A DNA stretch of 64,000 nt from Halorientalis salina (GTDB taxonomy: Archaea > Halobacteriota > Halobacteria > Halobacteriales > Haloarculaceae). Positions 1 through 64,000 of this stretch are shown piece by piece. The notes beneath the pieces are model-generated. The model was not told where the DNA came from. It ran no database searches and saw only the letters and a program-made list of their open reading frames with translations. The DNA is taken from NCBI RefSeq assembly GCF_005049285.1, contig NZ_SOSC01000003.1, positions 186,001 through 250,000 of the forward strand, in the 5' to 3' direction. A program made the translations under genes and the position numbers. The first letter of the stretch is position 1. Each line of letters opens with the position of its first letter.

Positions 1-1
1 T

Positions 2-343
2 CCTACCCTGTTGGTCGGTGCCGGCGGCGTCCTCGGAGCGCTCGCGCGGCACCTGCTCGGCGAGCGCATCGACACCCGAACCGCGGACACGCTGGCCGTC
101 AACGTCCTCGGGAGCTTCGTCCTCGGCGTGCTGGTGTCCGTTCCCGTCGACGAGTCGGTGTTGCTCGTGTTCGGGACCGGGTTCTGCGGCGCCTTTACCA
201 CTTTCTCGACCTTCGCTTTCGAGACGGTTCGCCTGTACGAGAGCGGCGAGCGTCGTCGGGCCGTGTTCAACGGGGTCGTCAATCTAGTCGGTGCGCTCGC
301 GGCCGTCGGCCTCGGATGGTTCGTCGCCGCGACGCTCGCCTGA
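2..343 (+). CDS. crcB: CrcB/FluC fluoride channel, 5'-truncated by window edge
   Basis: This is a small membrane protein of the CrcB/Fluc family, which exports fluoride as a dual-topology dimer. About 114 residues are visible. The family's GAxxRH-type motif occurs near the start (GGVLGALARH), followed by the NVLGSF segment and the GFCGAFTTFSTF motif, whose Phe and Thr/Ser residues line the fluoride pore. The reading frame is open to the window edge, and family members have a few more residues before the GG motif, so the true start is probably upstream. Haloarchaea often carry two adjacent crcB genes, so a partner may lie just outside the window. Confidence 0.9.
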   Translation, partial: PTLLVGAGGVLGALARHLLGERIDTRTADTLAVNVLGSFVLGVLVSVPVDESVLLVFGTGFCGAFTTFSTFAFETVRLYESGERRRAVFNGVVNLVGALAAVGLGWFVAATLA

Positions 344-385
344 GGCAGGGGAAGCTATACCTGTCAGCGCGCCACCCTGTGGGGT

Positions 386-1363
386 ATGCGACTCGCTAGC
401 TTCGCAGTCGAGACGGCCGTCGGCCCGGTTCGCCGGGTGGGAATCGCACGCGAGGGTGCGCTGCTGGACGTAACGGCGGGGTACGCCCACGTCCTCGACC
501 AGCGGGACGAGGCCGACCCGGTCGCCGTCGCCGAAACCGTCGCGCCGACCGACATGCGATCGTTCCTCCAGCGGGGCGACCGTGCGCTGGAGGCGGCCAG
601 GGAGGTCGCCGAGACGGTTCCAGATGGGGATGCCGACACCGGCCCCAGCGGCGCGCAACTGGCGTACGACCCCGCCGAGGTGGACCTGCTGAGCCCGCTC
701 CCGCGACCGAACTCCGTGCGGGACTACATGGCCTTCGAGGAACACGTCGAGAACACGATGGGAGAGGTGCCCGATATCTGGTACGAAATTCCGGTCTGCT
801 ACAAGGGCAACGCCGACGCCATCGTCGGTCACGGCGACGACGTGTCCTGGCCGGCCTACACGGATCAACTCGACATCGAACTGGAGGTCGGGGCGGTCAT
901 CGGCAAGCGGGGGACGGACATCGACGCGGCAGAGGCCGAGGAGTACATCGCCGGGTTCACGCTGTTCAACGACTTCTCCGCCCGCGACGAGCAACTGCGG
1001 GAGATGCAGGGGAAACTCGGCCCCGCGCGAGGGAAGGACTTCGCGAACGCGCTCGGTCCGCACCTCGTGACGCCCGACGAACTCGACTTGCCCGCGGCCG
1101 ACTTCGAGATCGAAGTCGAGAGCGCGGAGGGCGAGGTCGAGACGTGGTCGACCGGGACCGTCGGCGAGATGGGGCACTCCTGGGGCGAGATCGTCGAACA
1201 CACCTCCGCGGAGGAGACGCTCTATCCCGGCGACGTGCTCGGCAGCGGCACCGTCGGGACCGGTTGCGGACTCGAACTCGGGACGTTCCTGGAGCCCGGC
1301 GACACCGTCTCCATCTCCGTCGAGGGGCTGGGGACGCTGACGAACACCGTCGTCGAGTCCTGA
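386..1363 (+). CDS. fumarylacetoacetate hydrolase family protein
   Basis: A 325-residue enzyme of the FAH superfamily. Members are metal-dependent hydrolases, decarboxylases or isomerases acting on oxo-acids. The N-terminal part (about residues 1-90) is the variable cap-like region. The catalytic FAH domain follows from RPNSVRDYMAFEEH near residue 108. Likely metal ligands lie in DIELEVGAVIG and in FTLFNDFSARDEQ. The closing GSGTVGTGCG and EPGDTVSISVEGLG segments are typical of the family. The ATG sits about 30 bases after a TATA-like gctatacc, which fits a leaderless start. The substrate cannot be read from the sequence; the neighbours do not form an aromatic-degradation pathway. Confidence 0.9.
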   Translation: MRLASFAVETAVGPVRRVGIAREGALLDVTAGYAHVLDQRDEADPVAVAETVAPTDMRSFLQRGDRALEAAREVAETVPDGDADTGPSGAQLAYDPAEVDLLSPLPRPNSVRDYMAFEEHVENTMGEVPDIWYEIPVCYKGNADAIVGHGDDVSWPAYTDQLDIELEVGAVIGKRGTDIDAAEAEEYIAGFTLFNDFSARDEQLREMQGKLGPARGKDFANALGPHLVTPDELDLPAADFEIEVESAEGEVETWSTGTVGEMGHSWGEIVEHTSAEETLYPGDVLGSGTVGTGCGLELGTFLEPGDTVSISVEGLGTLTNTVVES

Positions 1364-1429
1364 GCTGAGAGCCGAGGAGCCGAGCGGCGAGAGGCCGGGA
1401 TTCAAACCCGTCCCGTCCGAACGGCCACC

Positions 1430-2533
1430 ATGGACCCGGAGGATTTACGCGCCGACATTCCAGCCGTCGAAGAGACGACCTATCTCAACACGGGTGCGAG
1501 CGGCCCGAGTCCGCGCCGCGTCGTCGAGGCCGCGACCGACGCCCTCGAACGCCACGAGTTCGAGAGCCACGCCCGCGGGAACCCCTACGATTTCTTCTTC
1601 GGCGAACTCGACACCATCAGAGAACGCGTCGCCACGTTCGTGGGGGCCAATCCCACGGAGATGGCGCTCACGCACAGCACCGCGGACGGCATCTCACGGA
1701 TCGCGGCCGCCATCGACTGGGAGCCTGGTGATACGGCCGTCTACACCGACCTCGAACACCCGGCCGGTGTCCTCCCCTGGGAGCGGGCCGCCGACGTGTT
1801 CGACCTGTCGGTTCGCGTCCTCGAAACCGACGCGGGACGGCTGGACATGGACGCGGTCAAGGAGGCTGTCGCGGACGCGCGCGTGCTCTGTCTGAGTTCT
1901 CTTTCCTGGAACTACGGGACGCGGCTGCCGGTCAGTGAGGTCGTGGACGTCGCTCACGACGCCGGGACGCGGGTCGTCATCGACGCCGTCCAGTCGCCGG
2001 GCCAACACCCCATCGACGTCCACGAATGGGGAGCCGACGCCGTCGCGGCGGCGGGCCACAAGTGGCTGCTCGGCCTGTGGGGCAGCGGCTTCCTCCACGT
2101 CTCCCCGGCGTTCGCCGAGGAACTCGAACCCCGTCGGCTCAGCTACCGCGGCGTCTCGGACTCGAACGCCGAGAGTTACGAGCGCTATCCGGACGCGCGG
2201 CAACTGGAGATCGGGACCACGTCGCTGGCTCCCCACGTCGCGCTGACGACCGCCATGGATACGATCGACGCCATCGGCTACGATACGATCCAGGCACGCG
2301 TCGAACGATTGACCGACCGGCTCAAGGACGGTCTCGGCGACCGGCTACTCTCACCGGACGCGTACGAGTCCGGGCTCGTCACGTTCACCGCCGAGAACCC
2401 CGACGAACTCGTCGACCGACTGGGGAGCGAGGGCATCGTCGTCCGGTCGATTCCCGACCCGGACGCCGTCCGCGCGTCGGTCCACGCCTTCAACACGGCC
2501 GAGGACATCGACCGGTTGCTGGCTGCGCTCTAG
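1430..2533 (+). CDS. class V aminotransferase (cysteine desulfurase-like fold)
   Basis: A 367-residue PLP-dependent fold-type I enzyme. The N-terminal TTYLNTGASGPSPRRV segment and the PLP-lysine region AAAGHKWLLG (about residue 210) are typical of the class V/NifS-like group. DAVQSPGQHPIDV carries the conserved Asp contacting the cofactor pyridine nitrogen. No clear active-site Cys loop like that of SufS or NifS is visible near the C-terminus, so a desulfurase role is doubtful. Many haloarchaeal members are annotated only as aminotransferase class V. A TATA-like gattcaaac lies about 27 bases upstream of the ATG, supporting this start. The substrate is unknown. Confidence 0.9.
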   Translation: MDPEDLRADIPAVEETTYLNTGASGPSPRRVVEAATDALERHEFESHARGNPYDFFFGELDTIRERVATFVGANPTEMALTHSTADGISRIAAAIDWEPGDTAVYTDLEHPAGVLPWERAADVFDLSVRVLETDAGRLDMDAVKEAVADARVLCLSSLSWNYGTRLPVSEVVDVAHDAGTRVVIDAVQSPGQHPIDVHEWGADAVAAAGHKWLLGLWGSGFLHVSPAFAEELEPRRLSYRGVSDSNAESYERYPDARQLEIGTTSLAPHVALTTAMDTIDAIGYDTIQARVERLTDRLKDGLGDRLLSPDAYESGLVTFTAENPDELVDRLGSEGIVVRSIPDPDAVRASVHAFNTAEDIDRLLAAL

Positions 2534-2535
2534 GT

Positions 2536-2543
2536 CGTTTTTT
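2536..2543 (+). terminator. T-run terminator after the aminotransferase gene
   Basis: A six-T run starts five bases after the aminotransferase stop codon. In archaea oligo-T stretches without a strong hairpin can terminate transcription. The next operon has its own TATA-like box about 40 bases further on. Confidence 0.45.
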
Positions 2544-2579
2544 CCCGCGATATTCGTACGTGATAATATCCGCGCAACG

Positions 2580-2586
2580 TTTAAAT
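2580..2586 (+). promoter_or_regulatory. TATA-like box for the transglutaminase operon
   Basis: The sequence tttaaat lies about 75 bases before the operon's first ATG. The predicted start site would leave a leader of roughly 50 nt, so this transcript is probably leadered, unlike many neighbours. A GATAATATC stretch just upstream is an alternative box. Confidence 0.4.
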
Positions 2587-2659
2587 CAATCCTGTGGCAG
2601 GATTAGGTAGAGCTTTCGGCGGTCGCGTTCGCCGCGGCTGCCGGTAGGGGTCATCTACT

Positions 2660-5600
2660 ATGCCGTCAGACACGGGGCCGACGACGCGCGAGACGACGCG
2701 TACCGTCATCGCCCTCCTGACCGTCGTGGGGTTCGTTCTCATCGCCGCAGTGTTGCCCATCGTCGGCAGCGAGGCCCCGGGGCGGTCGCTGGTTCCACAG
2801 AACGCGACCGGCGAGGGACTGTCCGGGAGCCAGGGGAGCAGTCTCCAGCGAGCGCTCCGGGGACAGGGTGCCGGAAGCGGGTCCGGCCTGCAGGGGGCCG
2901 GCGGGTCAGAGTCCATGGTCAAGGGATTGCTCAGCAATCTCGACGATGGAGCGTCCGGACAACTCGACGGAGATCGTGAGGGGAGCGGCCAACAGGGACA
3001 GGGCCAGAGCGGGGAGAGCGCGTTCGGCGCGCTGAACCCCGGGTCGCAGACGGACGTCGGGTCGGCAGAGAGCCTGACGAGTCGGAGCCTCCGCAATCAG
3101 TCGTCGACGCCGCATTTCATCGTGGAAAGTTCCGAGCCGGGGTACTGGCGCACGGGCGCGTACGATACGTACACCGGGAGCGGCTGGGACGCCGCGGACC
3201 TGCCCGTCCAGGCTGAGTGGCCGCGCCGTCCCTCGACGGCACCCGAGGACCGCCGGACCGTCACCCAGGAGTACCGGCTGCTGAAACCCGCGAGCGCGCT
3301 GCCGGGCGTCTGGGAGCCGACCGACGTACAGAGCGAGTTCGCCGACGAACTCCAGGTCACACAACAGGGAGCCATCAAGGCGCGCTCGCCGATGCCGGCC
3401 AACACCACCTACACCGTCGAGAGTCGGGCACCGCCGCGGAACCCCGAGCGGCTCAGGCAGGCCGGGCGGGACTACCCCGAACGGATCGACCGGACGTACA
3501 CGCAACTCCCGTCGAGCACGCCCGAGCGGCTGACCGAACGCACGGACGAGATCACAGCCGAGGCCGACTCGCCATACGAGAAGGCGGTCGCCATCGAGTC
3601 GTGGCTGGAGGCGAACAAGGAGTACTCGCTGAACGCCAGCCACGACGGCGGCGACGTGGCCGACCAGTTCGTCTTCGAGATGGACGCGGGGTACTGCGAG
3701 TACTTCGCCACCTCGATGACCGCGATGCTCCGGAGCCAGGACATCCCGGCCCGCTACACGGTCGGGTACTCGACCGGCCAGCCGCAGGGGAACGACACCT
3801 ACCTCGTGCGGGCGATGAACGCCCACGCCTGGGTCGAGGTGTACGTCCCCGACACCGGCTGGGTTCGGTTCGATCCGACGCCGGGCCAGAGCCGCCTGGA
3901 AAGCGAGTTCCGCTCCTACCAGCGGGCCGCCGAAAACGGCAACCCCGACGAGGCGGCCGAACGGTTCCTCGACCAGGCCGAACAGGGGTCCCTGGACGGG
4001 GGCGGCACCAGCGGTTCCCCCGGCGGTTCCAGCGGCGGACAGTCGAGCGACGACGGCGAGACGCCGGACACCAGCCAACCCGGCGGCGACGGGAGTCCCG
4101 GCGAGGCCAACGGGAGCGACGCGAACGCCAGCGACGTTGCGGAGACGTACAACCACACCGAGGAGGGGAGCCCCGGCGAGTCCTTCGACCCGTCGTCGGG
4201 ACCGAGTTACCGCATCTCCCTGCAGGACGACGCGGTCCCCGGCCAGCCCGTAACGGTCCTCGTCGAGCGCGACGGCGACCCCGCCGAGGGCGTCGCGGTC
4301 ACGTTCAACGGCGAGCGGGTCGGCCGCACCAACGCCTCGGGGATGGTCCGGGGCGAGGTCCCCTTCAGTGCTCGACTCAGAGTCGACGTGCGGACCAACG
4401 CAACCGGCGGGCCGGCGGGAAGCACGGGCCTGCTCGGTCCCGGCGGCGGGGCGACCGTCCGGATACCCGAAGGGACGGACGCCGTCGCGGCCGCTGGCGG
4501 CGCGGTCCAGTCCGGAAACGAGACGAACGCGAGCCGATCGTTCGACGTGCCGACTGACATCTCGATCGGGGTTCGAGGGGAACCCGACCCCGGTGAGACG
4601 ATCACCGTCACGACGAACATCAGCGACCGCCCGGTCTCGGGTGCCACGGTGTCGGTCGACGGCTCGGGGGTCGGCGAAACCGACGGGGACGGCGAACTCG
4701 ACGTGACGCTCCCGGGCCAGGAGACGGTTACAATCGAAGCGAACCGCGGGGAAGCCTACGGGAACCGGACGCTCCGGCTGGCGAACGTCTCCGTGAACAC
4801 GACCGGGTTCGCACTGCCCGGGCTCTCGATCACCGTCTCGGTCACCGATCAGGGCGACCCGGTCGAGGACGCGACCGTCTCCGTCGGCGGGAAGACGGTC
4901 ACGACGGGAGCGGACGGGACGGCCGAGGTATCGCTCCCGGTGGCCACCGGGGCCACCGTTCAGGTCGAGACGGCTGGCGGGATCACCGAGTCCCAGCCCG
5001 TGAAGTACCGGTTCCTGACCGCCGGTCTGGCACTGGTCCTCGCACTCGTGACCGTCGTCGCGCTGGTCGTCCTGTACAGGCGAGCCGCCGCGGCCGGACT
5101 CTCGATCCGTGAGCAACTGGTCGCGACGCTGTACTGGCTCTCGGGCGCGTTCGTCGCCGCGCTCGTGGGGCTTGCCGTCCGGAGCGAGGCCCTGCTCTCG
5201 CAGTTCCCGGTCGTCGCGCGACGCGTCGCTCGCGCGCTCCGCGGGGTCTGGCAGTCGCTGGTGGCTGCCGTCCGCGCACAGGATTTCAGCGCGATTCCGG
5301 GACCGCGTGCGCTCCTCGCGTGGTTGCTGGCTGGTCTGCGCGGCCTCGCGACCAGCGCCCGGTCGTCCGTGTCGACGCCGAGCCTGCGCGAGGACGACGT
5401 CGAGACCGCGGCCGCAGTCGCCGAGGACCCGGCCGGGGCGACGCCCGACGCCCGGGCACAGGTCCGACGCGCCTGGCGCGAGTTCCGCGGTCGACTCCCG
5501 GTCGCGAACCACCGCACGAAGACGCCCGGTGAACTGGCTCGGATCGGGATCGACGAGGGGTTCCCGAGTGGTGCGGTCGGCACGCTCCGGGACGCCGTCC

Positions 5601-5767
5601 AGGCCATCGAGTACGGTCGCCGCGACCCGCAGGGCTACCTCGACGACGTGGCGGCGGCCGAACGGGAACTCGACGGGAGCGACGGGCGACCGGAGGACAG
5701 CGAGGCGGGGGCCACCGACGCCCCACGGTCAGCCCCACACGCGACCGACGGCGGTGAGAACGAATGA
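2660..5767 (+). CDS. membrane-anchored transglutaminase-like protein with DUF4129-type C-terminus
   Basis: A 1035-residue cell-surface protein. It has an N-terminal membrane segment (about residues 14-35) and a long Gly/Ser/Gln-rich low-complexity region. A papain-fold transglutaminase core follows, with the catalytic triad visible as Cys346 (GYCEYFAT), His389 (AHAWVEV) and Asp405 (RFDPTPG). After a Ser/Gly linker come three carboxypeptidase-regulatory or Ig-like modules, each with a GETDGDGE-like or GTNASG-like turn. Two membrane helices lie near residues 783-806 and 824-842, followed by a cytoplasmic DUF4129-like tail. It opens a four-gene operon with overlapping stop/start codons. MoxR/DUF58/transglutaminase sets are widespread, and a role in maturing surface proteins is inferred. 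Several NxT/S sequons suggest glycosylation. Confidence 0.9.
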   Translation: MPSDTGPTTRETTRTVIALLTVVGFVLIAAVLPIVGSEAPGRSLVPQNATGEGLSGSQGSSLQRALRGQGAGSGSGLQGAGGSESMVKGLLSNLDDGASGQLDGDREGSGQQGQGQSGESAFGALNPGSQTDVGSAESLTSRSLRNQSSTPHFIVESSEPGYWRTGAYDTYTGSGWDAADLPVQAEWPRRPSTAPEDRRTVTQEYRLLKPASALPGVWEPTDVQSEFADELQVTQQGAIKARSPMPANTTYTVESRAPPRNPERLRQAGRDYPERIDRTYTQLPSSTPERLTERTDEITAEADSPYEKAVAIESWLEANKEYSLNASHDGGDVADQFVFEMDAGYCEYFATSMTAMLRSQDIPARYTVGYSTGQPQGNDTYLVRAMNAHAWVEVYVPDTGWVRFDPTPGQSRLESEFRSYQRAAENGNPDEAAERFLDQAEQGSLDGGGTSGSPGGSSGGQSSDDGETPDTSQPGGDGSPGEANGSDANASDVAETYNHTEEGSPGESFDPSSGPSYRISLQDDAVPGQPVTVLVERDGDPAEGVAVTFNGERVGRTNASGMVRGEVPFSARLRVDVRTNATGGPAGSTGLLGPGGGATVRIPEGTDAVAAAGGAVQSGNETNASRSFDVPTDISIGVRGEPDPGETITVTTNISDRPVSGATVSVDGSGVGETDGDGELDVTLPGQETVTIEANRGEAYGNRTLRLANVSVNTTGFALPGLSITVSVTDQGDPVEDATVSVGGKTVTTGADGTAEVSLPVATGATVQVETAGGITESQPVKYRFLTAGLALVLALVTVVALVVLYRRAAAAGLSIREQLVATLYWLSGAFVAALVGLAVRSEALLSQFPVVARRVARALRGVWQSLVAAVRAQDFSAIPGPRALLAWLLAGLRGLATSARSSVSTPSLREDDVETAAAVAEDPAGATPDARAQVRRAWREFRGRLPVANHRTKTPGELARIGIDEGFPSGAVGTLRDAVQAIEYGRRDPQGYLDDVAAAERELDGSDGRPEDSEAGATDAPRSAPHATDGGENE

Positions 5768-6471
5768 GTTCGCGCACGCGACTCGTGGCGGTGGCCGGCG
5801 GCTCCGTGCTGGGTCTATCGGCGCTCGTGGTCCTTGCGCCTGGCCTCTTGCCGATCTCGCAGTCGCGACTCGTCTCGGCGATGGACGGGCTGGCCAACAC
5901 CGTCGGCATCACCGGAATGGCGCTCGTCGCCGGCGCGATCGCCGTCGTGCAGGGCCTGTGGTCCTCGAAGACGCCGTCGGCACCGCCGGCGATGCCGGTC
6001 GAGGACGAAGCCGAGCCCCGGTCACCGGGACCGGTCGTCGGCGAGGCGTTCGACCAGCGGCTCGACGCGGCCGGTCGCATCGGCGGGCGCACCACCGAGG
6101 CCGAAGCGGTGGTCCGAGAGGACCTCCGGCGGCTCGCGACCGACGTGTACCAGCAGGTCCACCGCTGTGACTGGGAGACGGCCGCCCGCGCGGTCGAGGA
6201 CGGGACCTGGACCGACGACCCGGGTGCGGCGGCGTTCGTCGGCGGTCCCGACGCCCCCGACCAGCCGCTGGGGCTCTGGTTTCGCGACGTCATCAGCGAC
6301 GACGGGGCGTTCTACCGCCAGTCGACCCGCACCATCCGCGCGATCTACGCGCTCCGCGAGGGCCCCGGCGACGTCGCAGTCAGCGGGTTCGACGACGGCA
6401 CGCGACCGATGGCCGAAACGAGTCCCGACGACGTGACCGTCCGTGGCGGTCCGGGAGGGGATCGGGTGTGA
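5764..6471 (+). CDS. haloarchaeal membrane protein of the MoxR/DUF58 operon (DUF7269-like)
   Basis: A 235-residue protein whose ATG overlaps the previous stop by four bases (ATGA). Two hydrophobic segments occupy about residues 8-28 and 45-65. A soluble, acidic C-terminal domain (about 90-235) follows and contains EAVVREDLRRLATDVYQ and an RCDWETAARAVEDGTW segment. The domain resembles the haloarchaeal family I know as DUF7269, always found between transglutaminase and DUF58 genes; that name is from memory. No catalytic motif is visible. Tight translational coupling suggests a stoichiometric membrane partner of its neighbours. Confidence 0.8.
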   Translation: MSSRTRLVAVAGGSVLGLSALVVLAPGLLPISQSRLVSAMDGLANTVGITGMALVAGAIAVVQGLWSSKTPSAPPAMPVEDEAEPRSPGPVVGEAFDQRLDAAGRIGGRTTEAEAVVREDLRRLATDVYQQVHRCDWETAARAVEDGTWTDDPGAAAFVGGPDAPDQPLGLWFRDVISDDGAFYRQSTRTIRAIYALREGPGDVAVSGFDDGTRPMAETSPDDVTVRGGPGGDRV

Positions 6472-7817
6472 TGGCGATTGCTCGCTGGCACGGCGCGCTC
6501 GTCGCCGCGCTCCTCGCGAGCGCGGTCGGGCTGTACGTCGGCAACCACACCTTCCTGCTGGTGGGCATCGTCCCGCTCGCTTACGTCGTCTACGGTCACG
6601 TCACCGGGCTCGGGCCGCCCTCCCTGGAGGTCGAGCGCGAGGTAAGCGACGATCACACCGATCCCGGCGACCCGATCACGGTGACGCTGACCGTCCGGAA
6701 CACCGGCGACCGGCCCATCCCGGACCTGCGGCTCATCGACACCGTTCCCGGCGACGTCGCGGTCGTCGACGGCTCGCCGGCGGCGGGCGTCGCGCTGCGC
6801 GCCGACGAGACCGCAACCGTCGAGTACGAGGTCCTCCCGCCCCGCGGGACCCACGAGTTCGGGGACGTGACCGTCCGCGGTCGCAGCCTCGCGGGAACCG
6901 TCGTCGGGACGACCAGGCTCGAACCGACCGGGACGGCGACGATCACCTGCGACACGCTGCTCGACGAGTTCCCGCTCCAGGACCGGACGACGCCGTTCCC
7001 GGGCCAGCACTCGACGGACACGGGCGGCGAGGGCATCGAGTTCCACTCCGTCCGGGAGTACCGTCGGGGCGACCCCCGCTCGCACATCGACTGGCGACGG
7101 CTCGCCCGGACTGGCGAGCTGGCCACGATCACCTACCGCGAGGAACGCGCCGCCGCCGTCGTCTTCGTCATCGACGCCCGGCCATCGGTGGCGTTCCAGC
7201 CCCCACAGGGCGGCCCCTCGACGACGGACTACGCCGTCTACGCCGCGGCCCAGGGGTTCGTCGCGCTGACCGACGAGGGGCATCAGGTCGGAGTCACGAC
7301 GCTCGTCCCGACCGAGGCCCGCAACTGGGTCCCGCCGGGCCGCGGCGACGTGACCGAGGCCGCGGCGACCGACCTCTTCGACCGCCTGCAGGACGACCGG
7401 GACGGTGAGAGCGGGGAGGATTCGGCCGCAGATGCAGGCAGCGAACGCGGTCCGGTGGCGGCCGACGGCGGCGACGGTGGCGAGGCCGACGGTGAGGCAC
7501 TCGGGCTGGATCTGATCGAGCGACTCCCCTCGCACGCACAGGTCGTGTTCTGTACGCCGCTGGCCGACGACACGCCGATTCCCGTCGTGGAGACGCTGCT
7601 GGCGAACCACCACGACGTGACCGTCCTCAGTCCGAACGTCACCGTCTCGGGGACCGATCCGACGCCAGGACAGGCGGTGATGGACCTCTCGCGGCGGACG
7701 CGGCTTACCGACCTCCAGCGACTGGGGGTCCCGGCCGTCGACTGGGATCCGGAGACGCCGCTACAGGTCGCACTGGCCGAAATCGTCGATGGGCGCACGG
7801 GCGGGTGGCAGGGATGA
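6471..7817 (+). CDS. DUF58 domain membrane protein
   Basis: A 448-residue protein. Two N-terminal membrane helices (about residues 7-45) precede a beta-sandwich region with a CARDB-like repeat (VTLTVRNTGDRPIPDL). The DUF58 core follows, with its hallmark HSVREYRRGDPRSHIDWRRLART and the von Willebrand A-like strand VVFVIDARPS. The start is taken at the ATG that overlaps the previous TGA by one base; a GTG three bases earlier is possible. DUF58 proteins work with MoxR ATPases, whose gene lies convergent 1.7 kb downstream. The C-terminal half is acidic (EADGEALGLDLIERLPSH) and probably continues the vWA-like fold. Confidence 0.93.
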   Translation: MAIARWHGALVAALLASAVGLYVGNHTFLLVGIVPLAYVVYGHVTGLGPPSLEVEREVSDDHTDPGDPITVTLTVRNTGDRPIPDLRLIDTVPGDVAVVDGSPAAGVALRADETATVEYEVLPPRGTHEFGDVTVRGRSLAGTVVGTTRLEPTGTATITCDTLLDEFPLQDRTTPFPGQHSTDTGGEGIEFHSVREYRRGDPRSHIDWRRLARTGELATITYREERAAAVVFVIDARPSVAFQPPQGGPSTTDYAVYAAAQGFVALTDEGHQVGVTTLVPTEARNWVPPGRGDVTEAAATDLFDRLQDDRDGESGEDSAADAGSERGPVAADGGDGGEADGEALGLDLIERLPSHAQVVFCTPLADDTPIPVVETLLANHHDVTVLSPNVTVSGTDPTPGQAVMDLSRRTRLTDLQRLGVPAVDWDPETPLQVALAEIVDGRTGGWQG

Positions 7818-9523
7818 CCGACTCCGACGACGTCGACCGGCTCGAACCGGACGGCGGGCGCGTGGACGGATCGGGACCGCGGACCGATGCCGCCGGGAGT
7901 CAGGACTCGCCGGCCGGCGCATCGCTCTCGGCGCTGGCGTCGGGACCGAGCGTGCTCGGCCGAATCGGCGAGACACTCTCGTCGGTACAGGTGACGGCCG
8001 CCGTCAGCGCGCTGGCGGCGGTGACGGCGGCGCTGCTGCTCGGCAGTCAACTGGTCGGCGTCACGCTCACTGCGCTCGGGCTCACGTCCGGCGCGCTGCT
8101 CGCGGTCGGGCTCTACGCCCTCAACAGCGACCGGTTGTGGGTATTGCTGGCGTCCGGTGTCGTGCTGACCCCGGCGTCGGTCATGCTGGCGGCGACGCTC
8201 GCGGTTGGCGTCTCCTTCGCAGTCGGGACGACGACCCCCGTTGGCCACTTGGCGGAGGTGACCGTCCTGTTGCTCGTGTTCGGGAGTTTCGCAGCCGTAC
8301 TGACGGCCGTCCCGCTCGGCGAGAGCGAGGTGTTGGCCGGGTCGTTCGTGCGCTTCGTCGGAATGCTCGTCCCGCTGACGGTCGCCCAGTTGCTCGTGGT
8401 CGCCGTCGTTACCTGGGAGTCGACGATCCTCTTTCTCGCTCGCCTCGTCGTCGATAGCCCCGAACCGCTGCTTTCCGTCGCCAAGACCCTGCTGGCCCCC
8501 GATGGCGGTTTCGCGCTGTTGACGCTGCTTTTCTATCCCCTCCTCCTGTTGTTCATGCTCCGAGTCGTCCTGCAGGCCGTCCCGCTCGGGAAGCTGTTCC
8601 CGCCGCGCCAACGGCCGTCGGTCACCGACCGGATCGACGAGACGAGCGGCCGACTCGGCCGGCTCGTCTCCATCGGCGGGGTCGCCGCCGTCGCGCTCTA
8701 CGTCGGGGCCGCGCTCGTCGGTGCCACCTCCCCCGAGGGGGTCGCGGCCCTGCTAGACCCGCCGCTGTCGGGCGTCGCCGTCTGGCTGCTGACGAGCGTC
8801 GGCCTCCGCGTCCTCCTCGTGCTCGCCATCGGGGTCTCGGTCGCGATCATCGTGGGGGAACGGCTCCGCCGTCGGGCACGCCGGCGTTCCGAGGCCGACC
8901 TCCTGCGCCCGGCGCTCCCGGCCGTCGGTGCCATCTCGGCCGCGCTGGTCGTCGGAAGCATCCTCAGCCTGCTCGTCACGCAAACGCAACTTCTCGCGGG
9001 CGTGCCCGCGAGCGTCCGCCCGCGGGCCGAGTCGGTACTGAGCAGCGGCGTCCTCCCGGCCGCGTTGCTGGTCGCGTTCGGCTCGCTCATCGTCGTCGGC
9101 GTCCTGTTCGTCCTCCTGACCATCGTGGCCGGTTCGCCGCTCCTCCCCGAGCGCGCGCTCGGCCCGGCGCTCGCCAGCGGGGCCGTGTTCGGGCTCGGAA
9201 TCCTCTTCGTCCTGTTCGGCGGATCGCCGGCACTCGCCTTCCTGACCGCGGCGCTCGCGCTGGTCGTCTGGGACACCGGCGAGTTCGCGACCGGACTGCG
9301 CGAGGAACTGCCGCTCGACGCGTCGACCGCTCGCGGCGAGTTCGTCCACGTCGGCGGGACGCTCGCCGTCGGCCTGCTCGCCGCCCTCGTCGCGTTCGTC
9401 CTCGAAGTCCTCATCGACGGCCAGTTCGTCGTCCCCGCCGTCACCGAGACGGCGCTGGCCGCAGGCGCGCTGACACTGGCGTTCGGAACGGTCGTCCTGC
9501 TGGTCTCCGCTCTCAGGGAATAG
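7814..9523 (+). CDS. polytopic membrane protein of the MoxR/DUF58 operon (DUF7519-like)
   Basis: A 569-residue integral membrane protein with about 13-14 predicted helices. A short acidic N-terminal tail (residues 1-45) leads into the first helices. The ATG at 7814 overlaps the DUF58 stop (ATGA); an upstream GTG at 7805 is less likely. No transport motif is recognisable. It matches the large membrane protein that ends such haloarchaeal operons, which I recall as DUF7519. The position suggests a membrane platform for the DUF58 and transglutaminase proteins. It ends six bases from the convergent moxR gene. Confidence 0.85.
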   Translation: MTDSDDVDRLEPDGGRVDGSGPRTDAAGSQDSPAGASLSALASGPSVLGRIGETLSSVQVTAAVSALAAVTAALLLGSQLVGVTLTALGLTSGALLAVGLYALNSDRLWVLLASGVVLTPASVMLAATLAVGVSFAVGTTTPVGHLAEVTVLLLVFGSFAAVLTAVPLGESEVLAGSFVRFVGMLVPLTVAQLLVVAVVTWESTILFLARLVVDSPEPLLSVAKTLLAPDGGFALLTLLFYPLLLLFMLRVVLQAVPLGKLFPPRQRPSVTDRIDETSGRLGRLVSIGGVAAVALYVGAALVGATSPEGVAALLDPPLSGVAVWLLTSVGLRVLLVLAIGVSVAIIVGERLRRRARRRSEADLLRPALPAVGAISAALVVGSILSLLVTQTQLLAGVPASVRPRAESVLSSGVLPAALLVAFGSLIVVGVLFVLLTIVAGSPLLPERALGPALASGAVFGLGILFVLFGGSPALAFLTAALALVVWDTGEFATGLREELPLDASTARGEFVHVGGTLAVGLLAALVAFVLEVLIDGQFVVPAVTETALAAGALTLAFGTVVLLVSALRE

Positions 9524-9529
9524 CCGCGC

Positions 9530-10483
9530 TCAGTCGTCGATCGTCGGCACCGGGACGCGGTCGAGGACCTCGTTCAGGACGGCCCGCTTCGACACCGACC
9601 GGACGCTCGACTCGGCGGTGAGCACGAGCCGATGACCCAACACCGCCGGCGCGATCGACTTGACGTCGTCCGGGACGACGTAATCCCGCCCGTCGATGAC
9701 GGCGTAGGCCCGAGCCGCCTCGAACAACCGCTGGATGCCCCGCGGCGAGACGCCGACCTGCACCCGCTCGTCGTTGCGCGTCGCCCGGCCCAGGTCGACG
9801 ACGTACTCCCGGACCGGCCGCTCGACCGTCACCGTCTCGGGGACCTCCTGCAGCGTCGTCACCCGCTGGTGGTCCAGCACCGGACTGACGCCCGGTGCCT
9901 GTGCTGTCCGGTCCGCGCGCCGGTCGAGCAGTTCGAGCTCCCCGTCGCGGTCGGGATACCCCATGTTGCTCTTGATCATGAAGCGGTCGAGCTGGGCCTC
10001 CGGCAGCGAGAAGGTCCCCTCCTGTTCGACCGGGTTCTGCGTCGCCATCACGAAAAACGGCTCCGGGAGCGGATGGGTCTCGCCGTCGACGGTGACCTGG
10101 CCCTCCTCCATGGCTTCCAGCAGCGCGGCCTGGGTCTTGGGCGGCGCACGGTTGATCTCGTCGGCCAGCACGACGTTCGCGAAGATCGGCCCCTCCGCGA
10201 ACTCGAAGACCCCGTCGCGTTCGTCGTAGATGTTCGTCCCCGTCACGTCGGCAGGGAGAAGGTCCGGCGTGAACTGCACGCGCGAAAAGTCGAGTCCGAG
10301 CGCCGTCGCGATGCTCCGGGCCGTCAGCGTCTTCCCGACCCCCGGTACGTCCTCCAGGAGCACGTGCCCCCGTCCCAGAATCCCAGTCAGGACCTGCCTG
10401 AGAAATCGCCTGTCGGTGATGACGGCCGACTCTACTTCGTCCAGTACCGCCGTACACTCGGCTGCAGCGTCGGTGACGGCCAT
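9530..10483 (-). CDS. moxR: MoxR-family AAA+ ATPase
   Basis: A 317-residue AAA+ protein. Walker A is DVPGVGKT (about residues 45-52), Walker B is VVLADEINRAPPKTQAALLEAM, and the MoxR-type ATQNPVEQEGTFSLPEAQLDRFM segment includes the sensor 1 Asn. The lid domain (RVQVGVSPRGIQRLFEAARAYA) is intact. MoxR ATPases remodel or insert metal into client proteins together with DUF58/vWA proteins, which are encoded convergently here. Having it on the opposite strand means it is transcribed separately from its likely partners. A TATA-like box about 28 bases before the ATG supports the chosen start. Confidence 0.95.
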   Translation of the reverse strand: MAVTDAAAECTAVLDEVESAVITDRRFLRQVLTGILGRGHVLLEDVPGVGKTLTARSIATALGLDFSRVQFTPDLLPADVTGTNIYDERDGVFEFAEGPIFANVVLADEINRAPPKTQAALLEAMEEGQVTVDGETHPLPEPFFVMATQNPVEQEGTFSLPEAQLDRFMIKSNMGYPDRDGELELLDRRADRTAQAPGVSPVLDHQRVTTLQEVPETVTVERPVREYVVDLGRATRNDERVQVGVSPRGIQRLFEAARAYAVIDGRDYVVPDDVKSIAPAVLGHRLVLTAESSVRSVSKRAVLNEVLDRVPVPTIDD

Positions 10484-10506
10484 TATTTCACGTGCGAACT
10501 CGGACC

Positions 10507-10518
10507 GACATAAGTCCC
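10507..10518 (-). promoter_or_regulatory. TATA-like box for moxR
   Basis: Read on the minus strand the box is GACTTATGTCGG, centred about 28 bases before the moxR ATG. That is the spacing expected for a leaderless archaeal transcript. Confidence 0.5.
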
Positions 10519-10571
10519 CGCCTCGTCTCGGTCGCGTGACACCCGCAGCAGGAAATCGATCGCGGATCGGG

Positions 10572-10871
10572 CTAGATCGTCGGCGCTTCCGCGTCGCGCA
10601 CCTGTTCGAGCCGTTCGATGAGTCCGGTCAGCCCCTCGTTGACCGTCGCCAGTCGGTCCTCGATGTCGTCGGCCGGAATCGCGCCGTCCGGCGTCGGCTC
10701 GACGAACTCGTCGTTTTCGAGCATCCGCAGCGAGTATCGGACCTTGTGTTCGGGAAGCCCGGTTCTCTCGGCCAGTTTGACGATCCCGATCGGTCCGTCC
10801 GCGATGACTGCCCGCAGAATTCGTACGTCGCGTTCCTCTTTCTCGACCTGGTTTTGAAGCCTCTCGACCAT
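10572..10871 (-). CDS. small winged-helix transcriptional regulator
   Basis: A 99-residue protein starting at MVERLQNQVEKEERDVR. A winged helix-turn-helix spans roughly residues 15-65 (ILRAVIADGPIGIVKLAERTGLPEHKVRYSLRMLENDEFVEP). A C-terminal helix (about 68-95) may dimerise. A longer open frame reaches 10943, but the internal ATG has a TATA-like GCAAAATCCC about 23 bases upstream, so I chose the shorter form. Haloarchaea carry a conserved small protein of this type with no known target. It might be membrane-independent and could control the adjacent moxR gene, but no operator was identified. Confidence 0.8.
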   Translation of the reverse strand: MVERLQNQVEKEERDVRILRAVIADGPIGIVKLAERTGLPEHKVRYSLRMLENDEFVEPTPDGAIPADDIEDRLATVNEGLTGLIERLEQVRDAEAPTI

Positions 10872-10955
10872 GCTGTTCGTTCTGCCTGGGATTTTGCCCC
10901 ACGCCATATAACTCTTGTAACTCACTCGGCGCCGGCCAACCACTGCGCCGTCAGG

Positions 10956-11612
10956 TCACTCGTCGACCGGCGTCCGCCGTAGCTCGTCGATCTGGTCGCG
11001 CAGCGTCCCGAGTTCCAGTTCCAGCTCTTCCCGACGGTCGATGAGCGAACTCAGCTCCTCGGTGTTGACCGCCTGGTCTTCCTCCAGGGCGACCTCCAGT
11101 GCGTCCGTCGTCGACTGGACCAGGAAGTGTGCCACCTGCAGCACCTCCTCGGGCGACTCCCGGCACTCGGTCAACTGCATGTCCCCCGACAGCGGCGCGT
11201 ACTCGATCAGCGGCACCTCCTCGTCGTCCCGATAGGTCGTCGACGCGCTCATGCTCGTCACCGGGTTCTTCCTGTCCTGGGTCTGCTCGGTCCGGACGAT
11301 GCTGAACTCCTCGGCGAGCGTGCCGTACGTTTCCGGCAACTCCCGGAGCAACTCGCCCGTCTCGGCGTCCATCTGTGCCTCGACGTCGGCGAAGAACTGC
11401 GCGGTGCCGCCCAGGCTCAGCGCCACCGTGAAGAAGGCTCCCTGCGAGTGCTCCGCGAACTCGCGCAGCCGCTCGCGCACCTCGTCGTGTCGCCCCTCGG
11501 CAGCGAGTTTCTGTAACTCGTCCAGGAACGCCCGCGTGCCCGCTTCCTGTTCGAGGAAGTCCTCCACCAGCGCCTTGGGCATCTCCCGCGGCGCTTTGTC
11601 TCGGCTGCTCAT
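10956..11612 (-). CDS. conserved haloarchaeal protein of unknown function
   Basis: A 218-residue soluble acidic protein that I do not recognise. It is mostly helical. Residues 5-60 include a helical KALVEDFLEQEAGTRAFLDEL segment. The middle contains AFFTVALSLGGTAQFFADVEAQ, and the C-terminus (about 180-212) is a Glu/Leu-rich coiled coil (RREELELELGTLRDQIDELRR). There is no signal peptide or membrane helix. A TATA-like GTATAGTG about 25 bases before the ATG supports this start. It runs in the same direction as the regulator and moxR but is separated from them. Confidence 0.75.
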   Translation of the reverse strand: MSSRDKAPREMPKALVEDFLEQEAGTRAFLDELQKLAAEGRHDEVRERLREFAEHSQGAFFTVALSLGGTAQFFADVEAQMDAETGELLRELPETYGTLAEEFSIVRTEQTQDRKNPVTSMSASTTYRDDEEVPLIEYAPLSGDMQLTECRESPEEVLQVAHFLVQSTTDALEVALEEDQAVNTEELSSLIDRREELELELGTLRDQIDELRRTPVDE

Positions 11613-11699
11613 ACCCCCCGTTTAGCTTCCCGGCACTATACGCTTTGGTCCGAAATATATGTTTTAAGACATGTTGGACACCACTCGACCCTCCTTTGA

Positions 11700-12125
11700 T
11701 CACTCCGGGAGGTTACTGTCGAACACGTATTCTGCGGCCAGATTCACTCCGGGGTGGTCGATCTGTGGCTCCACAATGCGGAGGTACGTGCTCTTTCGTC
11801 CAGCGTCTTTCTCGGGAACCCAGTACAGTTCACCGTCGTCCTTGCTTCGAACGGCGAACGCATCGATTTCGTCCTCGTAATCCCGCATCTCAGTCGTTCC
11901 GTCCACCGTCGTTTTGCTGGCCGTCTTGAACCGTACACAGTCGTCCTCTCTCCATCCGGTCTTACACTGGACGCGCAGCAGTTCCGTTCCCGTATCGACG
12001 ATCAGATCGTACCTGTCGTTGTCGCCGAACGGTATCGAAACGCTGTATCCGCGTGCGATCAGCGCGTGGATGACCCTCGCTTCCGTCTTATCCCCCGTAT
12101 CTTTCGTATTGGGCACTGTAGACAC
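11700..12125 (-). CDS. PD-(D/E)xK nuclease-like protein
   Basis: A 141-residue protein resembling archaeal Holliday-junction-resolvase-like and homing-type nucleases of the PD-(D/E)xK fold. It has an N-terminal helix with a conserved Glu (KTEARVIHALIARGY), a catalytic Asp in DNDRYDLIVD and the QxK pair in LRVQCKTGW. The GTG start giving MSTVPNTKDTG is preferred because a TATA-like GATTCAAACC lies about 30 bases upstream. The frame remains open to an ATG at 12176. Base composition is visibly less GC-rich than the neighbours, and hairpins plus an inverted repeat lie directly upstream, so horizontal acquisition is plausible. Substrate and role are unknown. Confidence 0.7.
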   Translation of the reverse strand: MSTVPNTKDTGDKTEARVIHALIARGYSVSIPFGDNDRYDLIVDTGTELLRVQCKTGWREDDCVRFKTASKTTVDGTTEMRDYEDEIDAFAVRSKDDGELYWVPEKDAGRKSTYLRIVEPQIDHPGVNLAAEYVFDSNLPE

Positions 12126-12218
12126 CCCAACATAGTGTTCACCGCGCGATGGGGTTTGAATCTCCGCGGCCAGCAAAACTGATCGACCATCGGTAGCCGC
12201 AAACCCGGAGCGGGAGTA

Positions 12219-12306
12219 CAGGGTCGGTAACCCTGCACGCCGACCGACGGAGTCGGTCGGGATTTGAACCTCAGTCGTAGCAAAGTTGCTCCCTGGTTCA
12301 AATCCC
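12219..12306. repeat. cluster of hairpins and a T-arm-like inverted repeat
   Basis: Three palindromic units lie side by side. The first has arms cagggt/accctg (12219-12235). The second has 9-base perfect arms ccgaccgac/gtcggtcgg (12240-12260). The third is a perfect 12-base inverted repeat gggatttgaacc/ggttcaaatccc (12259-12270 and 12295-12306) enclosing a further small hairpin agcaa/ttgct. The 12-base arms look like tRNA T-arm sequence on both strands, but no complete tRNA can be folded. The 9-base string tcagtcgta also recurs at 12271 and 12309. This may be a recombination or integration scar next to tRNA-Asp. Confidence 0.6.
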
Positions 12307-12334
12307 TTTCAGTCGTACACTGATTTTCAGTATG

Positions 12335-12358
12335 GACGCGGAGACGAGACTCCGCGTC
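12335..12358. other. strong stem-loop downstream of tRNA-Asp
   Basis: Perfect 9-base arms gacgcggag/ctccgcgtc enclose a six-base loop. It lies about 20 bases past the 3' end of the minus-strand tRNA-Asp and could mark the end of that transcript. No T-run follows on the minus strand. Confidence 0.35.
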
Positions 12359-12376
12359 GGGGTGAAATTAGAGAAG

Positions 12377-12449
12377 CGCCCGGAGCGGGATTTGAACCCG
12401 CGTCACGACCGTGACAGGGTCGTATGATGGGCCACTACACCATCCGGGC
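12377..12449 (-). tRNA. tRNA-Asp (anticodon GTC)
   Basis: The minus strand folds into a full cloverleaf of 73 nt. The acceptor stem is GCCCGGA/TCCGGGC with discriminator G, and the anticodon stem is CGACC/GGTCG with loop CTGTCAC. The T-arm carries the GTTCAAAT loop. CCA is not encoded. A TATA-like CTTAATACTG lies about 33 bases upstream on the minus strand. Confidence 0.95.
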
Positions 12450-12728
12450 GAACGCATTCATTCCTTTCCGGGTGGCAGTATTAAGGCTTTCCAAACGGAG
12501 CCGCGGCGTCACGCGTTCCCACGACTCGTGGGTACACCGTTTCCGCCGCCGCTGCTCACCCCCAACGGCGTCATCCCCGCCACGATATCGCCCCGCACCG
12601 GGTTACGCTAGGTAACCCAAATACATATGTGCGCAGTTCCCGTCTATGGGGGCAAGCACACTCGTTCCACCTCGGTCCGTGTCGGGTCGTGGTCGGGTCG
12701 GATAGCGCCGCCCGACGTGTTTGACAAG

Positions 12729-12737
12729 TCTTAAATG
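12729..12737 (+). promoter_or_regulatory. TATA-like box for the RNA polymerase operon
   Basis: The sequence tcttaaatg lies about 70 bases before rpoH, predicting a leader of roughly 45 nt for the long rpo-nusA transcript. The preceding 100 bases hold no gene. Confidence 0.5.
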
Positions 12738-12805
12738 GTCTCCAGCGCAAGGACGCTGTAGTATCTCGTGACAGCAACCTTCTCCAGCAAGTCAAGCCAC
12801 AACAC

Positions 12806-13033
12806 ATGGTAGACGTAAGCGACCACGAACTCGTTCCCGAGCACAGTGTACTCGACGAGGACATCCTCGAGGGGGTCCTCGAAGAGTATGATATCAAGCG
12901 AACAGACCTGCCGAAAATAAAACGGGCGGACCCGGCGCTCCCCGATGATGCCGAGGTGGGCGACGTCATCGAGATCTCCCGGAACTCCCGTACGACTGAT
13001 CAGGCGACCGTATACCGGCTCGTGGTGGAATAA
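12806..13033 (+). CDS. rpoH: DNA-directed RNA polymerase subunit H (Rpo5)
   Basis: A 75-residue homologue of the C-terminal domain of eukaryotic RPB5, which contributes to the downstream DNA jaw of RNA polymerase. The family core [15 protein letters not shown] and the C-terminal [18 protein letters not shown] are intact. It is the first gene of the archaeal rpoH-B''-B'-A'-A'' operon, and the next start codon follows immediately after its stop. Length and composition are normal for haloarchaea. Confidence 0.97.
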
Positions 13034-14599
13034 ATGAACATTCAAGACCGACGCGAGATCTCGCGTGAGTACTTTTCGAGAGAACGGCTCGCAGAACACC
13101 ATTTCCGGTCGTTCAACGCGTTCCTCGACCGGGGAATGCAACAGGTCGTCGACGAGAAAGAGACCATCGAGACCGACATCGGCGACAAGGAAGGCGAGGA
13201 ACCCGTCTTCGTCGAACTCGGCGACGTGCGGGTCGTCACCCCGCGCGTCCGCGAGGCCGACGGGTCCGAAGAACTCCTCTATCCCCAGGAGGCCCGGCTG
13301 CGCAACATCACGTACGCCGCCCCGGTCTTCATGGAGATGGCCATCATCAAGGGCGGCATCGAGGAGGAAGAACACGTCGTCGACCAGACCGAGACGAAGA
13401 TCGGTCGGATGCCGATCATGGTCGGCTCCCGGAAATGTAACATCTCCGGGTTCTCCGACAAAGAGCTCATCGACATCGGCGAGGACCCCGCCGACCCCGG
13501 TGGCTACTTCTGTGTCAACGGCTCCGAGCGGGTGCTGATGACCTCCGAGGACCTCGCACCGAACAAGATCCTCGCCGAGTACGACACGAAGTACGGCGAC
13601 GAGATCCAGGTCGCAAAGACGTTCAGTCAGCGCCGAGGGTATCGTGCCCTCGTCCTCTGTGAGCGCAACCGCGAGGGCCTGCTCGAAGTGTCGTTCCCAT
13701 CGGTTTCGGGATCGATCAACTTCGTGACCCTCGTGCGCGCGCTCGGACTCGAATCCGACGAGGAGATCGTCCATCGCGTCTCCGACGACCCGGAGATCGT
13801 GAAGTTCATGCTCGAGAACCTGGAGGCCGCCGACGTTCAGACCACGAACGAGGCCATCGAGACGCTCGGGAAACGCGTCGCCTCGGGTCAGGGCAAGAAC
13901 TACCAGCTCAAGCGCGCCAACTACGTCATCGACCGGTATCTCCTCCCGCACCTCCACGAGGAAGGCGTCGAGGACGAGGAAGTCCGCATCAACAAGGCCT
14001 ACTACCTCTGTCGGATGGCCGAAGCCTGCTTCGAGCTGGCGCTCGGACGGCGCGAATCCGACGACAAGGACCACTACGCCAACAAGCGCCTCAAAGTCTC
14101 GGGCGACCTGATGAAGGACCTGTTCCGGACGGCGCTGAACAAGCTGGCGCGGGACGTGAAGTACCAGCTCGAACGCGCGAACATGCGTAACCGGCAGTTG
14201 TCGGTTTCGACGGTCGTTCGCTCGGACGTGCTGACCGAGCGGCTCGAACACCCCATCGCGACGGGGAACTGGGTGGGCGGCCGTTCGGGCGTGAGCCAAC
14301 TGGTGGACCGCACCGACTACATGGGTGTGCTCTCCCACCTGCGCCGGCTTCGCTCGCCACTCAGTCGCAGCCAGCCACACTTCGAGGCGCGCGACTTGCA
14401 CGCGACCCAGTGGGGGCGTATCTGTCCCTCCGAGACCCCCGAAGGCCCGAACTGTGGGCTGGTGAAGAACTTCGCACAGGCGATGGAGCTCTCGCAGGAC
14501 ATCGAGGACTCTCAGGAACTCAAACAGGAACTCGCGTCGATGGGCGTCTCGGGCATTCCCGGAATCGAATCCATCGAGCAGACACCAGCGGACGATTAA
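13034..14599 (+). CDS. rpoB2: RNA polymerase subunit B'' (Rpo2N)
   Basis: A 521-residue N-terminal half of the split second-largest RNA polymerase subunit. It covers the protrusion, lobe and fork regions up to ATQWGRICPSETPEGPNCGLVKNFA, which is the fork-loop segment conserved in all beta subunits. The preceding RRLRSPLSRSQPHFEARDLH is equally typical. The gene directly abuts rpoH and is three bases from rpoB'. The B''/B' split at this point is characteristic of Euryarchaeota including haloarchaea. Confidence 0.98.
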   Translation: MNIQDRREISREYFSRERLAEHHFRSFNAFLDRGMQQVVDEKETIETDIGDKEGEEPVFVELGDVRVVTPRVREADGSEELLYPQEARLRNITYAAPVFMEMAIIKGGIEEEEHVVDQTETKIGRMPIMVGSRKCNISGFSDKELIDIGEDPADPGGYFCVNGSERVLMTSEDLAPNKILAEYDTKYGDEIQVAKTFSQRRGYRALVLCERNREGLLEVSFPSVSGSINFVTLVRALGLESDEEIVHRVSDDPEIVKFMLENLEAADVQTTNEAIETLGKRVASGQGKNYQLKRANYVIDRYLLPHLHEEGVEDEEVRINKAYYLCRMAEACFELALGRRESDDKDHYANKRLKVSGDLMKDLFRTALNKLARDVKYQLERANMRNRQLSVSTVVRSDVLTERLEHPIATGNWVGGRSGVSQLVDRTDYMGVLSHLRRLRSPLSRSQPHFEARDLHATQWGRICPSETPEGPNCGLVKNFAQAMELSQDIEDSQELKQELASMGVSGIPGIESIEQTPADD

Positions 14600-14602
14600 A
14601 TC

Positions 14603-16435
14603 ATGAGTCAAGGACAAGGACGAGAAGCGAAAGTATACGTCAACGGAAGTCTGGTCGGGACCCATCCCGAACCACACAAGCTCGCAGCGGACATCCGACA
14701 GGCGCGCCGACGGGGCGACGTCAGCGAGATGGTCAACGTCTCGGTCAAGGACCGCACCGACGAGGTCATCGTCAACGCCGACGCCGGCCGCGCGCGTCGC
14801 CCGCTGCTCATCATCGAGGACGGCGAACCGCTGGTCTCCGACGAGGAGGTCGCGGCGCTGAAAGCCGGCGAACTCCAGTTCGAGGACTTCGTCGATCGGG
14901 GCTACGTCGAGTTCATCGACGCCGAGGAAGAGGAGGACATCCTCGTGGCCGTCGAGGAAGACGACCTCACCGAGGACCACACCCACCTGGAAGTCGACCC
15001 GCAGCTCATCTTCGGGATCGGTGCCGGGATGGTTCCCTACCCCGAACACAACGCCTCACCGCGCATTACGATGGGGTCGGGGATGATCAAGCAGTCGCTG
15101 GGGCTGCCATCGGCCAACTACCGCATCCGGCCGGACACGCGCCAGCACCTGCTGCACTACCCGCAGCTGTCGATGGTCAAGACCCAGACGACCGAACAGA
15201 TCGGGTACGACGACCGCCCGGCGGCCCAGAACTTCGTCGTCGCCGTCATGAGCTACGAGGGGTTCAACATCGAGGACGCGCTCGTGCTCAACGGCGGGTC
15301 CGTGGACCGGGCGCTCGCCCGGTCGCACTTCTTCCGGACCTACGAGGGCGAGGAACGACGCTACCCCGGCGGACAGGAGGACCACTTCGAGATCCCCGAC
15401 GACGACGTTCGCGGGGCTCGCGGCGAGGAAGCGTACACGCATCTGGACGAGGACGGACTGGTCAACCCCGAGACGCAGGTCGGCGAGAACGACGTGCTGC
15501 TCGGGAAGACCTCCCCGCCCCGGTTCCTCGAAGAACCGGACGACATGGGCGGACTTTCGCCCCAGAAGCGCCGCGAAACGTCGGTGACGATGCGCTCCGG
15601 CGAGTCCGGGGTCGTCGACACCGTGACCCTGATGGAGGGCGAGGACGGCTCGAAGCTCTCCAAGGTCTCAGTTCGTGACGAGCGGATCCCCGAACTCGGA
15701 GACAAGTTCGCGTCGCGACACGGACAGAAGGGGGTCGTGGGCCACATCGCGCCCCAGGAAGACATGCCGTTCACTGAGGAGGGCGTCGTGCCCGACCTCG
15801 TGATGAATCCCCACGCACTGCCGTCCCGGATGACGGTGGGCCACGTGCTGGAGATGCTCGGCGGGAAGGTCGGCGCACTGGAAGGTCGCCGGGTCGACGG
15901 GACCGCCTTCACCGGCGAGGACGAGGACGAACTCCGCGGCGGACTCGAGGAGAAGGGCTTCAAGTCCAGCGGAAAGGAGGTCATGTACTCGGGCGTCACC
16001 GGCGAGAAGATCGACGCGGAGATCTTCGTCGGGACGATTTTCTACCAGAAGCTCTACCACATGGTCTCGAACAAGCTGCACGCCCGTTCGCGCGGGCCGG
16101 TGCAGGTGCTGACCCGCCAGCCCACCGAGGGTCGCGCACGCGAAGGTGGGCTCCGTATCGGGGAGATGGAACGGGACGTGTTCATCGGCCACGGTGCGGC
16201 TATGACGCTCAAGGAACGACTCTTAGACGAGTCCGACCGCGAGTGGATCTACATCTGTGCGAACTGTGGCATGGCCGCCGTCGAGAACGTCGAGCAACGG
16301 CGCGTCTACTGTCCGAACTGCGACGAGGAGACGGACATCCACGAGATCGAGATGTCCTACGCGTTCAAGCTCCTGTTAGACGAGATGAAAGCGCTGGGGA
16401 TCGCCCCGCGTATCGAACTGGAGGACGCAGTCTAA
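14603..16435 (+). CDS. rpoB1: RNA polymerase subunit B' (Rpo2C)
   Basis: A 610-residue C-terminal half of the split B subunit. It carries the hybrid-binding region with [20 protein letters not shown], the [17 protein letters not shown] motif and the clamp-region zinc site [22 protein letters not shown] near the C-terminus (about residues 545-570). It is stop-to-start coupled to rpoA' one base downstream. Together with the upstream B'' gene it reconstitutes a full beta-type subunit. Confidence 0.98.
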
Positions 16436-19354
16436 ATGAGTCAACACGCACCCAAGGAGATCGGCGAACTCAGCTTCGGGCTGATGGACCCCGAGGAGTA
16501 TCGGGACATGAGCGCCACCAAGGTCATCACGGCCGACACCTACGACGACGACGGGTTCCCCATCGACATGGGCCTGATGGACCCGCGCCTGGGCGTCATC
16601 GACCCGGGACTCGAATGCAAGACGTGCGGGAAGCATTCGGGGTCGTGTAACGGCCACTTCGGCCACATCGAACTGGCCGCACCGGTCATCCACGTCGGCT
16701 TCGCGAAACTCATCCGCCGACTCCTGCGCGGGACCTGCCGCGACTGTTCGCGGCTCTGTCTCAACGACGAGGAGCGCGAGGAGTTCGCCAGCCGCCTCAC
16801 CCGTGCGCGGGAACTCCGCGACGACCTGAACGACGTGACCAAAGCCGCCATCCGGCAGGCCCGCAAGAAGGACCACTGTCCGTTCTGTGGCGGCCAGCAG
16901 TACGACATCAACCACGAGAAGCCGACCACGTACTACGAGGTCCAGCAGGTTCTGTCCTCGGAGTACCCGGACCTCATCGCCGAGGCGATGGAGCCCGACC
17001 CCGACGACGAGGACGACCGTGGCGTGTCCCCGGTCGAACTCTCCGACGAGACCGGCATCGACCAGGGTCGCGTCCAGGACATCCTCTCGGGCGAGTTCCG
17101 CCCGCGCGAAGAGGACCGGAAGGCCATCGAGCGCGCGCTCGACGTGGACCTGACCGAGGAGGACATGAACAAGCTGATGCCCAGCGACATTCGGGACTGG
17201 TTCGAGGACATCCCGGACGGGGACATGGAAGTGCTCGGCATCAACCCCGAGCGCTCACGGCCCGAGTGGATGATTCTCACCGTCCTCCCGGTGCCGCCGG
17301 TCACGGCGCGCCCGTCGATCACGCTGGACAACGGCCAGCGGTCCGAGGACGACCTCACGCACAAGCTGGTCGACATCATCCGCATCAACCAGCGGTTCAT
17401 GGAGAACCGTGAGGCGGGTGCCCCCCAGCTGATCATCGAGGACCTCTGGGAACTCCTGCAGTACCACGTCACCACCTTCATGGACAACGAGATCTCGGGG
17501 ACGCCGCCGGCCCGACACCGCTCGGGTCGACCCCTGAAGACCCTCTCCCAGCGCCTGAAAGGCAAAGAGGGGCGCTTCCGTGGCTCGCTGTCCGGGAAGC
17601 GTGTCAACTTCTCGGCTCGTACCGTCATCTCGCCGGACCCGACCCTCTCACTGAACGAGGTCGGGGTCCCGGACCGGGTCGCAAAGGAGATGACCCAGAC
17701 GATGAACGTCAACGAGCGCAACTTAGATGAGGCCCGGCGCTACGTCTCGAACGGGCCGGAAGGCCATCCGGGCGCGAACTACGTCCAGCGACCCGACGGC
17801 CGCCGCCTGAAGGTCACCGAGAAGAACTGCGAGGAACTGGCCGAGAAGGTCCAGGCCGGCTGGGAAGTCTCCCGACACCTCATCGACGGGGACATCATCA
17901 TCTTCAACCGGCAGCCGTCGCTCCACCGGATGTCCATCATGGCCCACGAAGTGGTCGTGATGCCGTACAAGACGTTCCGGCTGAACACGACGGTCTGTCC
18001 GCCGTACAACGCCGACTTCGACGGCGACGAGATGAACATGCACGCGCTGCAAAACGAGGAGGCCCGCGCCGAGGCCCGCGTGCTGATGCGCGTTCAGGAG
18101 CAGATTCTCTCGCCGCGCTTCGGTGAGAACATCATCGGGGCCATCCAGGACCACATCAGCGGGCTCTACCTGCTGACACACACCAACCCGCAGTTCAACG
18201 AGACGCAGGCCCTGGACATGCTTCGGGCGACGCGGATCGACGAACTGCCGGAAGCCGACGGCGAAGACGAGGACGGCAAGCCCTACTGGACGGGCCGGTC
18301 GCTGTTCTCGGAACTGCTGCCCGACGACCTCAATCTCGAGTTCACCTCCTCTGCCGGCGACACGGTCGTCATCGAGGACGGCCAGATGATCGACGGAACC
18401 ATCGACGAGGACGGAGTCGGTGCCTTCGGCGGGGAGATCGTCGACACCATCGCCAAGGTGTACTCGAAGACGCGGGCGCGTATCTTCGTCAACGAGGTCG
18501 CCTCGCTGGCGATGCGCTCGATCATGCACTTCGGCTTCTCCATCGGGATCGACGACGAGTCCATCTCCCGGGCGGCCGAAGACCAGATCGACGAGGCGAT
18601 CGGCAACGCCTACGAGCGGGTCCAGGAACTCATCGAGACCTACGACCGGGGCGAACTCGAATCGCTGCCGGGTCGCACAGTCGACGAGACCCTGGAGATG
18701 AAGATCATGCAGACGCTCGGGAAGGCGCGTGACTCCGCCGGCGACATCGCCGAGGAGCACTTCGACGACGACAACCCCGCGGTCGTGATGGCCGAGTCCG
18801 GCGCGCGTGGGTCGATGCTGAACCTGACCCAGATGGCCGGCTGTGTCGGACAGCAGGCAGTCCGGGGCGAGCGGATCAATCGTGGCTACGAGGACCGCAC
18901 CCTGTCCCACTACAAGCCCGACGACCTCTCTTCGGAGGCACACGGCTTCGTCGAGCACTCGTATCGGGGCGGTCTCGAACCGCGGGAGTTCTTCTTCCAC
19001 GCGATGGGTGGCCGCGAGGGCCTGGTCGACACGGCGGTCCGGACCTCCAAGTCCGGCTACCTGCAGCGCCGGCTCATCAACGCCCTTTCGGAACTCGAAA
19101 CGCAGTACGACGGCACCGTTCGGGACACGAGCGACACCATCGTCCAGTTCGAGTTCGGCGAGGACGGCACGAGTCCGGTGAAGGTCTCCTCGAGCGAGGA
19201 CAACGACATCGACGTGGACAACATCGCGGACCGGGTCATCGACGCGGAGTTCGCCGACGACACCGAGAAAGAGGAGTTCCTCGGGACGGAACCGTCCCCG
19301 ACGAACATCTCCGAACACGCCGACGACTGGTGGATGGCCCAGAGTGACGACTGA
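16436..19354 (+). CDS. rpoA1: RNA polymerase subunit A' (Rpo1N)
   Basis: A 972-residue N-terminal part of the split largest subunit. Zinc ligands are visible near the start (CKTCGKHSGSCNGHFGH and CRDCSRLC). The absolutely conserved catalytic motif NADFDGDEMNMH, which binds the active-site Mg2+, starts at about residue 525. The bridge-helix region includes HAMGGREGLVDTAVRTSKSGY. Between about residues 190 and 245 there is an acidic segment containing a helix-turn-helix-like stretch (VELSDETGIDQGRVQDILSG) that I read as a haloarchaeal insertion before the KLMPSDIRDWFEDIP segment. Confidence 0.98.
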   Translation: MSQHAPKEIGELSFGLMDPEEYRDMSATKVITADTYDDDGFPIDMGLMDPRLGVIDPGLECKTCGKHSGSCNGHFGHIELAAPVIHVGFAKLIRRLLRGTCRDCSRLCLNDEEREEFASRLTRARELRDDLNDVTKAAIRQARKKDHCPFCGGQQYDINHEKPTTYYEVQQVLSSEYPDLIAEAMEPDPDDEDDRGVSPVELSDETGIDQGRVQDILSGEFRPREEDRKAIERALDVDLTEEDMNKLMPSDIRDWFEDIPDGDMEVLGINPERSRPEWMILTVLPVPPVTARPSITLDNGQRSEDDLTHKLVDIIRINQRFMENREAGAPQLIIEDLWELLQYHVTTFMDNEISGTPPARHRSGRPLKTLSQRLKGKEGRFRGSLSGKRVNFSARTVISPDPTLSLNEVGVPDRVAKEMTQTMNVNERNLDEARRYVSNGPEGHPGANYVQRPDGRRLKVTEKNCEELAEKVQAGWEVSRHLIDGDIIIFNRQPSLHRMSIMAHEVVVMPYKTFRLNTTVCPPYNADFDGDEMNMHALQNEEARAEARVLMRVQEQILSPRFGENIIGAIQDHISGLYLLTHTNPQFNETQALDMLRATRIDELPEADGEDEDGKPYWTGRSLFSELLPDDLNLEFTSSAGDTVVIEDGQMIDGTIDEDGVGAFGGEIVDTIAKVYSKTRARIFVNEVASLAMRSIMHFGFSIGIDDESISRAAEDQIDEAIGNAYERVQELIETYDRGELESLPGRTVDETLEMKIMQTLGKARDSAGDIAEEHFDDDNPAVVMAESGARGSMLNLTQMAGCVGQQAVRGERINRGYEDRTLSHYKPDDLSSEAHGFVEHSYRGGLEPREFFFHAMGGREGLVDTAVRTSKSGYLQRRLINALSELETQYDGTVRDTSDTIVQFEFGEDGTSPVKVSSSEDNDIDVDNIADRVIDAEFADDTEKEEFLGTEPSPTNISEHADDWWMAQSDD

Positions 19355-19357
19355 ATC

Positions 19358-20581
19358 ATGACAGACTACGACGTAACAGACGACATCGAGGTCGTCGTCG
19401 AGGACACGGACCTCCCGCGACGGCTGAAAGACGAGGTGTACAGTACCATCGAGGACCGCGGCGGGGTCACCACAGAACAGGCCGACGACATCGCCAGGGC
19501 CGTCGAGAGCCGCTATCTCGAGACGCGCGTCGACCCGCTCGACCCGGTCGGCACCGTCAGCGCCCAGTCCATCGGTGAGCCGGGGACCCAGATGACGATG
19601 AACACGTTCCACTACGCGGGCGTCGCCGAGATCGACGTGACGCAGGGACTGCCGCGACTCATCGAACTGGTCGACGCGCGGAAGACGCCCGACACGCCGA
19701 TGATGACGGTCCACCTCGAAGACGAGTTCGCCGAGGACCGCGAGCGCGCCCACGAGGTCGTCTGGAAGATCGAAGCCACGCGCATCCTCGCGCTGGGTGA
19801 CATCTCGACGGACGTCGCGGACATGCTCGTCCGCGTCAACCTCAACCCCGACACGCTCCAGGAGCGCTGGCCGACCGTCGACCACCTGGGCGACATCGTC
19901 GCCGAGATCTCCGAGACCATCGAGTCCAAGCTCGGCGTCGAGGTCGTCCAGCTGGACGAGACGGTCATCGAGTTCGGGCCGGACCAGCCCAGCTACCGAG
20001 AGCTGCTCCAGCTCGTCGAGGACCTCCGGGAGATCGTCTTCAAGGGCATCGAGGAGATCGACCGCGTCGTCATCCGCCGCGAGGAGACCGAACAGTCCGA
20101 GGACGGCGAGTTCGTCCTCTACACCGAGGGTTCGGCACTGGGCGACGTGCTCGGCATCGAGGGCGTCGACGCCAGCCGGTCGACCTGTAACAACATCCAC
20201 GAGATCAACCGCAACCTCGGGATCGAGGCCGCCCGCGAGGCGATCATCGAGGAGACGATGAACACGCTCGAAGAGCAGGGGCTCGACGACGTGAACATCC
20301 GCCACCTGATGCTGGTCTCGGACATCATGACGAATCGAGGGACCATCGAGTCGATCGGTCGCCACGGTATCTCCGGGAACAAGGACTCCGTGCTCGCGCG
20401 CGCAGCGTTCGAGGTGACGGTCAACCACCTGCTCGACGCCGCGATCCACGGCGAGGTCGACGATCTCAACGGCGTAACGGAGAACGTGATCGTCGGCAAG
20501 CCCATCAAGCTCGGGACCGGTGACGTGAACCTGCGGATGGGCTCGTCCCCGGCCCGCGGCGACGGTGAAGGGGCCGACTAA
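19358..20581 (+). CDS. rpoA2: RNA polymerase subunit A'' (Rpo1C)
   Basis: A 407-residue C-terminal part of the largest subunit. It includes the trigger-loop region [37 protein letters not shown] (from about residue 63) and the jaw and cleft segments to GTGDVNLRM. It follows rpoA' with a three-base gap and precedes nusA by six bases. No intein or insertion interrupts it. Confidence 0.98.
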
Positions 20582-20587
20582 GCGGCG

Positions 20588-21013
20588 ATGACCGTCACCC
20601 TCTCGGACCGCGAGCGCCGGTACATCGCCCTCTTCGAGGACGAGGTCGACGTGACGATCCGCGACTGCGTGGTCGACGAGGACCGCGACCGCGTGCTGTT
20701 CGTCGTGAAGGCCGGCGACATGAGCGATGCGATCGGTCCAGGGGGCCGACACGTCGAGGGGATCGAGGAGCAACTGGGCCGATCGGTCGAACTCGTCGAG
20801 GACGCCGACACCGCCGCCGACTTCGTGGCCAATGCGTTGGCCCCAGCCGCGGTGTACAACGTCACCATCAGCGAGAACGACGACACCGTGGCGTACGCCG
20901 AGGTCGATCACGACGACACCGGCGTCGCCATCGGGAAAGACGGCAAAAACATCGAGGCCGCGCGACATCTGGCCGACCGCCACTTCGGCGTGGACGACAT
21001 TCAGCTAACCTGA
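20588..21013 (+). CDS. nusA: archaeal NusA-like transcription factor
   Basis: A 141-residue protein made of two KH RNA-binding domains, as in all archaeal NusA proteins, which lack the bacterial N-terminal polymerase-binding and C-terminal regions. The GxxG-type loops are visible as IGPGGRHVEG (about residue 48) and IGKDGKNIEAA (about residue 118). It closes the rpo cluster; the next 265 bases are non-coding. Confidence 0.93.
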   Translation: MTVTLSDRERRYIALFEDEVDVTIRDCVVDEDRDRVLFVVKAGDMSDAIGPGGRHVEGIEEQLGRSVELVEDADTAADFVANALAPAAVYNVTISENDDTVAYAEVDHDDTGVAIGKDGKNIEAARHLADRHFGVDDIQLT

Positions 21014-21279
21014 TTCTCACGGTTTCGAGCCGTCGTCGGGGTTCGTAACGTCGGCGACGACAGGCAGTGGGCGGACGGAAATCACCCGTTGTCGTATACG
21101 TCCGAACAGGTCCCGCGTGCTGGTTGCTATCCGCCTCGGACCACCTGAGGTCGGATCGAGTCGTTCGTCCCGAAGCAGGGGCACGGAAAGGGTCCTCCGA
21201 CAGGTGCGCTCGTCGAAATGTCGGGGCAGGCAACGGGATCGTGCAAGCCGTTATCACCCTCCGTGGCGTTCGGTCGAGT

Positions 21280-21729
21280 ATGCAAGGGCTCCGCTGGATT
21301 CGGATGAGTCCGGAGGAACGAAACGAGTTCCTCGGCGACGGGGGCACCGGTGTGCTGTCGTTCTCGACGCCGCCCGACGAACCCCCGTCGCTGCTTCCGG
21401 TGTCGTACGGGTACGACAAGCACTCGAGCAGTTTCTACTTCAGCCTCTCGTTCCCGCAAGAGACCGGGAAACCGGACGTAATCGACAACCCCGTGGCGTT
21501 CGCCACGCACTCGAAGACGGCTGCTGGGTGGCGCAGCGTCGTCGCGACCGGGACGTTAGAAGAGGTGACCGACATGCCGTACGATTCGAGCACTGTCCAG
21601 GGAATGTGGGGAATCCAGATTCCGGAAATCGACATCTTCGAGCGCCCTCGCGAGGAGATCGATTTCCGGAACTTTCATCTGGATTCCGACACGTTGACCA
21701 GCCGAAAGGAGGTCCAGACCGAGCCGTGA
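21280..21729 (+). CDS. pyridoxamine-5'-phosphate-oxidase-like FMN-binding protein
   Basis: A 149-residue split-barrel flavin-binding family protein. The N-terminal GLRWIRMSPEERNEFLGDGGTGVLSFS resembles the beginning of haloarchaeal pyridoxamine-oxidase-related proteins. Further conserved pieces are the PVSYGYD strand and VAFATHSKTAAGWRSVVATGTLEEV. The ATG chosen lies about 25 bases after a TATA-like gttatcacc, and an upstream in-frame ATG would add a low-quality 71-residue extension. The substrate is unknown; such proteins bind FMN, F420 or heme. It sits between nusA and rpsL and is transcribed separately. Confidence 0.8.
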   Translation: MQGLRWIRMSPEERNEFLGDGGTGVLSFSTPPDEPPSLLPVSYGYDKHSSSFYFSLSFPQETGKPDVIDNPVAFATHSKTAAGWRSVVATGTLEEVTDMPYDSSTVQGMWGIQIPEIDIFERPREEIDFRNFHLDSDTLTSRKEVQTEP

Positions 21730-21828
21730 CGGCGTCTCGGCGTTCCGGTAAGTGGACGGCGCGGTTGTCGGTCACGCGACCGCGTGTGTGATGCGCCAAC
21801 AGGACCGGTTCCTGGCTCCGAAAGACTG

Positions 21829-21839
21829 TACTTAAGTAG
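21829..21839 (+). promoter_or_regulatory. TATA-like box for rpsL-rps7
   Basis: The box tacttaagtag is centred about 29 bases before the rpsL ATG, consistent with a leaderless or nearly leaderless ribosomal-protein transcript. Confidence 0.5.
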
Positions 21840-21863
21840 CTCCGTTGGATATTCGACGGTACT

Positions 21864-22292
21864 ATGGCGAACGGCAAATACGCCGCGCGGAAGCTCAAGA
21901 AGGACCGGCAGCAGCGTCGCTGGTCCGACTCGAAGTACGCGCGCCGAGAGCGGGGACTTCGCGAGAAGTCCGACCCACTCGAGGGTGCTCCTCAGGGTCG
22001 AGGTATCGTGCTAGAGAAGACGGCGGTCGAGGCGAAACAGCCCAACTCCGCAGTGCGCAAATGCGTGCGCGTCCAGCTCATCAAGAACGGGAAGCAGGTG
22101 ACTGCCTTCTGTCCGGGTGACGGCGCGATCTCCTTTATCGACGAACACGACGAGGTCACCATCGCCGGGATCGGTGGGGCGAAGGGTCGCGCGATGGGCG
22201 ACCTCTCGGGTGTCAACTACAAGGTCGAGAAGGTCAACGGCGTCTCGCTCATCGAACTGGTTCGCGGGAACGCGGAGAAACCGGTGCGATAA
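21864..22292 (+). CDS. rpsL: 30S ribosomal protein S12
   Basis: A 142-residue uS12, which sits at the decoding centre. The invariant [21 protein letters not shown] (from about residue 57) and the loop [18 protein letters not shown] are present. The archaeal N-terminal basic extension ([17 protein letters not shown]) is normal. The rps7 start lies three bases after the stop, so the two are co-transcribed. Confidence 0.98.
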
Positions 22293-22294
22293 CC

Positions 22295-22906
22295 ATGTCG
22301 AGCGACGCACCCGAGCCGGACACACCTGCCGGCACCGACGACGAGGACGCGGTCGCACAGCTGTTCGAGGCGTGGGACATCACCGAGATCGAGTACAACG
22401 ACCCGAGTACCGAGCGGTACATCACGGTCACGCCCATCGCACACACGATGGGTCGCCACGCGGGCAAGCAGTTCAAGAAAAGCGAGATCTCCATCGTCGA
22501 GCGACTGATCAACCGCCTGATGCAGACCGACGAGAACACCGGGAAGAAACAGCAGGCCACGCGCATCGTCCGCGAGGCCTTCGAGCTCATCCACGATCGG
22601 ACCGAGGAGAACCCGGTACAGGTCCTCGTACACGCGGTCGAGAACAGTGCTCCCCGCGAGGAGACTGTTCGCCTGAAATACGGTGGCATCTCCGTCCCGA
22701 AGGCCGTCGACGTCGCACCCCAGCGCCGGGTCGACCAGGCGCTGAAGTTCCTGGCCGAGGGCGTCTACAAGGACTCCTTCAAGACGCCGACCAGCGCCGA
22801 GGAGGCGCTCGCGAGCCAGCTCATCGGCGCGGCGAACAACGACGTCCAGACCTACGCGGTCAACCAGAAAGAAGAAAACGAGCGCGTCGCGGCCGCTGCA
22901 CGGTAA
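22295..22906 (+). CDS. rps7: 30S ribosomal protein S7
   Basis: A 203-residue uS7, which organises the 16S rRNA 3' major domain. The archaeal-type acidic N-terminal extension is followed by IEYNDPSTERYITVTPIAHTM and the core VERLINRLMQTDENTGKKQQA. It ends in the expected ENERVAAAAR. In most haloarchaea the elongation factor 2 gene follows closely. Here about 8.8 kb, mostly accessory genes, separates the two. Confidence 0.98.
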   Translation: MSSDAPEPDTPAGTDDEDAVAQLFEAWDITEIEYNDPSTERYITVTPIAHTMGRHAGKQFKKSEISIVERLINRLMQTDENTGKKQQATRIVREAFELIHDRTEENPVQVLVHAVENSAPREETVRLKYGGISVPKAVDVAPQRRVDQALKFLAEGVYKDSFKTPTSAEEALASQLIGAANNDVQTYAVNQKEENERVAAAAR

Positions 22907-23339
22907 CCCGACGCCACGGTTTTGCTTGCGGGTCGGATTCGATTTCTCACGATTGACGTTCGATAGCTCTGCAAATCGCTATCGTACGCTACTCAGTTCC
23001 CGTCATACGGTTTCCGTTATTTTTCGTGATGGACTTTGGCCCGTGCCAGACCGTACTGTAATAAATGCCCGTCCATATCCGGGGAAACAGTCAGGGTGAA
23101 CAGGGTGTTTGCATAGGGTGTCGTGGTGACGACAGACGATATGAGGGGAAACCTCCCGCTGTGGTTCGTCCACAGCCTCGCCGGGTGTGGCCTCGTGGGG
23201 AGAGGCCGCGGCCGGCGTGATTCCCGTGGTGTTGGGGGTCGGCACGCAGAAACGCGCCGACTGTTCCGGGGGGCGATCAGTGATGACGTGTTGTATACCA
23301 CGCGTGCAGATACGCAGCCAACTACGAGAGTGAGAACAC
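22907..23339. other. 433-base non-coding stretch at the upstream edge of the accessory island
   Basis: No convincing gene is visible. The stretch holds the end of the rps7 transcript (a tttt run soon after the stop) and the promoter-like element described separately. From that element to the first DUF6230 ATG the leader would be about 250 nt, which is unusually long for a haloarchaeon. Confidence 0.5.
23058..23085 (+). promoter_or_regulatory. shared promoter-like element, copy A (before first DUF6230 gene)
   Basis: It consists of gtaataaat followed by gcccgtccatatccgggga. The same arrangement of an AT-rich TATA-like core plus a ccgtNNatatccgggg block recurs before the second and third DUF6230-type genes. 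This copy is the farthest from its gene (about 255 bases). The downstream block may be an initiator or an operator. Confidence 0.5.
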
Positions 23340-24011
23340 ATGTACGATAAATCGATCCTCGCCAAGAGTACTGGCGCATCGCTCGGTGTGGTCGCCGTCG
23401 TCGGCATGCTCTTTTTGAGCACCGGCACGGCGTTCGCCGCACCGATTTCGGGTATCGGCGGATTCAAGATTCAGGCCGAAGAGATCCAGGGTGACGACTT
23501 CATCCTGTATCCCGGCTCTGGTGACGCGGAGAACATCTCCCAGTACCCGCAGGGTATCGTCGAGCTGAACAGCGTCACGATCACGGACCTCACGCTGATC
23601 AAGCGCTTCAACCTCGATCAGTACGGGATGACGGGCAACGCGCGCCTCGTCATTACCGCCGGTACGAGCACTGACGTCACGTCCGGGCAGCTGCTCCTGA
23701 AGACGCCCGAACTGGAAGCTGACTCCGCCGCGTTCAACGGCCTGACGATCGACGAGGCCAACGCGAACGAGAGCAAGGCGGGCATCAAGCAAGTGATCAC
23801 GCTGCGCGCACCCGAGGCCCCGACGCAGGGCGACGTCGCAGGTGGCCCGCGCCAGGTTACCCTCGACGGCGGTGACGGGAACCCCGGCCTCGTTCTCCAG
23901 GGCGCGAACATCCGTGCGACCTACCTCGCGACCAACGAGATCACGCTGCCGGACCTCGGTCTGGAAGTTCAGTTCGACCCGAACAACGACGGCACGTACG
24001 AGTACGCGTAA
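23340..24011 (+). CDS. exported DUF6230-family protein
   Basis: A 223-residue protein. The N-terminus MYDKSILAKSTGASLG leads into one hydrophobic segment ending in a signal-peptidase-like AFA site (about residues 10-33), so the protein is exported or N-terminally anchored. The mature part is predicted beta-rich and matches what I recall of the actinobacterial DUF6230 family. Matching pieces are LLLKTPELEADSAAFNGLTI, GNPGLVLQGANIRATYLA and a final amphipathic strand. It ends with the acidic FDPNNDGTYEYA, a Ca2+-loop-like signature shared with its paralogues. The next gene encodes a DUF6114-type membrane protein, the same pairing seen in Streptomyces. Function unknown; some database labels such as cholesterol esterase have no support here. 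Confidence 0.75.
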   Translation: MYDKSILAKSTGASLGVVAVVGMLFLSTGTAFAAPISGIGGFKIQAEEIQGDDFILYPGSGDAENISQYPQGIVELNSVTITDLTLIKRFNLDQYGMTGNARLVITAGTSTDVTSGQLLLKTPELEADSAAFNGLTIDEANANESKAGIKQVITLRAPEAPTQGDVAGGPRQVTLDGGDGNPGLVLQGANIRATYLATNEITLPDLGLEVQFDPNNDGTYEYA

Positions 24012-24030
24012 CGTCGTTCCACTAACCGCG

Positions 24031-24040
24031 AATTTTTTTA
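24031..24040 (+). promoter_or_regulatory. A/T-rich element between DUF6230 and DUF6114 genes
   Basis: The string aattttttta lies about 30 bases before the DUF6114 ATG. It could be a T-run terminator for the upstream gene, a TATA-like box for the downstream gene, or both. Confidence 0.35.
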
Positions 24041-24068
24041 GTACAACAACCGCATACAGACAAACACA

Positions 24069-24560
24069 ATGTCCGTAAAATCAGCACTGTGGCACGCGCT
24101 TCCGACACCGGTTCAGCGACGACTCGACGACCGCATCGCCAAGTTCAACGACTGGCGTGAGCCGCGCCCCTTCTGGGGAGGGGTGTTGCTCATGCTCGGG
24201 GGGTTGATCATCGGCTGGGTCCCGATCCAGTTCGCGACGGAGCTCGCCGTCATCGGCGGTGCGTTCACCGTCATCGGGCTCGTATTCGCCGTGCTGGTGT
24301 TCCTGACCGGGGCGTTCGTCCTCGCTCGGCCGGAGATGTCTACCATCTTCGGCGTCCTCGGGATCGCGCTGTCGATCCTGTCGCTCGTCGGGGCACTGGG
24401 CGGCCTGTTCGTCGGAATGTTGCTCGGGATCGCTGGCGGGAACCTCTGTATCGCCTGGCAGGATCCCAACCCCGGGACGACGACCAGCACCAGTACGAGT
24501 ACCAGTAGCTCCGCGAGTGCGAACGAGGACGTGCAGTTCAGTTGGCAGGGCGAACAGTAA
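24069..24560 (+). CDS. DUF6114-family four-helix membrane protein
   Basis: A 163-residue protein. A basic N-terminal stretch carries the family signature EPRPFWGG (about residues 32-40). Four hydrophobic helices follow (about 40-58, 62-85, 92-110, 112-130), with the Gly-rich GGLFVGMLLGIAGGNLCIAW at the end. A Thr/Ser-rich tail ends in VQFSWQGEQ. An F-x-W-(Q/E) tail recurs in paralogues in this window. The protein is probably the membrane partner of the adjacent exported DUF6230 protein. No catalytic residues are visible, and the role is unknown. Confidence 0.75.
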   Translation: MSVKSALWHALPTPVQRRLDDRIAKFNDWREPRPFWGGVLLMLGGLIIGWVPIQFATELAVIGGAFTVIGLVFAVLVFLTGAFVLARPEMSTIFGVLGIALSILSLVGALGGLFVGMLLGIAGGNLCIAWQDPNPGTTTSTSTSTSSSASANEDVQFSWQGEQ

Positions 24561-24691
24561 GCCGGCAGGCGTCACGTCGGCGTAGTGGCGCTCCGTTTTC
24601 GCCCGCACCATCGCCGCCACGTGCTGATTTTCGGCGGTTTTCCGTTTCGATCCTGGTTCGACGTGTCACGGCCAGCGACCAAGCTGGAAAG

Positions 24692-24718
24692 AATATAAGT
24701 GGCCGTTCATGACCGGCG
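24692..24718 (+). promoter_or_regulatory. shared promoter-like element, copy B
   Basis: The sequence aatataagt followed by ggccgttcatgaccggcg aligns with the elements at 23058 and 26779. Here the gene starts about 100 bases downstream. The TATA-like core is the clearest of the three, and the second block is the most divergent. Confidence 0.45.
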
Positions 24719-24819
24719 TAATCTTGAGTGGGAATTAGGTAATTATCTACGGTAGACAGTCACGCCTTTGGACGGGCATGGGAAGAGCGCCCGGGGTGGG
24801 GTGTGGCCAAACACGAACT

Positions 24820-26559
24820 ATGTATAATCGTAAACGCGTTGCACGAGGAGCAGGCACTGCTATCGCGGTCTGGGCACTTCTGGGGTTGTTTATCGTCTCG
24901 ACGGGGGTCGCCTACGCATTACCGCTGGCCGGGGTCGGGGGGTTTACCATCACGGCTGACGAGGTGCAAGCCGACAATCTGCTCCTGTATCCCGGTGTCG
25001 GGGACACGAGCGAGCGGGACGCCTACCCCCAGACCATCGCAGAGCTGGAGGGGACGACGATCACGGACCTGACGGCGTCGAAGACGATCGGTCTGGATTC
25101 GACGCCGGGACTGTCCGGGAAGTTCCGCGTCAGTATCGTCTCACAGGGGGAAAGCGACGGGTCCGCACTGCTGTTGAAATCGAGTGCACTGCAGTCCAGC
25201 AGTGCCGAGTTCACTAATTTCTCGATCGAAGAGATGGCCTCGGACGACCCGCGGGGCCGGTTCGAGCTCGAATCGAACGGACCGGTAACGCTCGGCGGGA
25301 CCGGTCAGTACCCCGTTCGGATTCGCGCACACTACGTGGCGCTCAACTCCGTGTCCACGCCGAACCTCGGCCTCAGGGTCTGTTACGACCCGGACAACGA
25401 CGACGAGTACGAGTACGGGTCCTGCGACGGCTCGCTGCCGGACTGGGGGAGCAATCCCGACATGGGCGAGAACCAGGCGCCCAAGGCCGTTGCGTTCGCG
25501 GAGCCGATTCCGGCGGAAATGGGCGAAACGATTACCTTCGACGCCTCGTCGTCGTACGATCCCGACGGCTCTGTCGAGTCCTACGAGTGGAGCTTCTCCG
25601 ACGGAACGACGACGAACGGGAAGACTGCGACGCGCTCGTACAGTTCCACCGGTGACTACGAGGTGACGCTAACGGTGACCGACGACGACGGCAAATCCGG
25701 CTCGGACACCGTCACCGTCACTGTGGGGAACCAGGCACCGACGGCCGACGCGTCGGCTGACAAGACGACGGTCATCCCCGACGAGACGGTCACGTTCGAC
25801 GGGTCAGGGTCCAGCGATCCCGACGGCAGTATCGAGTCCTACGAGTGGGACTTCGGTGATGGGACGACCGCGGTGGGCGAGAGTCGAACCCACTCGTACG
25901 ATTCGACGGGGACGTACACGGCGACGCTGAACGTGAGCGACGACCTCGGGATTTCGGACACGGACACCATCGATATCGACGTCGTCCAGAACGAACCGCC
26001 GACGGCCAGCGCGTCCGTCGACGACGCGGAACCGAACCCCGGCGAGACGGTCACGTTCGACGCCTCCGAGTCGTCGGACGACACCGGCCGGATCACGTCC
26101 TACGAGTGGGAGTTCGGCGACGGAACCACCGCGACCGGCGATACACCGACACACGCCTACAGTTCACCGGGAACCTACGAGGCCACGGTGACGGTGACTG
26201 ACTCGGGCGGCCTGACCGAGACGGAGACGGTGACGGTCGACGTGAACGAGGTACCGACGGCGAGCTTCACGAGGAACCCGACATCGGGTAACGAGGACAC
26301 CACGTTCACGTTCAACGCGTCCGGATCGTCCGACCCCGACGGCTCCATCGTCTCCTACGAGTGGAGTCTCGAGGAAGACGACTGGTTCGACAACAGCGCG
26401 ACTGCCAGCGGTGAGGTCATCGAGAAGCAGTTCGAAGTCGTCGACATCGAAAGCACCAAGACGTTCGACGTCACGCTGACGGTCACCGACGACAACGGCG
26501 CGACTGATTCGGTGACGAAATCGGTCGACGTCGACAACTGTTACCTCGACATCTGCTGA
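24820..26559 (+). CDS. DUF6230-type exported protein with four PKD-like repeats
   Basis: A 579-residue surface protein. MYNRKRVARGAGTAI is followed by a hydrophobic segment ending in AYA (about residues 10-34) and then a DUF6230-like domain to about residue 205. That domain closes with YDPDNDDEYEYG flanked by Cys residues. Four tandem beta-sandwich PKD domains follow, each with an SYEW(S/D/E)F(S/G)DG-type core; the fourth is divergent. No C-terminal membrane helix or PGF-CTERM signal is present, so anchoring would be N-terminal or through partners. The internal ATG at 24820 is preferred because all paralogues begin MY(N/D). No DUF6114 gene follows directly; the nearest is 2.4 kb downstream. 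Confidence 0.75.
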   Translation: MYNRKRVARGAGTAIAVWALLGLFIVSTGVAYALPLAGVGGFTITADEVQADNLLLYPGVGDTSERDAYPQTIAELEGTTITDLTASKTIGLDSTPGLSGKFRVSIVSQGESDGSALLLKSSALQSSSAEFTNFSIEEMASDDPRGRFELESNGPVTLGGTGQYPVRIRAHYVALNSVSTPNLGLRVCYDPDNDDEYEYGSCDGSLPDWGSNPDMGENQAPKAVAFAEPIPAEMGETITFDASSSYDPDGSVESYEWSFSDGTTTNGKTATRSYSSTGDYEVTLTVTDDDGKSGSDTVTVTVGNQAPTADASADKTTVIPDETVTFDGSGSSDPDGSIESYEWDFGDGTTAVGESRTHSYDSTGTYTATLNVSDDLGISDTDTIDIDVVQNEPPTASASVDDAEPNPGETVTFDASESSDDTGRITSYEWEFGDGTTATGDTPTHAYSSPGTYEATVTVTDSGGLTETETVTVDVNEVPTASFTRNPTSGNEDTTFTFNASGSSDPDGSIVSYEWSLEEDDWFDNSATASGEVIEKQFEVVDIESTKTFDVTLTVTDDNGATDSVTKSVDVDNCYLDIC

Positions 26560-26884
26560 CGGCTTCGAGACAGGGCCACCTGCTCGCCAGTTTTCGCCTG
26601 TTGTCCTGTATTGACGCACTGAGCCACTGGCCCACCGGGTACGCTGCCCGTGTTTCGAAGTGTCTATCTCAGACCAGGTCGACGGTGGTGGCCGCTGCCG
26701 GATGTCCCACCGGGTGAGGTCGAGTCACCGGTCATCCGAGGACGTATAGAGTTGTTCTCAAATCTTCACGGCTGAAATAATATAATAGACCGTCAGTATC
26801 CGGGGATATATTAAACCAGTATTGTGGGAAATCAGGTCACGGAAACGAGTTGCGGGCCTGGGAATCCCGCAGGGAGCGACAAAC
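26560..26884. other. non-coding spacer with promoter element
   Basis: About 325 bases without a gene. It contains promoter-like copy C and two further AT-rich stretches (ataatataatag and gatatattaaacc), unusual for this GC-rich region. No hairpin terminator stands out after the preceding gene. Confidence 0.45.
26779..26806 (+). promoter_or_regulatory. shared promoter-like element, copy C
   Basis: The sequence aatataatag followed by accgtcagtatccgggga is the closest relative of copy A; the string tatccgggga is identical. The gene starts about 80 bases downstream. A second TATA-like gatatattaaa follows immediately. Confidence 0.5.
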
Positions 26885-28837
26885 ATGTACAATCGGACAC
26901 GCGTAGCGAGGGGTACAGGGGCCGCCGTTGCGGTGTGGGCACTCGTCGGGTGGATCGTCATCTCGACGGGGGTCGCATACGCACTGCCACTGGCTGGCAT
27001 CGGCGGGTTCACGATCACCGCCGAGGAGGTCACGGCGGACAGTCTCCTTCTCTATCCGGGAGTAGGTGATACCAGCGAGCGGGACGCCTATCCACAGACG
27101 ATCTCGGAGTTACAGAACACGGATCTGGTGGATCTGGCCGTAACGAAGACGATAGACCTGAATTCGACGCCCGGGTTGTCCGGGAATCTCCGTATGGATC
27201 TCGTGTCGCAGGGGCAGACGACTGGAACGTCCGTCGTCTTGAAATCGAGCGTATTACGCTCCGAAGGGGCCGCCTTCGAGCAGTTCGAGATCAGAGAGCT
27301 GAACTCCTCGGACACGTTCGGGCAGTTCGAGATCGAGTCGGGCGGCCCGGTGACGCTGGGCGGGTCCGGGAGCGAACCGGTGAAGATTCGGGCGCACTAC
27401 CTGGCGACGAACTCGATTTCGGTCTCGAACCTCAAACTCGGGGTCTGTTACGATCCGGACGACGACAGCGACTACGAGTACGGATCGTGTATGAGCACGC
27501 CGCCGAACTGGGGGAGCAATCCCGACATGAGCGACAACGAGGCACCGACGCCGGTCGCGGACGCGGCACCGAACCCGATCGTGGTGAACGAGACCGTGAG
27601 CTTCGACGGGTCGTCGTCGTACGACCCCGACGGCTCGGTCGAGTCCTACGAGTGGACGTTCGACGGCGGGACGACCACGACCAGCGTGACGACCGAACGC
27701 ACGTACACCGAGCCCGCGAACTACACGGTCGACCTGACCGTGACCGACGACGACGGGGCGACCGCGACGGAGACGGTCACCGTCGTCGTCGAGAGCAAGG
27801 ACCCGACCGCGAGGCCGGACGCCAACCGGACGTCGGTGATCACCGAGGATTCGATCGCGTTCGACGGGACGAACTCCTCGGACCCGGACGGGGAAATCGT
27901 CTCCTACGAGTGGGAGTTCGGCGACGGACGGAACGCTACCGGCGCAACGGCCACGCACGCGTACGATTCACCGGGCGAGTACACGGTGAACCTGACCGTC
28001 CACGACGACGACGGCATCAGGGACAGGGGCACACTCACCGTCACTGTCGACTCGAACACGGCCCCGACCGCGAACGCGACGGCCAACAGGACGTCGGTGA
28101 TCGCCGGCGATCCGATCGCGTTCGACGGGACAGGGTCGTCGGACTCGGACGGCACCATCGAGTCCTACGAGTGGGACTTCGACGATAACACGACCGCAAC
28201 GGGGCCGACGCCGACACACGCCTACGATTCGACTGGCAACTACACTGCCACGCTGACGGTGACCGACGACAAGGGCGCAACCGCAACCGACACCGTCGAG
28301 ATTACGGTCGACACCAATTCGGCACCGACTGCGTCCGCGACTGCGAACCGGACCTCGGTGCTGACCGGTGACTCAGTCGCGTTCGACGGGACGGGGTCGT
28401 CGGACTCGGACGGCACCATCGAGTCCTACGAGTGGGACTTCGGCGACAACACGACCGCAACAGGGGCAACGCCGACACACGCCTACGATTCGACTGGCAA
28501 CTACACCGCGACGCTGACGGTAACCGACGACAAGGGCGCAACCGCGACCGACACCGTCGACATCACCGTCGAGTCGAACACGGCCCCGACCGCGAACGCG
28601 ACGGCGAACCGGACCACAGCCGCGGTCAACGAGACTATCGCGTTCGACGGGTCCGGGTCATCTGACTCGGACGGTACCATCGCGTCCTACGAGTGGACGT
28701 TCGACGACGGAACCACCGCGACGGGGGTCGACCCCACCCACGCGTTCGACGCGACCGGCAACTACACGGTGACGCTGACGGTGACCGACGACGACGGCGC
28801 GACCGCGACCGACGCCGTCGAGATCACCATCGAGTAG
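26885..28837 (+). CDS. DUF6230-type exported protein with five PKD-like repeats
   Basis: A 650-residue paralogue of the preceding gene. The N-terminus MYNRTRVARGTGAAV, the hydrophobic export segment ending in AYA, and the DUF6230-like domain (to about residue 210, closing with YDPDDDSDYEYG) are all conserved. Five PKD domains follow. The last three are tandem units of 87 residues, each with several N-glycosylation sequons (NRT, NTT, NYT), and they are nearly identical at DNA level. No C-terminal anchor is visible. Two DUF6114-type membrane genes follow 77 bases downstream. A role as a glycosylated surface stalk is inferred. Confidence 0.75.
   Translation: MYNRTRVARGTGAAVAVWALVGWIVISTGVAYALPLAGIGGFTITAEEVTADSLLLYPGVGDTSERDAYPQTISELQNTDLVDLAVTKTIDLNSTPGLSGNLRMDLVSQGQTTGTSVVLKSSVLRSEGAAFEQFEIRELNSSDTFGQFEIESGGPVTLGGSGSEPVKIRAHYLATNSISVSNLKLGVCYDPDDDSDYEYGSCMSTPPNWGSNPDMSDNEAPTPVADAAPNPIVVNETVSFDGSSSYDPDGSVESYEWTFDGGTTTTSVTTERTYTEPANYTVDLTVTDDDGATATETVTVVVESKDPTARPDANRTSVITEDSIAFDGTNSSDPDGEIVSYEWEFGDGRNATGATATHAYDSPGEYTVNLTVHDDDGIRDRGTLTVTVDSNTAPTANATANRTSVIAGDPIAFDGTGSSDSDGTIESYEWDFDDNTTATGPTPTHAYDSTGNYTATLTVTDDKGATATDTVEITVDTNSAPTASATANRTSVLTGDSVAFDGTGSSDSDGTIESYEWDFGDNTTATGATPTHAYDSTGNYTATLTVTDDKGATATDTVDITVESNTAPTANATANRTTAAVNETIAFDGSGSSDSDGTIASYEWTFDDGTTATGVDPTHAFDATGNYTVTLTVTDDDGATATDAVEITIE
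28055..28834 (+). repeat. three tandem 261-base units encoding PKD domains
   Basis: The string gactcggac recurs at 28142, 28403 and 28664, giving an exact 261-base (87-codon) period. The first two units match closely over the whole length and the third is more diverged. This indicates recent in-frame duplication. Confidence 0.8.
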
Positions 28838-28913
28838 TTGGCGACCGCGTCGGGAGCTCCCTCGTCGTGCTTGTCGAAAGACAAAAGCGGATTGAGGTTC
28901 CACGTTCGGAGGA

Positions 28914-29519
28914 ATGGGACCGTTGTCAGGAGGGGGTTCGACGCTGGGGGAGTGGGCAACCGACCCGCGGGGGGAGTTTCGGCGGTGGCGGCAACCCCGG
29001 CCGATGCTCGGCAGTTCGCTGCTGGTTCTCGGTGGCCTGTTGATCGGGTACGTTCCGGTCCAGTTCACTTCGGAGCTGATGCTCATCGGCGGGGCCTTCA
29101 CCATCCTCGGAATGATGTTCGCCGTGCTGGTGATGTTCTGTGGCCTGTCGGCGCTGGCGAAACCCGAACTGTCGTCGATCTTCGGCGTGCTCGGGATCGC
29201 GCTCTCGACGCTGTCGCTGTTCGGCGCGCTCGGCGGGTTGTTCGTCGGCATGATGGTGGGCACGATGGGCGGAATCCTCTGTTACGCCTGGGAACCACCG
29301 GAGGGCCACGAGTACGAAGAAACCACCCTGGCCGAGGCCTCGGGGTTCATCTGGCAGGAGACCGGCGGGTTCATCTGGCAGAGTTCCCAGGGGTTCATCT
29401 GGCAGACCGACGACGAGACCGACACCGACGCGGCGACCACTGACACCGACGCCGATGCCGATTCGACGGGGTCGGCGGACGACGACGAGTTGTCCCTCGA
29501 AGACAAGTACAAGCTATGA
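28914..29519 (+). CDS. DUF6114-family membrane protein with triplicated GFIWQ tail
   Basis: A 201-residue protein. The N-terminal 30 residues are soluble and end in RQPRPMLGSS, the degenerate form of the family's RPFWGG signature. Four hydrophobic helices fill about residues 32-130 (including GALGGLFVGMMVGTMGGILCYAW). The C-terminal tail carries GFIWQ three times at an eight-residue spacing (about residues 145-165) and then an acidic Asp/Thr-rich stretch. A GGAGG ribosome-binding-like sequence lies just before the ATG. The stop overlaps the next start (ATGA). It is the likely membrane partner of the PKD protein encoded upstream. Confidence 0.75.
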   Translation: MGPLSGGGSTLGEWATDPRGEFRRWRQPRPMLGSSLLVLGGLLIGYVPVQFTSELMLIGGAFTILGMMFAVLVMFCGLSALAKPELSSIFGVLGIALSTLSLFGALGGLFVGMMVGTMGGILCYAWEPPEGHEYEETTLAEASGFIWQETGGFIWQSSQGFIWQTDDETDTDAATTDTDADADSTGSADDDELSLEDKYKL

Positions 29520-29947
29520 GCGGCGGTCGCGACGGGGTCGAGGCGGTCCGCCTGTGGTGGCAGGGATTCAGCCGGTGGCGCCGTCGCAGGCCGTTCTGGG
29601 GCGGGACGTTGCTCGTCCTCTCGGCGCTTTTCACGGGCTACCTGCCGGCCGCGTACGACCGGTTCCTCTTCTTTCCGACCGGGTCGTTCACGACGACCGC
29701 CGTCCTGTTTGCCGTGTTGCTCTTGCTCTGTGGAGTCACGGTGCTTACCTTCCCCGCGGCGTCCGGTCTCGTCGGCTTCCTTGGAATGCTGCTCTCGACG
29801 CTGGCGCTATTGGGCGCGCTCGGTGGGTTCCTCGTCGGGACGGTGCTCGGTGGCCTCGGCGGCGTCCTCAGTTTCGCCTGGACACCACCTGACGAGACTC
29901 GGCGGTTCAGTTGGGAGGACGACGCGGCCGATTCGGGCCCGGAGTGA
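29516..29947 (+). CDS. second DUF6114-family membrane protein
   Basis: A 143-residue paralogue translationally coupled to the preceding gene. It has the intact RRPFWGG signature near residue 25, four hydrophobic helices, and a GALGGFLVGTVLGGLGGVLSFAW C-terminal helix. The tail ends RRFSWEDDAADSGPE, again with an F-x-W-(Q/E) motif. Two adjacent DUF6114 genes suggest a heteromeric membrane unit. The convergent DUF5781 gene ends only two bases away. Confidence 0.75.
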   Translation: MSGGRDGVEAVRLWWQGFSRWRRRRPFWGGTLLVLSALFTGYLPAAYDRFLFFPTGSFTTTAVLFAVLLLLCGVTVLTFPAASGLVGFLGMLLSTLALLGALGGFLVGTVLGGLGGVLSFAWTPPDETRRFSWEDDAADSGPE

Positions 29948-29949
29948 GG

Positions 29950-30699
29950 TCAGTCCGCGGCCTGGCCGGTGTCGATGGCGTACTCGCGAGTCACGTCGAC
30001 GAGCGTCTTGCGGTACTCGCTCTCGCCGGGGTCGCGCGCGAGCGAGCGGAAGTAGTGTTTGAAGGTGTCGAGGCTGATCGCCGGGGCGTCCGCCGCGGCC
30101 GCGTGCGCCAGGTCGTAGAGCCGGTGCTCCCGCCCGATGAGGTCGTGGCGCTCGACCAGCGCCAGCGCGAAGGCGGCGTTGACCGCGGTGATCTCGGGAT
30201 CGGCCGCGGACGTCCAGCGGGTCCCGCCAGTGCGGTCGACGGGCTGGTCGGCGAGCGCGGCCGCCAACCCCGATTCGAGGAAGGAAATAAGTTTGTCCGC
30301 GGGCGCGACCGAGAGCGTGATGTCGTCCGCGTAGATGTCTTTCATGTGGTTTGCGATCTGGTAACAGTGGGCCAGTTTGCGCCGCTCGACGCTCCGGCCC
30401 GAGAGCGCGAGGTAGAGGACTTCCTCGGTCGACTGGGTGTGTGAGGGGTGGCCCTGTTCGTTGCGGTGCATGTGCGCGTACTCGTGGAGGGCGAGTTCGC
30501 GGGCCATCGCGCTCGTGGCGGCCTGCCGCGAGATGAAGAGGTTGTGGTGGTCGTCCTCGTGGTTGGTCCAGGTGCGCTCGTCGGGATCCTCGCGGACGTG
30601 AACCTCGACGGGGCGATCCAGGTCGTATTCGGTCTCGAACAGGTCCCGGGCACTACGAAACGGCTCGGTCGGGCCGACTGACTGCACGCGTACGTCCAT
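29950..30699 (-). CDS. DUF5781 protein with zincin-like HExxH motif
   Basis: A 249-residue haloarchaeal protein. HEYAHMHRN at residues 72-80 is an HExxH zinc-protease signature, and an acidic STEEVLYLALSG helix about 18 residues downstream could supply the third ligand. It lacks a signal peptide or membrane helix, so it is cytoplasmic. It matches the family I recall as DUF5781, commonly located near the EF-2 gene in haloarchaea. Proteolytic activity is unproven. The start is supported by a TATA-like AAAGTAATT about 30 bases upstream on the minus strand. Confidence 0.8.
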   Translation of the reverse strand: MDVRVQSVGPTEPFRSARDLFETEYDLDRPVEVHVREDPDERTWTNHEDDHHNLFISRQAATSAMARELALHEYAHMHRNEQGHPSHTQSTEEVLYLALSGRSVERRKLAHCYQIANHMKDIYADDITLSVAPADKLISFLESGLAAALADQPVDRTGGTRWTSAADPEITAVNAAFALALVERHDLIGREHRLYDLAHAAAADAPAISLDTFKHYFRSLARDPGESEYRKTLVDVTREYAIDTGQAAD

Positions 30700-30744
30700 G
30701 TATACCTATGCCAGGGGCTGGAAGGGAATTACTTTGACGCCCCA

Positions 30745-30867
30745 CCACCTTTTTCCTCGTCGGGTTCGCCTTCGGCGAACCGCTCCTCGCAAAAACGTGG
30801 GCGAAAAAGGCTGAACGCTCGGCTTCGCCTCGCGTTCAGTGAACCGCGCTCGCTTCGCTCGCGCGGA
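30745..30867. repeat. dispersed hairpin-rich intergenic repeat, copy 1
   Basis: It begins with ccacctttttcctcgtcgggtt, which is followed by hairpin 1 (ttcgcc/ggcgaa). Then comes the string aaaaacgtgggcgaaaaa and hairpin 2 (ctgaacgc/gcgttcag), and it ends in gaaccgcgctcgc. The same order of blocks recurs at 33883 and 38725. Confidence 0.7.
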
Positions 30868-30938
30868 TGCTGTGTGAATTTTTGATGGTCAGTACAGACA
30901 AGATACTTACCACAGTCTTCAGCATGTTCCTGTGACAG

Positions 30939-31517
30939 ATGAAACAGGTGGCGACGTGGATTGCTTGGTTCCGTACAACGTGGCCGGCACAGGCCCTTGG
31001 GAATGCCGTGATAGCAATTTCGGTGGCGGTTGCCGTCTTTCAGTTCGTCACGCTTGTAGGCTCCTCTATTCTTGGGCGGATTTCGGTTTGGGCAGTCGGT
31101 GTGGTGTTCTGGCCGTACTTTTTGATTCTCTCGAATACTACAGGTGACGGTGGTATCTTGCGAGCGGGGATAGGGGTGTTTTTGATGTTTGGTGGAGCCA
31201 TTGGAGTACTGCTATCCGGGCTTCCAGCGCTGTTTCTTGGACGGTGGGGACAGATCGGAATCGCTCTGCCACTACTAGCCTTGGCAACGGTTGGCTCGGT
31301 GTATTTGTTGTCAGTACTTCCTAACAGGCCGTCACTCACGCTTGCCATCGGCCTGAGTTGTGGTATTGTCAGCGCCGGTTTTCTCAATACACTCCTCTCA
31401 CCAGCCTGGCCATTGCTACTCGCTGTTATCGGAGTCTGGTATGCAATAGCTGTGACACCCGTTGGAAGTGGGTCGGTATTCTACGTACCGAAGAACAGTC
31501 AAGACCACTCAGGATGA
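30939..31517 (+). CDS. membrane protein of unknown function, AT-richer than neighbours
   Basis: A 192-residue protein with about six hydrophobic helices and few charged residues. I do not recognise it. Codon choice is visibly different from the surrounding genes, with many codons ending in A or T (for example runs like ttgattctctcgaatactac), which suggests recent acquisition. It is flanked upstream by a dispersed intergenic repeat. A TATA-like atacttacc lies about 27 bases before the ATG, so the gene is probably expressed. It interrupts the DUF5781-EF-2 interval. Confidence 0.6.
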   Translation: MKQVATWIAWFRTTWPAQALGNAVIAISVAVAVFQFVTLVGSSILGRISVWAVGVVFWPYFLILSNTTGDGGILRAGIGVFLMFGGAIGVLLSGLPALFLGRWGQIGIALPLLALATVGSVYLLSVLPNRPSLTLAIGLSCGIVSAGFLNTLLSPAWPLLLAVIGVWYAIAVTPVGSGSVFYVPKNSQDHSG

Positions 31518-31619
31518 GATACGACTGAAGCATTTGTGACTGGACTGGTAGATAAACACACCCAAATCGACATTAAAAACGAACAGAATGTTGGCTTACA
31601 AAGTTCGCGAATGAAGTGA

Positions 31620-31646
31620 GCGCACCTGAGCGGAAAAAAGGTGCGC
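31620..31646. other. stem-loop upstream of EF-2
   Basis: Perfect 8-base arms gcgcacct/aggtgcgc enclose an 11-base loop ending in a run of A. It lies just before the TATA-like acttttgacc of the EF-2 gene and could be a terminator or a regulatory element. Confidence 0.35.
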
Positions 31647-31693
31647 GCCAAACCACTTCACTTTTGACCCTGCTTCCGATATGACGCAGTATA

Positions 31694-33880
31694 ATGGGCC
31701 GACGTAAAAAGATCGTACAGGAGTGTGAGCGGCTGATGGACGAGCCGGAGAACATCCGGAACATCGCCATCGCCGCCCACGTCGACCACGGGAAGACGAC
31801 GCTGACAGACAACCTGCTCGCCGGGGCAGGCATGATTTCCGACGAGACTGCCGGTGAGCAGCTCGCGATGGACACCGAGGAGGACGAGCAGGAACGTGGG
31901 ATCACCATCGACGCGGCGAACGTTTCGATGACCCACGAGTACGAGGACACCAACCACCTCATCAACCTCATCGACACGCCGGGCCACGTCGACTTCGGGG
32001 GCGACGTGACCCGCGCGATGCGCGCCGTCGACGGCGCGCTCGTGGTCGTCGACGCCGTCGAGGGTGCCATGCCCCAGACCGAAACGGTCCTGCGGCAGGC
32101 GCTCCGCGAGGGTGTCAAGCCCGCACTGTTCATCAACAAGGTCGACCGTCTCATCTCCGAGCTCGAGGAAGGGCCCCAGGAGATGCAGGAGCGACTCACC
32201 GCGGTCATCCGCGACGTGAACGACCTCATCCGCGGGATGACCGAGGAGATGGACGACATCGACGACTGGACCGTCTCCGTCGAGGACGGCACGGTCGGCT
32301 TCGGGTCCGCGCTCTACAAGTGGGGCGTCTCCATGCCCTCGATGCAGCGGACCGGCATGGACTTCGGGGACATCATCGACCTCGAACAGGCCGACAAGCG
32401 CCAGGAACTCCACAACCGGACGCCCCTGGCCGACGTCGTGCTGGACATGGTCTGTGAGCACTTCCCGAACCCCATCGACGCCCAGCCGATGCGCATCCCG
32501 CGCGTCTGGCGTGGCGACGCCGACTCGGAACTCGCCGACACGATGCGTCTCGTCGACGAGGACGGCGAAGTCGTCCTGATGGTCACCGACATCGGTGTCG
32601 ACCCCCACGCCGGCGAGATTGCTGCCGGTCGTGTGTTCTCGGGTACCATCGAGAAAGGCCAGGAACTCTACGTCTCGGGCACTGCGGGCAAGAACCGCAT
32701 CCAGAGCGTCGGGATCTACATGGGTGGCGAGCGCGAGGAAGTCGACCGCGTTCCCGCCGGGAACATCGCTGCCGTCACGGGCCTCAAGGACGCCATCGCG
32801 GGTTCCACGGTTTCGTCCGTGGAGATGACGCCCTTCGAGTCCATCGAGCACATCTCCGAGCCGGTCATCACGAAATCCGTCGAGGCACAGAACATGGACG
32901 ACCTGCCCAAGCTCATCGAGACGCTCCAGCAGGTCTCCAAGGAGGACCCGACGATCCAGATCGAGATCAACGAGGACACCGGCGAACACCTCATCTCCGG
33001 GCAGGGTGAGCTTCACCTCGAAGTCATCACCCAGCGCATCGAGCGCAACCAGGGCATCCCGGTCAACACCGGTGAGCCGATCGTCGTCTTCCGCGAGGCG
33101 CCTCAGCAGGAGTCCCGCGAAGTCGAAGGCATCTCGCCGAACCGCCACAACCGCTTCTACATCTCCATCGAGCCGCTCGATCAGGAAGTCATCGACACCA
33201 TCAAGATGGGCGAGGCGTCGATGGACATGCCGGAACTCGAACGCCGTGAAGCCCTGATGGAGGCCGGTCTCGACAAGGACGCCGCCCAGGAAGTCGAGAC
33301 GATGCACGGGACCAACATCCTCATCGACGACACGAAGGGGATCCAGCACCTCAACGAGACGATGGAACTCGTCGTCGAAGGCCTCGAGGAAGCGCTGGAC
33401 GACGGCCCGCTCGCCGCCGAACCAGTCGAAGGTTCGCTCATCCGTCTCCACGACGCGCGCCTCCACGAGGACGCCATCCACCGCGGTCCGGCACAGGTCA
33501 TCCCCGCCGTTCGGGAGGCCGTCCACAACGCCTTGGTCGACGCGAAGATCAAGCTCCTGGAGCCGATCCAGGAAGTCCGCATCGACGTGCCCAACGACCA
33601 CATGGGTGCCGCCTCCGGCGAGATCCAGGGTCGCCGTGGCCGCGTCGACGACATGTACCAGGAAGGCGACCTGATGGTCGTCGAGGGCGTCGCGCCCGTC
33701 GACGAGATGATCGGGTTCTCCTCGGACATCCGCTCCGCGACCGAGGGTCGTGCCTCCTGGAACACCGAGAACGCAGGCTTCCAGGTCATGGCCGACAACC
33801 TTCAGCCGGAGACGATCACCGAGATCCGCGAGCGCAAGGGCATGAAGACCGAACTGCCCGAAGCGATCAACTACTTCTAA
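31694..33880 (+). CDS. fusA: translation elongation factor EF-2
   Basis: A 728-residue translocase GTPase. G1 AHVDHGKTT (about residue 26), G3 DTPGHVDF and G4 NKVD are intact. The domain IV tip contains DAIHRGPAQ, where the His is the expected diphthamide site. Length and domains are normal. The TATA-like acttttgacc sits about 30 bases upstream of the ATG. The gene normally follows rps7 in the str operon but here lies after an accessory island and has its own promoter. Confidence 0.98.
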
Positions 33881-33882
33881 GT

Positions 33883-34045
33883 ACCTTTTTACTTCGTCGG
33901 GTTCGCGCTTCGCGCGAACCACTCTCTGCTCACGGGCCGAAGGCCCGTTCGCATGGTCAGCGGGACCTTCGGTCCCGCCCGACTCGCAAAAATCTACGCT
34001 AAAAACTACCTTCACGCTCGGCTCTGCGAGCCTCGCGTGAAGTGA
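33883..34045. repeat. dispersed hairpin-rich intergenic repeat, copy 2
   Basis: It starts three bases after the EF-2 stop with acctttttacttcgtcgggtt. Hairpin 1 is ttcgcg/cgcgaa. Two extra hairpins follow (gggcc gaa ggccc, and gcgggacc ttc ggtcccgc). Then come aaaaatctacgctaaaaa and a last hairpin with arms ttcacgc and gcgtgaa. The extra hairpins make it longer than copies 1 and 3. It may also serve as the EF-2 terminator. Confidence 0.7.
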
Positions 34046-34127
34046 CTGATCTAGTGTCGACCGCACCACACAGCCCAGCGACCGCCACCGCAAAACGTTC
34101 ATTTGACTGCCAGTTGATTCTCGGAGC

Positions 34128-34604
34128 ATGTCCAAAACCAACGAAGCGGACCTCGACTGGAAGGACTACGACGAGGGTGAGAACGCCTTCCGTCGGAAGG
34201 AACTCGCGAACGCGACCGACGCCGAGAAACTGGGCTGTAGTCTCTACGAACTCGACCCCGGCAAACGGTCCTGGCCGTATCACTACCACACCGCCAACGA
34301 AGAGGGGCTGTACGTCCTGTCCGGATCGAGAATGGTTCGGTTGGACGGGGAGGAACGACCGCTGGAAGTCGGCGACTACGTGGCGATGCCGGCCGACGAG
34401 TCCGGGGGGCATCAGGTCGTCAACGACGGCGACGAGACGCTCCGGTATCTGGCGATGTCGACCATGGAGGAACCGGACGTGACGATCTACCCCGAAATAG
34501 AGAAGTTCGGCGTCTACGCCGGGTCGCCGCCGGGCGGCCGAGACGAACGGACCTTCGAGGGGTACTTCCCCATCGACGCGGACGTCGAGTACTGGGACGA
34601 CTGA
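34128..34604 (+). CDS. cupin domain protein
   Basis: A 158-residue single-domain cupin. The metal-binding motif 1 is visible as YHYHTANEEGLYVLSGS (about residues 50-66) and motif 2 as GDYVAMPADESGGHQVVN. The C-terminal YAGSPPGGRDERTFEGYFP continues beyond the barrel and resembles sugar-binding cupin families. A TATA-like tcatttgac lies about 28 bases upstream of the ATG. The metal and substrate are unknown. Confidence 0.88.
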   Translation: MSKTNEADLDWKDYDEGENAFRRKELANATDAEKLGCSLYELDPGKRSWPYHYHTANEEGLYVLSGSRMVRLDGEERPLEVGDYVAMPADESGGHQVVNDGDETLRYLAMSTMEEPDVTIYPEIEKFGVYAGSPPGGRDERTFEGYFPIDADVEYWDD

Positions 34605-34644
34605 GGTCGGGATTTTTACCCTCGTGTGGGGCGTACTCTCGGGT

Positions 34645-34872
34645 ATGTCGTTCCTCTCACAGCTCCTGGACGTAATACTCGGCGGACTCCTCGCAGGGCT
34701 GACGACCTTTGCGCTCAGCGCCGTCGTCGCCGACCAGCAACTCGCGGTGACCGTCGGCGTCATCCTCGCCAGTATGTTCTACTTCTCGCGGAACCCCTGG
34801 GGAACGAACAGGGAGCAGGCGGTCGAGATCAACGAGCGCATCGACGCACTGTACGACCGGATACTCCCCTAG
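34645..34872 (+). CDS. small two-helix membrane protein
   Basis: A 75-residue protein with two hydrophobic segments (LLDVILGGLLAGLTTFALSAVV and LAVTVGVILASMFYFS) and a short charged C-terminal helix (EQAVEINERIDALYDRI). The ATG at 34645 is about 30 bases after a TATA-like gattttta, fitting a leaderless start; a GTG at 34624 is an alternative. The function is unknown. It is convergent with nothing and stands alone. Confidence 0.65.
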   Translation: MSFLSQLLDVILGGLLAGLTTFALSAVVADQQLAVTVGVILASMFYFSRNPWGTNREQAVEINERIDALYDRILP

Positions 34873-35038
34873 GGAGTCGCGACGGTGGCCGGTGATATTC
34901 AACGAAGTAAAAAGTTATACCGGGCGGTGCGCGAGATGCAGGCATGACCGAAGACCGAGCCGTCCCTGGCGTATCGACCACGTGGCGACCCCCGTCAGCC
35001 CGGCGGGCTGGCATCGACAGCGGGGAGGTGCGTCCGTC

Positions 35039-35572
35039 ATGAGCGAGGGGCGCGACGAGGTCCACGCCTACACGATTCGGCTGGAACTGGTCGACGAGCC
35101 GGGCGAACTGCTGCGGGCGCTCCACCCAATCGCCGACAACGGGGGCAACCTCCTCTCGATCTTCCACGAGCGGGGGAACCTGACGCCGCGGGGCCACATT
35201 CCCGTCGAGGTCGACCTGGAAGCGACGCCCGAGCGGTTCGACACCATCGTCGAGGCCCTCCGAGACGCCGGCGTCAACGTCATCCAGGCCGGCGCGGAGC
35301 GCTACAGCGAGGAAGTGACGGTCCTGCTCGTGGGGGACCTGGTCCAGACCGACCTCTCGAACACGCTCTCGCGGATTCAGGAGGGGACCGACGCCTCCGT
35401 GACCGACGTGTCGCTGTCGGCCCCCGAGGGAACCGAGAACGGATCGAGCGCTCGCCTCCGGTTGGCCATCCAGAGCGGGGAAGCCGACGCCGTGCTCGAC
35501 TCCGTTCGCGAGGTCGCAGCCGAAAAGGACCTGCGTGCCATCGAACCGCTCGCTGCGGGAGGTGAGGCATGA
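35039..35572 (+). CDS. ACT-domain amino-acid-binding regulatory protein
   Basis: A 177-residue protein. An ACT domain at about residues 7-80 (YTIRLELVDEPGELLRALHPIADNGGNLLSI) is followed by a second region (about 85-165) that may be a divergent ACT repeat. It overlaps homoserine dehydrogenase by four bases (ATGA), so it probably senses threonine or another aspartate-family amino acid and regulates that enzyme. The ATG at 35039 is preferred over an upstream extension that is Arg/Pro-rich and unlike the family. Confidence 0.85.
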   Translation: MSEGRDEVHAYTIRLELVDEPGELLRALHPIADNGGNLLSIFHERGNLTPRGHIPVEVDLEATPERFDTIVEALRDAGVNVIQAGAERYSEEVTVLLVGDLVQTDLSNTLSRIQEGTDASVTDVSLSAPEGTENGSSARLRLAIQSGEADAVLDSVREVAAEKDLRAIEPLAAGGEA

Positions 35573-36522
35573 GAGTCGCCGTCCTCGGTGCCGGCGACGT
35601 GGGCCGCTCGGTCGCGGAACTCGCGGGCGAGTACGGCCACACCGTCACCGCGCTCGCGGACTCGTCGAGTGCCGTCGCCGACCCGGACGGGATCGACGTG
35701 GCGGCCGCACTCGACCGGAAGCACGAGGAGGGACAGGTCGGGACCGCCGCGCCCGACGCCGCACTCGACGGGGCGTACGACGTGCTCGTCGAGGCGACGC
35801 CAACCACGCTAGAGGACGCCCAGCCGGGCTTTGGCCACGTCCGGACGGCGCTCGAACGGGACCGCCACGCAGTGTTGGCGAACAAGGGGCCGGTCGCTGA
35901 GCGCTACGATGAACTCCGAGAACTGGAAGCGGCCAGTGAGGGGTCCGTCCGGTTCGAGGCGACCGTCGCGGGCGCGATTCCGGTCCTCTCGACGGTCGAG
36001 GACTACGGGCCGGGCCACATCAACGCGGCCCGAGGCATCCTCAACGGGACGGCCAACTTCATCCTCACGCGGATGGCCGCCGAGGGACTGGGCTACGAGC
36101 ACGTCCTCGCGGAGGCCCAGGACATGGGCGTCGCCGAGGCCGACCCGACCTTCGACGTCGAGGGCATCGACGCGGCGCTGAAGTGTGTCATCCTCGCGAA
36201 CGTCCTCGCAGAAGGCGAGCGGACGTACCACCTCGACGACGCCGAGGTCGAGGGCATCACCGACGTGCCGGGCAGCGCGCTGGACCTCGCACACGAGGAC
36301 GGGCGGACGATTCGACTCGTCGGCGAGATCACCGGCGATGCGGTCCGGGTCGGTCCGCGGCTCGTCCCCGAGCAGGGCGACCTGGCGGTCGGCGGGACGA
36401 CGAACATCGTCCAGCTCGAGACGGAAAACGCCGGACGGCTGAACCTGAGCGGCCGCGGTGCGGGCGGTCCCGAGACCGCGACGGCCGTCCTCTCGGACGT
36501 GGGACGACTGCCCGACCTGTAG
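35569..36522 (+). CDS. hom: homoserine dehydrogenase
   Basis: A 317-residue NAD(P)-dependent oxidoreductase that converts aspartate semialdehyde to homoserine, on the way to threonine and methionine. The Rossmann motif AVLGAGDVGRSVAELAG is at the N-terminus. The catalytic-domain signature RGILNGTANFILTRM (about residue 148) and the ANKGPVA loop are present. No C-terminal ACT domain is fused. The regulator is encoded separately by the overlapping upstream gene. Confidence 0.95.
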   Translation: MRVAVLGAGDVGRSVAELAGEYGHTVTALADSSSAVADPDGIDVAAALDRKHEEGQVGTAAPDAALDGAYDVLVEATPTTLEDAQPGFGHVRTALERDRHAVLANKGPVAERYDELRELEAASEGSVRFEATVAGAIPVLSTVEDYGPGHINAARGILNGTANFILTRMAAEGLGYEHVLAEAQDMGVAEADPTFDVEGIDAALKCVILANVLAEGERTYHLDDAEVEGITDVPGSALDLAHEDGRTIRLVGEITGDAVRVGPRLVPEQGDLAVGGTTNIVQLETENAGRLNLSGRGAGGPETATAVLSDVGRLPDL

Positions 36523-36646
36523 CGTTCACGCCCCGCTCTTCGACGCTCGTTTGCGGTCCGCTCTTGGACCACTCGCCCCGAATCCATGTGACGGTGTGCC
36601 AAAACGCCAGACGGCGACGGGACGGTGCCGACGGCCTATCGAAATC

Positions 36647-36656
36647 GTTTTAACTG
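36647..36656 (+). promoter_or_regulatory. TATA-like box for EF-1alpha
   Basis: The box cgttttaact lies about 54 bases before the EF-1alpha ATG, leaving a leader of about 28 nt. It would drive the tuf-rpsJ transcript. Confidence 0.5.
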
Positions 36657-36705
36657 CCTCAACCAAAAGACTCCGATATAGCGCCTCTGCGCGTGAGATA
36701 AACCA

Positions 36706-37974
36706 ATGAGCGATACACGTCACCAGAACTTGGCCATCATCGGCCACGTTGACCACGGAAAGAGTACGCTGGTCGGGCGACTCCTCTACGAGACGGGGAG
36801 CGTACCCGAGCACGTCATCGAACAGCACAAGGAAGAAGCAGAAGAGAAGGGCAAGGGCGGCTTCGAGTTCGCCTACGTGATGGACAACCTCGCCGAGGAG
36901 CGAGAGCGTGGTGTCACCATCGACATCGCCCACCAGGAGTTCAGCACGGACACCTACGACTTCACCATCGTCGACTGTCCCGGTCACCGCGACTTCGTGA
37001 AGAACATGATCACGGGCGCGAGCCAGGCCGACAACGCCGTGCTCGTGGTCGCCGCCGACGACGGCGTCCAGCCGCAGACCCGCGAGCACGTCTTCCTGGC
37101 GCGCACGCTGGGTATCGACGAGCTCATCATCGGCGTCAACAAGATGGACCTCGTCGACTACGCCGAGGGAGACTACAAGGAGACCGTCGAAGAGGTCAAA
37201 CAGCTCCTCAAGCAGGTCCAGTTCCCGACGGACGACGCGAGTTTCATCCCGATCTCGGCGTTCGAGGGCGACAACGTCGCCGACCGCTCGGACAACATGG
37301 ACTGGTACGACGACGAGATCCTCCTGGAGGCACTCAACGACCTGCCGGAGCCGTCGCCGCCGACGGACGCCGACCTGCGCCTGCCGATTCAGGACGTCTA
37401 CACGATTTCCGGTATCGGGACCGTCCCGGTCGGACGTGTCGAGACCGGTATCCTGAACACGGGCGACAACGTCTCGTTCCAGCCCTCGGACATCGCTGGC
37501 GAGGTCAAGACCATCGAGATGCACCACGAAGAGGTGCCCAAGGCAGAGCCCGGTGACAACGTCGGGTTCAACGTCCGTGGCGTCGGCAAGGACGACATCC
37601 GCCGCGGTGACGTCTGTGGTCCCGCCGACGACCCGCCGAGCGTCGCCGAGACGTTCCAGGCCCAGATCGTCGTGATGCAGCACCCCTCGGTCATCACCGC
37701 GGGCTACACGCCGGTCTTCCACGCACACACCGCACAGGTCGCCTGTACGGTCGAGTCCATCGACAAGAAGATCGACCCATCGACCGGCGAGACGGCAGAG
37801 GAGAACCCGGACTTCATCCAGTCCGGCGACGCTGCGGTCGTCACCGTGCGCCCGCAGAAGCCACTCAGCATCGAGCCGTCCTCGGAGATCGAGGAACTCG
37901 GTTCCTTCGCCATCCGCGACATGGGCCAGACCATCGCCGCCGGGAAGGTCCTGAGCGTCGAGGAGCCTAACTAA
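36706..37974 (+). CDS. tuf: translation elongation factor EF-1alpha
   Basis: A 422-residue GTPase that delivers aminoacyl-tRNA to the ribosome. The G1 motif GHVDHGKST, switch/G3 DCPGHRDF and G4 NKMD are intact, followed by the two beta-barrel domains ending in [15 protein letters not shown]. It is three bases from rpsJ, and the pair forms the end of the str-type cluster in haloarchaea. Confidence 0.98.
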
Positions 37975-37977
37975 CGC

Positions 37978-38286
37978 ATGCAGCAGGCTCGCGTCAGGCT
38001 CGCAGGCACGAGTCCCGAGGACCTAGACGACATCTGCGGCGACGTCCGCGAGATCGCGGACAAGACAGGCGTCAAACTGAGCGGCCCGGTGCCGCTCCCG
38101 ACGAAGACGCTGGAAGTTCCCGCCCGGAAGTCCCCCGACGGTGAGGGGACCGCCACGTGGGAACACTGGGAGATGCGCGTTCACAAGCGGCTCATCGACA
38201 TCGACGCCGACGAACGGGCGCTGCGCCAGCTGATGCGCATCCAGGTGCCCAACGACGTCTCCATCGAGATCGTCCTCGAGGACTGA
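37978..38286 (+). CDS. rpsJ: 30S ribosomal protein S10
   Basis: A 102-residue uS10. The family core [22 protein letters not shown] and [37 protein letters not shown] is complete. It is co-transcribed with EF-1alpha (three-base gap). tRNA-Ala follows 132 bases downstream. Confidence 0.97.
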
Positions 38287-38418
38287 TCACCGTCGGACGG
38301 CCGACGGGTTACAAGTGGGTCCAGCGGCGGACCCACGGTCTCACGCGCGGGGCTATCGCGCGCGCTTTCGAGGACCGAACGGAAAGTATAACGGCGTCGA
38401 TACACAACCGAGTCGTGC

Positions 38419-38490
38419 GGGCTCGTAGATCAGCGGTAGATCGCTTCCTTCGCAAGGAAGAGGCCCGGGGTTCAAATCCCCGCGAGTCCA
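38419..38490 (+). tRNA. tRNA-Ala (anticodon CGC)
   Basis: The 72-nt cloverleaf has acceptor stem GGGCTCG/CGAGTCC (one G-U pair), discriminator A, anticodon stem CTTCC/GGAAG with loop TTCGCAA and a T-arm with loop TTCAAAT. CCA is not encoded. The alternative anticodons for Ala must be encoded elsewhere. The 3' end is repeated downstream. Confidence 0.95.
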
Positions 38491-38727
38491 CTCCCTCGTT
38501 TCACTCGGTCGTTCCCTCGCGAGGTCCCACTCGCTGCACTCGCGGGACCCCCGCGAGTCCATCACATTTTGCGACGAACAATCCGACGAGCACCGCGTAG
38601 CGTGTGCTCGATAGTGTAAGTCGCACCGTCAGTATGTTCGAGCGGGGTTCGAATCCCCGCGTCCTCGCGAGTTTGCGAGCGAGGGCTCGGAAGACGAGCG
38701 GAGCGAGTCTTCCGGCGAGTCCACTCC
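38482..38727. repeat. repeated tRNA-Ala 3'-end fragments (possible attachment-site scar)
   Basis: The 13-base string gcgagtccactcc at the tRNA 3' border (38482-38494) recurs exactly at 38715-38727. A second copy of ccccgcgagtcca from 38478-38490 appears at 38549-38561. An isolated T-arm (gcggggttcgaatccccgc, 38642-38660) lies between. The bounded 233 bases encode no gene. This is the pattern left by integrases that use a tRNA 3' end. Confidence 0.6.
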
Positions 38728-38845
38728 ACCTTTTTATTTCGTCGGGTTGCGCGCCGCCGGCGCGCAACCTCTCATCGTAAAAACGTGGGCGAAAAAGTGC
38801 CGAGTGCTCGCTTTGCTGGCACTCGGTGAACCGCGCTCGCAGCAC
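38725..38845. repeat. dispersed hairpin-rich intergenic repeat, copy 3
   Basis: It begins ccacctttttatttcgtcgggtt. Hairpin 1 is gttgcgcgcc/ggcgcgcaac, followed by aaaaacgtgggcgaaaaa (identical to copy 1). Hairpin 2 has arms gccgagtgc and gcactcggt, and the element ends gaaccgcgctcgc. It directly abuts the last tRNA-Ala 3' repeat. Confidence 0.7.
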
Positions 38846-39049
38846 GGCGATCTGATCTGTTCCCCGCGTCCTCACTCGTCGATCGGCCTAGTTGCTCACT
38901 CACGGACACGGCGAGGAAACTCGGGCGCTGCGACCCGGAACCACCCACGGCCAGGGTGACGGACTTCCTACCACGCCGATGCGCCGGTTTCTCATCGGCT
39001 GGGAATCCGCTCCCAACCCAAGTATCGTCGGGGGGTAGGTTCGGGTACA
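38846..39049. other. non-coding spacer
   Basis: No gene or strong structure is visible. With the tRNA repeats and copy 3 of the intergenic element it makes up a 560-base gap between tRNA-Ala and the next gene. Confidence 0.4.
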
Positions 39050-39916
39050 ATGGGAGCGACGCTTCTGTCTCAGGTCGGGTTCGTGTCGTCCGGAGGACTC
39101 CCCCGAGGGGTCGGGCCACTGGCAACGAGCGGGGCCTCGGAGTCGGCGGCGACGCTGGCGCTGGTGCGGGGCCTCGGGTTCGGTGCGGTGTTGGCCGCGA
39201 CGGCCGTGTTGCTAGTCTACCTCTTCCAGTACCGGAATCAGGTGCTGGCCAAACCGTACCAGGAGCGCTGGCGATATCTCGCAGTCGGCGTCGGTGCGGC
39301 GGCGGTCTACGCGGTGTCGGGGCTCGTCGAGACGGTCGGGACGAACGCGGACCTCGTGGCCGGCGCGCGCACGTTCCGGTTGGGAGCCACGCTGTTTTTC
39401 TTCCTGTTCGCCGCTGTCGGCGTCCGGGCGATGTATCGGACGGCGACCGGCGGCCACGGACTGGTAACGAAGCGTGAACTCCCGAACTGGGTGTTGCCGA
39501 GCGTGCTCGCGGGGTTCGTCGTCACCTGGTGGGCCGCGTACCTGTTCGGCCCCTCGGTCGTGGTCGGAGCCGTCGAAACGGTCGGGCTCGCCGGGGCGGT
39601 GGCGTACACGCTCGCTTACGCGGTCGCGACCGTTCGCGCCCAGGAAGGGACCAGTATCGCCGCAGTCACGAGACAGTTCACGCCGGCGCTCGTCGCGTTC
39701 GCAGTCGTCGTCGTGGCCGAACAGGCCAGTTTCTACGGCCTCGGAAGCGATGTCGTGGCGACCAGTCTCGTCATGGTCGGGCGCGTCCTCGCGGCCGCGT
39801 TCCTCTTCGCGACTGCGGTGGCCATCCGCCAGCAGGGCGGCGAGGTGAGTCGGCTGTACGACCCGACGACCTGGCGGGGCAACGACGGAGCCAACTACGA
39901 CAGCGCGACCGACTGA
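39050..39916 (+). CDS. seven-helix membrane protein of unknown function
   Basis: A 288-residue integral membrane protein with seven predicted helices (about residues 36-60, 76-95, 108-126, 147-166, 172-195, 208-228 and 235-258) and a short soluble tail. The topology recalls rhodopsin-like or sensor 7TM modules. However, the last helix (MVGRVLAAAFLFATAVAI) has no lysine for retinal, and no kinase or output domain is attached. I do not recognise a family. It is transcribed toward the P450 gene, separated by 72 bases. Confidence 0.7.
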   Translation: MGATLLSQVGFVSSGGLPRGVGPLATSGASESAATLALVRGLGFGAVLAATAVLLVYLFQYRNQVLAKPYQERWRYLAVGVGAAAVYAVSGLVETVGTNADLVAGARTFRLGATLFFFLFAAVGVRAMYRTATGGHGLVTKRELPNWVLPSVLAGFVVTWWAAYLFGPSVVVGAVETVGLAGAVAYTLAYAVATVRAQEGTSIAAVTRQFTPALVAFAVVVVAEQASFYGLGSDVVATSLVMVGRVLAAAFLFATAVAIRQQGGEVSRLYDPTTWRGNDGANYDSATD

Positions 39917-39988
39917 GCAGTTCCGAGGAGCGACGGCCAGTTGGCCGCGCCCCGAGGCTTATTTTCCTCGCAGTACAACTGGGAACCT

Positions 39989-41434
39989 ATGGTTTCGGAT
40001 TCCGGGCAGCGGACCGGAGACGGTGACGGGACGGCGACGGTTGATGTCGGCGGCGGAGAGAGCAGTGAGCGGGAGCGGAGACGGAACGTCGAAGAGCTGC
40101 CGCTGCCGCCGTATCCGCCGAACCTCGGACCGCCGCAGTTGCACTTCCTGCGCCAGATGCGCGACCCCTTCGGGTTCATCGAACGCGCCGCCGAACGGCA
40201 GGACGTGATCCGAGTCCGGATGCCCAGCCAGGGCGATATCTACGGGCTCGGCCACCCGGATCACGTGAAACGGGTGCTGCTGACCGAGCGCGAGAAGTTC
40301 CGCAAGAGCGAGGACTTCCGCATTGCCTTCGGCGAGGGACTCCTCACGGTCGAGGGCGACGAATGGCAACAACAACGCGACGTCCTCCAGCCGCTGTTCA
40401 CTCGCGAGAGCGTGATGGGCTACGCCGACGGGATGGTCGACCAGATCCGGCGTCGCACACAGCGATGGCAGGACGGTGAGCAGCTCGTGCTCCAGCAGGC
40501 GTTCAGGGACATGGCGCTGGACGTGCTGTTCGCGACGGTCCTCGGTCGCGAACTCGAACTCGACGGCGACGAGCGGATTCGGGAGGCTGCGGAATCGCTG
40601 AACGAGTGGTTCCGGCCGACCTCGTACGTCCTGCCCCAGTGGTTGCCCACGCCGGCCCGCTGGCGATTCAAACGAGGGAAAAAACGGATTCGAGCGGAAG
40701 CGGATCGGTTGCTCGCGGAGCGAAGCGGGGACACGCCGACGGACCCCACGGAGGCCGACGACCTCCTCTCGCTGCTGGTCGGGCTTCGGGAGGCTGGCGT
40801 GACCGACAGTGCGATGCTCTCGGACGAACGGCTCCGCGACCAGATGGTGACGATCATCTTCGCCGGCCACGACACCTCCGCGACGACGCTGACGTTCGCG
40901 TTCTGGGCGCTGGCCAACAACCCTGACGTGCGCGAGCGGTTTCACGCGGAGGTCGATGCGCTCGACGGCCCGCCGACGGTCGACGACGTGGCGGCCCTCG
41001 ACGTGACCGAGCGGGTCGTGACCGAGACGCTCCGGCTGTTCCCGCCCGTCTACATGCTCCCGCGGGAGACGACCACCGACGTCGCGTTCGACGGCTACCG
41101 GATCCCCGAAGACGAAGTCGTCAACCTCGCGATTCGAGAGATCCAGCGCGACGAACGGTTCTTCGACGACCCGGAGACGTTCCGCCCCTCGCGCTGGGAC
41201 GGCGACCTCCGGGGCGAACTCCCGGATTTCGCTTACGCACCCTTTGGCGGTGGCCCACGGATCTGTATCGGACGCGAGTTCGCGCTGCTAGAGGCACAGC
41301 TCGTCCTGGCCACGATCGGCCGGGAGTACGATCTTTACTGGCTCGGGGAAAACGAGGACGGCGAACCGCCCGTCGACCCTCAGATCACGACGCGAATGCC
41401 CGAGGGCGAGGAGTTCCTCGTCACCGAACGCTGA
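39989..41434 (+). CDS. cytochrome P450
   Basis: A 481-residue heme monooxygenase. The I-helix oxygen-activation motif is FAGHDTSATTL, the K-helix ExxR is ETLRLFPP, and the heme loop is FGGGPRICIGREFA with Cys426 as iron ligand. The N-terminus has no membrane helix, so the enzyme should be soluble. Haloarchaea usually carry a single conserved P450 of the CYP174 group; family assignment here is from general similarity only. No ferredoxin or reductase gene is adjacent. The ATG at 39989 follows a TATA-like cttatttt by about 28 bases, which rules out the 16-residue upstream extension. Confidence 0.95.
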   Translation: MVSDSGQRTGDGDGTATVDVGGGESSERERRRNVEELPLPPYPPNLGPPQLHFLRQMRDPFGFIERAAERQDVIRVRMPSQGDIYGLGHPDHVKRVLLTEREKFRKSEDFRIAFGEGLLTVEGDEWQQQRDVLQPLFTRESVMGYADGMVDQIRRRTQRWQDGEQLVLQQAFRDMALDVLFATVLGRELELDGDERIREAAESLNEWFRPTSYVLPQWLPTPARWRFKRGKKRIRAEADRLLAERSGDTPTDPTEADDLLSLLVGLREAGVTDSAMLSDERLRDQMVTIIFAGHDTSATTLTFAFWALANNPDVRERFHAEVDALDGPPTVDDVAALDVTERVVTETLRLFPPVYMLPRETTTDVAFDGYRIPEDEVVNLAIREIQRDERFFDDPETFRPSRWDGDLRGELPDFAYAPFGGGPRICIGREFALLEAQLVLATIGREYDLYWLGENEDGEPPVDPQITTRMPEGEEFLVTER

Positions 41435-41438
41435 GATC

Positions 41439-41750
41439 TCACTGCGGCTCGAACCGGTGGCGAATGATCTCGCTGTCGTCGTCCCACTCGAAGTTGTCGT
41501 GGGCGCGTTCGAGGATCTGCTTGTAGTGGTCCAGGTCCCTGGCCCCCTCCGCTCGTGCGTCGTCGTCGGTCATGTCGCCGAGCGTCCGCTCGCTCACGTC
41601 GACGACCTCGAAGGTCGTCCCCTCGATAGTGAAGGTATCGCCGACGTCCGCGTACTGCTGTCCGCGGTGTATCTGGGTCACGTCGCCGTCGAGTGCCTGC
41701 TCGCGCATGCGCCCGCTCGGGAGCAGCGTGTCCGGATCGATCTCACTCAT
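41439..41750 (-). CDS. ASCH-domain RNA-binding-type protein
   Basis: A 103-residue protein starting MSEIDPDTLLPSGRMREQAL. The fold is the PUA-like ASCH domain: a GEV-like strand (GDVTQIHRGQQYADVGDTFTI), VVDVSERTLGDMTDDDARAEG and a C-terminal EIIRHRFEPQ. ASCH proteins bind RNA or hydrolyse N4-acylcytidines; which applies here cannot be told. The internal ATG is chosen because the upstream 43 residues do not match the family. It is convergent with the P450 gene, four bases apart. Confidence 0.82.
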   Translation of the reverse strand: MSEIDPDTLLPSGRMREQALDGDVTQIHRGQQYADVGDTFTIEGTTFEVVDVSERTLGDMTDDDARAEGARDLDHYKQILERAHDNFEWDDDSEIIRHRFEPQ

Positions 41751-42099
41751 GCCGACAACTCGGGCCCACGCGTCCAAAACAGTTGCCCGTGGCAGACGAG
41801 GAAGCAGTAACTGCCCGGCGTCGTCGAAAGAGAGAGGTGGTGTGGTAACCGGCCCGAGTGAAGAGCCAGATAGTGTCACGAGACGTCAGTGTGGGTGGGG
41901 GAATGTGGGGTGGTTCCGTTGCCGCCCCGTGACAGTAGGGAGTTCCTACCAGGGGTACAAAGCCCTCACGACTCGATGTGGGTGTGAGATAGATTCCCAA
42001 AGAGCGTGCGACGGAAGCGGGGTCGGGTTCCGACAGTCGATGCCCGGCACCGTACTCATGGGTCCGTCCTGCGCGTGCGTATCACAATGCGATCGGGAG
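41751..42099. other. 349-base non-coding stretch with a compact possible RNA fold
   Basis: No gene is visible. At 41928-41970 three helices close exactly on one another: outer cgtg/cacg, inner gtagg/cctac and aggg/ccct, as in a small three-way junction. The helices are short, so chance is a real possibility. No promoter was identified with confidence. Confidence 0.25.
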
Positions 42100-42951
42100 T
42101 CAGTCGACCAGTCCGTACCCTCGCTTGAACAGCGCGATGTCGACGAGGACGACAGCTAGGGTCAGTCCCGAGAGAACGACCAGCGAGGCGTTGGGGTCGA
42201 CGTCGGAGTACCCGAGGAAGCCATAGCGGACGCCGTTGACCATGTACACCATCGGATTGAGCAGCGACAGGGTCCGGTACAGCGGCGGCAGGATGTCCAG
42301 CGAGTAGAAGACGCCGCCGAAGAACGTCAGCGGCCGGACGATGAACTGGTTCATCACGGTCAGGTAATCGAAGTCACGCGCCCAGAGGCCGCCGATGACG
42401 CCGAAGCCGGCGAACAGCAGGCAGATGACGAGCATGAACGCCACCAGATACACCGGTTGGGCGACGCTGACCGAGGTGAATCCGAGGCCCACGATACCGA
42501 TGATGATGCCGACCAGCACGCCCCGGAGTGCCGACGAGAGGATGTAAGCTAGCACCATCGACGTATAGGGCAGCGGCGAGGTCAGTATCTCGTGGATGTA
42601 CTCGTTCCAGCGGCCGTGGAAGATCGAGAAGGAGGCGTTCTCGAAGGAGTTCGAGATCGCACCCAGCACGATGAGGCCGGGCAGGATGAAGACGATGTAG
42701 GAGAAGCCGGCGATCTGGTCGATACGGCCGCCGAGGATGACGCCGAACACCGAAAAATAGAGGACGTTCGTGATGGCCGGCGGCAGGAACGTGTTGCGCG
42801 GCCGGCGGACGAACCGCAGGACTTCACGTCGGAACAGCGTCCGGAACCCCGTGGGGAACAGACGGTCGAGGAATCCGCGGTCGGCGTCGCTGTCGGGTCC
42901 GTGGGCGTTCGCACCGTTCCCCGGAAGGGAGTCGCCAGTGTCCCGGCTCAC
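42100..42951 (-). CDS. ABC-2 type transporter permease
   Basis: A 283-residue permease of the ABC-2/DrrB type with six predicted helices. The N-terminal cytoplasmic stretch ends in FRREVLRFVRRPRNTFLPPAI, and the C-terminal extracytoplasmic YSLDILPPLYRTLSLLNPMVYMVNGVRYGFLG is typical. Its start overlaps the ATPase gene stop (ATGA), so the two form an exporter. The substrate could be a lipid, a drug or a polysaccharide; nothing adjacent narrows this. Confidence 0.93.
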   Translation of the reverse strand: MSRDTGDSLPGNGANAHGPDSDADRGFLDRLFPTGFRTLFRREVLRFVRRPRNTFLPPAITNVLYFSVFGVILGGRIDQIAGFSYIVFILPGLIVLGAISNSFENASFSIFHGRWNEYIHEILTSPLPYTSMVLAYILSSALRGVLVGIIIGIVGLGFTSVSVAQPVYLVAFMLVICLLFAGFGVIGGLWARDFDYLTVMNQFIVRPLTFFGGVFYSLDILPPLYRTLSLLNPMVYMVNGVRYGFLGYSDVDPNASLVVLSGLTLAVVLVDIALFKRGYGLVD

Positions 42952-43880
42952 ACTTCGATGGCACTCTCCTTGCGGGTCATGTCGACGAACACCTCTTCGA
43001 GCGAGGCGCGCTTGATGTCGAGGTCGCTCACCTCGTAGCCCTGCGACTCCAGCTCGCGTAACACGTCGGGAATGATGGCCGTCCCGCGGGCGGCGGTGAC
43101 GACGAGTCGGCCGTCCGTGAGTTCGCTGTCCCGTACGTCCGGAATGTCGAGGGACGGCGCGCTCGTCGGCGGGTTCCGGAACCCGATGGTGACCCGGTCG
43201 GTGCCGCGGTTCATCAGTTCGTCGGGGCTGGCGACCTCGACTTTGCGGCCCTCGTCCATGATGGCGACCCGGTCACAGAGCCGTTCGGCCTCCTCGATGT
43301 AGTGGGTCGTCAGCAGGATGGTCGTCCCGTCGTCGTTCAGATCGGTGATGAGGTCCCAGAGGTCCCGCCGGAGTTCGACGTCGACGCCCGCCGTCGGTTC
43401 GTCCAGGATGAGCAGGTCCGGGTTCGAGACGAGCGCGCGTGCGAGCACGAACCGGCGTTTCATCCCGCCCGAGAGCCAGTCGAAGCGGGTGTCGCGTTTC
43501 TCGTAGATCCCGACAGTCTTGAGCGCCTCCTCGGCGCGCCGGCTGGCTTCGTCGTGAGGGATGCCGTGATAGCCCGCCTTATGTTCGAGGACTTCCTTGA
43601 TGGGGAAGAATCGGTCGACGTTGAACTCCTGGGGGGCCAGGCCGATGGCGTCGCGGGCCTGCTGGTACTCGCGTTCGACGTCGTGGCCGAACACGGACAC
43701 GTCACCGCCGGTGCTGTGGACCAGGCCGACGAGGACGTTGATGAACGTCGTCTTGCCGGCACCGTTCGGCCCGAGCAGGCCGAAGAACTCGCCGGATTCG
43801 ACGGTCAGGTCGAGCCCGTCCAGGGCTCGAACGTCGTCGTAATCCTTCACGAGATCGCGGGCCCGGATAGCGGGCGACAT
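42948..43880 (-). CDS. ABC transporter ATP-binding protein (DrrA type)
   Basis: A 310-residue ATPase. Walker A GPNGAGKTT is at residues 37-45, the signature is LSGGMKRR, and Walker B LLILDEPTAGVD and the H-loop LTTHYIEEAE are intact. A C-terminal DrrA-like extension (about 220-310) is present. The ATG giving MSPAIRARDL is chosen because a TATA-like CTTAACC lies 27 bases upstream; an ATG at 43925 lies upstream of that box. It acts with the overlapping permease gene. Confidence 0.93.
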   Translation of the reverse strand: MSPAIRARDLVKDYDDVRALDGLDLTVESGEFFGLLGPNGAGKTTFINVLVGLVHSTGGDVSVFGHDVEREYQQARDAIGLAPQEFNVDRFFPIKEVLEHKAGYHGIPHDEASRRAEEALKTVGIYEKRDTRFDWLSGGMKRRFVLARALVSNPDLLILDEPTAGVDVELRRDLWDLITDLNDDGTTILLTTHYIEEAERLCDRVAIMDEGRKVEVASPDELMNRGTDRVTIGFRNPPTSAPSLDIPDVRDSELTDGRLVVTAARGTAIIPDVLRELESQGYEVSDLDIKRASLEEVFVDMTRKESAIEV

Positions 43881-43902
43881 GTCCAACCGCAGTGGCCGCG
43901 AG

Positions 43903-43911
43903 CGGTTAAGC
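43903..43911 (-). promoter_or_regulatory. TATA-like box for the ABC exporter operon
   Basis: On the minus strand the box reads GCTTAACCG, centred 27 bases before the chosen ATG. This is the leaderless spacing and decides between the two candidate starts. Confidence 0.5.
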
Positions 43912-44008
43912 CGTACGAACTCCATACCGATTGACCCAGTTGGTTTCGGGCTGCTGATGCAACTAATTCAAGAACTTCCCGCATTCGAACTTTCCTTCGC
44001 GGTCGGAA

Positions 44009-44032
44009 CATTGATATGAGTTGGTATCAATG
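44009..44032. promoter_or_regulatory. 8-base perfect inverted repeat, operator candidate
   Basis: The arms cattgata and tatcaatg are perfect complements with an 8-base spacer. The site is AT-rich in a GC-rich region and lies between the divergent ABC operon and the second DUF6230/DUF6114 locus (about 220 bases before the first gene). The shape suits a dimeric winged-helix regulator. Confidence 0.45.
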
Positions 44033-44254
44033 ACAGGACCAAGAGACCGAACGCGAGTCGGCTCCGACCGGTCTGTGGGTGACCGTGACCGAGCTGACTA
44101 CCGGGGGGACGGACGACAGATCGTCGCGGCGACCTGTATCGAAGAACGGTAGCCGGGTATCTACCAGTGGACGCCACCACTGTGCCCGGCGGGTCGGCGC
44201 CGGCGACCGGTCGACGGTCGGTGGGACTCGCGCCAGGTCCATGAGGACCGAAGC
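44033..44254. other. non-coding leader of the second DUF6230 locus
   Basis: No gene is visible in this stretch. It does not contain a recognisable copy of the promoter-like element shared by the other three DUF6230-type genes, so this locus may be regulated differently. Confidence 0.4.
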
Positions 44255-44923
44255 ATGTACGACAACAAACGATTAGCCAGCGGCGTTGGCGTGTTACTCA
44301 CGCTGTGGGCGCTCGTTGGGCTACTGGTGATGAGTTCCGGGGTGGGGCTCGCTGTCTCGGCACCGTTGTCTCCGTCCGGAGGATTCGTCGTCGAGGCGAA
44401 TTACCTGGGTGCGGAGGAATCGGTATCGACGGCGTCGACGACTGAGACGACGGGTGTGCCCGCGGCGAAGTTCGAGGTCACGAAGAGTTACGCCGAGTAC
44501 CTGAAGCTGATGAAGACGCTGGACGTGAGCACCGTACCCGGCCTCAACGGGCAGATCAGGTTACTGATACAGAGCGATACGGCCACGCTACAGGGCGTGA
44601 CGTTCAGGACGAACGACCTCACGGCGAGTACGGCGCGCTGGCGCGGGTTCGTCCTCGACGAGCGAAACGAGGAGTCGCGGTTCGACCAGTTCTACTCCTA
44701 CGCGGGCCCGAACCCCGAGGAGGCGCCCAACACGGACGACGAGATGGAGGTGGGCGGAAGTACGCCGGGTGCGGTGAAAAAGAGCGAGGAGCCCGGCTTC
44801 CAGTTGTACAACACGCGAATCGAGATGTCGAGTCTGACTGCCGATCAGGTCACGCTGTCGAACCTCGACCTGCGCGTGCAGTACGACCCCGACGGCGACG
44901 GAACCTACGAGTATGGCACGTAA
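44255..44923 (+). CDS. exported DUF6230-family protein, second locus
   Basis: A 222-residue paralogue. It starts MYDNKRLASGVGVLL, followed by one hydrophobic segment (about residues 10-33) and a beta-rich ectodomain. Conserved pieces are PSGGFVVEANYLGAEE, VPGLNGQIRLLIQSDT and the closing QYDPDGDGTYEYGT. It is shorter than the PKD forms and has no added domain. Its stop overlaps the next start by eleven bases, so it is translationally coupled to a fusion protein carrying both a membrane module and an ectodomain. Confidence 0.72.
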   Translation: MYDNKRLASGVGVLLTLWALVGLLVMSSGVGLAVSAPLSPSGGFVVEANYLGAEESVSTASTTETTGVPAAKFEVTKSYAEYLKLMKTLDVSTVPGLNGQIRLLIQSDTATLQGVTFRTNDLTASTARWRGFVLDERNEESRFDQFYSYAGPNPEEAPNTDDEMEVGGSTPGAVKKSEEPGFQLYNTRIEMSSLTADQVTLSNLDLRVQYDPDGDGTYEYGT

Positions 44924-46184
44924 CGACGACACGACTCCGACCGGGCACGACGGAACGGACACGGACGAGCGCGCTGGGCGGCCAGTCCGCAGCCGATTCA
45001 GCGAGTGGATCGCGACGCGACCGGCAGCGGGGGCGGCCCTGCTCGCGCTCGGCAGTTCGGTGCTCGCCTGGCAGGCGGTGAGCCTGCTGGCGAGCGTTCC
45101 CGGGGGTACCGTCACGCTGGCAGGGGTTGCTGGCGTGGCAGCGCCCGTATTCGCTGTCGTCGTCGCGCTGTTCGCGCTCGGCCGTCCGGACTACTCGACC
45201 GTCGCCGGACTGGTCGGGGGGAGTATCGTCCTCCTGGACGTCGTCGGGATGATGTACGCACCGACGCCGATCGAGTATCCGCAACTGGTCGTGTCCGCGT
45301 TGCTCGTCGCGGGCATCGGTGGCGTGCTCTGTGTCGGCTGGCGAGCCGGTGGCCCGACCGTCGAGTTCGGTCGGATCGATGATGTGTTCAGCCACGGTCG
45401 GTCGCTGCTGGTCGTCGGGCTGGTGGTCCTGCTGGCGTTAAACGGTGCCCCGGCCGTGACGGCCCAGGAGAAGGTGCCCCAACAGCAGGGCGCACTCGGC
45501 GGGCTGGTCCTCGATCAGGGGACGCTCGCCGCGGGCTTTTACAGCTATCAGGCCAGCTGCCCGAAACCCAAGGACCCGCTGATCACGCTGGGCGAGGACG
45601 AGCCGTGTCTGGACGCCACCGTCGATTCGAGCGAGCGGGCGTCGGGCTCCATCGACCGGGTCGCACGCCAGCAACTCGACAGCGCGCTGGGAAAGAAGGT
45701 GCTCATCGACGACTTCCTCATCTTCAAGAACTTCTACAATCCCGATCAGGACAAGTTCGAGCACGTCGAACTCTCGGCGACGCAGGCCATCGCCGAGACC
45801 GACGACGGCGAGGACCCCCGAGCGGTGTCGGTGTACATCTCCGAGTACCGCGCCGAGAACAACGAAGCCCGGCTGAACCTCGTCGACATCCCGCTCATCG
45901 AGGACCCCGGGATCAAAGTCGACAACGTCAATTACTGGACCTGCACCCCGCAGAACGAGTCCGGGCAAGGCAGCATCAACGACATCCGGTTCGGGATCGA
46001 CTCGGACCCGACGCTGACCGGGGGTAAGGACGCGACGCTACTCGCGCACCAACTGGGCAGCACCCAGACGACGCTGACGAACTTCAAACTGAAGGTCAGG
46101 CCGGGCAAGCGCGACCGGCCCGTCGCCGACGCCGATCCCACTGACCCGCCGTCGAACTGTCTGGAGGGGACGATTACGGATTGA
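44913..46184 (+). CDS. fusion of DUF6114-like membrane module and DUF6230-like ectodomain
   Basis: A 423-residue protein. The N-terminal part has the ATRPAAGAALLALG form of the DUF6114 signature and four hydrophobic helices (about residues 38-145). A fifth hydrophobic helix (LLVVGLVVLLALNGAPAVTA, about 165-185) leads into an exported domain of about 235 residues. That domain contains KVLIDDFLIFKNFYNP, STQTTLTNFKLKVRPGK and three or four Cys residues, and it resembles the DUF6230 family more remotely. The helix before the ectodomain looks like the signal/anchor of the stand-alone DUF6230 proteins. The assignment of both halves is inference from local patterns. Confidence 0.6.
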   Translation: MARNDDTTPTGHDGTDTDERAGRPVRSRFSEWIATRPAAGAALLALGSSVLAWQAVSLLASVPGGTVTLAGVAGVAAPVFAVVVALFALGRPDYSTVAGLVGGSIVLLDVVGMMYAPTPIEYPQLVVSALLVAGIGGVLCVGWRAGGPTVEFGRIDDVFSHGRSLLVVGLVVLLALNGAPAVTAQEKVPQQQGALGGLVLDQGTLAAGFYSYQASCPKPKDPLITLGEDEPCLDATVDSSERASGSIDRVARQQLDSALGKKVLIDDFLIFKNFYNPDQDKFEHVELSATQAIAETDDGEDPRAVSVYISEYRAENNEARLNLVDIPLIEDPGIKVDNVNYWTCTPQNESGQGSINDIRFGIDSDPTLTGGKDATLLAHQLGSTQTTLTNFKLKVRPGKRDRPVADADPTDPPSNCLEGTITD

Positions 46185-46645
46185 TGAAGGTGCCTTCGCT
46201 TGCGGCCACCGAGCGTGGAGATGGAACCGTGACTGATGCCGACACCCCCGGAACGACAGGGAGTTCGACGGAGGAGACGATCACCTTCGCGGAGTGGCGA
46301 GCGGCGCGGCCGTTCTACGGCGGACTGGCGCTCATCGTCGGCGGGCTCGTCATCGCCTGGCCCTCGGTACAGTTCCTGCTGCAGGCGAGCATGCTCCAGC
46401 ACCAGTCAGTCGTCAGCCTGGGGGTAATCGTCGGCGCGCTGATCGTCTTCCTGGGCGTCGCCGCGTTGCTGCGACCCGAACACTCGACGGTGATCGGTCT
46501 GGCCGGACTGATCCTGGCGACGGCCTCGTTCGTCGTCGCGTTCGGCGGCCTGCTCGTCGGGATGTTCGTCGCCAGCGCCGGCGGAATCCTCTGTTTCGCC
46601 TGGCGACCGTCCGGGGAGTCGCTGCCGCTGGCAGGTACTGAGTAA
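46184..46645 (+). CDS. DUF6114-family membrane protein, second locus
   Basis: A 153-residue protein. The family signature appears as AARPFYGG (about residue 42), followed by four hydrophobic helices ending with the Gly-rich GGLLVGMFVASAGGILCFAW. The short tail ends ESLPLAGTE and lacks the F-x-W-(Q/E) motif of the first locus. The ATG overlaps the upstream TGA by one base; a TTG three bases earlier is possible. It is the likely partner of the two preceding proteins. Confidence 0.72.
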   Translation: MKVPSLAATERGDGTVTDADTPGTTGSSTEETITFAEWRAARPFYGGLALIVGGLVIAWPSVQFLLQASMLQHQSVVSLGVIVGALIVFLGVAALLRPEHSTVIGLAGLILATASFVVAFGGLLVGMFVASAGGILCFAWRPSGESLPLAGTE

Positions 46646-46686
46646 CCAAAAAGTGGCTTCGCGAGTCACCGGGTCGGCGGGCGCCG

Positions 46687-47040
46687 TTACCGGCCGAGTT
46701 TCTCGCGGCTGACCTTGACACCGCGGGGCGTGATGATGATCTGGTCTTCGTCTTTCTGGACGATGTCGCCGCCGACACCGCGGGCGACCTGCTGGAGTTC
46801 GTCGGTGATCTGCTCCATCGTGCGGTCCTGCGTCGTGTGACGCGTGATGTCCGCGATGACGATGTCACCGGCGTAGACGGTGTCTTTGATGTCGATGATG
46901 TCCTGTTTCTCGTTGATCCGAGCGATGTGTACCTGGGTATCCGCTTCCGGTTCCGGCGCGTTGACCCCATCGAGGTCCACGTAGTCGTCCGTTCGCCGTG
47001 ACGCTCCGGCGTCCCCGATGAGTTTGTTCATGAAGCCCAT
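46687..47040 (-). CDS. sepF: archaeal SepF-like cell division protein
   Basis: A 117-residue protein. The N-terminal MGFMNKLIG is an amphipathic membrane-targeting helix, followed by a YVDLDG segment. The SepF domain (about 40-115) includes VHIARINEKQDIIDIKDTVYAGDIVIADIT and ends GVKVSREKLGR. Archaeal SepF anchors FtsZ to the membrane. The ATG at 47040 is 26 bases after a TATA-like CTATACTTTT on the minus strand; alternatives at 47046 and 47085 would bury the amphipathic helix. Confidence 0.85.
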   Translation of the reverse strand: MGFMNKLIGDAGASRRTDDYVDLDGVNAPEPEADTQVHIARINEKQDIIDIKDTVYAGDIVIADITRHTTQDRTMEQITDELQQVARGVGGDIVQKDEDQIIITPRGVKVSREKLGR

Positions 47041-47164
47041 ACCCATCGGACGGTCCGGGAAAAGTATAGGTTTTTCGTCAGACATATATAACTGTGCATA
47101 CACGAAGGGGGAGCGAACCGCGTGAGTGTCGGTCGGGTGGAGACTGGGCTGCCGGTCGGGAGTT

Positions 47165-47644
47165 CTAGACGGAGAACTCGTACAGTTCGTCGCCGACGTG
47201 GTGGATGGAGTCGACGACCTTGCCCTCCTCGCCGGCCATGTCGTCGCCGCTGGTACGAGCGCGTCCGATGGCCAGTACCTTCCCGTGGTTCTCCTCGGCG
47301 ATGGCGACCAGGTCACCCTCGGCGATGTCGTCGGTCGCCTCGGTGATGCCGGGGCGCATCACGTCCGCCCCGTCGCTGACGAAGGAGATGGCCCCGGCGT
47401 CGACGGTGACGATGCGGCGTTCGGGCGGGTAGTCGTTCGCCCCGCGAACCGTCAGGAATGGTGCTCCATTGATATAGACGACCGCCGGTTCGTCGTCGAC
47501 CAGGACGATATCGAACTCGGAACCGTCGAGTTCGACTTTCTCGTAGGTGTCGGCGTCCATATCGACGCCGAGTTGCTCAGCGAGCGCCGTCTCCAGCTCG
47601 GACACGGCGTCCGCCCGAAGATGGTGTCGGGACTTGACCTGCAT
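47165..47644 (-). CDS. PUA-domain RNA-binding protein
   Basis: A 159-residue protein. An N-terminal MQVKSRHHLRADAVSELETAL domain precedes a C-terminal PUA domain (about 78-155). The PUA core is RRIVTVDAGAISFVSDGADVMRPGI, with GDLVAIAEENHGKVLAIGRAR following. This layout matches the archaeal family related to tRNA-guanine transglycosylase and MCT-1-like proteins, which bind tRNA or the ribosome. The exact role is unknown. The ATG at 47644 is preferred to a longer upstream frame. Confidence 0.85.
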   Translation of the reverse strand: MQVKSRHHLRADAVSELETALAEQLGVDMDADTYEKVELDGSEFDIVLVDDEPAVVYINGAPFLTVRGANDYPPERRIVTVDAGAISFVSDGADVMRPGITEATDDIAEGDLVAIAEENHGKVLAIGRARTSGDDMAGEEGKVVDSIHHVGDELYEFSV

Positions 47645-47870
47645 ACCCGACCATGCGCCCGCTCGCCGCATAAATCGACCGCTCCGCGTCGCGTGATCGA
47701 CCCCGATATCATGCATGATACCATGTACCAAATCCTTTTGTTTTGAACTCTCGGAGATGAAACTGGATGACACCCAGGTCGTCGCGAACGGTCGAGGTAC
47801 GAGTCGAGTCGTCGGTTAGCGGTAGGGCGGGCCGTCGGCCGGGTGTCCGCACAATCAAGGTGAGTCAGGA

Positions 47871-48071
47871 ATGAGTGTCGTAGATCGGTCAGCGCAGGAC
47901 GTGGAGGTTCCGTTCGACCAGCTACCGTCGTTCGAGTTGGAGTGCATGTACGACGACTGGGACGACCCGTCGGAGGTAACGATCTTTTCGACGGACGAAG
48001 CGGACAGCCTGTATACGGCCTGGCTTACCGTCGACCGCGACCACGCCGTCTCGCTTTCGGACGTGTGCTGA
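47871..48071 (+). CDS. small haloarchaeal protein (DUF7511-like)
   Basis: A 66-residue acidic protein. The pattern LECMYDDWDDPSEVTIF followed by TAWLTVDRDHAVSL is shared by a family of short haloarchaeal proteins that I recall as DUF7511. It has no membrane segment or zinc motif. The role is unknown. It stands alone between the PUA gene and a small zinc-ribbon gene. Confidence 0.65.
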   Translation: MSVVDRSAQDVEVPFDQLPSFELECMYDDWDDPSEVTIFSTDEADSLYTAWLTVDRDHAVSLSDVC

Positions 48072-48140
48072 GTCGCGCCGCAGGGGCAGTTCACTGGCGA
48101 CTCGAAAAGGGCTAAGTAGTCGCCACGCGAACGCCTGGGT

Positions 48141-48437
48141 ATGTGGGGTTCCCGGCGAACCCGGGACGGTTCGCAGGTCACCTGTATCGCCTGTGGGAGT
48201 TCCATCGCCCGCAGTGACGCCCGCGAGTACGACAAACACGGCGACCGCTGGGAGCGCGAGGACAAGGAGTTCGAGTTCCTCTGTAAGGGGTGTCATCGGG
48301 GCCTCTGTCATCAGCCCCGCCAGGGACTGGAGTCGTTACTCATCGAGAGCAGCGCCGGCGAACGCGACCGGGACGCCTTTCTCGCCAAGTATCACGAACT
48401 CGTCTCCGACCGACGTGACTCGCCGCCCGAATCCTGA
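48141..48437 (+). CDS. small haloarchaeal zinc-ribbon protein
   Basis: A 98-residue protein with two CxxC pairs (CIACGSS at about 15 and CKGCHRG at about 48) that should bind one zinc, followed by a helical C-terminus. The segment AREYDKHGDRWEREDKEFEFLCKGC is strongly conserved in haloarchaea; I recall the family as DUF7562. Such proteins could bind nucleic acid, but no evidence here shows it. A TATA-like gctaagtag sits about 29 bases before the ATG. Confidence 0.7.
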   Translation: MWGSRRTRDGSQVTCIACGSSIARSDAREYDKHGDRWEREDKEFEFLCKGCHRGLCHQPRQGLESLLIESSAGERDRDAFLAKYHELVSDRRDSPPES

Positions 48438-48487
48438 CCGGCAGTCCGGTCGACAGGCCTAATTGTGGGGTGACCGTACCCGCTGGC

Positions 48488-49789
48488 ATGAGCGACCAGG
48501 CCGAAGCCGGGACTGCGGAGGGCCAGGGCCCCGTCGAGATCGACGAGGAGATGGCCCGCCACCTCGCCAACAAGCGCGAGGAACTGTTCGAGAAGCTCGA
48601 CATCCGCGACGAGTTCCCACAGGCTGTACTCGACGAAGCTGCCGAACGGACCGAAAACGTCCAGGAAGAGATCGAAGGCGAAATCGACGACCGGACGGAC
48701 CTCCGGGGGATGACCACCTGGACGACCGACCCGGTCGACGCCCAGGACTTCGACGACGCCATCTCCATCGACGTCCGCGACGACGAGATCGTCCTCTGGG
48801 TCCACATCGCCGACGTGACCCACTACGTCCACCCCGACAGCGAGATGTGGGCCGAGGCGCTCGACCGCGCCAACACCGTCTACCTGCCCGGCTACACCAT
48901 CCACATGCTGCCGCCGACCCTCGCGGAAACCGTCTGCTCGCTGGTCCCACACGAGGACCGACTCGCCCACACCGTCGAGATGCACCTCGACCCGGAGACG
49001 CTCTCCTACGAGACCATCGAGATCTACAAGTCGGTCGTCCGCAGCGACGCCCGGCTGACCTACTCGCAGGCCGAGCGACTGCTCGACGACCCCGACAGCG
49101 CCGACGACCTGCTGGAGGACGCCGACGTCGATCTCGCAAGGAAGTGCGAGCAGGTCTGGGAACTGGCCGACCGCCTCCACGAACAGCGCAAGGAAGACGG
49201 GTCGCTCGTCCTCAACCCCGCCCGGGACCGCGCACACACCATCATCGAGGAGTGCATGCTCAAGGCCAACAAGGCCGTCACGCACGAGCTCCAGTGGTCC
49301 CGCGGCCTCGAAGCGATGTACCGGGTCCACCCACAGCCCACGCCCGACCAGTGGAACGAGGCCCTCCAGGAGATCCAGGACTTGGACGGCGTCTCCGTCT
49401 CGGCGACCGCCGACGACCCGCGCATCGCCGTCAACGAGACGCTGGAGGACGCCCCGGACCGGCAGCTCCACCAGATCCAGCGCGCCGTGATGAAGGTAAT
49501 GCCCCGGGCGAAGTACATGTCCGATCCCTTCGGCGGCCACCACGCGCTGAACTTCGAGATCTACGGCCACTTCACCAGCCCCATCCGCCGACTCTCCGAT
49601 CTGGTCAACCACTGGATCGTCTACACCGACGACGTGCCCGCCGAGCTCGCGGACCTCTGTGACCACGCCTCCGAGAAACAGAAGGACGCCGAACAGTGCG
49701 AACGCGAGTACAAGACCTTCCTCAACGAAGTCGGTCTGGACCCCTCCGCGGTGAACAACCGCGGGATCGAGGTCGTCGACGACGAGTGA
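48488..49789 (+). CDS. rnr: RNB-domain exoribonuclease (RNase R family)
   Basis: A 433-residue protein built almost entirely of an RNB catalytic domain. The catalytic Asp cluster is visible in TDPVDAQDFDDAISIDV (about residues 79-95). GYTIHMLPPTLAETVCSLVPHEDRLAHTVEM and the RRLSDLVNHWIV motif follow. The cold-shock and S1 RNA-binding domains of bacterial RNase R are absent, as is normal for haloarchaeal RNase R. An ATG 18 bases upstream is possible. It degrades RNA 3' to 5'. Confidence 0.93.
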   Translation: MSDQAEAGTAEGQGPVEIDEEMARHLANKREELFEKLDIRDEFPQAVLDEAAERTENVQEEIEGEIDDRTDLRGMTTWTTDPVDAQDFDDAISIDVRDDEIVLWVHIADVTHYVHPDSEMWAEALDRANTVYLPGYTIHMLPPTLAETVCSLVPHEDRLAHTVEMHLDPETLSYETIEIYKSVVRSDARLTYSQAERLLDDPDSADDLLEDADVDLARKCEQVWELADRLHEQRKEDGSLVLNPARDRAHTIIEECMLKANKAVTHELQWSRGLEAMYRVHPQPTPDQWNEALQEIQDLDGVSVSATADDPRIAVNETLEDAPDRQLHQIQRAVMKVMPRAKYMSDPFGGHHALNFEIYGHFTSPIRRLSDLVNHWIVYTDDVPAELADLCDHASEKQKDAEQCEREYKTFLNEVGLDPSAVNNRGIEVVDDE

Positions 49790-49952
49790 CCGGCGAGGAC
49801 GACGGTCCGAACCGCGATCTCGTCGACGGAGAGTCCGAGTAGGACTCGATCGCTCGATAGACGGAGTCTATCGGTGTCGTCGACGAGGCCTAGCCGAGTC
49901 GACTGCTCGCGAGACCAGTCTCGCGATGTCGTCGACGACGATTGACCGGCGG
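49769..49952. repeat. degenerate duplication of the RNase R gene end plus hairpins
   Basis: The gene end gtcgtcgacgacgagtgacc (49773-49792) recurs as gtcgtcgacgacgattgacc at 49928-49947. Between them lie two clear stem-loops: gagtcc/ggactc near 49830 and tcgcgagac/gtctcgcga near 49910. The copied unit is about 155 bases. It may be a tandem duplication that then decayed, or part of the transcript end. Confidence 0.5.
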
Positions 49953-50083
49953 CGTCCAGGAGTCCACCGACGAGTAGGGGGACCGCAGTCCGTCACACGC
50001 GTTCCGCCGTTTTCCCCGCTGAGGAGTTTTTTACTCCCGTCCGGAAGTTGTTTACATTGCCAGTACGTGTTGTAGATAACAGT

Positions 50084-50938
50084 ATGGGGGTTCAAGGGAT
50101 GGACACGGAGGCGATTACGGAGTACTACACCGAGAGTCACATCGATTACCAGCTCGTCTGGCAACTGCCGGTCAGCCACGGGCTCCACGCCGGCTATCAC
50201 GACGAGGACCACTCGACCCACGGCGCGGCCGTCGAGAACATGAACCGCGTGCTGGCGGACGCGGTCGACATCGGGGCCGACGACCGCGTCCTCGACTGCG
50301 GCTGTGGCGTCGGCGGGAGTTCGGTCTGGCTCGGCGACCACCGCGGCGCGACCGTCGAGGGCATCGACCTCGTTCCGATGCAGTTGGAGAAAGCCCGGGA
50401 CCTCGCGGCCGAGCGCGGCGTCGCCGACCGCGTCTCCTTCTCCCGACAGGACTTCACGAACACCGCGTTCCCCGACGATTCCTTCGACGTGATCTGGGGT
50501 ATCGAGGCCATCTGTCACGCCGAGGACAAAGGGGAGTTCATCGCGGAGGCCGCGCGACTGCTCGACGACGGAGGTCGGCTCGTCTGCTCGGACGGGTTCC
50601 GCGCCGTCGAGGCGATGACGCCGTACGAACGGGAGTCGATGGACCACTGGCTCGACGGGTGGGCGGTGCCGAACCTCGCGACCGCCGAGGCCTTCCGCGA
50701 GGGGCTCACCGAGCACGGCTTCGAGAACGTCCGGTTCGAGGACGCGACCGAGAACGTCATGCCCTCCTCGAAGCGGCTCTACTGGGTCAGCCGGCTGGCC
50801 GCGCCCATCGAGAAGGTGATGCTGAAGACGGGACTGCGAACCGAGACCCAGGCGAAAAACCGCAAAGCGGCGCGGTATCAGTACGAGACGCTGTCGGCCG
50901 GACTCTGGACGTACGGGGTCGTCGCCGCGGAGCGCTGA
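50084..50938 (+). CDS. SAM-dependent methyltransferase
   Basis: A 284-residue class I methyltransferase. Motif I is VLDCGCGVGGSSVWLG (about residue 65), followed by motif II acidic GIDLVPMQLEKAR and the SFDVIWGIEAICHAEDK segment. The pattern is close to tocopherol, sterol or sarcosine/glycine-type small-molecule methyltransferases. The ATG at 50084 follows a TATA-like gtttacatt by about 30 bases; an ATG at 50099 is equally possible. The substrate is not evident. It lies alone between two hairpin-rich spacers. Confidence 0.9.
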   Translation: MGVQGMDTEAITEYYTESHIDYQLVWQLPVSHGLHAGYHDEDHSTHGAAVENMNRVLADAVDIGADDRVLDCGCGVGGSSVWLGDHRGATVEGIDLVPMQLEKARDLAAERGVADRVSFSRQDFTNTAFPDDSFDVIWGIEAICHAEDKGEFIAEAARLLDDGGRLVCSDGFRAVEAMTPYERESMDHWLDGWAVPNLATAEAFREGLTEHGFENVRFEDATENVMPSSKRLYWVSRLAAPIEKVMLKTGLRTETQAKNRKAARYQYETLSAGLWTYGVVAAER

Positions 50939-51282
50939 CTCGGGAGACGAACGGTCGTCGCCGTCGTTTTTGCCAGTCGCTCTCGCCCGGTCGATACTTT
51001 CAGAAACGCATGTGAACGGCACGAAAGCCGGATACTGTACTGGCGGTCGTCTCCCGAGACGACCGGCAGTGTACCGCCCCCGGCAGGGCGGAACCAAACC
51101 ATCCGTGATCACCACCCTACCCACGGAGTCGGTGGCCACGGGGAACACGAGGCGAGCTCGTCGGCCGGATACTTCCGTTCGCCTCCAGCCAAGGCGTATG
51201 GTAACTTATGGCACCCAGCTATTTAGGCGTGCTGCGTTGCTGTCCAGCGCTCGACAGGTGAAAACTCAGTTCGGCGACGGTG
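50939..51282. other. 344-base non-coding stretch with a strong hairpin
   Basis: A ttttt run follows the methyltransferase stop at about 50968. At 51036-51073 a stem-loop has nine perfect inner pairs (cggtcgtct/agacgaccg, loop cccg), one mismatch and seven further pairs, two of them G-U. A TATA-like gctatttagg at about 51219 points toward the convergent DUF5611 gene and could start a short antisense or non-coding RNA. No protein gene is visible. Confidence 0.4.
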
Positions 51283-51675
51283 TTAGACGTTGTCGGGCTT
51301 GTCCGCGTCGTCCTCGACGGCGCGTTTCATGGAGTCACGGCGACTCTTCGCGTCGCGCCCGGTGCAGTCGAGTAGGAAGTCGTTTTTCGCGTCGACGGCG
51401 TCGGCGGCGGCGTCGGCCTCGCCCGCGGCGATGACCTCTTCGGCCGGTCGCTCCTCGAAGTCGACGGCGAGTTTGTCCTTCTTGCCGCTGTATTCGACGG
51501 TCCCCGCCGTGATTCGCTCGAAGACCGGGTTCTCCGGGTCCTCGACGACGTACAGGTCGCTTCCCTTGTACTCCTCGGTGCCGGAGATCGGTCCGAACTC
51601 GTCTTCGATCTTGGCCTTCATATCTGGTACGCGCTCTTCTAGGTGCTCGCCCCGACGCATCTTGTACTCCCGCAT
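51283..51675 (-). CDS. DUF5611-like haloarchaeal protein
   Basis: A 130-residue acidic protein starting MREYKMRRGEHLEERVPDMK. Its first part (to about residue 80) forms a compact beta-rich domain including YKGSDLYVVEDPENPVFERITAGTVEYSGKKDKLAVDFEERP. The rest is a helical, Asp/Ala-rich tail. I recall this family as DUF5611, conserved in haloarchaea with no known role. It lies just after, and in the same direction as, the zinc-ribbon gene upstream, with a 26-base gap. Confidence 0.78.
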   Translation of the reverse strand: MREYKMRRGEHLEERVPDMKAKIEDEFGPISGTEEYKGSDLYVVEDPENPVFERITAGTVEYSGKKDKLAVDFEERPAEEVIAAGEADAAADAVDAKNDFLLDCTGRDAKSRRDSMKRAVEDDADKPDNV

Positions 51676-51701
51676 GAACGGACGTATACACAGGAGCCGT
51701 T

Positions 51702-52625
51702 TTACTCTTTTCGCGTCTCGTCTTCCGCGTGGTGTTCGAGCGACCCACGGTGACACTCCGGACAGAAGTCGCCCGCACGGAGCGAGGACTCCTCGACAGG
51801 GGTCCTGAAGCCGCATTCGGGACACTCGAACTCCCCGTCGGGAACCGTAACCGTCGCGGCGCCCGCCGGTTCGACCTCGGCCCCGTCGATCTGTTCGGTC
51901 AGACTCCCCGACGGGTCCCAGTCCTCGCCCCGCGAGTCGTCCTCCTCGGGCCACTCGACCTCGGGCGCGGTCTTGGTCGGCTCGTCGTGGCCGTACTCGT
52001 CGGGCCACTCGTCGGCGACCGGCTCCGTCTCCCCGCCGTCCGCGTCCCCGGGTTCCTCGACCGTCTCGTCGACCGTCTCCGCGGACGACTCCTCGCCCGC
52101 ACCCTGTAGATCGGGCTCCTCGTCGTCGGGCCACTCACCGGGCTCCCTGTCGGGTTCCTCGTCGTCGTCGAGGATGACCGCGCCGTCGTCGTCCGTCTCG
52201 ACCGACTGGTCCGTCTCGTCGGCCGCGGTCGTGACCGGCTCCGTCGACTGGTCGGTCACCGGGTCGGGCTCGTCGTCGGAACCGTCAGCCCCGTCGGATT
52301 CGGCCTCGCCGATCAGTTCGGCGTCGTCCTCGGCCGCGTCGATGTCCGGCGTCGCCGAACTCGCTGCCGGCTCGGTCACCGTCTCCTCGGCCGGCTCGTC
52401 GGCCACGCTGTCGGCCGCTGCCGAATCGGCCGCCGTGTCGTCCTCGTCGGAACTCTCCAGCGAAGTGACCTCTTTGTTCTCCGAGACCACGCGCTCGGTG
52501 CCACAGCGCTCACAGATCTCGACTTCCTTGATCGTCGTCAGGACTTCGCTACCCTGTTCTTCGCGCTCCTCTTCGACTTTCGAGTCACTGAAACTGTGCC
52601 CGAGTAGCGAACACTTGATACCCAT
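51702..52625 (-). CDS. acidic zinc-ribbon protein (DUF7093-like)
   Basis: A 307-residue protein. The N-terminus MGIKCSLLGHSFSDSKVEEER and the CxxC pair in CERCGTERV (about residue 37) form one zinc site. The last part has another ribbon, FECPECGFRT followed by FCPECHRGSL near residue 290. The middle 200 residues are a very acidic, low-complexity linker. The family occurs across haloarchaea. The two-ribbon arrangement with a long linker is suggestive of a scaffold but the role is unknown. A GTG six bases upstream is an alternative start. Confidence 0.75.
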   Translation of the reverse strand: MGIKCSLLGHSFSDSKVEEEREEQGSEVLTTIKEVEICERCGTERVVSENKEVTSLESSDEDDTAADSAAADSVADEPAEETVTEPAASSATPDIDAAEDDAELIGEAESDGADGSDDEPDPVTDQSTEPVTTAADETDQSVETDDDGAVILDDDEEPDREPGEWPDDEEPDLQGAGEESSAETVDETVEEPGDADGGETEPVADEWPDEYGHDEPTKTAPEVEWPEEDDSRGEDWDPSGSLTEQIDGAEVEPAGAATVTVPDGEFECPECGFRTPVEESSLRAGDFCPECHRGSLEHHAEDETRKE

Positions 52626-52859
52626 TGACACGATATTGCCGCCGTGCGGGATATAAGCGTACTGCTTGTTGAACTAACAGCTGTCGGATCCGACGACGTC
52701 CCGCGAGCGGGACCCGGCCCCGATACGTTCGAGAACGGCGATCGATGAGGGCGCAGTCGGTCCGCCACCGGCCCGGTGACCCGGTGGCCGGGTCCTGTGG
52801 GGTGTTCCGGTCGGTTTCCGAGGGACAACTGTAAGACCCACCCGGCCGAACGAGGGCGT

Positions 52860-53153
52860 ATGAGGGCAAAGCGGGAGTACCGTGACCGCAGCGAGACGCA
52901 GGTCGCGGTACTCGACGCTCTCGCCGGCCGACGGGACGAGGGCATGACCGTCTTCGAGTTGCGCTCCCGCGTCGACGCCGACATCGACGAACTGGAGGAC
53001 GCGCTGGCGGACCTGAAAGCCGACGGCCTCATCGAGGCCACCGACGAGGACGAACGGACCGTCATCGTCCCTGAGGACCACGCGATCGGACAGTACGACC
53101 CCGAGGAGGAGGAGTCGCTGCTCGACCGCCTTCGCTCGTGGCTCGGTCGATAG
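52860..53153 (+). CDS. small winged-helix protein (DUF6432-like)
   Basis: A 97-residue protein with a winged helix-turn-helix (ETQVAVLDALAGRRDEGMTVFELRSRVDADIDELEDALADLKADGLIE) and an acidic C-terminus ending LLDRLRSWLGR. I recall it as the haloarchaeal DUF6432 family. The ATG follows a TATA-like aactgtaag by about 25 bases. It may be DNA-binding, but the target is unknown. It is divergent from the zinc-ribbon gene and upstream of the YgfZ-type gene. Confidence 0.78.
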   Translation: MRAKREYRDRSETQVAVLDALAGRRDEGMTVFELRSRVDADIDELEDALADLKADGLIEATDEDERTVIVPEDHAIGQYDPEEEESLLDRLRSWLGR

Positions 53154-53205
53154 GCGGCGACCCCGAACCGGAGCTTTAACCCTGTCGACAGTCCTCTCAC
53201 CAGTG

Positions 53206-54300
53206 ATGACTGTCCTCCAGGACGTCCACGAGGACCACGGGGCGACGTTCACCGAGCGTGGCGACCGCCGCGTCGTCGACAGCTACGGCCGCCCGGACCG
53301 AACCCACCGCGCGGTCCGGAACGTCGTCGGCGTCTGCGAGTTCGGCTACGGCGTGCTCGTCGTCACCGGCGACGACCGCGTCGAGTTCGTCGACAACGCC
53401 GTCTCCAACCGCGTTCCCGCGGCCGACGGCCAGGGCTGTTACGCGCTCTTGCTCGACCCGCAGGGGAAGATAACGACGGACATGTACGTCTACAACGCCG
53501 GCGAGCGGTTGCTCGTTTTCCTGCCGCCCTCCCGGACCGAGGCCGTCGCCGAGGACTGGGGCGACAAGACGTTCATCCAGGACGTCGAGATCCGCGTCGC
53601 CACCGACGACTTCGCCGTCTTCGGCGTCCACGGCCCGAAAGCGACCGAGAAGATCGCGAGCGTCCTCAACAACGCCGCCTCGCCGGAAGCGCCCCTCTCC
53701 TTCGTCCGCGGCTCGATGCGGGACATCGGCGTCACCGTCGTCCGGGCCGACGGCCTCGCCGGCGAGGAGGGGTTCGAGGTGATCTGTGCCGCCGAGTCCG
53801 CCGAGCACGTCTTCGACACGCTCGTCAACCGCGGCATGAACGCCGCGCCCTTCGGCTACCGGGTCTGGAACTCCCTCACGCTGGAGGCCGGAACGCCCCT
53901 GTTCGAGTCCGAACTGGAGGGGCGGATCCCCAACGTCGCCGGCATCCGCAACGCCCTGGACTTCGAGAAAGGGTGTTACGTCGGCCAGGAAGTCGTCTCC
54001 CGCGTCGAGAACCGCGGCCGACCGAGCAAACGCCTCGTCGGGCTCACGGCCGAGGCCGTGCCCGACGCCGGCGCTGCGGTCTTCGCCGGCGACAGCGCCG
54101 TCGGCGAGGTGACACGCGGGATCGAGAGCCCCGACCGCGAGGAACCCATCGCGCTGGCCTTCGTGGAGTTCGAGGCCGACAGCGAGGACCTCACCGTCCG
54201 CGTCGACGGTCAGGACGTCGCCGCCGAACTCGTCGAACTCCCCTTCGTCGAGGGATCGGACCGGTCGGCGCGACTCCCCGCCTACGAGTCCGCCGAGTGA
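53206..54300 (+). CDS. YgfZ/GcvT-family aminomethyltransferase-like protein
   Basis: A 364-residue protein. The tetrahydrofolate-binding GcvT-like fold is present, and the YgfZ hallmark KGCYVGQE appears near residue 254 (FEKGCYVGQEVVSRVENRG). This places it with YgfZ/IBA57 proteins, which use folate to support Fe-S cluster enzymes, rather than with true GcvT, which lacks this Cys motif. No gcvH or gcvP gene is near. The ATG at 53206 follows a TATA-like gctttaacc by 29 bases. Confidence 0.88.
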   Translation: MTVLQDVHEDHGATFTERGDRRVVDSYGRPDRTHRAVRNVVGVCEFGYGVLVVTGDDRVEFVDNAVSNRVPAADGQGCYALLLDPQGKITTDMYVYNAGERLLVFLPPSRTEAVAEDWGDKTFIQDVEIRVATDDFAVFGVHGPKATEKIASVLNNAASPEAPLSFVRGSMRDIGVTVVRADGLAGEEGFEVICAAESAEHVFDTLVNRGMNAAPFGYRVWNSLTLEAGTPLFESELEGRIPNVAGIRNALDFEKGCYVGQEVVSRVENRGRPSKRLVGLTAEAVPDAGAAVFAGDSAVGEVTRGIESPDREEPIALAFVEFEADSEDLTVRVDGQDVAAELVELPFVEGSDRSARLPAYESAE

Positions 54301-54383
54301 GTCGCGGTTCGGACGTATCCGTGGAACGTTCTGGGCTGTAGCGGAGGAAAAAGTCTATAATCGCGGTTCGGAGAGTTCTCCCA

Positions 54384-54776
54384 ATGGATTCCACTCCCTC
54401 GGACGTCGGACGGACGGTCGAGAGCTTCCAGACGGTCGTCGACGTCGCGGGCGTCCCGATCTACACGCTCGACAGCGACGGCCAGTTCACGTACGTGAAC
54501 ACCGCGCTGACGACGGCGGCCGGCTACGACCGGTCGTCGCTCGTCGGTGAACACGTCTCAGTGCTCCTCTGTGAGGACGACGTCGAGCGCTGTCGCCGGG
54601 CGATTCGCGAGTTGCTCGAAACGGGGCGGAAGACCTGTGAGATCGCCGTCAGCGCTCGAAGCGCGTCCGACCGGCGACTGACCGCCGATCTGTCCATCTC
54701 GCTGTTGCCACTCGACAGCGGCTTTCGGGGCACCGTCGGCGTCGTTCGTGACCTCTCGCCGGAGGGCTCCGAGTAG
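54384..54776 (+). CDS. PAS-domain protein
   Basis: A 130-residue single PAS domain. The core runs from about residue 12 to 125: FQTVVDVAGVPIYTLDSDGQFTYVNTALTTAAGYDRSSLVGEHVSVLL. It ends in FRGTVGVVRDLSPEGSE. No kinase, GGDEF or helix-turn-helix output is attached, which is common among haloarchaeal PAS proteins. It probably binds a small ligand or cofactor and interacts with another signal protein. A TATA-like tctataat lies about 27 bases upstream of the ATG. Confidence 0.85.
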   Translation: MDSTPSDVGRTVESFQTVVDVAGVPIYTLDSDGQFTYVNTALTTAAGYDRSSLVGEHVSVLLCEDDVERCRRAIRELLETGRKTCEIAVSARSASDRRLTADLSISLLPLDSGFRGTVGVVRDLSPEGSE

Positions 54777-54818
54777 GACTCCCGCTCCGGACCGGAACTG
54801 CAGCGGACCCCGTTCGAG

Positions 54819-55904
54819 TCAGGACCGCGACAGCAGCGCCTTCAACTGCTCGGTCGAGAAGACCGTGCTCGGCCGGTCCATGTGGACGCCGATCTCCCCC
54901 GAGAGCGCCCGCATTCCCGCTTCCTGCACTGGCCCCGGGAAGGAGTACCCGGCCCTGACGAGGTGCCCGAGTCTGATCTCCGAGCGCAGGTCGTCGCGCC
55001 AGGCCCGCTCGTAGTCGCCGAGCGTCCCCGGGTCGGTGGGAGCGATCTCCCGGGCCGCGTGGTCCGCGGCCGTCATCCCGTAGAGGATGCCGCCGCCGGT
55101 GAACGGTTTCGTCTGTGCGGCGGCGTCCCCGATCAGGAACGCGCGCCGACCGGTGACGCGCTTCGGTGGGCCAATGGGGATGAGACCCGAACAGCGCCGG
55201 GTCGTCTCGACACCGTAGGCGTCGGTGAAAGCCTCGAACGTGGCCCGTACGTCGTCGCCCGGCGGCGTCGCTAGCCCGTATTCGACGCCGGCGTCCCCGC
55301 GAGGGATGCGCCAGGCGAAAAAGCGCGGAACGGTCAGGTGCACGTCGACGAAATCGTCGTGGTCGGGGTCGTCGGTGAATCCCAACACGCCGTGTAACAA
55401 CTCGCCGGGTTCGGGCAGGCCGAGTTCCGACCGGACGCGGGATTGGGGACCGTCACAGCCCGCGACCATCCGTGCCCGATACGTATCGGTTCCGTCCGGT
55501 CCCCGGACGGTCACTTCGACGTGATCGCGGCGCTCGGCGACCGAGAGCACGGTGTGTTTCTCCCGGAGGTCCACGCCGGCGTCGCGGGCCGCCTCGGCGA
55601 GCGTCCGGTCGAGGCCGACCCGATCGATGACGTTCGAGATCACCTCGTCCTTGTAGAAGGGGTGGGCCTCGCTGTCCGGCCCGCCTCTGTGAAACCGGGC
55701 ACCGGAGACCTCGTTCTGGAGGAGGTCCTCGCGCGCGCCTGGCGGCGTGAACTCCCAGACGTCCGTACTCACGTGGCCCGAGCAGGCCAGCGGCTCCCCC
55801 ACCGTTCCTTGCTCGAAGGCGAGGACGTCGTGTCCCCGCTCGGCGGCCCGACGGGCGAACCGCGACCCCGCTGGACCGGCCCCCACCACGACGAAGTCGT
55901 ACAT
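54819..55904 (-). CDS. geranylgeranyl-reductase-family FAD oxidoreductase
   Basis: A 361-residue flavoprotein. The N-terminal FAD-binding motif is VVGAGPAGSRFARRAAERGHDVLAFEQ. The middle GCDGPQSRVRSELGLPE and the C-terminal FLIGDAAAQTKPFTGGGILYGM are family signatures of geranylgeranyl/digeranylgeranylglycerophospholipid reductases. In archaea such enzymes saturate the isoprenoid chains of membrane lipids. Haloarchaea carry several paralogues, so the substrate of this one is uncertain. The gene is convergent with the PAS gene. Confidence 0.88.
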   Translation of the reverse strand: MYDFVVVGAGPAGSRFARRAAERGHDVLAFEQGTVGEPLACSGHVSTDVWEFTPPGAREDLLQNEVSGARFHRGGPDSEAHPFYKDEVISNVIDRVGLDRTLAEAARDAGVDLREKHTVLSVAERRDHVEVTVRGPDGTDTYRARMVAGCDGPQSRVRSELGLPEPGELLHGVLGFTDDPDHDDFVDVHLTVPRFFAWRIPRGDAGVEYGLATPPGDDVRATFEAFTDAYGVETTRRCSGLIPIGPPKRVTGRRAFLIGDAAAQTKPFTGGGILYGMTAADHAAREIAPTDPGTLGDYERAWRDDLRSEIRLGHLVRAGYSFPGPVQEAGMRALSGEIGVHMDRPSTVFSTEQLKALLSRS

Positions 55905-55987
55905 GTCTCTGGGGTTCGTCTCGGTCGACTAATAGCTTCGTTTCCGGCGACTCTTCCCCGTGCCTCCTCGCCCCGGCGAAGGTTCAA

Positions 55988-56161
55988 ATGGCAGAAGGGG
56001 GCCAGTCCGACCCATGCCCTGACCCATCGCCGGCGTGCGGTCCGCGGGAGCGCGACACGCCGCACGCCGACCCCCGCTGTGTCGCCTGTTCGCTACGCGA
56101 CGACTGCCGATCCGCGGCAGATCTGATCGGGAACGCGGTCCGGCCACGACACGTCCAGTAG
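55988..56161 (+). CDS. possible 57-residue Cys-rich small protein
   Basis: An open frame of 57 codons with a standard ATG and stop lies in the gap between the reductase and the toxin-antitoxin pair. It has five Cys residues at positions 10, 17, 31, 34 and 40, including a CxxC (RCVACSLRDDC) that could bind zinc, and many Asp and Pro residues. It is too short to judge by length alone. Small Cys-rich proteins of this kind are common in haloarchaea. No clear TATA box lies at leaderless distance, so expression is uncertain. Confidence 0.4.
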   Translation: MAEGGQSDPCPDPSPACGPRERDTPHADPRCVACSLRDDCRSAADLIGNAVRPRHVQ

Positions 56162-56237
56162 CTACCACGACTGTTCGTGAGTAGTCCGCAACCACCCCGT
56201 CAGAGGCACTTTGCCGCCACGGACCGCTCCTGTGCTC

Positions 56238-56534
56238 ATGGAACCCGTTGCGACTCGACTGGACGAGGGTGAGGTGACCCTCCTGGACAGACTCGTCGAG
56301 ATTCGCGGGAGCAGTCGAAACGAGGTCGTCCGCGAGGCAGTCTCCACCTTCGTCCGCGACGAACTGGTCGAGATCGCCCTGGAACGCTATCGAACGGGAG
56401 AAGTCGGACTGCGGGGTGCGGCCGAGATCGCCGGCTGCACCATCGGTGAGACGATGGCAGCGGCCAACGACCGGAACGTCCTCTCGAACGCCGACGAAGG
56501 GACTCTCGAACGGGACGTCCAGGCCTTGCGATGA
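56238..56534 (+). CDS. antitoxin: ribbon-helix-helix plus UPF0175-like region
   Basis: A 98-residue protein. An N-terminal ribbon-helix-helix DNA-binding region (VATRLDEGEVTLLDRLVEIRGSSRNEVVREAVSTFVRDE) is followed by a UPF0175-like helical segment (ALERYRTGEVGLRGAAEIAGCTIGETM). Its stop overlaps the PIN gene by four bases (ATGA), the classic layout of a VapBC-type module. The RHH part should bind the operon's own promoter and the C-terminus should occupy the toxin's active site. The ATG at 56238 gives the normal length. Confidence 0.82.
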   Translation: MEPVATRLDEGEVTLLDRLVEIRGSSRNEVVREAVSTFVRDELVEIALERYRTGEVGLRGAAEIAGCTIGETMAAANDRNVLSNADEGTLERDVQALR

Positions 56535-57112
56535 GTCGGGCAGACCGGACGGTACTCGTCGACGCCGACGTGTTCATCACGTTCGCGAGAGTCGGTGCCG
56601 TGGATGTCCTGCGGTCCGTGCAGGGGACGCTGTGGATGCCGGTCCCAGTCGACCAGGAGATCGTCTCTCGGCCGGCCGCGACCGAACTCGCAAGCGCTAT
56701 CGATGCCGGCTGGCTCGGAATCGCGGCGCCGCCGCCCGACCAGTACGTACAACACGCGGCGCTACATCTCGGCCGCGACGTCGAACGTGTGACGTACAAC
56801 GGCGACATCTTCCTGCTCGCACAGGCACTGGCCGTCCCCGGAACGACCGTCGTCACCGACGACAAACCGCTTCGGCGGTGTTGTCGGCGGCTCTCGATCC
56901 CCGTCGCCGGGTCGGTCGCGGTTCTGGTACGGGCCGTCGAACGCGGAACGCTCGGGCCCGCACGGGCGACGGCCACGCTGTTCGCGATGGACAAGGTCGG
57001 CCCGCGGCTCAGTGCGTCGGTACTCAGGGACGCGGAACGTCTGATCGCCGAGGCCGCAGAGACGCCCCCGGTCGACGAGGCCCCTTCGGACGACGCGCTG
57101 GGTGACTCCTAG
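56531..57112 (+). CDS. PIN-domain toxin (VapC-like)
   Basis: A 193-residue protein. The PIN fold begins VLVDADVFITFAR, with acidic residues at 11 and 13. A second acidic patch lies in VVTDDKPLRRC (about 108-114), as expected for a Mg2+-dependent RNase. The C-terminal 60 residues (GPARATATLFAMDKVGPRLSASVLRDAERLI) extend beyond a minimal VapC and resemble the tail of DUF3368-type PIN proteins. Coupled to the antitoxin gene by overlap. The RNA target is unknown. Confidence 0.82.
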   Translation: MSRADRTVLVDADVFITFARVGAVDVLRSVQGTLWMPVPVDQEIVSRPAATELASAIDAGWLGIAAPPPDQYVQHAALHLGRDVERVTYNGDIFLLAQALAVPGTTVVTDDKPLRRCCRRLSIPVAGSVAVLVRAVERGTLGPARATATLFAMDKVGPRLSASVLRDAERLIAEAAETPPVDEAPSDDALGDS

Positions 57113-57128
57113 GCCCGGTGTGAAAGGG

Positions 57129-60125
<2,997 letters not shown>

Positions 60126-60447
60126 CTATGCGCGGTCAAGGGCGGGACCTGTGAAACCCTGTCGGTTCCCCTCGGATCCGTCGGGATACCTGTCAGATAT
60201 GAGGTGCGTGGAGCGCAGTCTGTATCCGAGACGGCACGGACCCGGCCACTCGTAGTCCGCATCGACCACCCCGAGCGTCCGAACGGTCGTTTTCAGCAGC
60301 GATAACGGAAACCGGCAGGAGTGCTGTTCTACCGGTCGGTATCATCGGTGAAAACCCCATCTTATTCCGGTTAACGGCCAGAATCAGTAACTGTAGCCGG
60401 CGAACGGTGATGGCTATTTATTGTGTGTGCGGGCGCTATCAGAAACG
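60126..60447. other. non-coding intergenic region between uvrA and minD
   Basis: About 320 bases holding the divergent promoters. A TATA-like ctatttatt at 60414-60422 lies about 30 bases before the MinD ATG. No open frame with good composition and no strong repeat is seen. Confidence 0.4.
60414..60422 (+). promoter_or_regulatory. TATA-like box for the MinD-type gene
   Basis: The box ctatttatt is centred about 30 bases before the ATG giving MPGTVYAVAG, supporting that start over the upstream in-frame ATG at 60421. Confidence 0.5.
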
Positions 60448-61446
60448 ATGCCTGGAACAGTGTATGCGGTCGCCGGCAGCAAGGGTGGTGTCGGCAAGAC
60501 GACGACGGCAGCGAACCTGGCGGCCACGCTGCGGGCGACAGGGCGGTCGGTCGTGCTCGTGGACACGGACCTCGCCATGTCCAACCTCAAGGACGTGATC
60601 GGGCTGACGGGCGAGGCGACGATTCACGACGTCCTCGCCGGGGAGTGTTCCGTGCAGGACGCCATCATCGAGGAGTCCGAGGACGTGCTTGACACGCCGG
60701 GGAAACTCGACGTGTTGCCGGGCGCAACCGAACTCGACGCGTTTGCCACCGCCGAGCCGGAGGCGCTCACCGGGATCGTCGAGGACCTCGCCGACCGGTA
60801 CGACACCGTCATCCTCGATACGGCCAGCGGAATCACTCGCGAAACCGCGATCCCGATCGCGGCGGCCGACGAGACCATCGTGATGACCACGCCACTCCGG
60901 GCTTCGGTTCTGGACGCAGCAAAGACGGTCGAGTTCGTCGAGAGCGTCGGCGGGACCGTCGGCGGGCTCGTGGTGTCCCGTCACGCCCCCGGCCTCGACG
61001 ACGAAGAGATCGTCGAGCAGGTCGGCGTCGACCGCCTCGCGACCATTCCCGACCTCGACGCCCCCGGCGTCGACCCGCTTCGGCCCTACCGCACGCTCGT
61101 CGTTCGACTGCTCATCGGCCGGGACGTGGCCACCGATCCGGCGAACGTCCTCGACATCGACGAGGGCGAGACGCCGCGGATCACCAGCACGCTCGAACCG
61201 GTCCCCGAGAGCGCTGCTGGCGGCGACGCACCCGAAGACGTCCCCACCGTCGACGACGTAAACGCGGACTCACCGGATGAAAGCGAGCGAACGGCCGACG
61301 AGGACGCCGAACCGGCGTCGGCCGAGTCCGCGGCGACCGGCGACAGTGATGACGAGGACGACGAGGCCATCCCGGTCGAAAGCGAATCCAAGAAGGACGG
61401 CACGATCCACCGGTTCGTCAACGCAATCAGCGGGCAGGGGAGCTGA
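60448..61446 (+). CDS. MinD/ParA-family ATPase
   Basis: A 332-residue deviant Walker A ATPase. The motif KGGVGKTTT is at about residues 12-20, followed by VVLVDTDLAMSNLKDVIG and the VILDTASGITRETAIPI switch. From about residue 240 the protein is an acidic, low-complexity linker. It ends in a short amphipathic GTIHRFVNAISG helix, which could target the membrane as in MinD. Haloarchaea carry several MinD paralogues that position chemosensory arrays, archaella or division. Which one this is cannot be read from the sequence. Confidence 0.85.
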   Translation: MPGTVYAVAGSKGGVGKTTTAANLAATLRATGRSVVLVDTDLAMSNLKDVIGLTGEATIHDVLAGECSVQDAIIEESEDVLDTPGKLDVLPGATELDAFATAEPEALTGIVEDLADRYDTVILDTASGITRETAIPIAAADETIVMTTPLRASVLDAAKTVEFVESVGGTVGGLVVSRHAPGLDDEEIVEQVGVDRLATIPDLDAPGVDPLRPYRTLVVRLLIGRDVATDPANVLDIDEGETPRITSTLEPVPESAAGGDAPEDVPTVDDVNADSPDESERTADEDAEPASAESAATGDSDDEDDEAIPVESESKKDGTIHRFVNAISGQGS

Positions 61447-61528
61447 AACGCGCGACCGTCCAGAATTCGCACGTCACCACCTGACCAGCGACACACGGAC
61501 CGACCGTCGGGCACCCGACTGCGCCGGA

Positions 61529-62167
61529 CTACTCGTTTTCCGCGTTATCGTTCACCAGCGCCGCCTGTGCCGGAATGCTCCCGATCAGTCCGACCACCAG
61601 CGGGTAGAGGAGCCCGTAGGTGAGCGTCCCCAGGCGGTCGGGACGAACGATCGCCGTCAGTTCGCCGCCGGTCGGCGGTTCGATCACCTGTGGCTGCGTG
61701 AAGACGAAGGTCCCCAGCAGCGCCAACAATAGGTAGCCGATCGTCATCGAAAATGCCGTCAGCACGGCGTAGCCCGCGCTCTGTTCGTCGGGCCGTCTCG
61801 CGTACGTGAAGACGATACTGGCTCCGACTATCGCGATGACCGGGATCGCGTAGTAGATCCCCGGAATACCCGCGCCCGCGACTGGGTTCGGGCGGGGGTT
61901 GATCATATCGACCGAGCCCCAGACGATCGGGACCATCTGCGAGTTATAGAAGATGTGTCCGACGGTGATGAGCTTCTCCGTCACCGAACCCGCGAGCGCG
62001 CCCCGATAGACCAGATACCCGCCGATACCGAGAAACCCGGCCACGAACGCACCAACCCCGGCGAGGAAGCCCCCGGCCCACGAGAACGGGAGAATCCGCT
62101 CTACGAGCACGTCGACGGCTCTCTCGGCGATGCCTCCGTCACTGTCGTCCGCGTCTGTTACTGCCAC
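61529..62167 (-). CDS. haloarchaeal membrane protein of unknown function
   Basis: A 212-residue integral membrane protein with about five hydrophobic helices (near residues 32-55, 68-85, 105-125, 138-160 and 185-205). The N-terminus is a short acidic soluble stretch. A KLITVGHIFYNSQMVPIVW segment between helices 1 and 2 is distinctive, and I recall it from a family of haloarchaeal membrane proteins, possibly DUF7978, but I am unsure. No function is indicated. Confidence 0.6.
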   Translation of the reverse strand: MAVTDADDSDGGIAERAVDVLVERILPFSWAGGFLAGVGAFVAGFLGIGGYLVYRGALAGSVTEKLITVGHIFYNSQMVPIVWGSVDMINPRPNPVAGAGIPGIYYAIPVIAIVGASIVFTYARRPDEQSAGYAVLTAFSMTIGYLLLALLGTFVFTQPQVIEPPTGGELTAIVRPDRLGTLTYGLLYPLVVGLIGSIPAQAALVNDNAENE

Positions 62168-62221
62168 ACCGGGAAGCCGACCGGGTATAAAAAAAGCGTT
62201 CCGGGGCCTGTTCGAGATCTG

Positions 62222-62959
62222 TCATACGCGCTCGGGGAGCCACCCGCCCGAAACTTCCACGTTGGCACCGCTGACGTAGTCGCTGTCCGGCGCGAGGAAA
62301 AAGAGTAGGGGCTGTATCATGTCCTCGTAACTCGCGGGTCGGCCGCGCGGCAGGTCCTCGGGGAACTCGTCGGAGTTCTCGACGACGTACGGCGAGACGG
62401 CGTTGACAGTGATACCGTCGTCGGCGGTGTCGGCCGCGAGCATCCGCGTGAACATCAACACGCCCGTCTTCGCGACGAAGTAGGGGAAGTTCTTCGGGTT
62501 CGCCAGAGCCCGGTCGGCGCTGGCGTAGCCCACGTTGACGATGCGGCCGTCTCCCTGCTCGCGCATCCCCGGGAGCGCCCGCTTCGAGCAGAGATAGGTC
62601 CCGTTGAGGTTCGTCTCGACGACCGTCTGCCAGGTCTCGAAGGCCATCGACTCCCAGTGTTCGGGCGCGAACGCGCCGACGTTGTTGACCAGCACGTCGA
62701 CGGCCCCGAGGTCGGCCTCGACGGCGTCGAACAGCGCGTCGACCGCGTCGGGGTCGGTCACGTCCGCCTGGGCCGTCGTCACGTCGACGTCGGCCGCGCG
62801 AGCGGCATCCGCGACTTCCTCGGCGGCGTCGTCGCTCGACCGGTAGTGGACGGCCACGTCGGCCCCACAGGCCGCCAGCGCGAGGAGGTACTCCCGGCCG
62901 AGGCCCTTTGCGCTCCCAGTCACGAGTGCGGTCCGTCCGGCAAGGTCGGGTGCGAGCAT
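62222..62959 (-). CDS. short-chain dehydrogenase/reductase
   Basis: A 245-residue SDR. The cofactor motif is VTGSAKGLGREY (TGxxxGxG, about residues 14-25), followed by NNVGAFAP and the catalytic YxxxK in FPYFVAKTG (about residue 150). The closing GANVEVSGGWLPERV matches the classical SDR C-terminus. A preference for NADP(H) is suggested by the basic residue region after the Rossmann turn but is not certain. Many haloarchaeal members act on 3-oxoacyl or sugar substrates; the substrate is unknown. Confidence 0.88.
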   Translation of the reverse strand: MLAPDLAGRTALVTGSAKGLGREYLLALAACGADVAVHYRSSDDAAEEVADAARAADVDVTTAQADVTDPDAVDALFDAVEADLGAVDVLVNNVGAFAPEHWESMAFETWQTVVETNLNGTYLCSKRALPGMREQGDGRIVNVGYASADRALANPKNFPYFVAKTGVLMFTRMLAADTADDGITVNAVSPYVVENSDEFPEDLPRGRPASYEDMIQPLLFFLAPDSDYVSGANVEVSGGWLPERV

Positions 62960-63173
62960 ACGCTTGCTTCGGGTCGAACCGGTTTAATCGGGGGTGTCCA
63001 GTGCCCCGCACACCTGACGGAGCCAGCCACAGGGGGCACTGGACGGAGACACGTCGAGTTCGGAGCCGGCCGCCCCGGTGGCAGCCGTCACGAGAATATG
63101 GGACAGCACGTCCGCACGTCGTGCGCGCCGTCGGCACGGCGAGCGCGACGGGTGTTATGGGTTCGTGCCGCGC

Positions 63174-64000
63174 TTACTCCTGCGTGAGGAGGCGGCGGAG
63201 CACGAGATGGAGGACGCCGCCGTTCTCGATATACTTGACGGCTGCCGGCGTCGACACCTGTGCGGTGACCTCGAACTCCGTCGTCTCGCCGTCGTCGGCT
63301 TCGGCGACCACGGTGAGTTCGTCGTTCATCTCCAGGCCGTCGTCGAGGCCCTCGATGGAGAACACTTCGGTGCCGTCGAGGCCGAGTTCCTCCCAGCCCT
63401 CGCCCTCGGCGAACTGCAGGGGCAGGACGCCCATGCCCAGCAGGTTGTCGCGGTAGATGCGCTCGTAGCTCTTGGCGATGGTCGCGCGGATGCCCAGCAG
63501 GTCGGTCCCCTTGGCGGCCCAGTCACGGCTGGACCCGGTCCCGAACTCCTCGCCGGACATGACGATCAGCGGCGTGTCGTCGTCGCGGTAGCGCTCGCTG
63601 GCCTCGAAGACGGTGGTCTCCTCGCCGGTCGGCAGGTGCTTGGCGTAGCCACCCGTCTTCCCGTCGAGCATCTCGTTTTCGATGCGGACGTTCGCGAACG
63701 TGCCGCGCATCATGACCTCGTGGTTGCCACGGCGCGAGCCGTACGTGTTGAACTCGTACGGTTCGACGCCGCGCTCCTTGAGCCACTGACCGGCAGGCAG
63801 GTCCTCACCGAACGGCCCGGCGGGGCTGATGTGGTCGGTGGTGACCGTGTCGCCAAGCGTCATGAGACAGCGGGCGTTCGCGATGTCCTCGACGCCAGGC
63901 TCTTCGAGCGGGAAGTCCTGGAAGAACGGGGGTTCGCGGATGTATGTGGACTCGTCGTCCCAGTCGTAGACCTCGCCGGTCGGCGCGTCGAGTGCTTCCC
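63174..64000 (-). CDS. acn: aconitate hydratase, C-terminal part (5' end outside window)
   Basis: About 275 residues of the C-terminal swivel domain of aconitase, which interconverts citrate and isocitrate. GDTVTTDHISPAGPF and EFGTGSSRDWAAKGTDLLGIRATIAKSYERIYRDNLLGMGVLPL, the latter containing the substrate-binding SR residues, are intact. The frame stays open to the window edge (DWDDESTYIREPPFFQDFP upstream of the conserved block), so the 4Fe-4S-binding domains lie outside the window. The stop at 63174 is the natural C-terminus. Confidence 0.95.
   Translation of the reverse strand, partial: EALDAPTGEVYDWDDESTYIREPPFFQDFPLEEPGVEDIANARCLMTLGDTVTTDHISPAGPFGEDLPAGQWLKERGVEPYEFNTYGSRRGNHEVMMRGTFANVRIENEMLDGKTGGYAKHLPTGEETTVFEASERYRDDDTPLIVMSGEEFGTGSSRDWAAKGTDLLGIRATIAKSYERIYRDNLLGMGVLPLQFAEGEGWEELGLDGTEVFSIEGLDDGLEMNDELTVVAEADDGETTEFEVTAQVSTPAAVKYIENGGVLHLVLRRLLTQE

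Follow-up and report, generated by a model that had tools for sequence, protein, structure and literature searches.

What separates the genes for ribosomal protein S7 and EF-2 in Halorientalis salina, and how did it come to lie there? In the window, the stretch of 64,000 nucleotides that we analysed as a whole, S7 (22295–22906, plus strand; a 100% match in its own genome and present in 141 of 146 family genomes) and EF-2 (31694–33880, plus strand) are 8,787 bp apart (22907–31693). This bears out the roughly 8.8 kb given in a preliminary description, which took the interval for an accessory island inserted where EF-2 normally stands close behind S7.

Spacing of S7 and EF-2 in haloarchaea

Close spacing proved not to be the norm. 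S7 and EF-2 lie within 20 kb of each other in 83 of 123 paired family genomes, with gaps of 953–12,166 bp (a count that excludes genomes in which EF-2 is fragmentary or unlisted and the second S7 row of genome G109), and in 55 of 70 genomes outside the family, two of which have a gap below 500 bp. Gaps that short are found in only 2 of the 138 linked pairs (83 family and 55 other-family), and the comparison corrects the assumption that the two genes are tightly adjacent in haloarchaea. The typical haloarchaeal order is S7, then DUF5781 on the minus strand, then EF-2, often with additional genes present, and genera differ in the cargo found between S7 and EF-2. DUF5781, in the window a protein with an HExxH motif (29950–30699, minus strand; Pfam PF19093, 441 bits), occupies this position at 58/58 family loci and 19/20 loci outside the family, and as a conserved neighbour of EF-2 it was rejected as island DNA.

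Similarity among congeners picks up again directly 5′ of EF-2, in a block at 31649–31693 (plus strand) found at 7/7 congener loci, and CTTTTGA or CTTTTCA occurs in this block in 60/60 rows. We read the block as the putative promoter or leader of EF-2. The S7–EF-2 interval would then be the space between two separately controlled transcription units, and it would tolerate genes because EF-2 would have its own compact promoter immediately upstream. Each lineage may have filled this space differently, Halorientalis with what appears to be an inherited surface-display module. The earlier idea of a tolerated insertion point finds support at the scale of the family, with cargo that varies by genus in front of a constant EF-2 upstream block. 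The locus resembles known variable loci between housekeeping genes in its fixed flanks, exchangeable content and genus-specific genes; it differs in that the interval's genes in the window include no mobility gene and the genus retains its DUF6230/DUF6114 content. We regard the whole explanation, with its two units, EF-2 promoter, surface module, promoter element and leader, as probable.

The DUF6230/DUF6114 gene set

The interval contains everything that had been listed for it, namely DUF6230/DUF6114 genes, DUF5781, an AT-richer gene and an intergenic repeat. Pfam DUF6230 (PF19741) and DUF6114 (PF19609) are the nearest known families; the open-access literature searched offered next to nothing on the pair, with a single paper on DUF6230 and none on DUF6114. 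Gene A (23340–24011, plus strand) encodes a DUF6230 protein (38.5 bits against PF19741, curated cut-off 27.5) with a predicted N-terminal membrane helix or signal and a beta domain (AlphaFold2 model, pLDDT 82.6). Genes B (24069–24560), E (28914–29519) and F (29516–29947), all on the plus strand, encode DUF6114 proteins, scoring 95.2, 79.6 and 80.6 bits, respectively, against PF19609 (cut-off 27.9). The B protein is a predicted four-helix membrane protein (model pLDDT 81.6) whose tail ends in FSWQGEQ, and the tail of E has three FIWQ repeats. Genes C (24820–26559) and D (26885–28837), also on the plus strand, join a DUF6230-like N domain to four and five PKD domains, respectively; these N domains are 40% (C) and 39% (D) identical to A, and Pfam did not call DUF6230 in either. 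A second set lies at 44255–46645 (plus strand) and encodes a 222-aa DUF6230-like protein, a 423-aa DUF6114-like protein with an ectodomain (without a Pfam match, and DUF6114-like only by a profile that we built) and a 154-aa DUF6114 protein.

With A and B, E and F above the curated cut-offs, the set agrees with PF19741 and PF19609, which also form an adjacent pair in Bacillota and on a Rhodococcus plasmid. In Halorientalis, by contrast, the pair is present more than once, PKD arrays are attached to DUF6230-like proteins, and FIW motifs recur in DUF6114 tails. The pairing was observed directly, DUF6230 standing immediately 5′ of DUF6114 at 64 of the 67 loci compared in archaea and Bacillota. 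In some proteins DUF6114 is fused to ectodomains, a DUF6230-like protein of a relative contains PA14, and CARDB domains are present in the one product scanned of c7, an extra surface gene of relatives. An FxW motif was found in the tail in 26/38 Halorientalis, 2/29 other haloarchaeal and 2/49 bacterial rows, counts that are not independent because some genomes entered twice. Among solved structures, neither family had a relative by sequence. Fold matches for DUF6230 were unusable (Foldseek best E 0.11; one VIA match with Z 3.2 and rmsd 5.2 Å over 78 residues), and the DUF6114 model matched four-TM partners of the TARP, p22phox and MARVEL type (Z 8–10, rmsd ~2.7–3.3 Å, 95–104 residues), but soluble copper-storage bundles appeared among these matches at Z 10–11.

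We infer that the set is a surface-display module, in its function, its surface location and the partnership of its proteins. DUF6230 proteins would be exported beta domains to which interchangeable extracellular arrays can be attached (PKD in the window, PA14 in the relative). DUF6114 proteins would be their four-helix membrane partners, holding or assembling them, and the FxW motif would lie in a tail predicted to face the cytoplasm. It seems rather unlikely that the pair is instead a module for lipid handling in the envelope or for some other stress, to which PKD arrays are secondary. Such a role would suit the short proteins without large added domains that make up the pair in other haloarchaea and Bacillota (few of them Pfam-scanned), the LuxR-type regulator that faces away at 3/3 Bacillales loci scanned (with GAF over the cut-off in one), and the reading frames that combine DUF6114 with a multi-TM portion or with an AMP-binding enzyme. 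However, adhesive-type domains have been gained repeatedly, pointing outward, and the fold searches gave no lipid-carrier match, though this is no proof.

A candidate promoter element and a predicted structured leader

Before gene A (23060–23084, plus strand) we observed a TATA-like box followed by CCGTCCATATCCGGGG, and the same element stands before gene D (26781–26805, plus strand). Exact matches to the element number 17 in 8 genomes, 14 of them at this locus, and the three elsewhere are without a TATA-like box; together with such a box the element has 2 matches in the window against 0.01 expected from shuffles. Neither the short motif TATCCGGGGA alone (3 in the window against 3.95 expected) nor the 16-base element with 3 mismatches allowed (27 found against 21 expected) was above chance. 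The element (CCGTCNRTRTCCGGGG) does not mark every member of the set: it has 5 mismatches at the second set's 222-aa gene, 3 at gene C and 5 at H. marina D. Common to A, D and, in relatives, c7, it follows the TATA-like box and precedes the predicted transcription start in these candidate promoters, a position open to binding by a putative archaeal repressor. Growth-linked expression by readthrough from S7 found no support in the sequence comparison: A and D each have their own TATA-like box with the shared element, and gene A retains its leader even in those congeners that have a further gene between it and S7.

That leader, roughly 250 nt long, is conserved and has a predicted structure (23085–23339, plus strand; model core 23118–23309), and begins at a predicted transcription start. 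Its covariation is directly observed, with compensatory changes in 12 of 49 pairs across nine sequences, as expected of a conserved structure. None of 500 shuffles, which do not preserve the relatedness of the nine sequences, reached any of five measures. In slid controls the paired fraction drops to 35–55%, a comparison tilted towards the leader structure, since the nine related sequences on which pairs were counted also served to derive it. Single-sequence folds gave z of −2.7 to −4.7 (four of the nine genomes folded). The leader before gene D, a negative control, was rejected as structured (2/16 pairs compensated; covariation term unfavourable, +1.57). Open frames occur within the leader of gene A.

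The leader model, which recovers its nine sequences by construction, hits each of 8 Halorientalis genomes once and is confined to this genus, with E ≤ 0.01 in 6 of 391 class genomes, all Halorientalis; both genome scans ran stricter filters, which lose weak matches. Weak matches in genomes G073 (E 0.005), G033 and G071 were taken as chance. Rfam gave no match up to E 0.5 at 22900–31700 of the window or at loci L003, L004 and L082. The predicted leaders of gene A and c7 share a closing stem, a long hairpin, a hairpin with a 6-nt loop, a third hairpin and a G-rich return strand. The c7 leader was rejected as a member of the same RNA family, the model giving no meaningful match even without filters, and since the model misses it, the two leaders are alike in layout alone.

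Its location and the TATA-like box would agree with a leader forming part of the gene A mRNA, where it would probably gate translation or RNA stability. We think it improbable that the conserved segment is a stand-alone small RNA or a DNA-level element rather than cis-acting. As the transcription start is a prediction, a separate RNA might extend across the segment 5′ of gene A, but the TATA-like box and leader adjoin gene A directly in nine of nine genomes, including those in which c7 intervenes after S7, and compensatory changes favour RNA. Taken as a cis-acting leader, it resembles riboswitch-like cis-regulatory leaders in its long presumed 5′ leader, its closed multi-branch covarying fold and the one gene downstream; it differs in matching no Rfam family, and its cis-regulatory role is putative. 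We propose, tentatively and with more doubt than confidence, that an archaeal cis-regulatory RNA of a new class, perhaps a riboswitch, controls the Halorientalis surface-display operon, and that its transcription and that of the similarly arranged leader before the sister gene c7 start from one dedicated promoter element, common to both, which defines a one-locus regulon.

Age of the interval and its wider meaning

Gene order and its conservation were read directly from the loci compared. DUF6230/DUF6114 genes and DUF5781 are present at this locus in 7/7 congeners; six possess A, B, D, E and F, and the remaining one has just A and B. Within the genus, relatives thus show what the preliminary description had named as refuting an insertion, and the DUF6230/DUF6114 set looks kept across Halorientalis. 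A strain-specific, recent accessory island between S7 and EF-2 is highly improbable: the 8.8 kb gap, the 51 of 52 non-Halorientalis family loci without DUF6230/DUF6114 genes in this slot, and the repeat and AT-rich gene H all speak for it, whereas the congeners refute it for the set, flanks and internal promoters are collinear throughout the genus, base composition is that of the flanks except around gene H, and the interval has no tRNA and no integrase-type Pfam match. In 500-base windows GC is 0.57–0.71 in the interval and 0.59–0.71 in the flanks, falling to 0.50–0.56 only at ~30750–31999, and by this measure the interval lacks the atypical base composition of a genomic island. Nor is it sporadic in close relatives, as islands are; gene H alone is (1/146 family genomes). 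No tRNA lies between 12449 and 38419, and none of the interval's eight genes has an integrase or transposase match in Pfam.

Insertion holds for one small piece. Judged from sequence, the true recent insertion is ~0.8 kb, comprising the repeat and the orphan gene H; it is the sole window-specific piece of the interval and leaves the conserved EF-2 upstream block intact. The dispersed intergenic repeat (30740–30870) has 46 own-genome matches at E ≤ 1, itself included and many of them weak, and copies lie just 3′ of EF-2 at loci L002, L005 and L007. Gene H (30939–31517, plus strand) is AT-richer, has no Pfam match and is judged from its hydrophobic sequence to encode a membrane protein. A viral or plasmid origin for it was rejected (no relative among viral contigs or plasmids; best PHROG E 0.09).

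New here are the promoter element, the covarying leader and the DUF6230–DUF6114 order across archaeal and Bacillota loci. Bacillota, Actinomycetota and Haloarchaea all possess the pair, and the domains added or fused to its proteins supply a functional hypothesis open to testing. According to PMC4983044, 72% of protein-coding transcripts of Haloferax volcanii are leaderless, 5′-UTRs longer than 150 nt are infrequent (97 cases), and control by structured leaders is called not typical of haloarchaea, most mRNAs studied being leaderless. The covariation-supported leader with its dedicated promoter element offers a concrete haloarchaeal case in which RNA-level control may be tested.

Spacing and contents of the S7-EF-2 interval

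Within the window (G000:C17:186001-250000 of the 3.66-Mb draft genome; genus Halorientalis), S7 runs to 22906 and EF-2 begins at 31694. The interval contains gene A (DUF6230), gene B (DUF6114), genes C and D (DUF6230-like N domains, 40% and 39% identical to A, with four and five PKD domains, respectively), E and F (DUF6114), a DUF5781 gene on the minus strand, and gene H, which is unassigned and sits in an AT-richer stretch. The DUF6230/DUF6114 genes, DUF5781, the AT-richer gene and the repeat listed in the preliminary description were all there. It had also taken close S7-EF-2 adjacency as the haloarchaeal norm. We searched 146 family genomes, 123 of which gave S7 and EF-2 rows that could be matched up. 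The genes were at most 20 kb apart on one strand in 83 of these (own genome included), with gaps of 953-12,166 bp, a median of 4,102 and none below 500. In the others they shared a contig but were distant or inverted (21 genomes), or were on different contigs (19), some because the assemblies are fragmented. In other families of the class, 55 of 70 genomes were linked, with a median gap of 2,455 bp; two gaps measured 154 bp, 22 were at most 1.5 kb and 22 exceeded 3 kb. DUF5781 lay between S7 and EF-2 in all 58 family loci holding both and in 19 of 20 other-family loci chosen across the gap range. The assumed baseline was therefore wrong: gaps are usually larger, DUF5781 is already between, and often there are more genes. 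DUF5781 (29950-30699) carries HExxH followed by HPSHxQS, and HExxH was present in 57/57 members of its cluster, suggesting what we take to be a metal-dependent peptidase beside EF-2.

We fetched 60 family stretches from 59 genomes. Outside Halorientalis, the common cargo was a BioY-like/ABC-ATPase/BioN-like trio (31, 23 and 28 loci, respectively) or a PQQ-type sugar-dehydrogenase-like gene (20 loci); these four names were assigned by reading the sequences rather than by a library search. The search collection covered eight Halorientalis genomes, own included, and H. pallida (L082) made a ninth. A congener synteny check did not bear out a recent insertion of the DUF6230/DUF6114 set, as 7/7 congeners carry genes of these families in the interval: A and B only in one (G076), and A, B, D, E and F in the other six, with C-like matches in two. 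A large gene, c7, precedes A in 5/7 congeners and is absent from the window; the one c7 scanned has CARDB domains. Among 52 other-genus loci, a DUF6230/DUF6114 pair occupied the slot in one (L011, genome G122), consistent with either lateral movement or loss in other lineages. As first described, the finding is for the most part ordinary: the interval is variable and its content inherited.

Window-specific DNA upstream of EF-2

Part of the insertion claim held. Nucleotide similarity to congeners ends at about 30700 and restarts at 31649, 45 bp before EF-2 (7/7 congener loci with EF-2), and this stretch measures 948 bp in the window versus roughly 90-200 bp in congeners. The extra DNA, with a repeat and gene H, is specific to the window; the DUF6230/DUF6114 set is inherited. 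The repeat (30740-30870) is dispersed and intergenic, with 46 own-genome matches at E <= 1, itself included, and gene H was found in 1/146 family genomes, its own. Copies of the repeat directly follow EF-2 in three fetched loci (L002, L005 and L007). Similarity restarts at a conserved block (CTTTTGA or CTTTTCA) that lies upstream of EF-2 in 60/60 rows and that we read from sequence as the putative EF-2 promoter. A separate promoter block would explain why cargo is tolerated in this slot. Between NusA and S12, a pyridoxamine-oxidase-like gene (Pyridox_ox_2; 21067-21729) may be another single-gene insertion near ribosomal genes; tblastn found it in 0/60 fetched other-genome loci, some of which end short of NusA.

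The DUF6230/DUF6114 module

A second set (44255-46645), about 10 kb downstream of EF-2, includes a 423-aa DUF6114-like protein with an ectodomain. In three congeners (G075, G080 and G081), a DUF6114 copy lies 13-17 kb from EF-2. DUF6230 was directly upstream on the same strand in 64/67 loci with DUF6114 relatives (exceptions L098, L123 and L147), and a further DUF6230-like gene lay downstream in 27/46 bacterial loci. The pair is also annotated on a Rhodococcus plasmid. Across the class sample, DUF6114 scored over cut-off in 44/391 genomes and DUF6230 in 21/391, the latter low because the model misses members even in Halorientalis. The three Bacillales loci scanned each have a LuxR-type regulator that faces away (GAF over cut-off in one, L118) and is a candidate controller of these operons. 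The Bacillales operons facing a LuxR-type regulator lie at L101:5315-6811, L118:5494-7017 and L096:5876-7066.

DUF6114 is fused to ectodomains in the window (44913-46184), L064 and L070; in L062 and L066 its fusion partner is a repeated multi-TM protein. One DUF6230-like protein (L064:5188-6852) contains PA14 domains. At L062:5119-7161 and L066:3069-4691, DUF6114 ends a multi-helix membrane repeat protein, with Pfam over cut-off for the DUF6114 part only. The model of A comprises a single N-terminal helix (4-29) plus a beta domain; that of B has four long hydrophobic helices following N-terminal ones, with inferred topology. The last residues of B tails form an FSWQG-type motif; in E tails, FIW or FVW recurs three to four times. 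The gene arrangement and its conservation are well supported. Since an exported beta domain able to bear PKD or PA14 nearly always adjoins, and is sometimes fused to, a small four-helix membrane protein, we infer that a surface-display system is the simplest reading, and we hypothesize this function for the proteins.

A putative promoter element and RNA leader upstream of gene A

Upstream of A, CCGTCNRTRTCCGGGG directly follows a TATA-like box with at most one mismatch in 9/9 genomes, and it also precedes 7/8 D genes; it is absent before gene C, before D of H. marina and, in the second set, before the 222-aa gene. Across eight genomes, matches with at most one mismatch numbered 71 versus 9 for the reversed pattern. 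There were 17 exact matches, 14 of them in the S7-EF-2 locus before A, D or c7; the three off the locus had no TATA-like box (30 of the 71 places were examined). Element plus box, at <=3 mismatches, occurred twice in the window (0.01 expected; 0/100 shuffles had as many), and the bare element at three mismatches was not above chance there.

Between element and A start lie 225-255 nt (nine genomes). Single-sequence folds in four of the nine gave z of -2.79, -3.95, -4.65 and -2.67. A consensus of the nine had 49 pairs, invariant ones being uninformative alone; 12 changed on both sides, of which helix 5 contains seven and helix 8 three, with helices 2 and 3 contributing one apiece. Paired cells reached 96.3% versus a shuffled mean of 91.6, and the covariation score was 0.313 versus 0.216; none of 500 shuffles was as good on any of five measures, though related sequences may beat shuffles without structure, least so for pair and type counts. 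Sliding partners by 1-3 columns left 35-55% paired, a comparison that favors a structure derived from the same sequences. The leader is well supported as a folded structure, and its role as a regulator is putative. A covariance model built from the nine found, by construction, one copy per genome in the eight Halorientalis genomes; matches elsewhere in the family were weak, the class sample matched in 6/391 genomes, all Halorientalis, and Rfam gave no match. The c7 leader has a similar layout in four genomes, with 6/54 pairs compensated, and the gene-A model fails to detect it; the D leader showed no supported structure in six genomes. The c7 leaders lie at L002:2077-2301, L003:1893-2114, L004:11112-11328 and L005:2170-2391. 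Together, the element and leader are genus-specific features that merit experiments.

Follow-up and report, generated by a model that had tools for sequence, protein, structure and literature searches.

Genes and family assignments at the two loci

The window, a stretch of 64,000 nucleotides from Halorientalis salina, carries nine genes in two loci (g1-g9), every one of them on the + strand. In locus 1 (23340-29947), three genes for exported proteins of the DUF6230 type lie together with three for DUF6114 four-helix membrane proteins, in the order g1 (DUF6230), g2 (DUF6114), g3 and g4 (DUF6230 with PKD modules), g5 and g6 (DUF6114). Locus 2 (44255-46645) has the order g7 (DUF6230), g8 (a fusion of both domains) and g9 (DUF6114). 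The features are as follows:

23340..24011, + strand: g1, exported DUF6230 protein, 223 aa, without PKD (PF19741, E=1.8e-9; AF2 model)
23973..24008, + strand: acidic DxDxDG-type loop of g1, C-terminal (FDPNNDGTYEYA)
24069..24560, + strand: g2, DUF6114 four-helix membrane protein, 163 aa, RPFWGG (PF19609, E=4.7e-27)
24820..26559, + strand: g3, exported DUF6230 base with 4 PKD modules, 579 aa (g1 profile, 3e-73; PKD_4, 1.6e-82)
25384..25419, + strand: acidic loop of g3 at the DUF6230/PKD boundary, Cys on both sides (YDPDNDDEYEYG)
25471..26556, + strand: PKD region of g3, 4 modules (Pfam)
26885..28837, + strand: g4, exported DUF6230 base with 5 PKD modules, 650 aa (g1 profile, 2e-71; PKD_4, 2.6e-119)
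27449..27484, + strand: acidic loop of g4, Cys on both sides (YDPDDDSDYEYG)
27536..28834, + strand: PKD region of g4, 5 modules (Pfam)
28914..29519, + strand: g5, DUF6114 membrane protein, 201 aa, RPMLGS variant, tail repeat (PF19609, E=3.2e-22)
29346..29402, + strand: tail of g5, predicted cytosolic, three F-I-W motifs with exact 8-residue spacing
29516..29947, + strand: g6, DUF6114 membrane protein, 143 aa, RPFWGG, tail RRFSWEDD (PF19609, E=1.6e-22)
44255..44923, + strand: g7, exported DUF6230-type protein, 222 aa (g1 profile, E=2e-58)
44882..44917, + strand: acidic DxDxDG-type loop of g7 (YDPDGDGTYEYG)
44913..46184, + strand: g8, natural DUF6114-TM-DUF6230 fusion, 423 aa (DUF6114 profile, 1e-21; hhalign)
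46181..46645, + strand: g9, DUF6114 membrane protein, up to 154 aa, RPFYGG (PF19609, E=1.3e-22)

For g3 and g4, the better start positions are 24820 and 26885, each at a conserved MYN; the g3 reading frame could open earlier, at 24778. The two proteins are paralogues with 66.5% identity within the DUF6230 domain. Overlapping frames are found in both loci, namely 4 bp between g5 and g6, 11 bp between g7 and g8, and 4 bp between g8 and g9.

An earlier note, written by a model from the sequence alone, had assigned these proteins to DUF6230 and DUF6114, and HMM searches found similarity above the cut-off for both families. g1 scores 38.5 bits with PF19741 (DUF6230; cut-off 27.5), and g2, g5, g6 and g9 reach 79.6-95.2 bits with PF19609 (DUF6114; cut-off 27.9). 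The remaining proteins were assigned with local profiles: PF19741 fails to reach g3, g4 and g7, which are recovered by the iterated g1 profile, and g8 matches PF19609 only weakly (0.016, below cut-off), with a clear match to the local DUF6114 profile. A model for either family was not found in NCBIfam.

The MY(N/D) start, the single export helix and the acidic C-terminal loop described in the earlier note are all present in g1, g3, g4 and g7. In g1, the export helix with its AxA site lies ahead of the segment APISGIGGF, and the mature domain is all-beta in the AF2 model (pTM 0.60). The DxDxDG-type loop, which resembles a calcium site and may bind metal, was found in 25 of 71 family members, compared to 0.7 (maximum 4) in shuffled sequences; at this frequency, it is a lineage feature rather than a family-wide one.

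In the AF2 model of the g2 DUF6114 domain (pLDDT 83, pTM 0.76), an amphipathic helix is followed by four TM helices (residues 18-39, 41-71, 73-94 and 99-113). Most invariant positions of DUF6114 hold W, R, P, G, F, L or A, and the alignment shows no catalytic residue that is conserved. The RPFWGG signature ascribed to the membrane proteins is exact solely in g2 and g6, and is replaced by RPMLGS in g5, RPFYGG in g9 and TRPAAG in g8. A search for a known fold returned p22phox (7u8g_B) as the best DUF6114 match (E=0.32, TM 0.58), which we took as generic four-helix resemblance. Scans of viral contigs yielded no relatives, and a viral origin was rejected.

F-x-W motifs occur in 18 of 63 DUF6114 tails, compared to 1.7 in shuffles, and essentially in Halorientalis alone, which places them outside the family definition. 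They are also seen in the predicted cytosolic tails of g2, which carries QFSWQGEQ, and g6, and orthologues of g5 repeat the motif three to four times with exact 8-residue spacing, with four copies in several Halorientalis. It is possible that the motif is a docking site for a cytosolic partner.

Locus 2 had been described as repeating the theme of locus 1. This is true for g7 and g9, but g8 is a natural fusion in which four DUF6114-like helices are followed by a fifth TM or export-like helix and a DUF6230-like domain that is predicted to be extracellular. In hhalign, the C-terminal domain of g8 aligns with the DUF6230 profile colinearly and over its full length (95.1%, E=3e-8). Similar fusions are present in L012 and in L015, L017, L019 and L027 (L numbers denote the loci compared), and three subtypes of natural fusions were seen.

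Co-occurrence, gene order and modular expansion

Co-occurrence of the two families in haloarchaea is near-perfect. Among 243 Halobacteriales genomes, 31 encode DUF6114, and DUF6230-like proteins were detected in 30 of these 31 and nowhere else, leaving one genome with DUF6114 only and none with DUF6230 only (Fisher 1e-37, a value that ignores phylogeny; the pair-bearing genomes are spread over five families). The lone DUF6114-only genome is a draft, 64% complete, with a weak match. The DUF6230 profile used here derives from proteins encoded beside DUF6114 and could therefore overlook DUF6230 lineages that lack this partner, so the search was repeated with PF19741 as an independent check. Pfam's own model placed 17 genomes above its cut-off, all 17 of which encode DUF6114 (hypergeometric 5e-18). 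In a control search of Haloferax volcanii, neither family was above cut-off. Beyond Halobacteriales, the archaeal phylum gave only weak matches to DUF6114, and DUF6230 was absent in the four such genomes that were checked.

Reading the loci directly, we found a DUF6230 domain upstream and on the same strand for 56 of 62 distinct DUF6114 domains, with a median gap of 125 nt between the two domains and often overlapping reading frames. The six exceptions are four orthologous 680-aa multi-TM proteins, a locus lying at the end of a contig, and a Rhodococcus pair that PGAP does annotate as adjacent. The converse relationship is looser, and the two families do not match one to one in number: a DUF6114 gene is missing near several DUF6230 genes (L002, L056, L057, L067), and in L058 and L064 a single DUF6114 gene is preceded or flanked by DUF6230 genes in arrays of six (L058) or more.

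The 680-aa exceptions include a protein of the source genome itself (C16, L003:6119-8161), which consists of three repeated multi-TM units and a C-terminal DUF6114 domain. An NDFTNTVIM-like motif recurs in this protein, of which Pfam sees only the DUF6114 part. Orthologues are present in L010, L011 and L013, and none of the four loci has an adjoining DUF6230 gene.

The source genome contains seven DUF6230 and six DUF6114 matches in total. A stand-alone DUF6230 gene on another of its contigs encodes a copy 89% identical to g1. The closest DUF6114 relatives (80-83%) come from Halorientalis species, in whose loci DUF5781 and EF-2 come after the cluster; rps12-rps7 come before it in those loci that include the left flank. 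A DUF6230 gene also lies after rps7 in another family (L015, L017, L019, L027).

The multiplication of the pair and its extension with PKD modules, both pointed out before, were borne out, and within the window PKD modules are confined to g3 and g4. More generally, DUF6230 forms an N-terminal base onto which modules are grafted, namely PKD in g3 and g4, an inserted PA14 in L065 and GEVED/CARDB in L060. The L060 protein is the largest DUF6230-based protein (3348 aa, with GEVED and CARDB), and further long extensions were seen in other relatives. Giant proteins of about 3345 aa with an N-terminal DUF6230 domain are encoded in small-genome haloarchaea (L060:586-10629 and L062:23-10054), and one of these proteins has GEVED/CARDB.

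Relatives in bacteria and comparison with known systems

DUF6230 and DUF6114 are already known by name as a pair in Actinobacteria, both listed as domains of unknown function, and PGAP annotates them as adjacent on three Rhodococcus plasmids, in agreement with the earlier note; the bacterial evidence for the pair consists of these plasmids and of papers. In the actinobacterial pair (PF19741/PF19609; Rhodococcus WP_146034255 and WP_102799378), the families are the same, DUF6230 comes first, and the frames are adjacent or overlapping. The source genome differs in its multiplied copies, PKD-extended DUF6230 proteins, DUF6114-DUF6230 fusion, DxDxDG loops and F-x-W repeats, the latter predicted to be cytosolic. 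The open-access literature searched yielded a single incidental mention of the pair. New here are the near-perfect haloarchaeal co-occurrence, the existence of fusions, the expansion into modular proteins and tandem arrays, the conserved export helix and a link to the Geobacillus proteins P21 and P16. The pair was also said to have no assigned function; indeed none is established, but published leads exist in P21/P16 and in a Streptomyces 'cholesterol esterase'.

P21 and P16 are alkane-induced membrane proteins of Geobacillus thermoleovorans B23, whose induction is stronger with longer chains (PMC2676291). Both are N-terminally processed, yet are found in the insoluble membrane fraction, a term that in this study refers to insolubility after sonication (PMC2676291). 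We scored the published peptides against a DUF6230 profile built from haloarchaeal sequences only. Peptides P21-N, P21-37 and P16-N reached 16.6, 9.5 and 7.0 bits, respectively, and none of 2000 shuffles of each scored as high; three further P21/P16 peptides gave no clear score. The N-terminus of P21 maps to the start of the mature domain and P21-37 to the last beta strand near the C-terminus, whereas the N-terminus of P16 aligns directly after the invariant Ala33 of the profile. P21 and P16 therefore belong to the DUF6230 family. As in the window proteins, their mature N-termini (AFPLSGVGGF and VPISGVGEF) match the start of the mature domain, but at 201 and 196 aa they lack the PKD modules of g3 and g4. 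The sequenced mature N-termini further show that P21 and P16 lose the export helix and nevertheless remain in the membrane fraction.

Haloarchaeal proteins anchored by archaeosortase (PGF-CTERM) or through a lipobox are likewise exported surface proteins with PKD/CARDB-type modules. In contrast to these, the exported window proteins have neither a lipobox nor a C-terminal hydrophobic anchor: g1, g3, g4 and g7 possess a hydrophobic stretch at the N-terminus only, no lipobox was found in their first 50 residues, and no C-terminal hydrophobic stretch, as in a PGF-CTERM anchor, was present. The PG matches of g1 and g7 fall within the domain. The export helix is unusually well conserved, with a mean identity of 58% versus 42% for the mature core, and is the more conserved part in 261 of 264 distant pairs. 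The control, a neighbouring family of exported proteins with only four distinct sequences, has the reverse pattern, with the mature part better conserved.

Proposed membrane docking and alternative explanations

The earlier note proposed that the membrane partner exports, anchors or assembles the beta-rich protein. Among these three alternatives, docking or anchoring is the one we favour. The exported proteins have no lipobox or C-terminal anchor, homologues are retained in the membrane fraction, and DUF6114 is nearly always encoded next to a DUF6230 protein; docking by DUF6114 is the simplest reading of this combination. We thus lean, with moderate confidence, towards a two-component display system with DUF6114 as the membrane dock, and perhaps also the escort, of DUF6230 proteins. 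In this reading, g1, g3, g4 and g7 would be exported via the N-terminal helix and probably cleaved at the AxA site that immediately precedes the conserved [AV]P[LI]xGxGGF segment; for g1, the mature chain is predicted to begin near A34. The DUF6230 beta domain would then remain by the membrane as a base onto which outward-reaching modules can be grafted. DUF6114 (g2, g5, g6 and g9) is predicted to span the membrane with four helices and to keep both termini in the cytosol. It might recognise its cognate DUF6230 protein by the export helix, the GGF segment or both, hold this protein, and perhaps also escort and assemble it at the membrane. Such docking would substitute for a lipid or C-terminal anchor, and g8 would combine both components within one chain. 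The direct contact between the two proteins, their topology and the membrane retention in Halorientalis are what we infer from these sequences and models. Several observations count against the docking reading, namely the DUF6230 genes that stand alone or share one DUF6114 gene, and the 680-aa DUF6114 group, which is without adjoining DUF6230 in four loci. In addition, the Streptomyces 'cholesterol esterase' is reported to be extracellular, which, if it is a family member, argues against permanent retention.

Some of the same observations would suit a DUF6114 protein that serves as a transient escort, that is, a membrane chaperone or export factor required for translocation or folding of the DUF6230 protein, with the latter then released or entering the envelope independently. 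The genes are adjacent with DUF6230 translated first, the many-to-one arrays of L058 and L064 fit a shared helper, the export helix is unusually conserved, and the Streptomyces enzyme was reported to be extracellular. However, the permanent DUF6114-TM-DUF6230 fusions speak for a lasting association and P21/P16 stayed in the membrane fraction, and we consider a purely transient role rather unlikely. A lipid- or hydrocarbon-handling pair, with DUF6230 as the protein that binds or passes on a hydrophobic ligand and DUF6114 as the partner that docks it at the membrane, would account for the chain-length-dependent alkane induction of P21/P16 (PMC2676291), and SCO5420, a 'cholesterol esterase' and candidate DUF6230 member, is up about 37-fold on Tween. 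We nevertheless regard this as quite unlikely. There is no fold match to lipid-binding proteins, as Foldseek with the DUF6230 model returned nothing from the PDB at E<=1e-3 (moderate AF2 query, pLDDT 65) and LolA was the best PDB sequence match at E=0.95; the adhesion-type modules (PKD, PA14, CARDB) point to surface display; and the Halorientalis loci adjoin conserved translation genes, not lipid metabolism.

The actinomycete enzymes also raise the question of whether DUF6230 is a secreted esterase with DUF6114 as an accessory, which we judge very improbable. P21 and P16 were reported to resemble the exported Streptomyces lavendulae cholesterol esterase at the N-terminus (PMC2676291; Nishimura & Sugiyama 1994), and a novel actinomycete cholesterol esterase family has been described (Xiang et al. 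2007, cited in PMC4098958). DUF6230 has no catalytic residue conserved across the family: in an alignment of 22 diverse members, only G41 is invariant, M, G, A, F, Y and P are found at near-invariant positions, and no Ser, His, Asp, Glu or Cys is conserved that could form a catalytic site. The Geobacillus authors themselves dismissed an esterase identity of P21/P16. Our results suggest that 'cholesterol esterase' annotations near the DUF6230 family should be re-tested.

Returning to docking by DUF6114, we tentatively extend it to a wider proposal, which could well prove wrong: DUF6114 might be a dedicated non-covalent membrane receptor for DUF6230-based surface proteins, common to haloarchaea, Actinobacteria and Bacillota. 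With the same reserve, one might speculate that this route is separate from lipidation and from sortase/archaeosortase anchoring, and that different lineages graft different adhesive modules onto it. If true, distant prokaryote groups would hold surface proteins by means of a membrane partner, not a lipid or sortase anchor. Taken together, the P21/P16 biochemistry, the fusions and the giant modular proteins give a specific hypothesis that can be tested, for a pair so far named only as domains of unknown function.

In Natrinema-type loci (L005, L025, L029, L030, L051, L053), a third exported family with the motif VTVEFGSIEGGTVCAQQL is encoded after DUF6114, and this family may be part of the DUF6230/DUF6114 system. 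Twin-arginine (Tat-like) motifs, such as SRRRF and TSRRLF, are present in the DUF6230 export signals of L032, L034, L014, L058, L059 and L064, and those of Halorientalis and Natrinema are without them. Due to this uneven distribution, the export route may differ among lineages.
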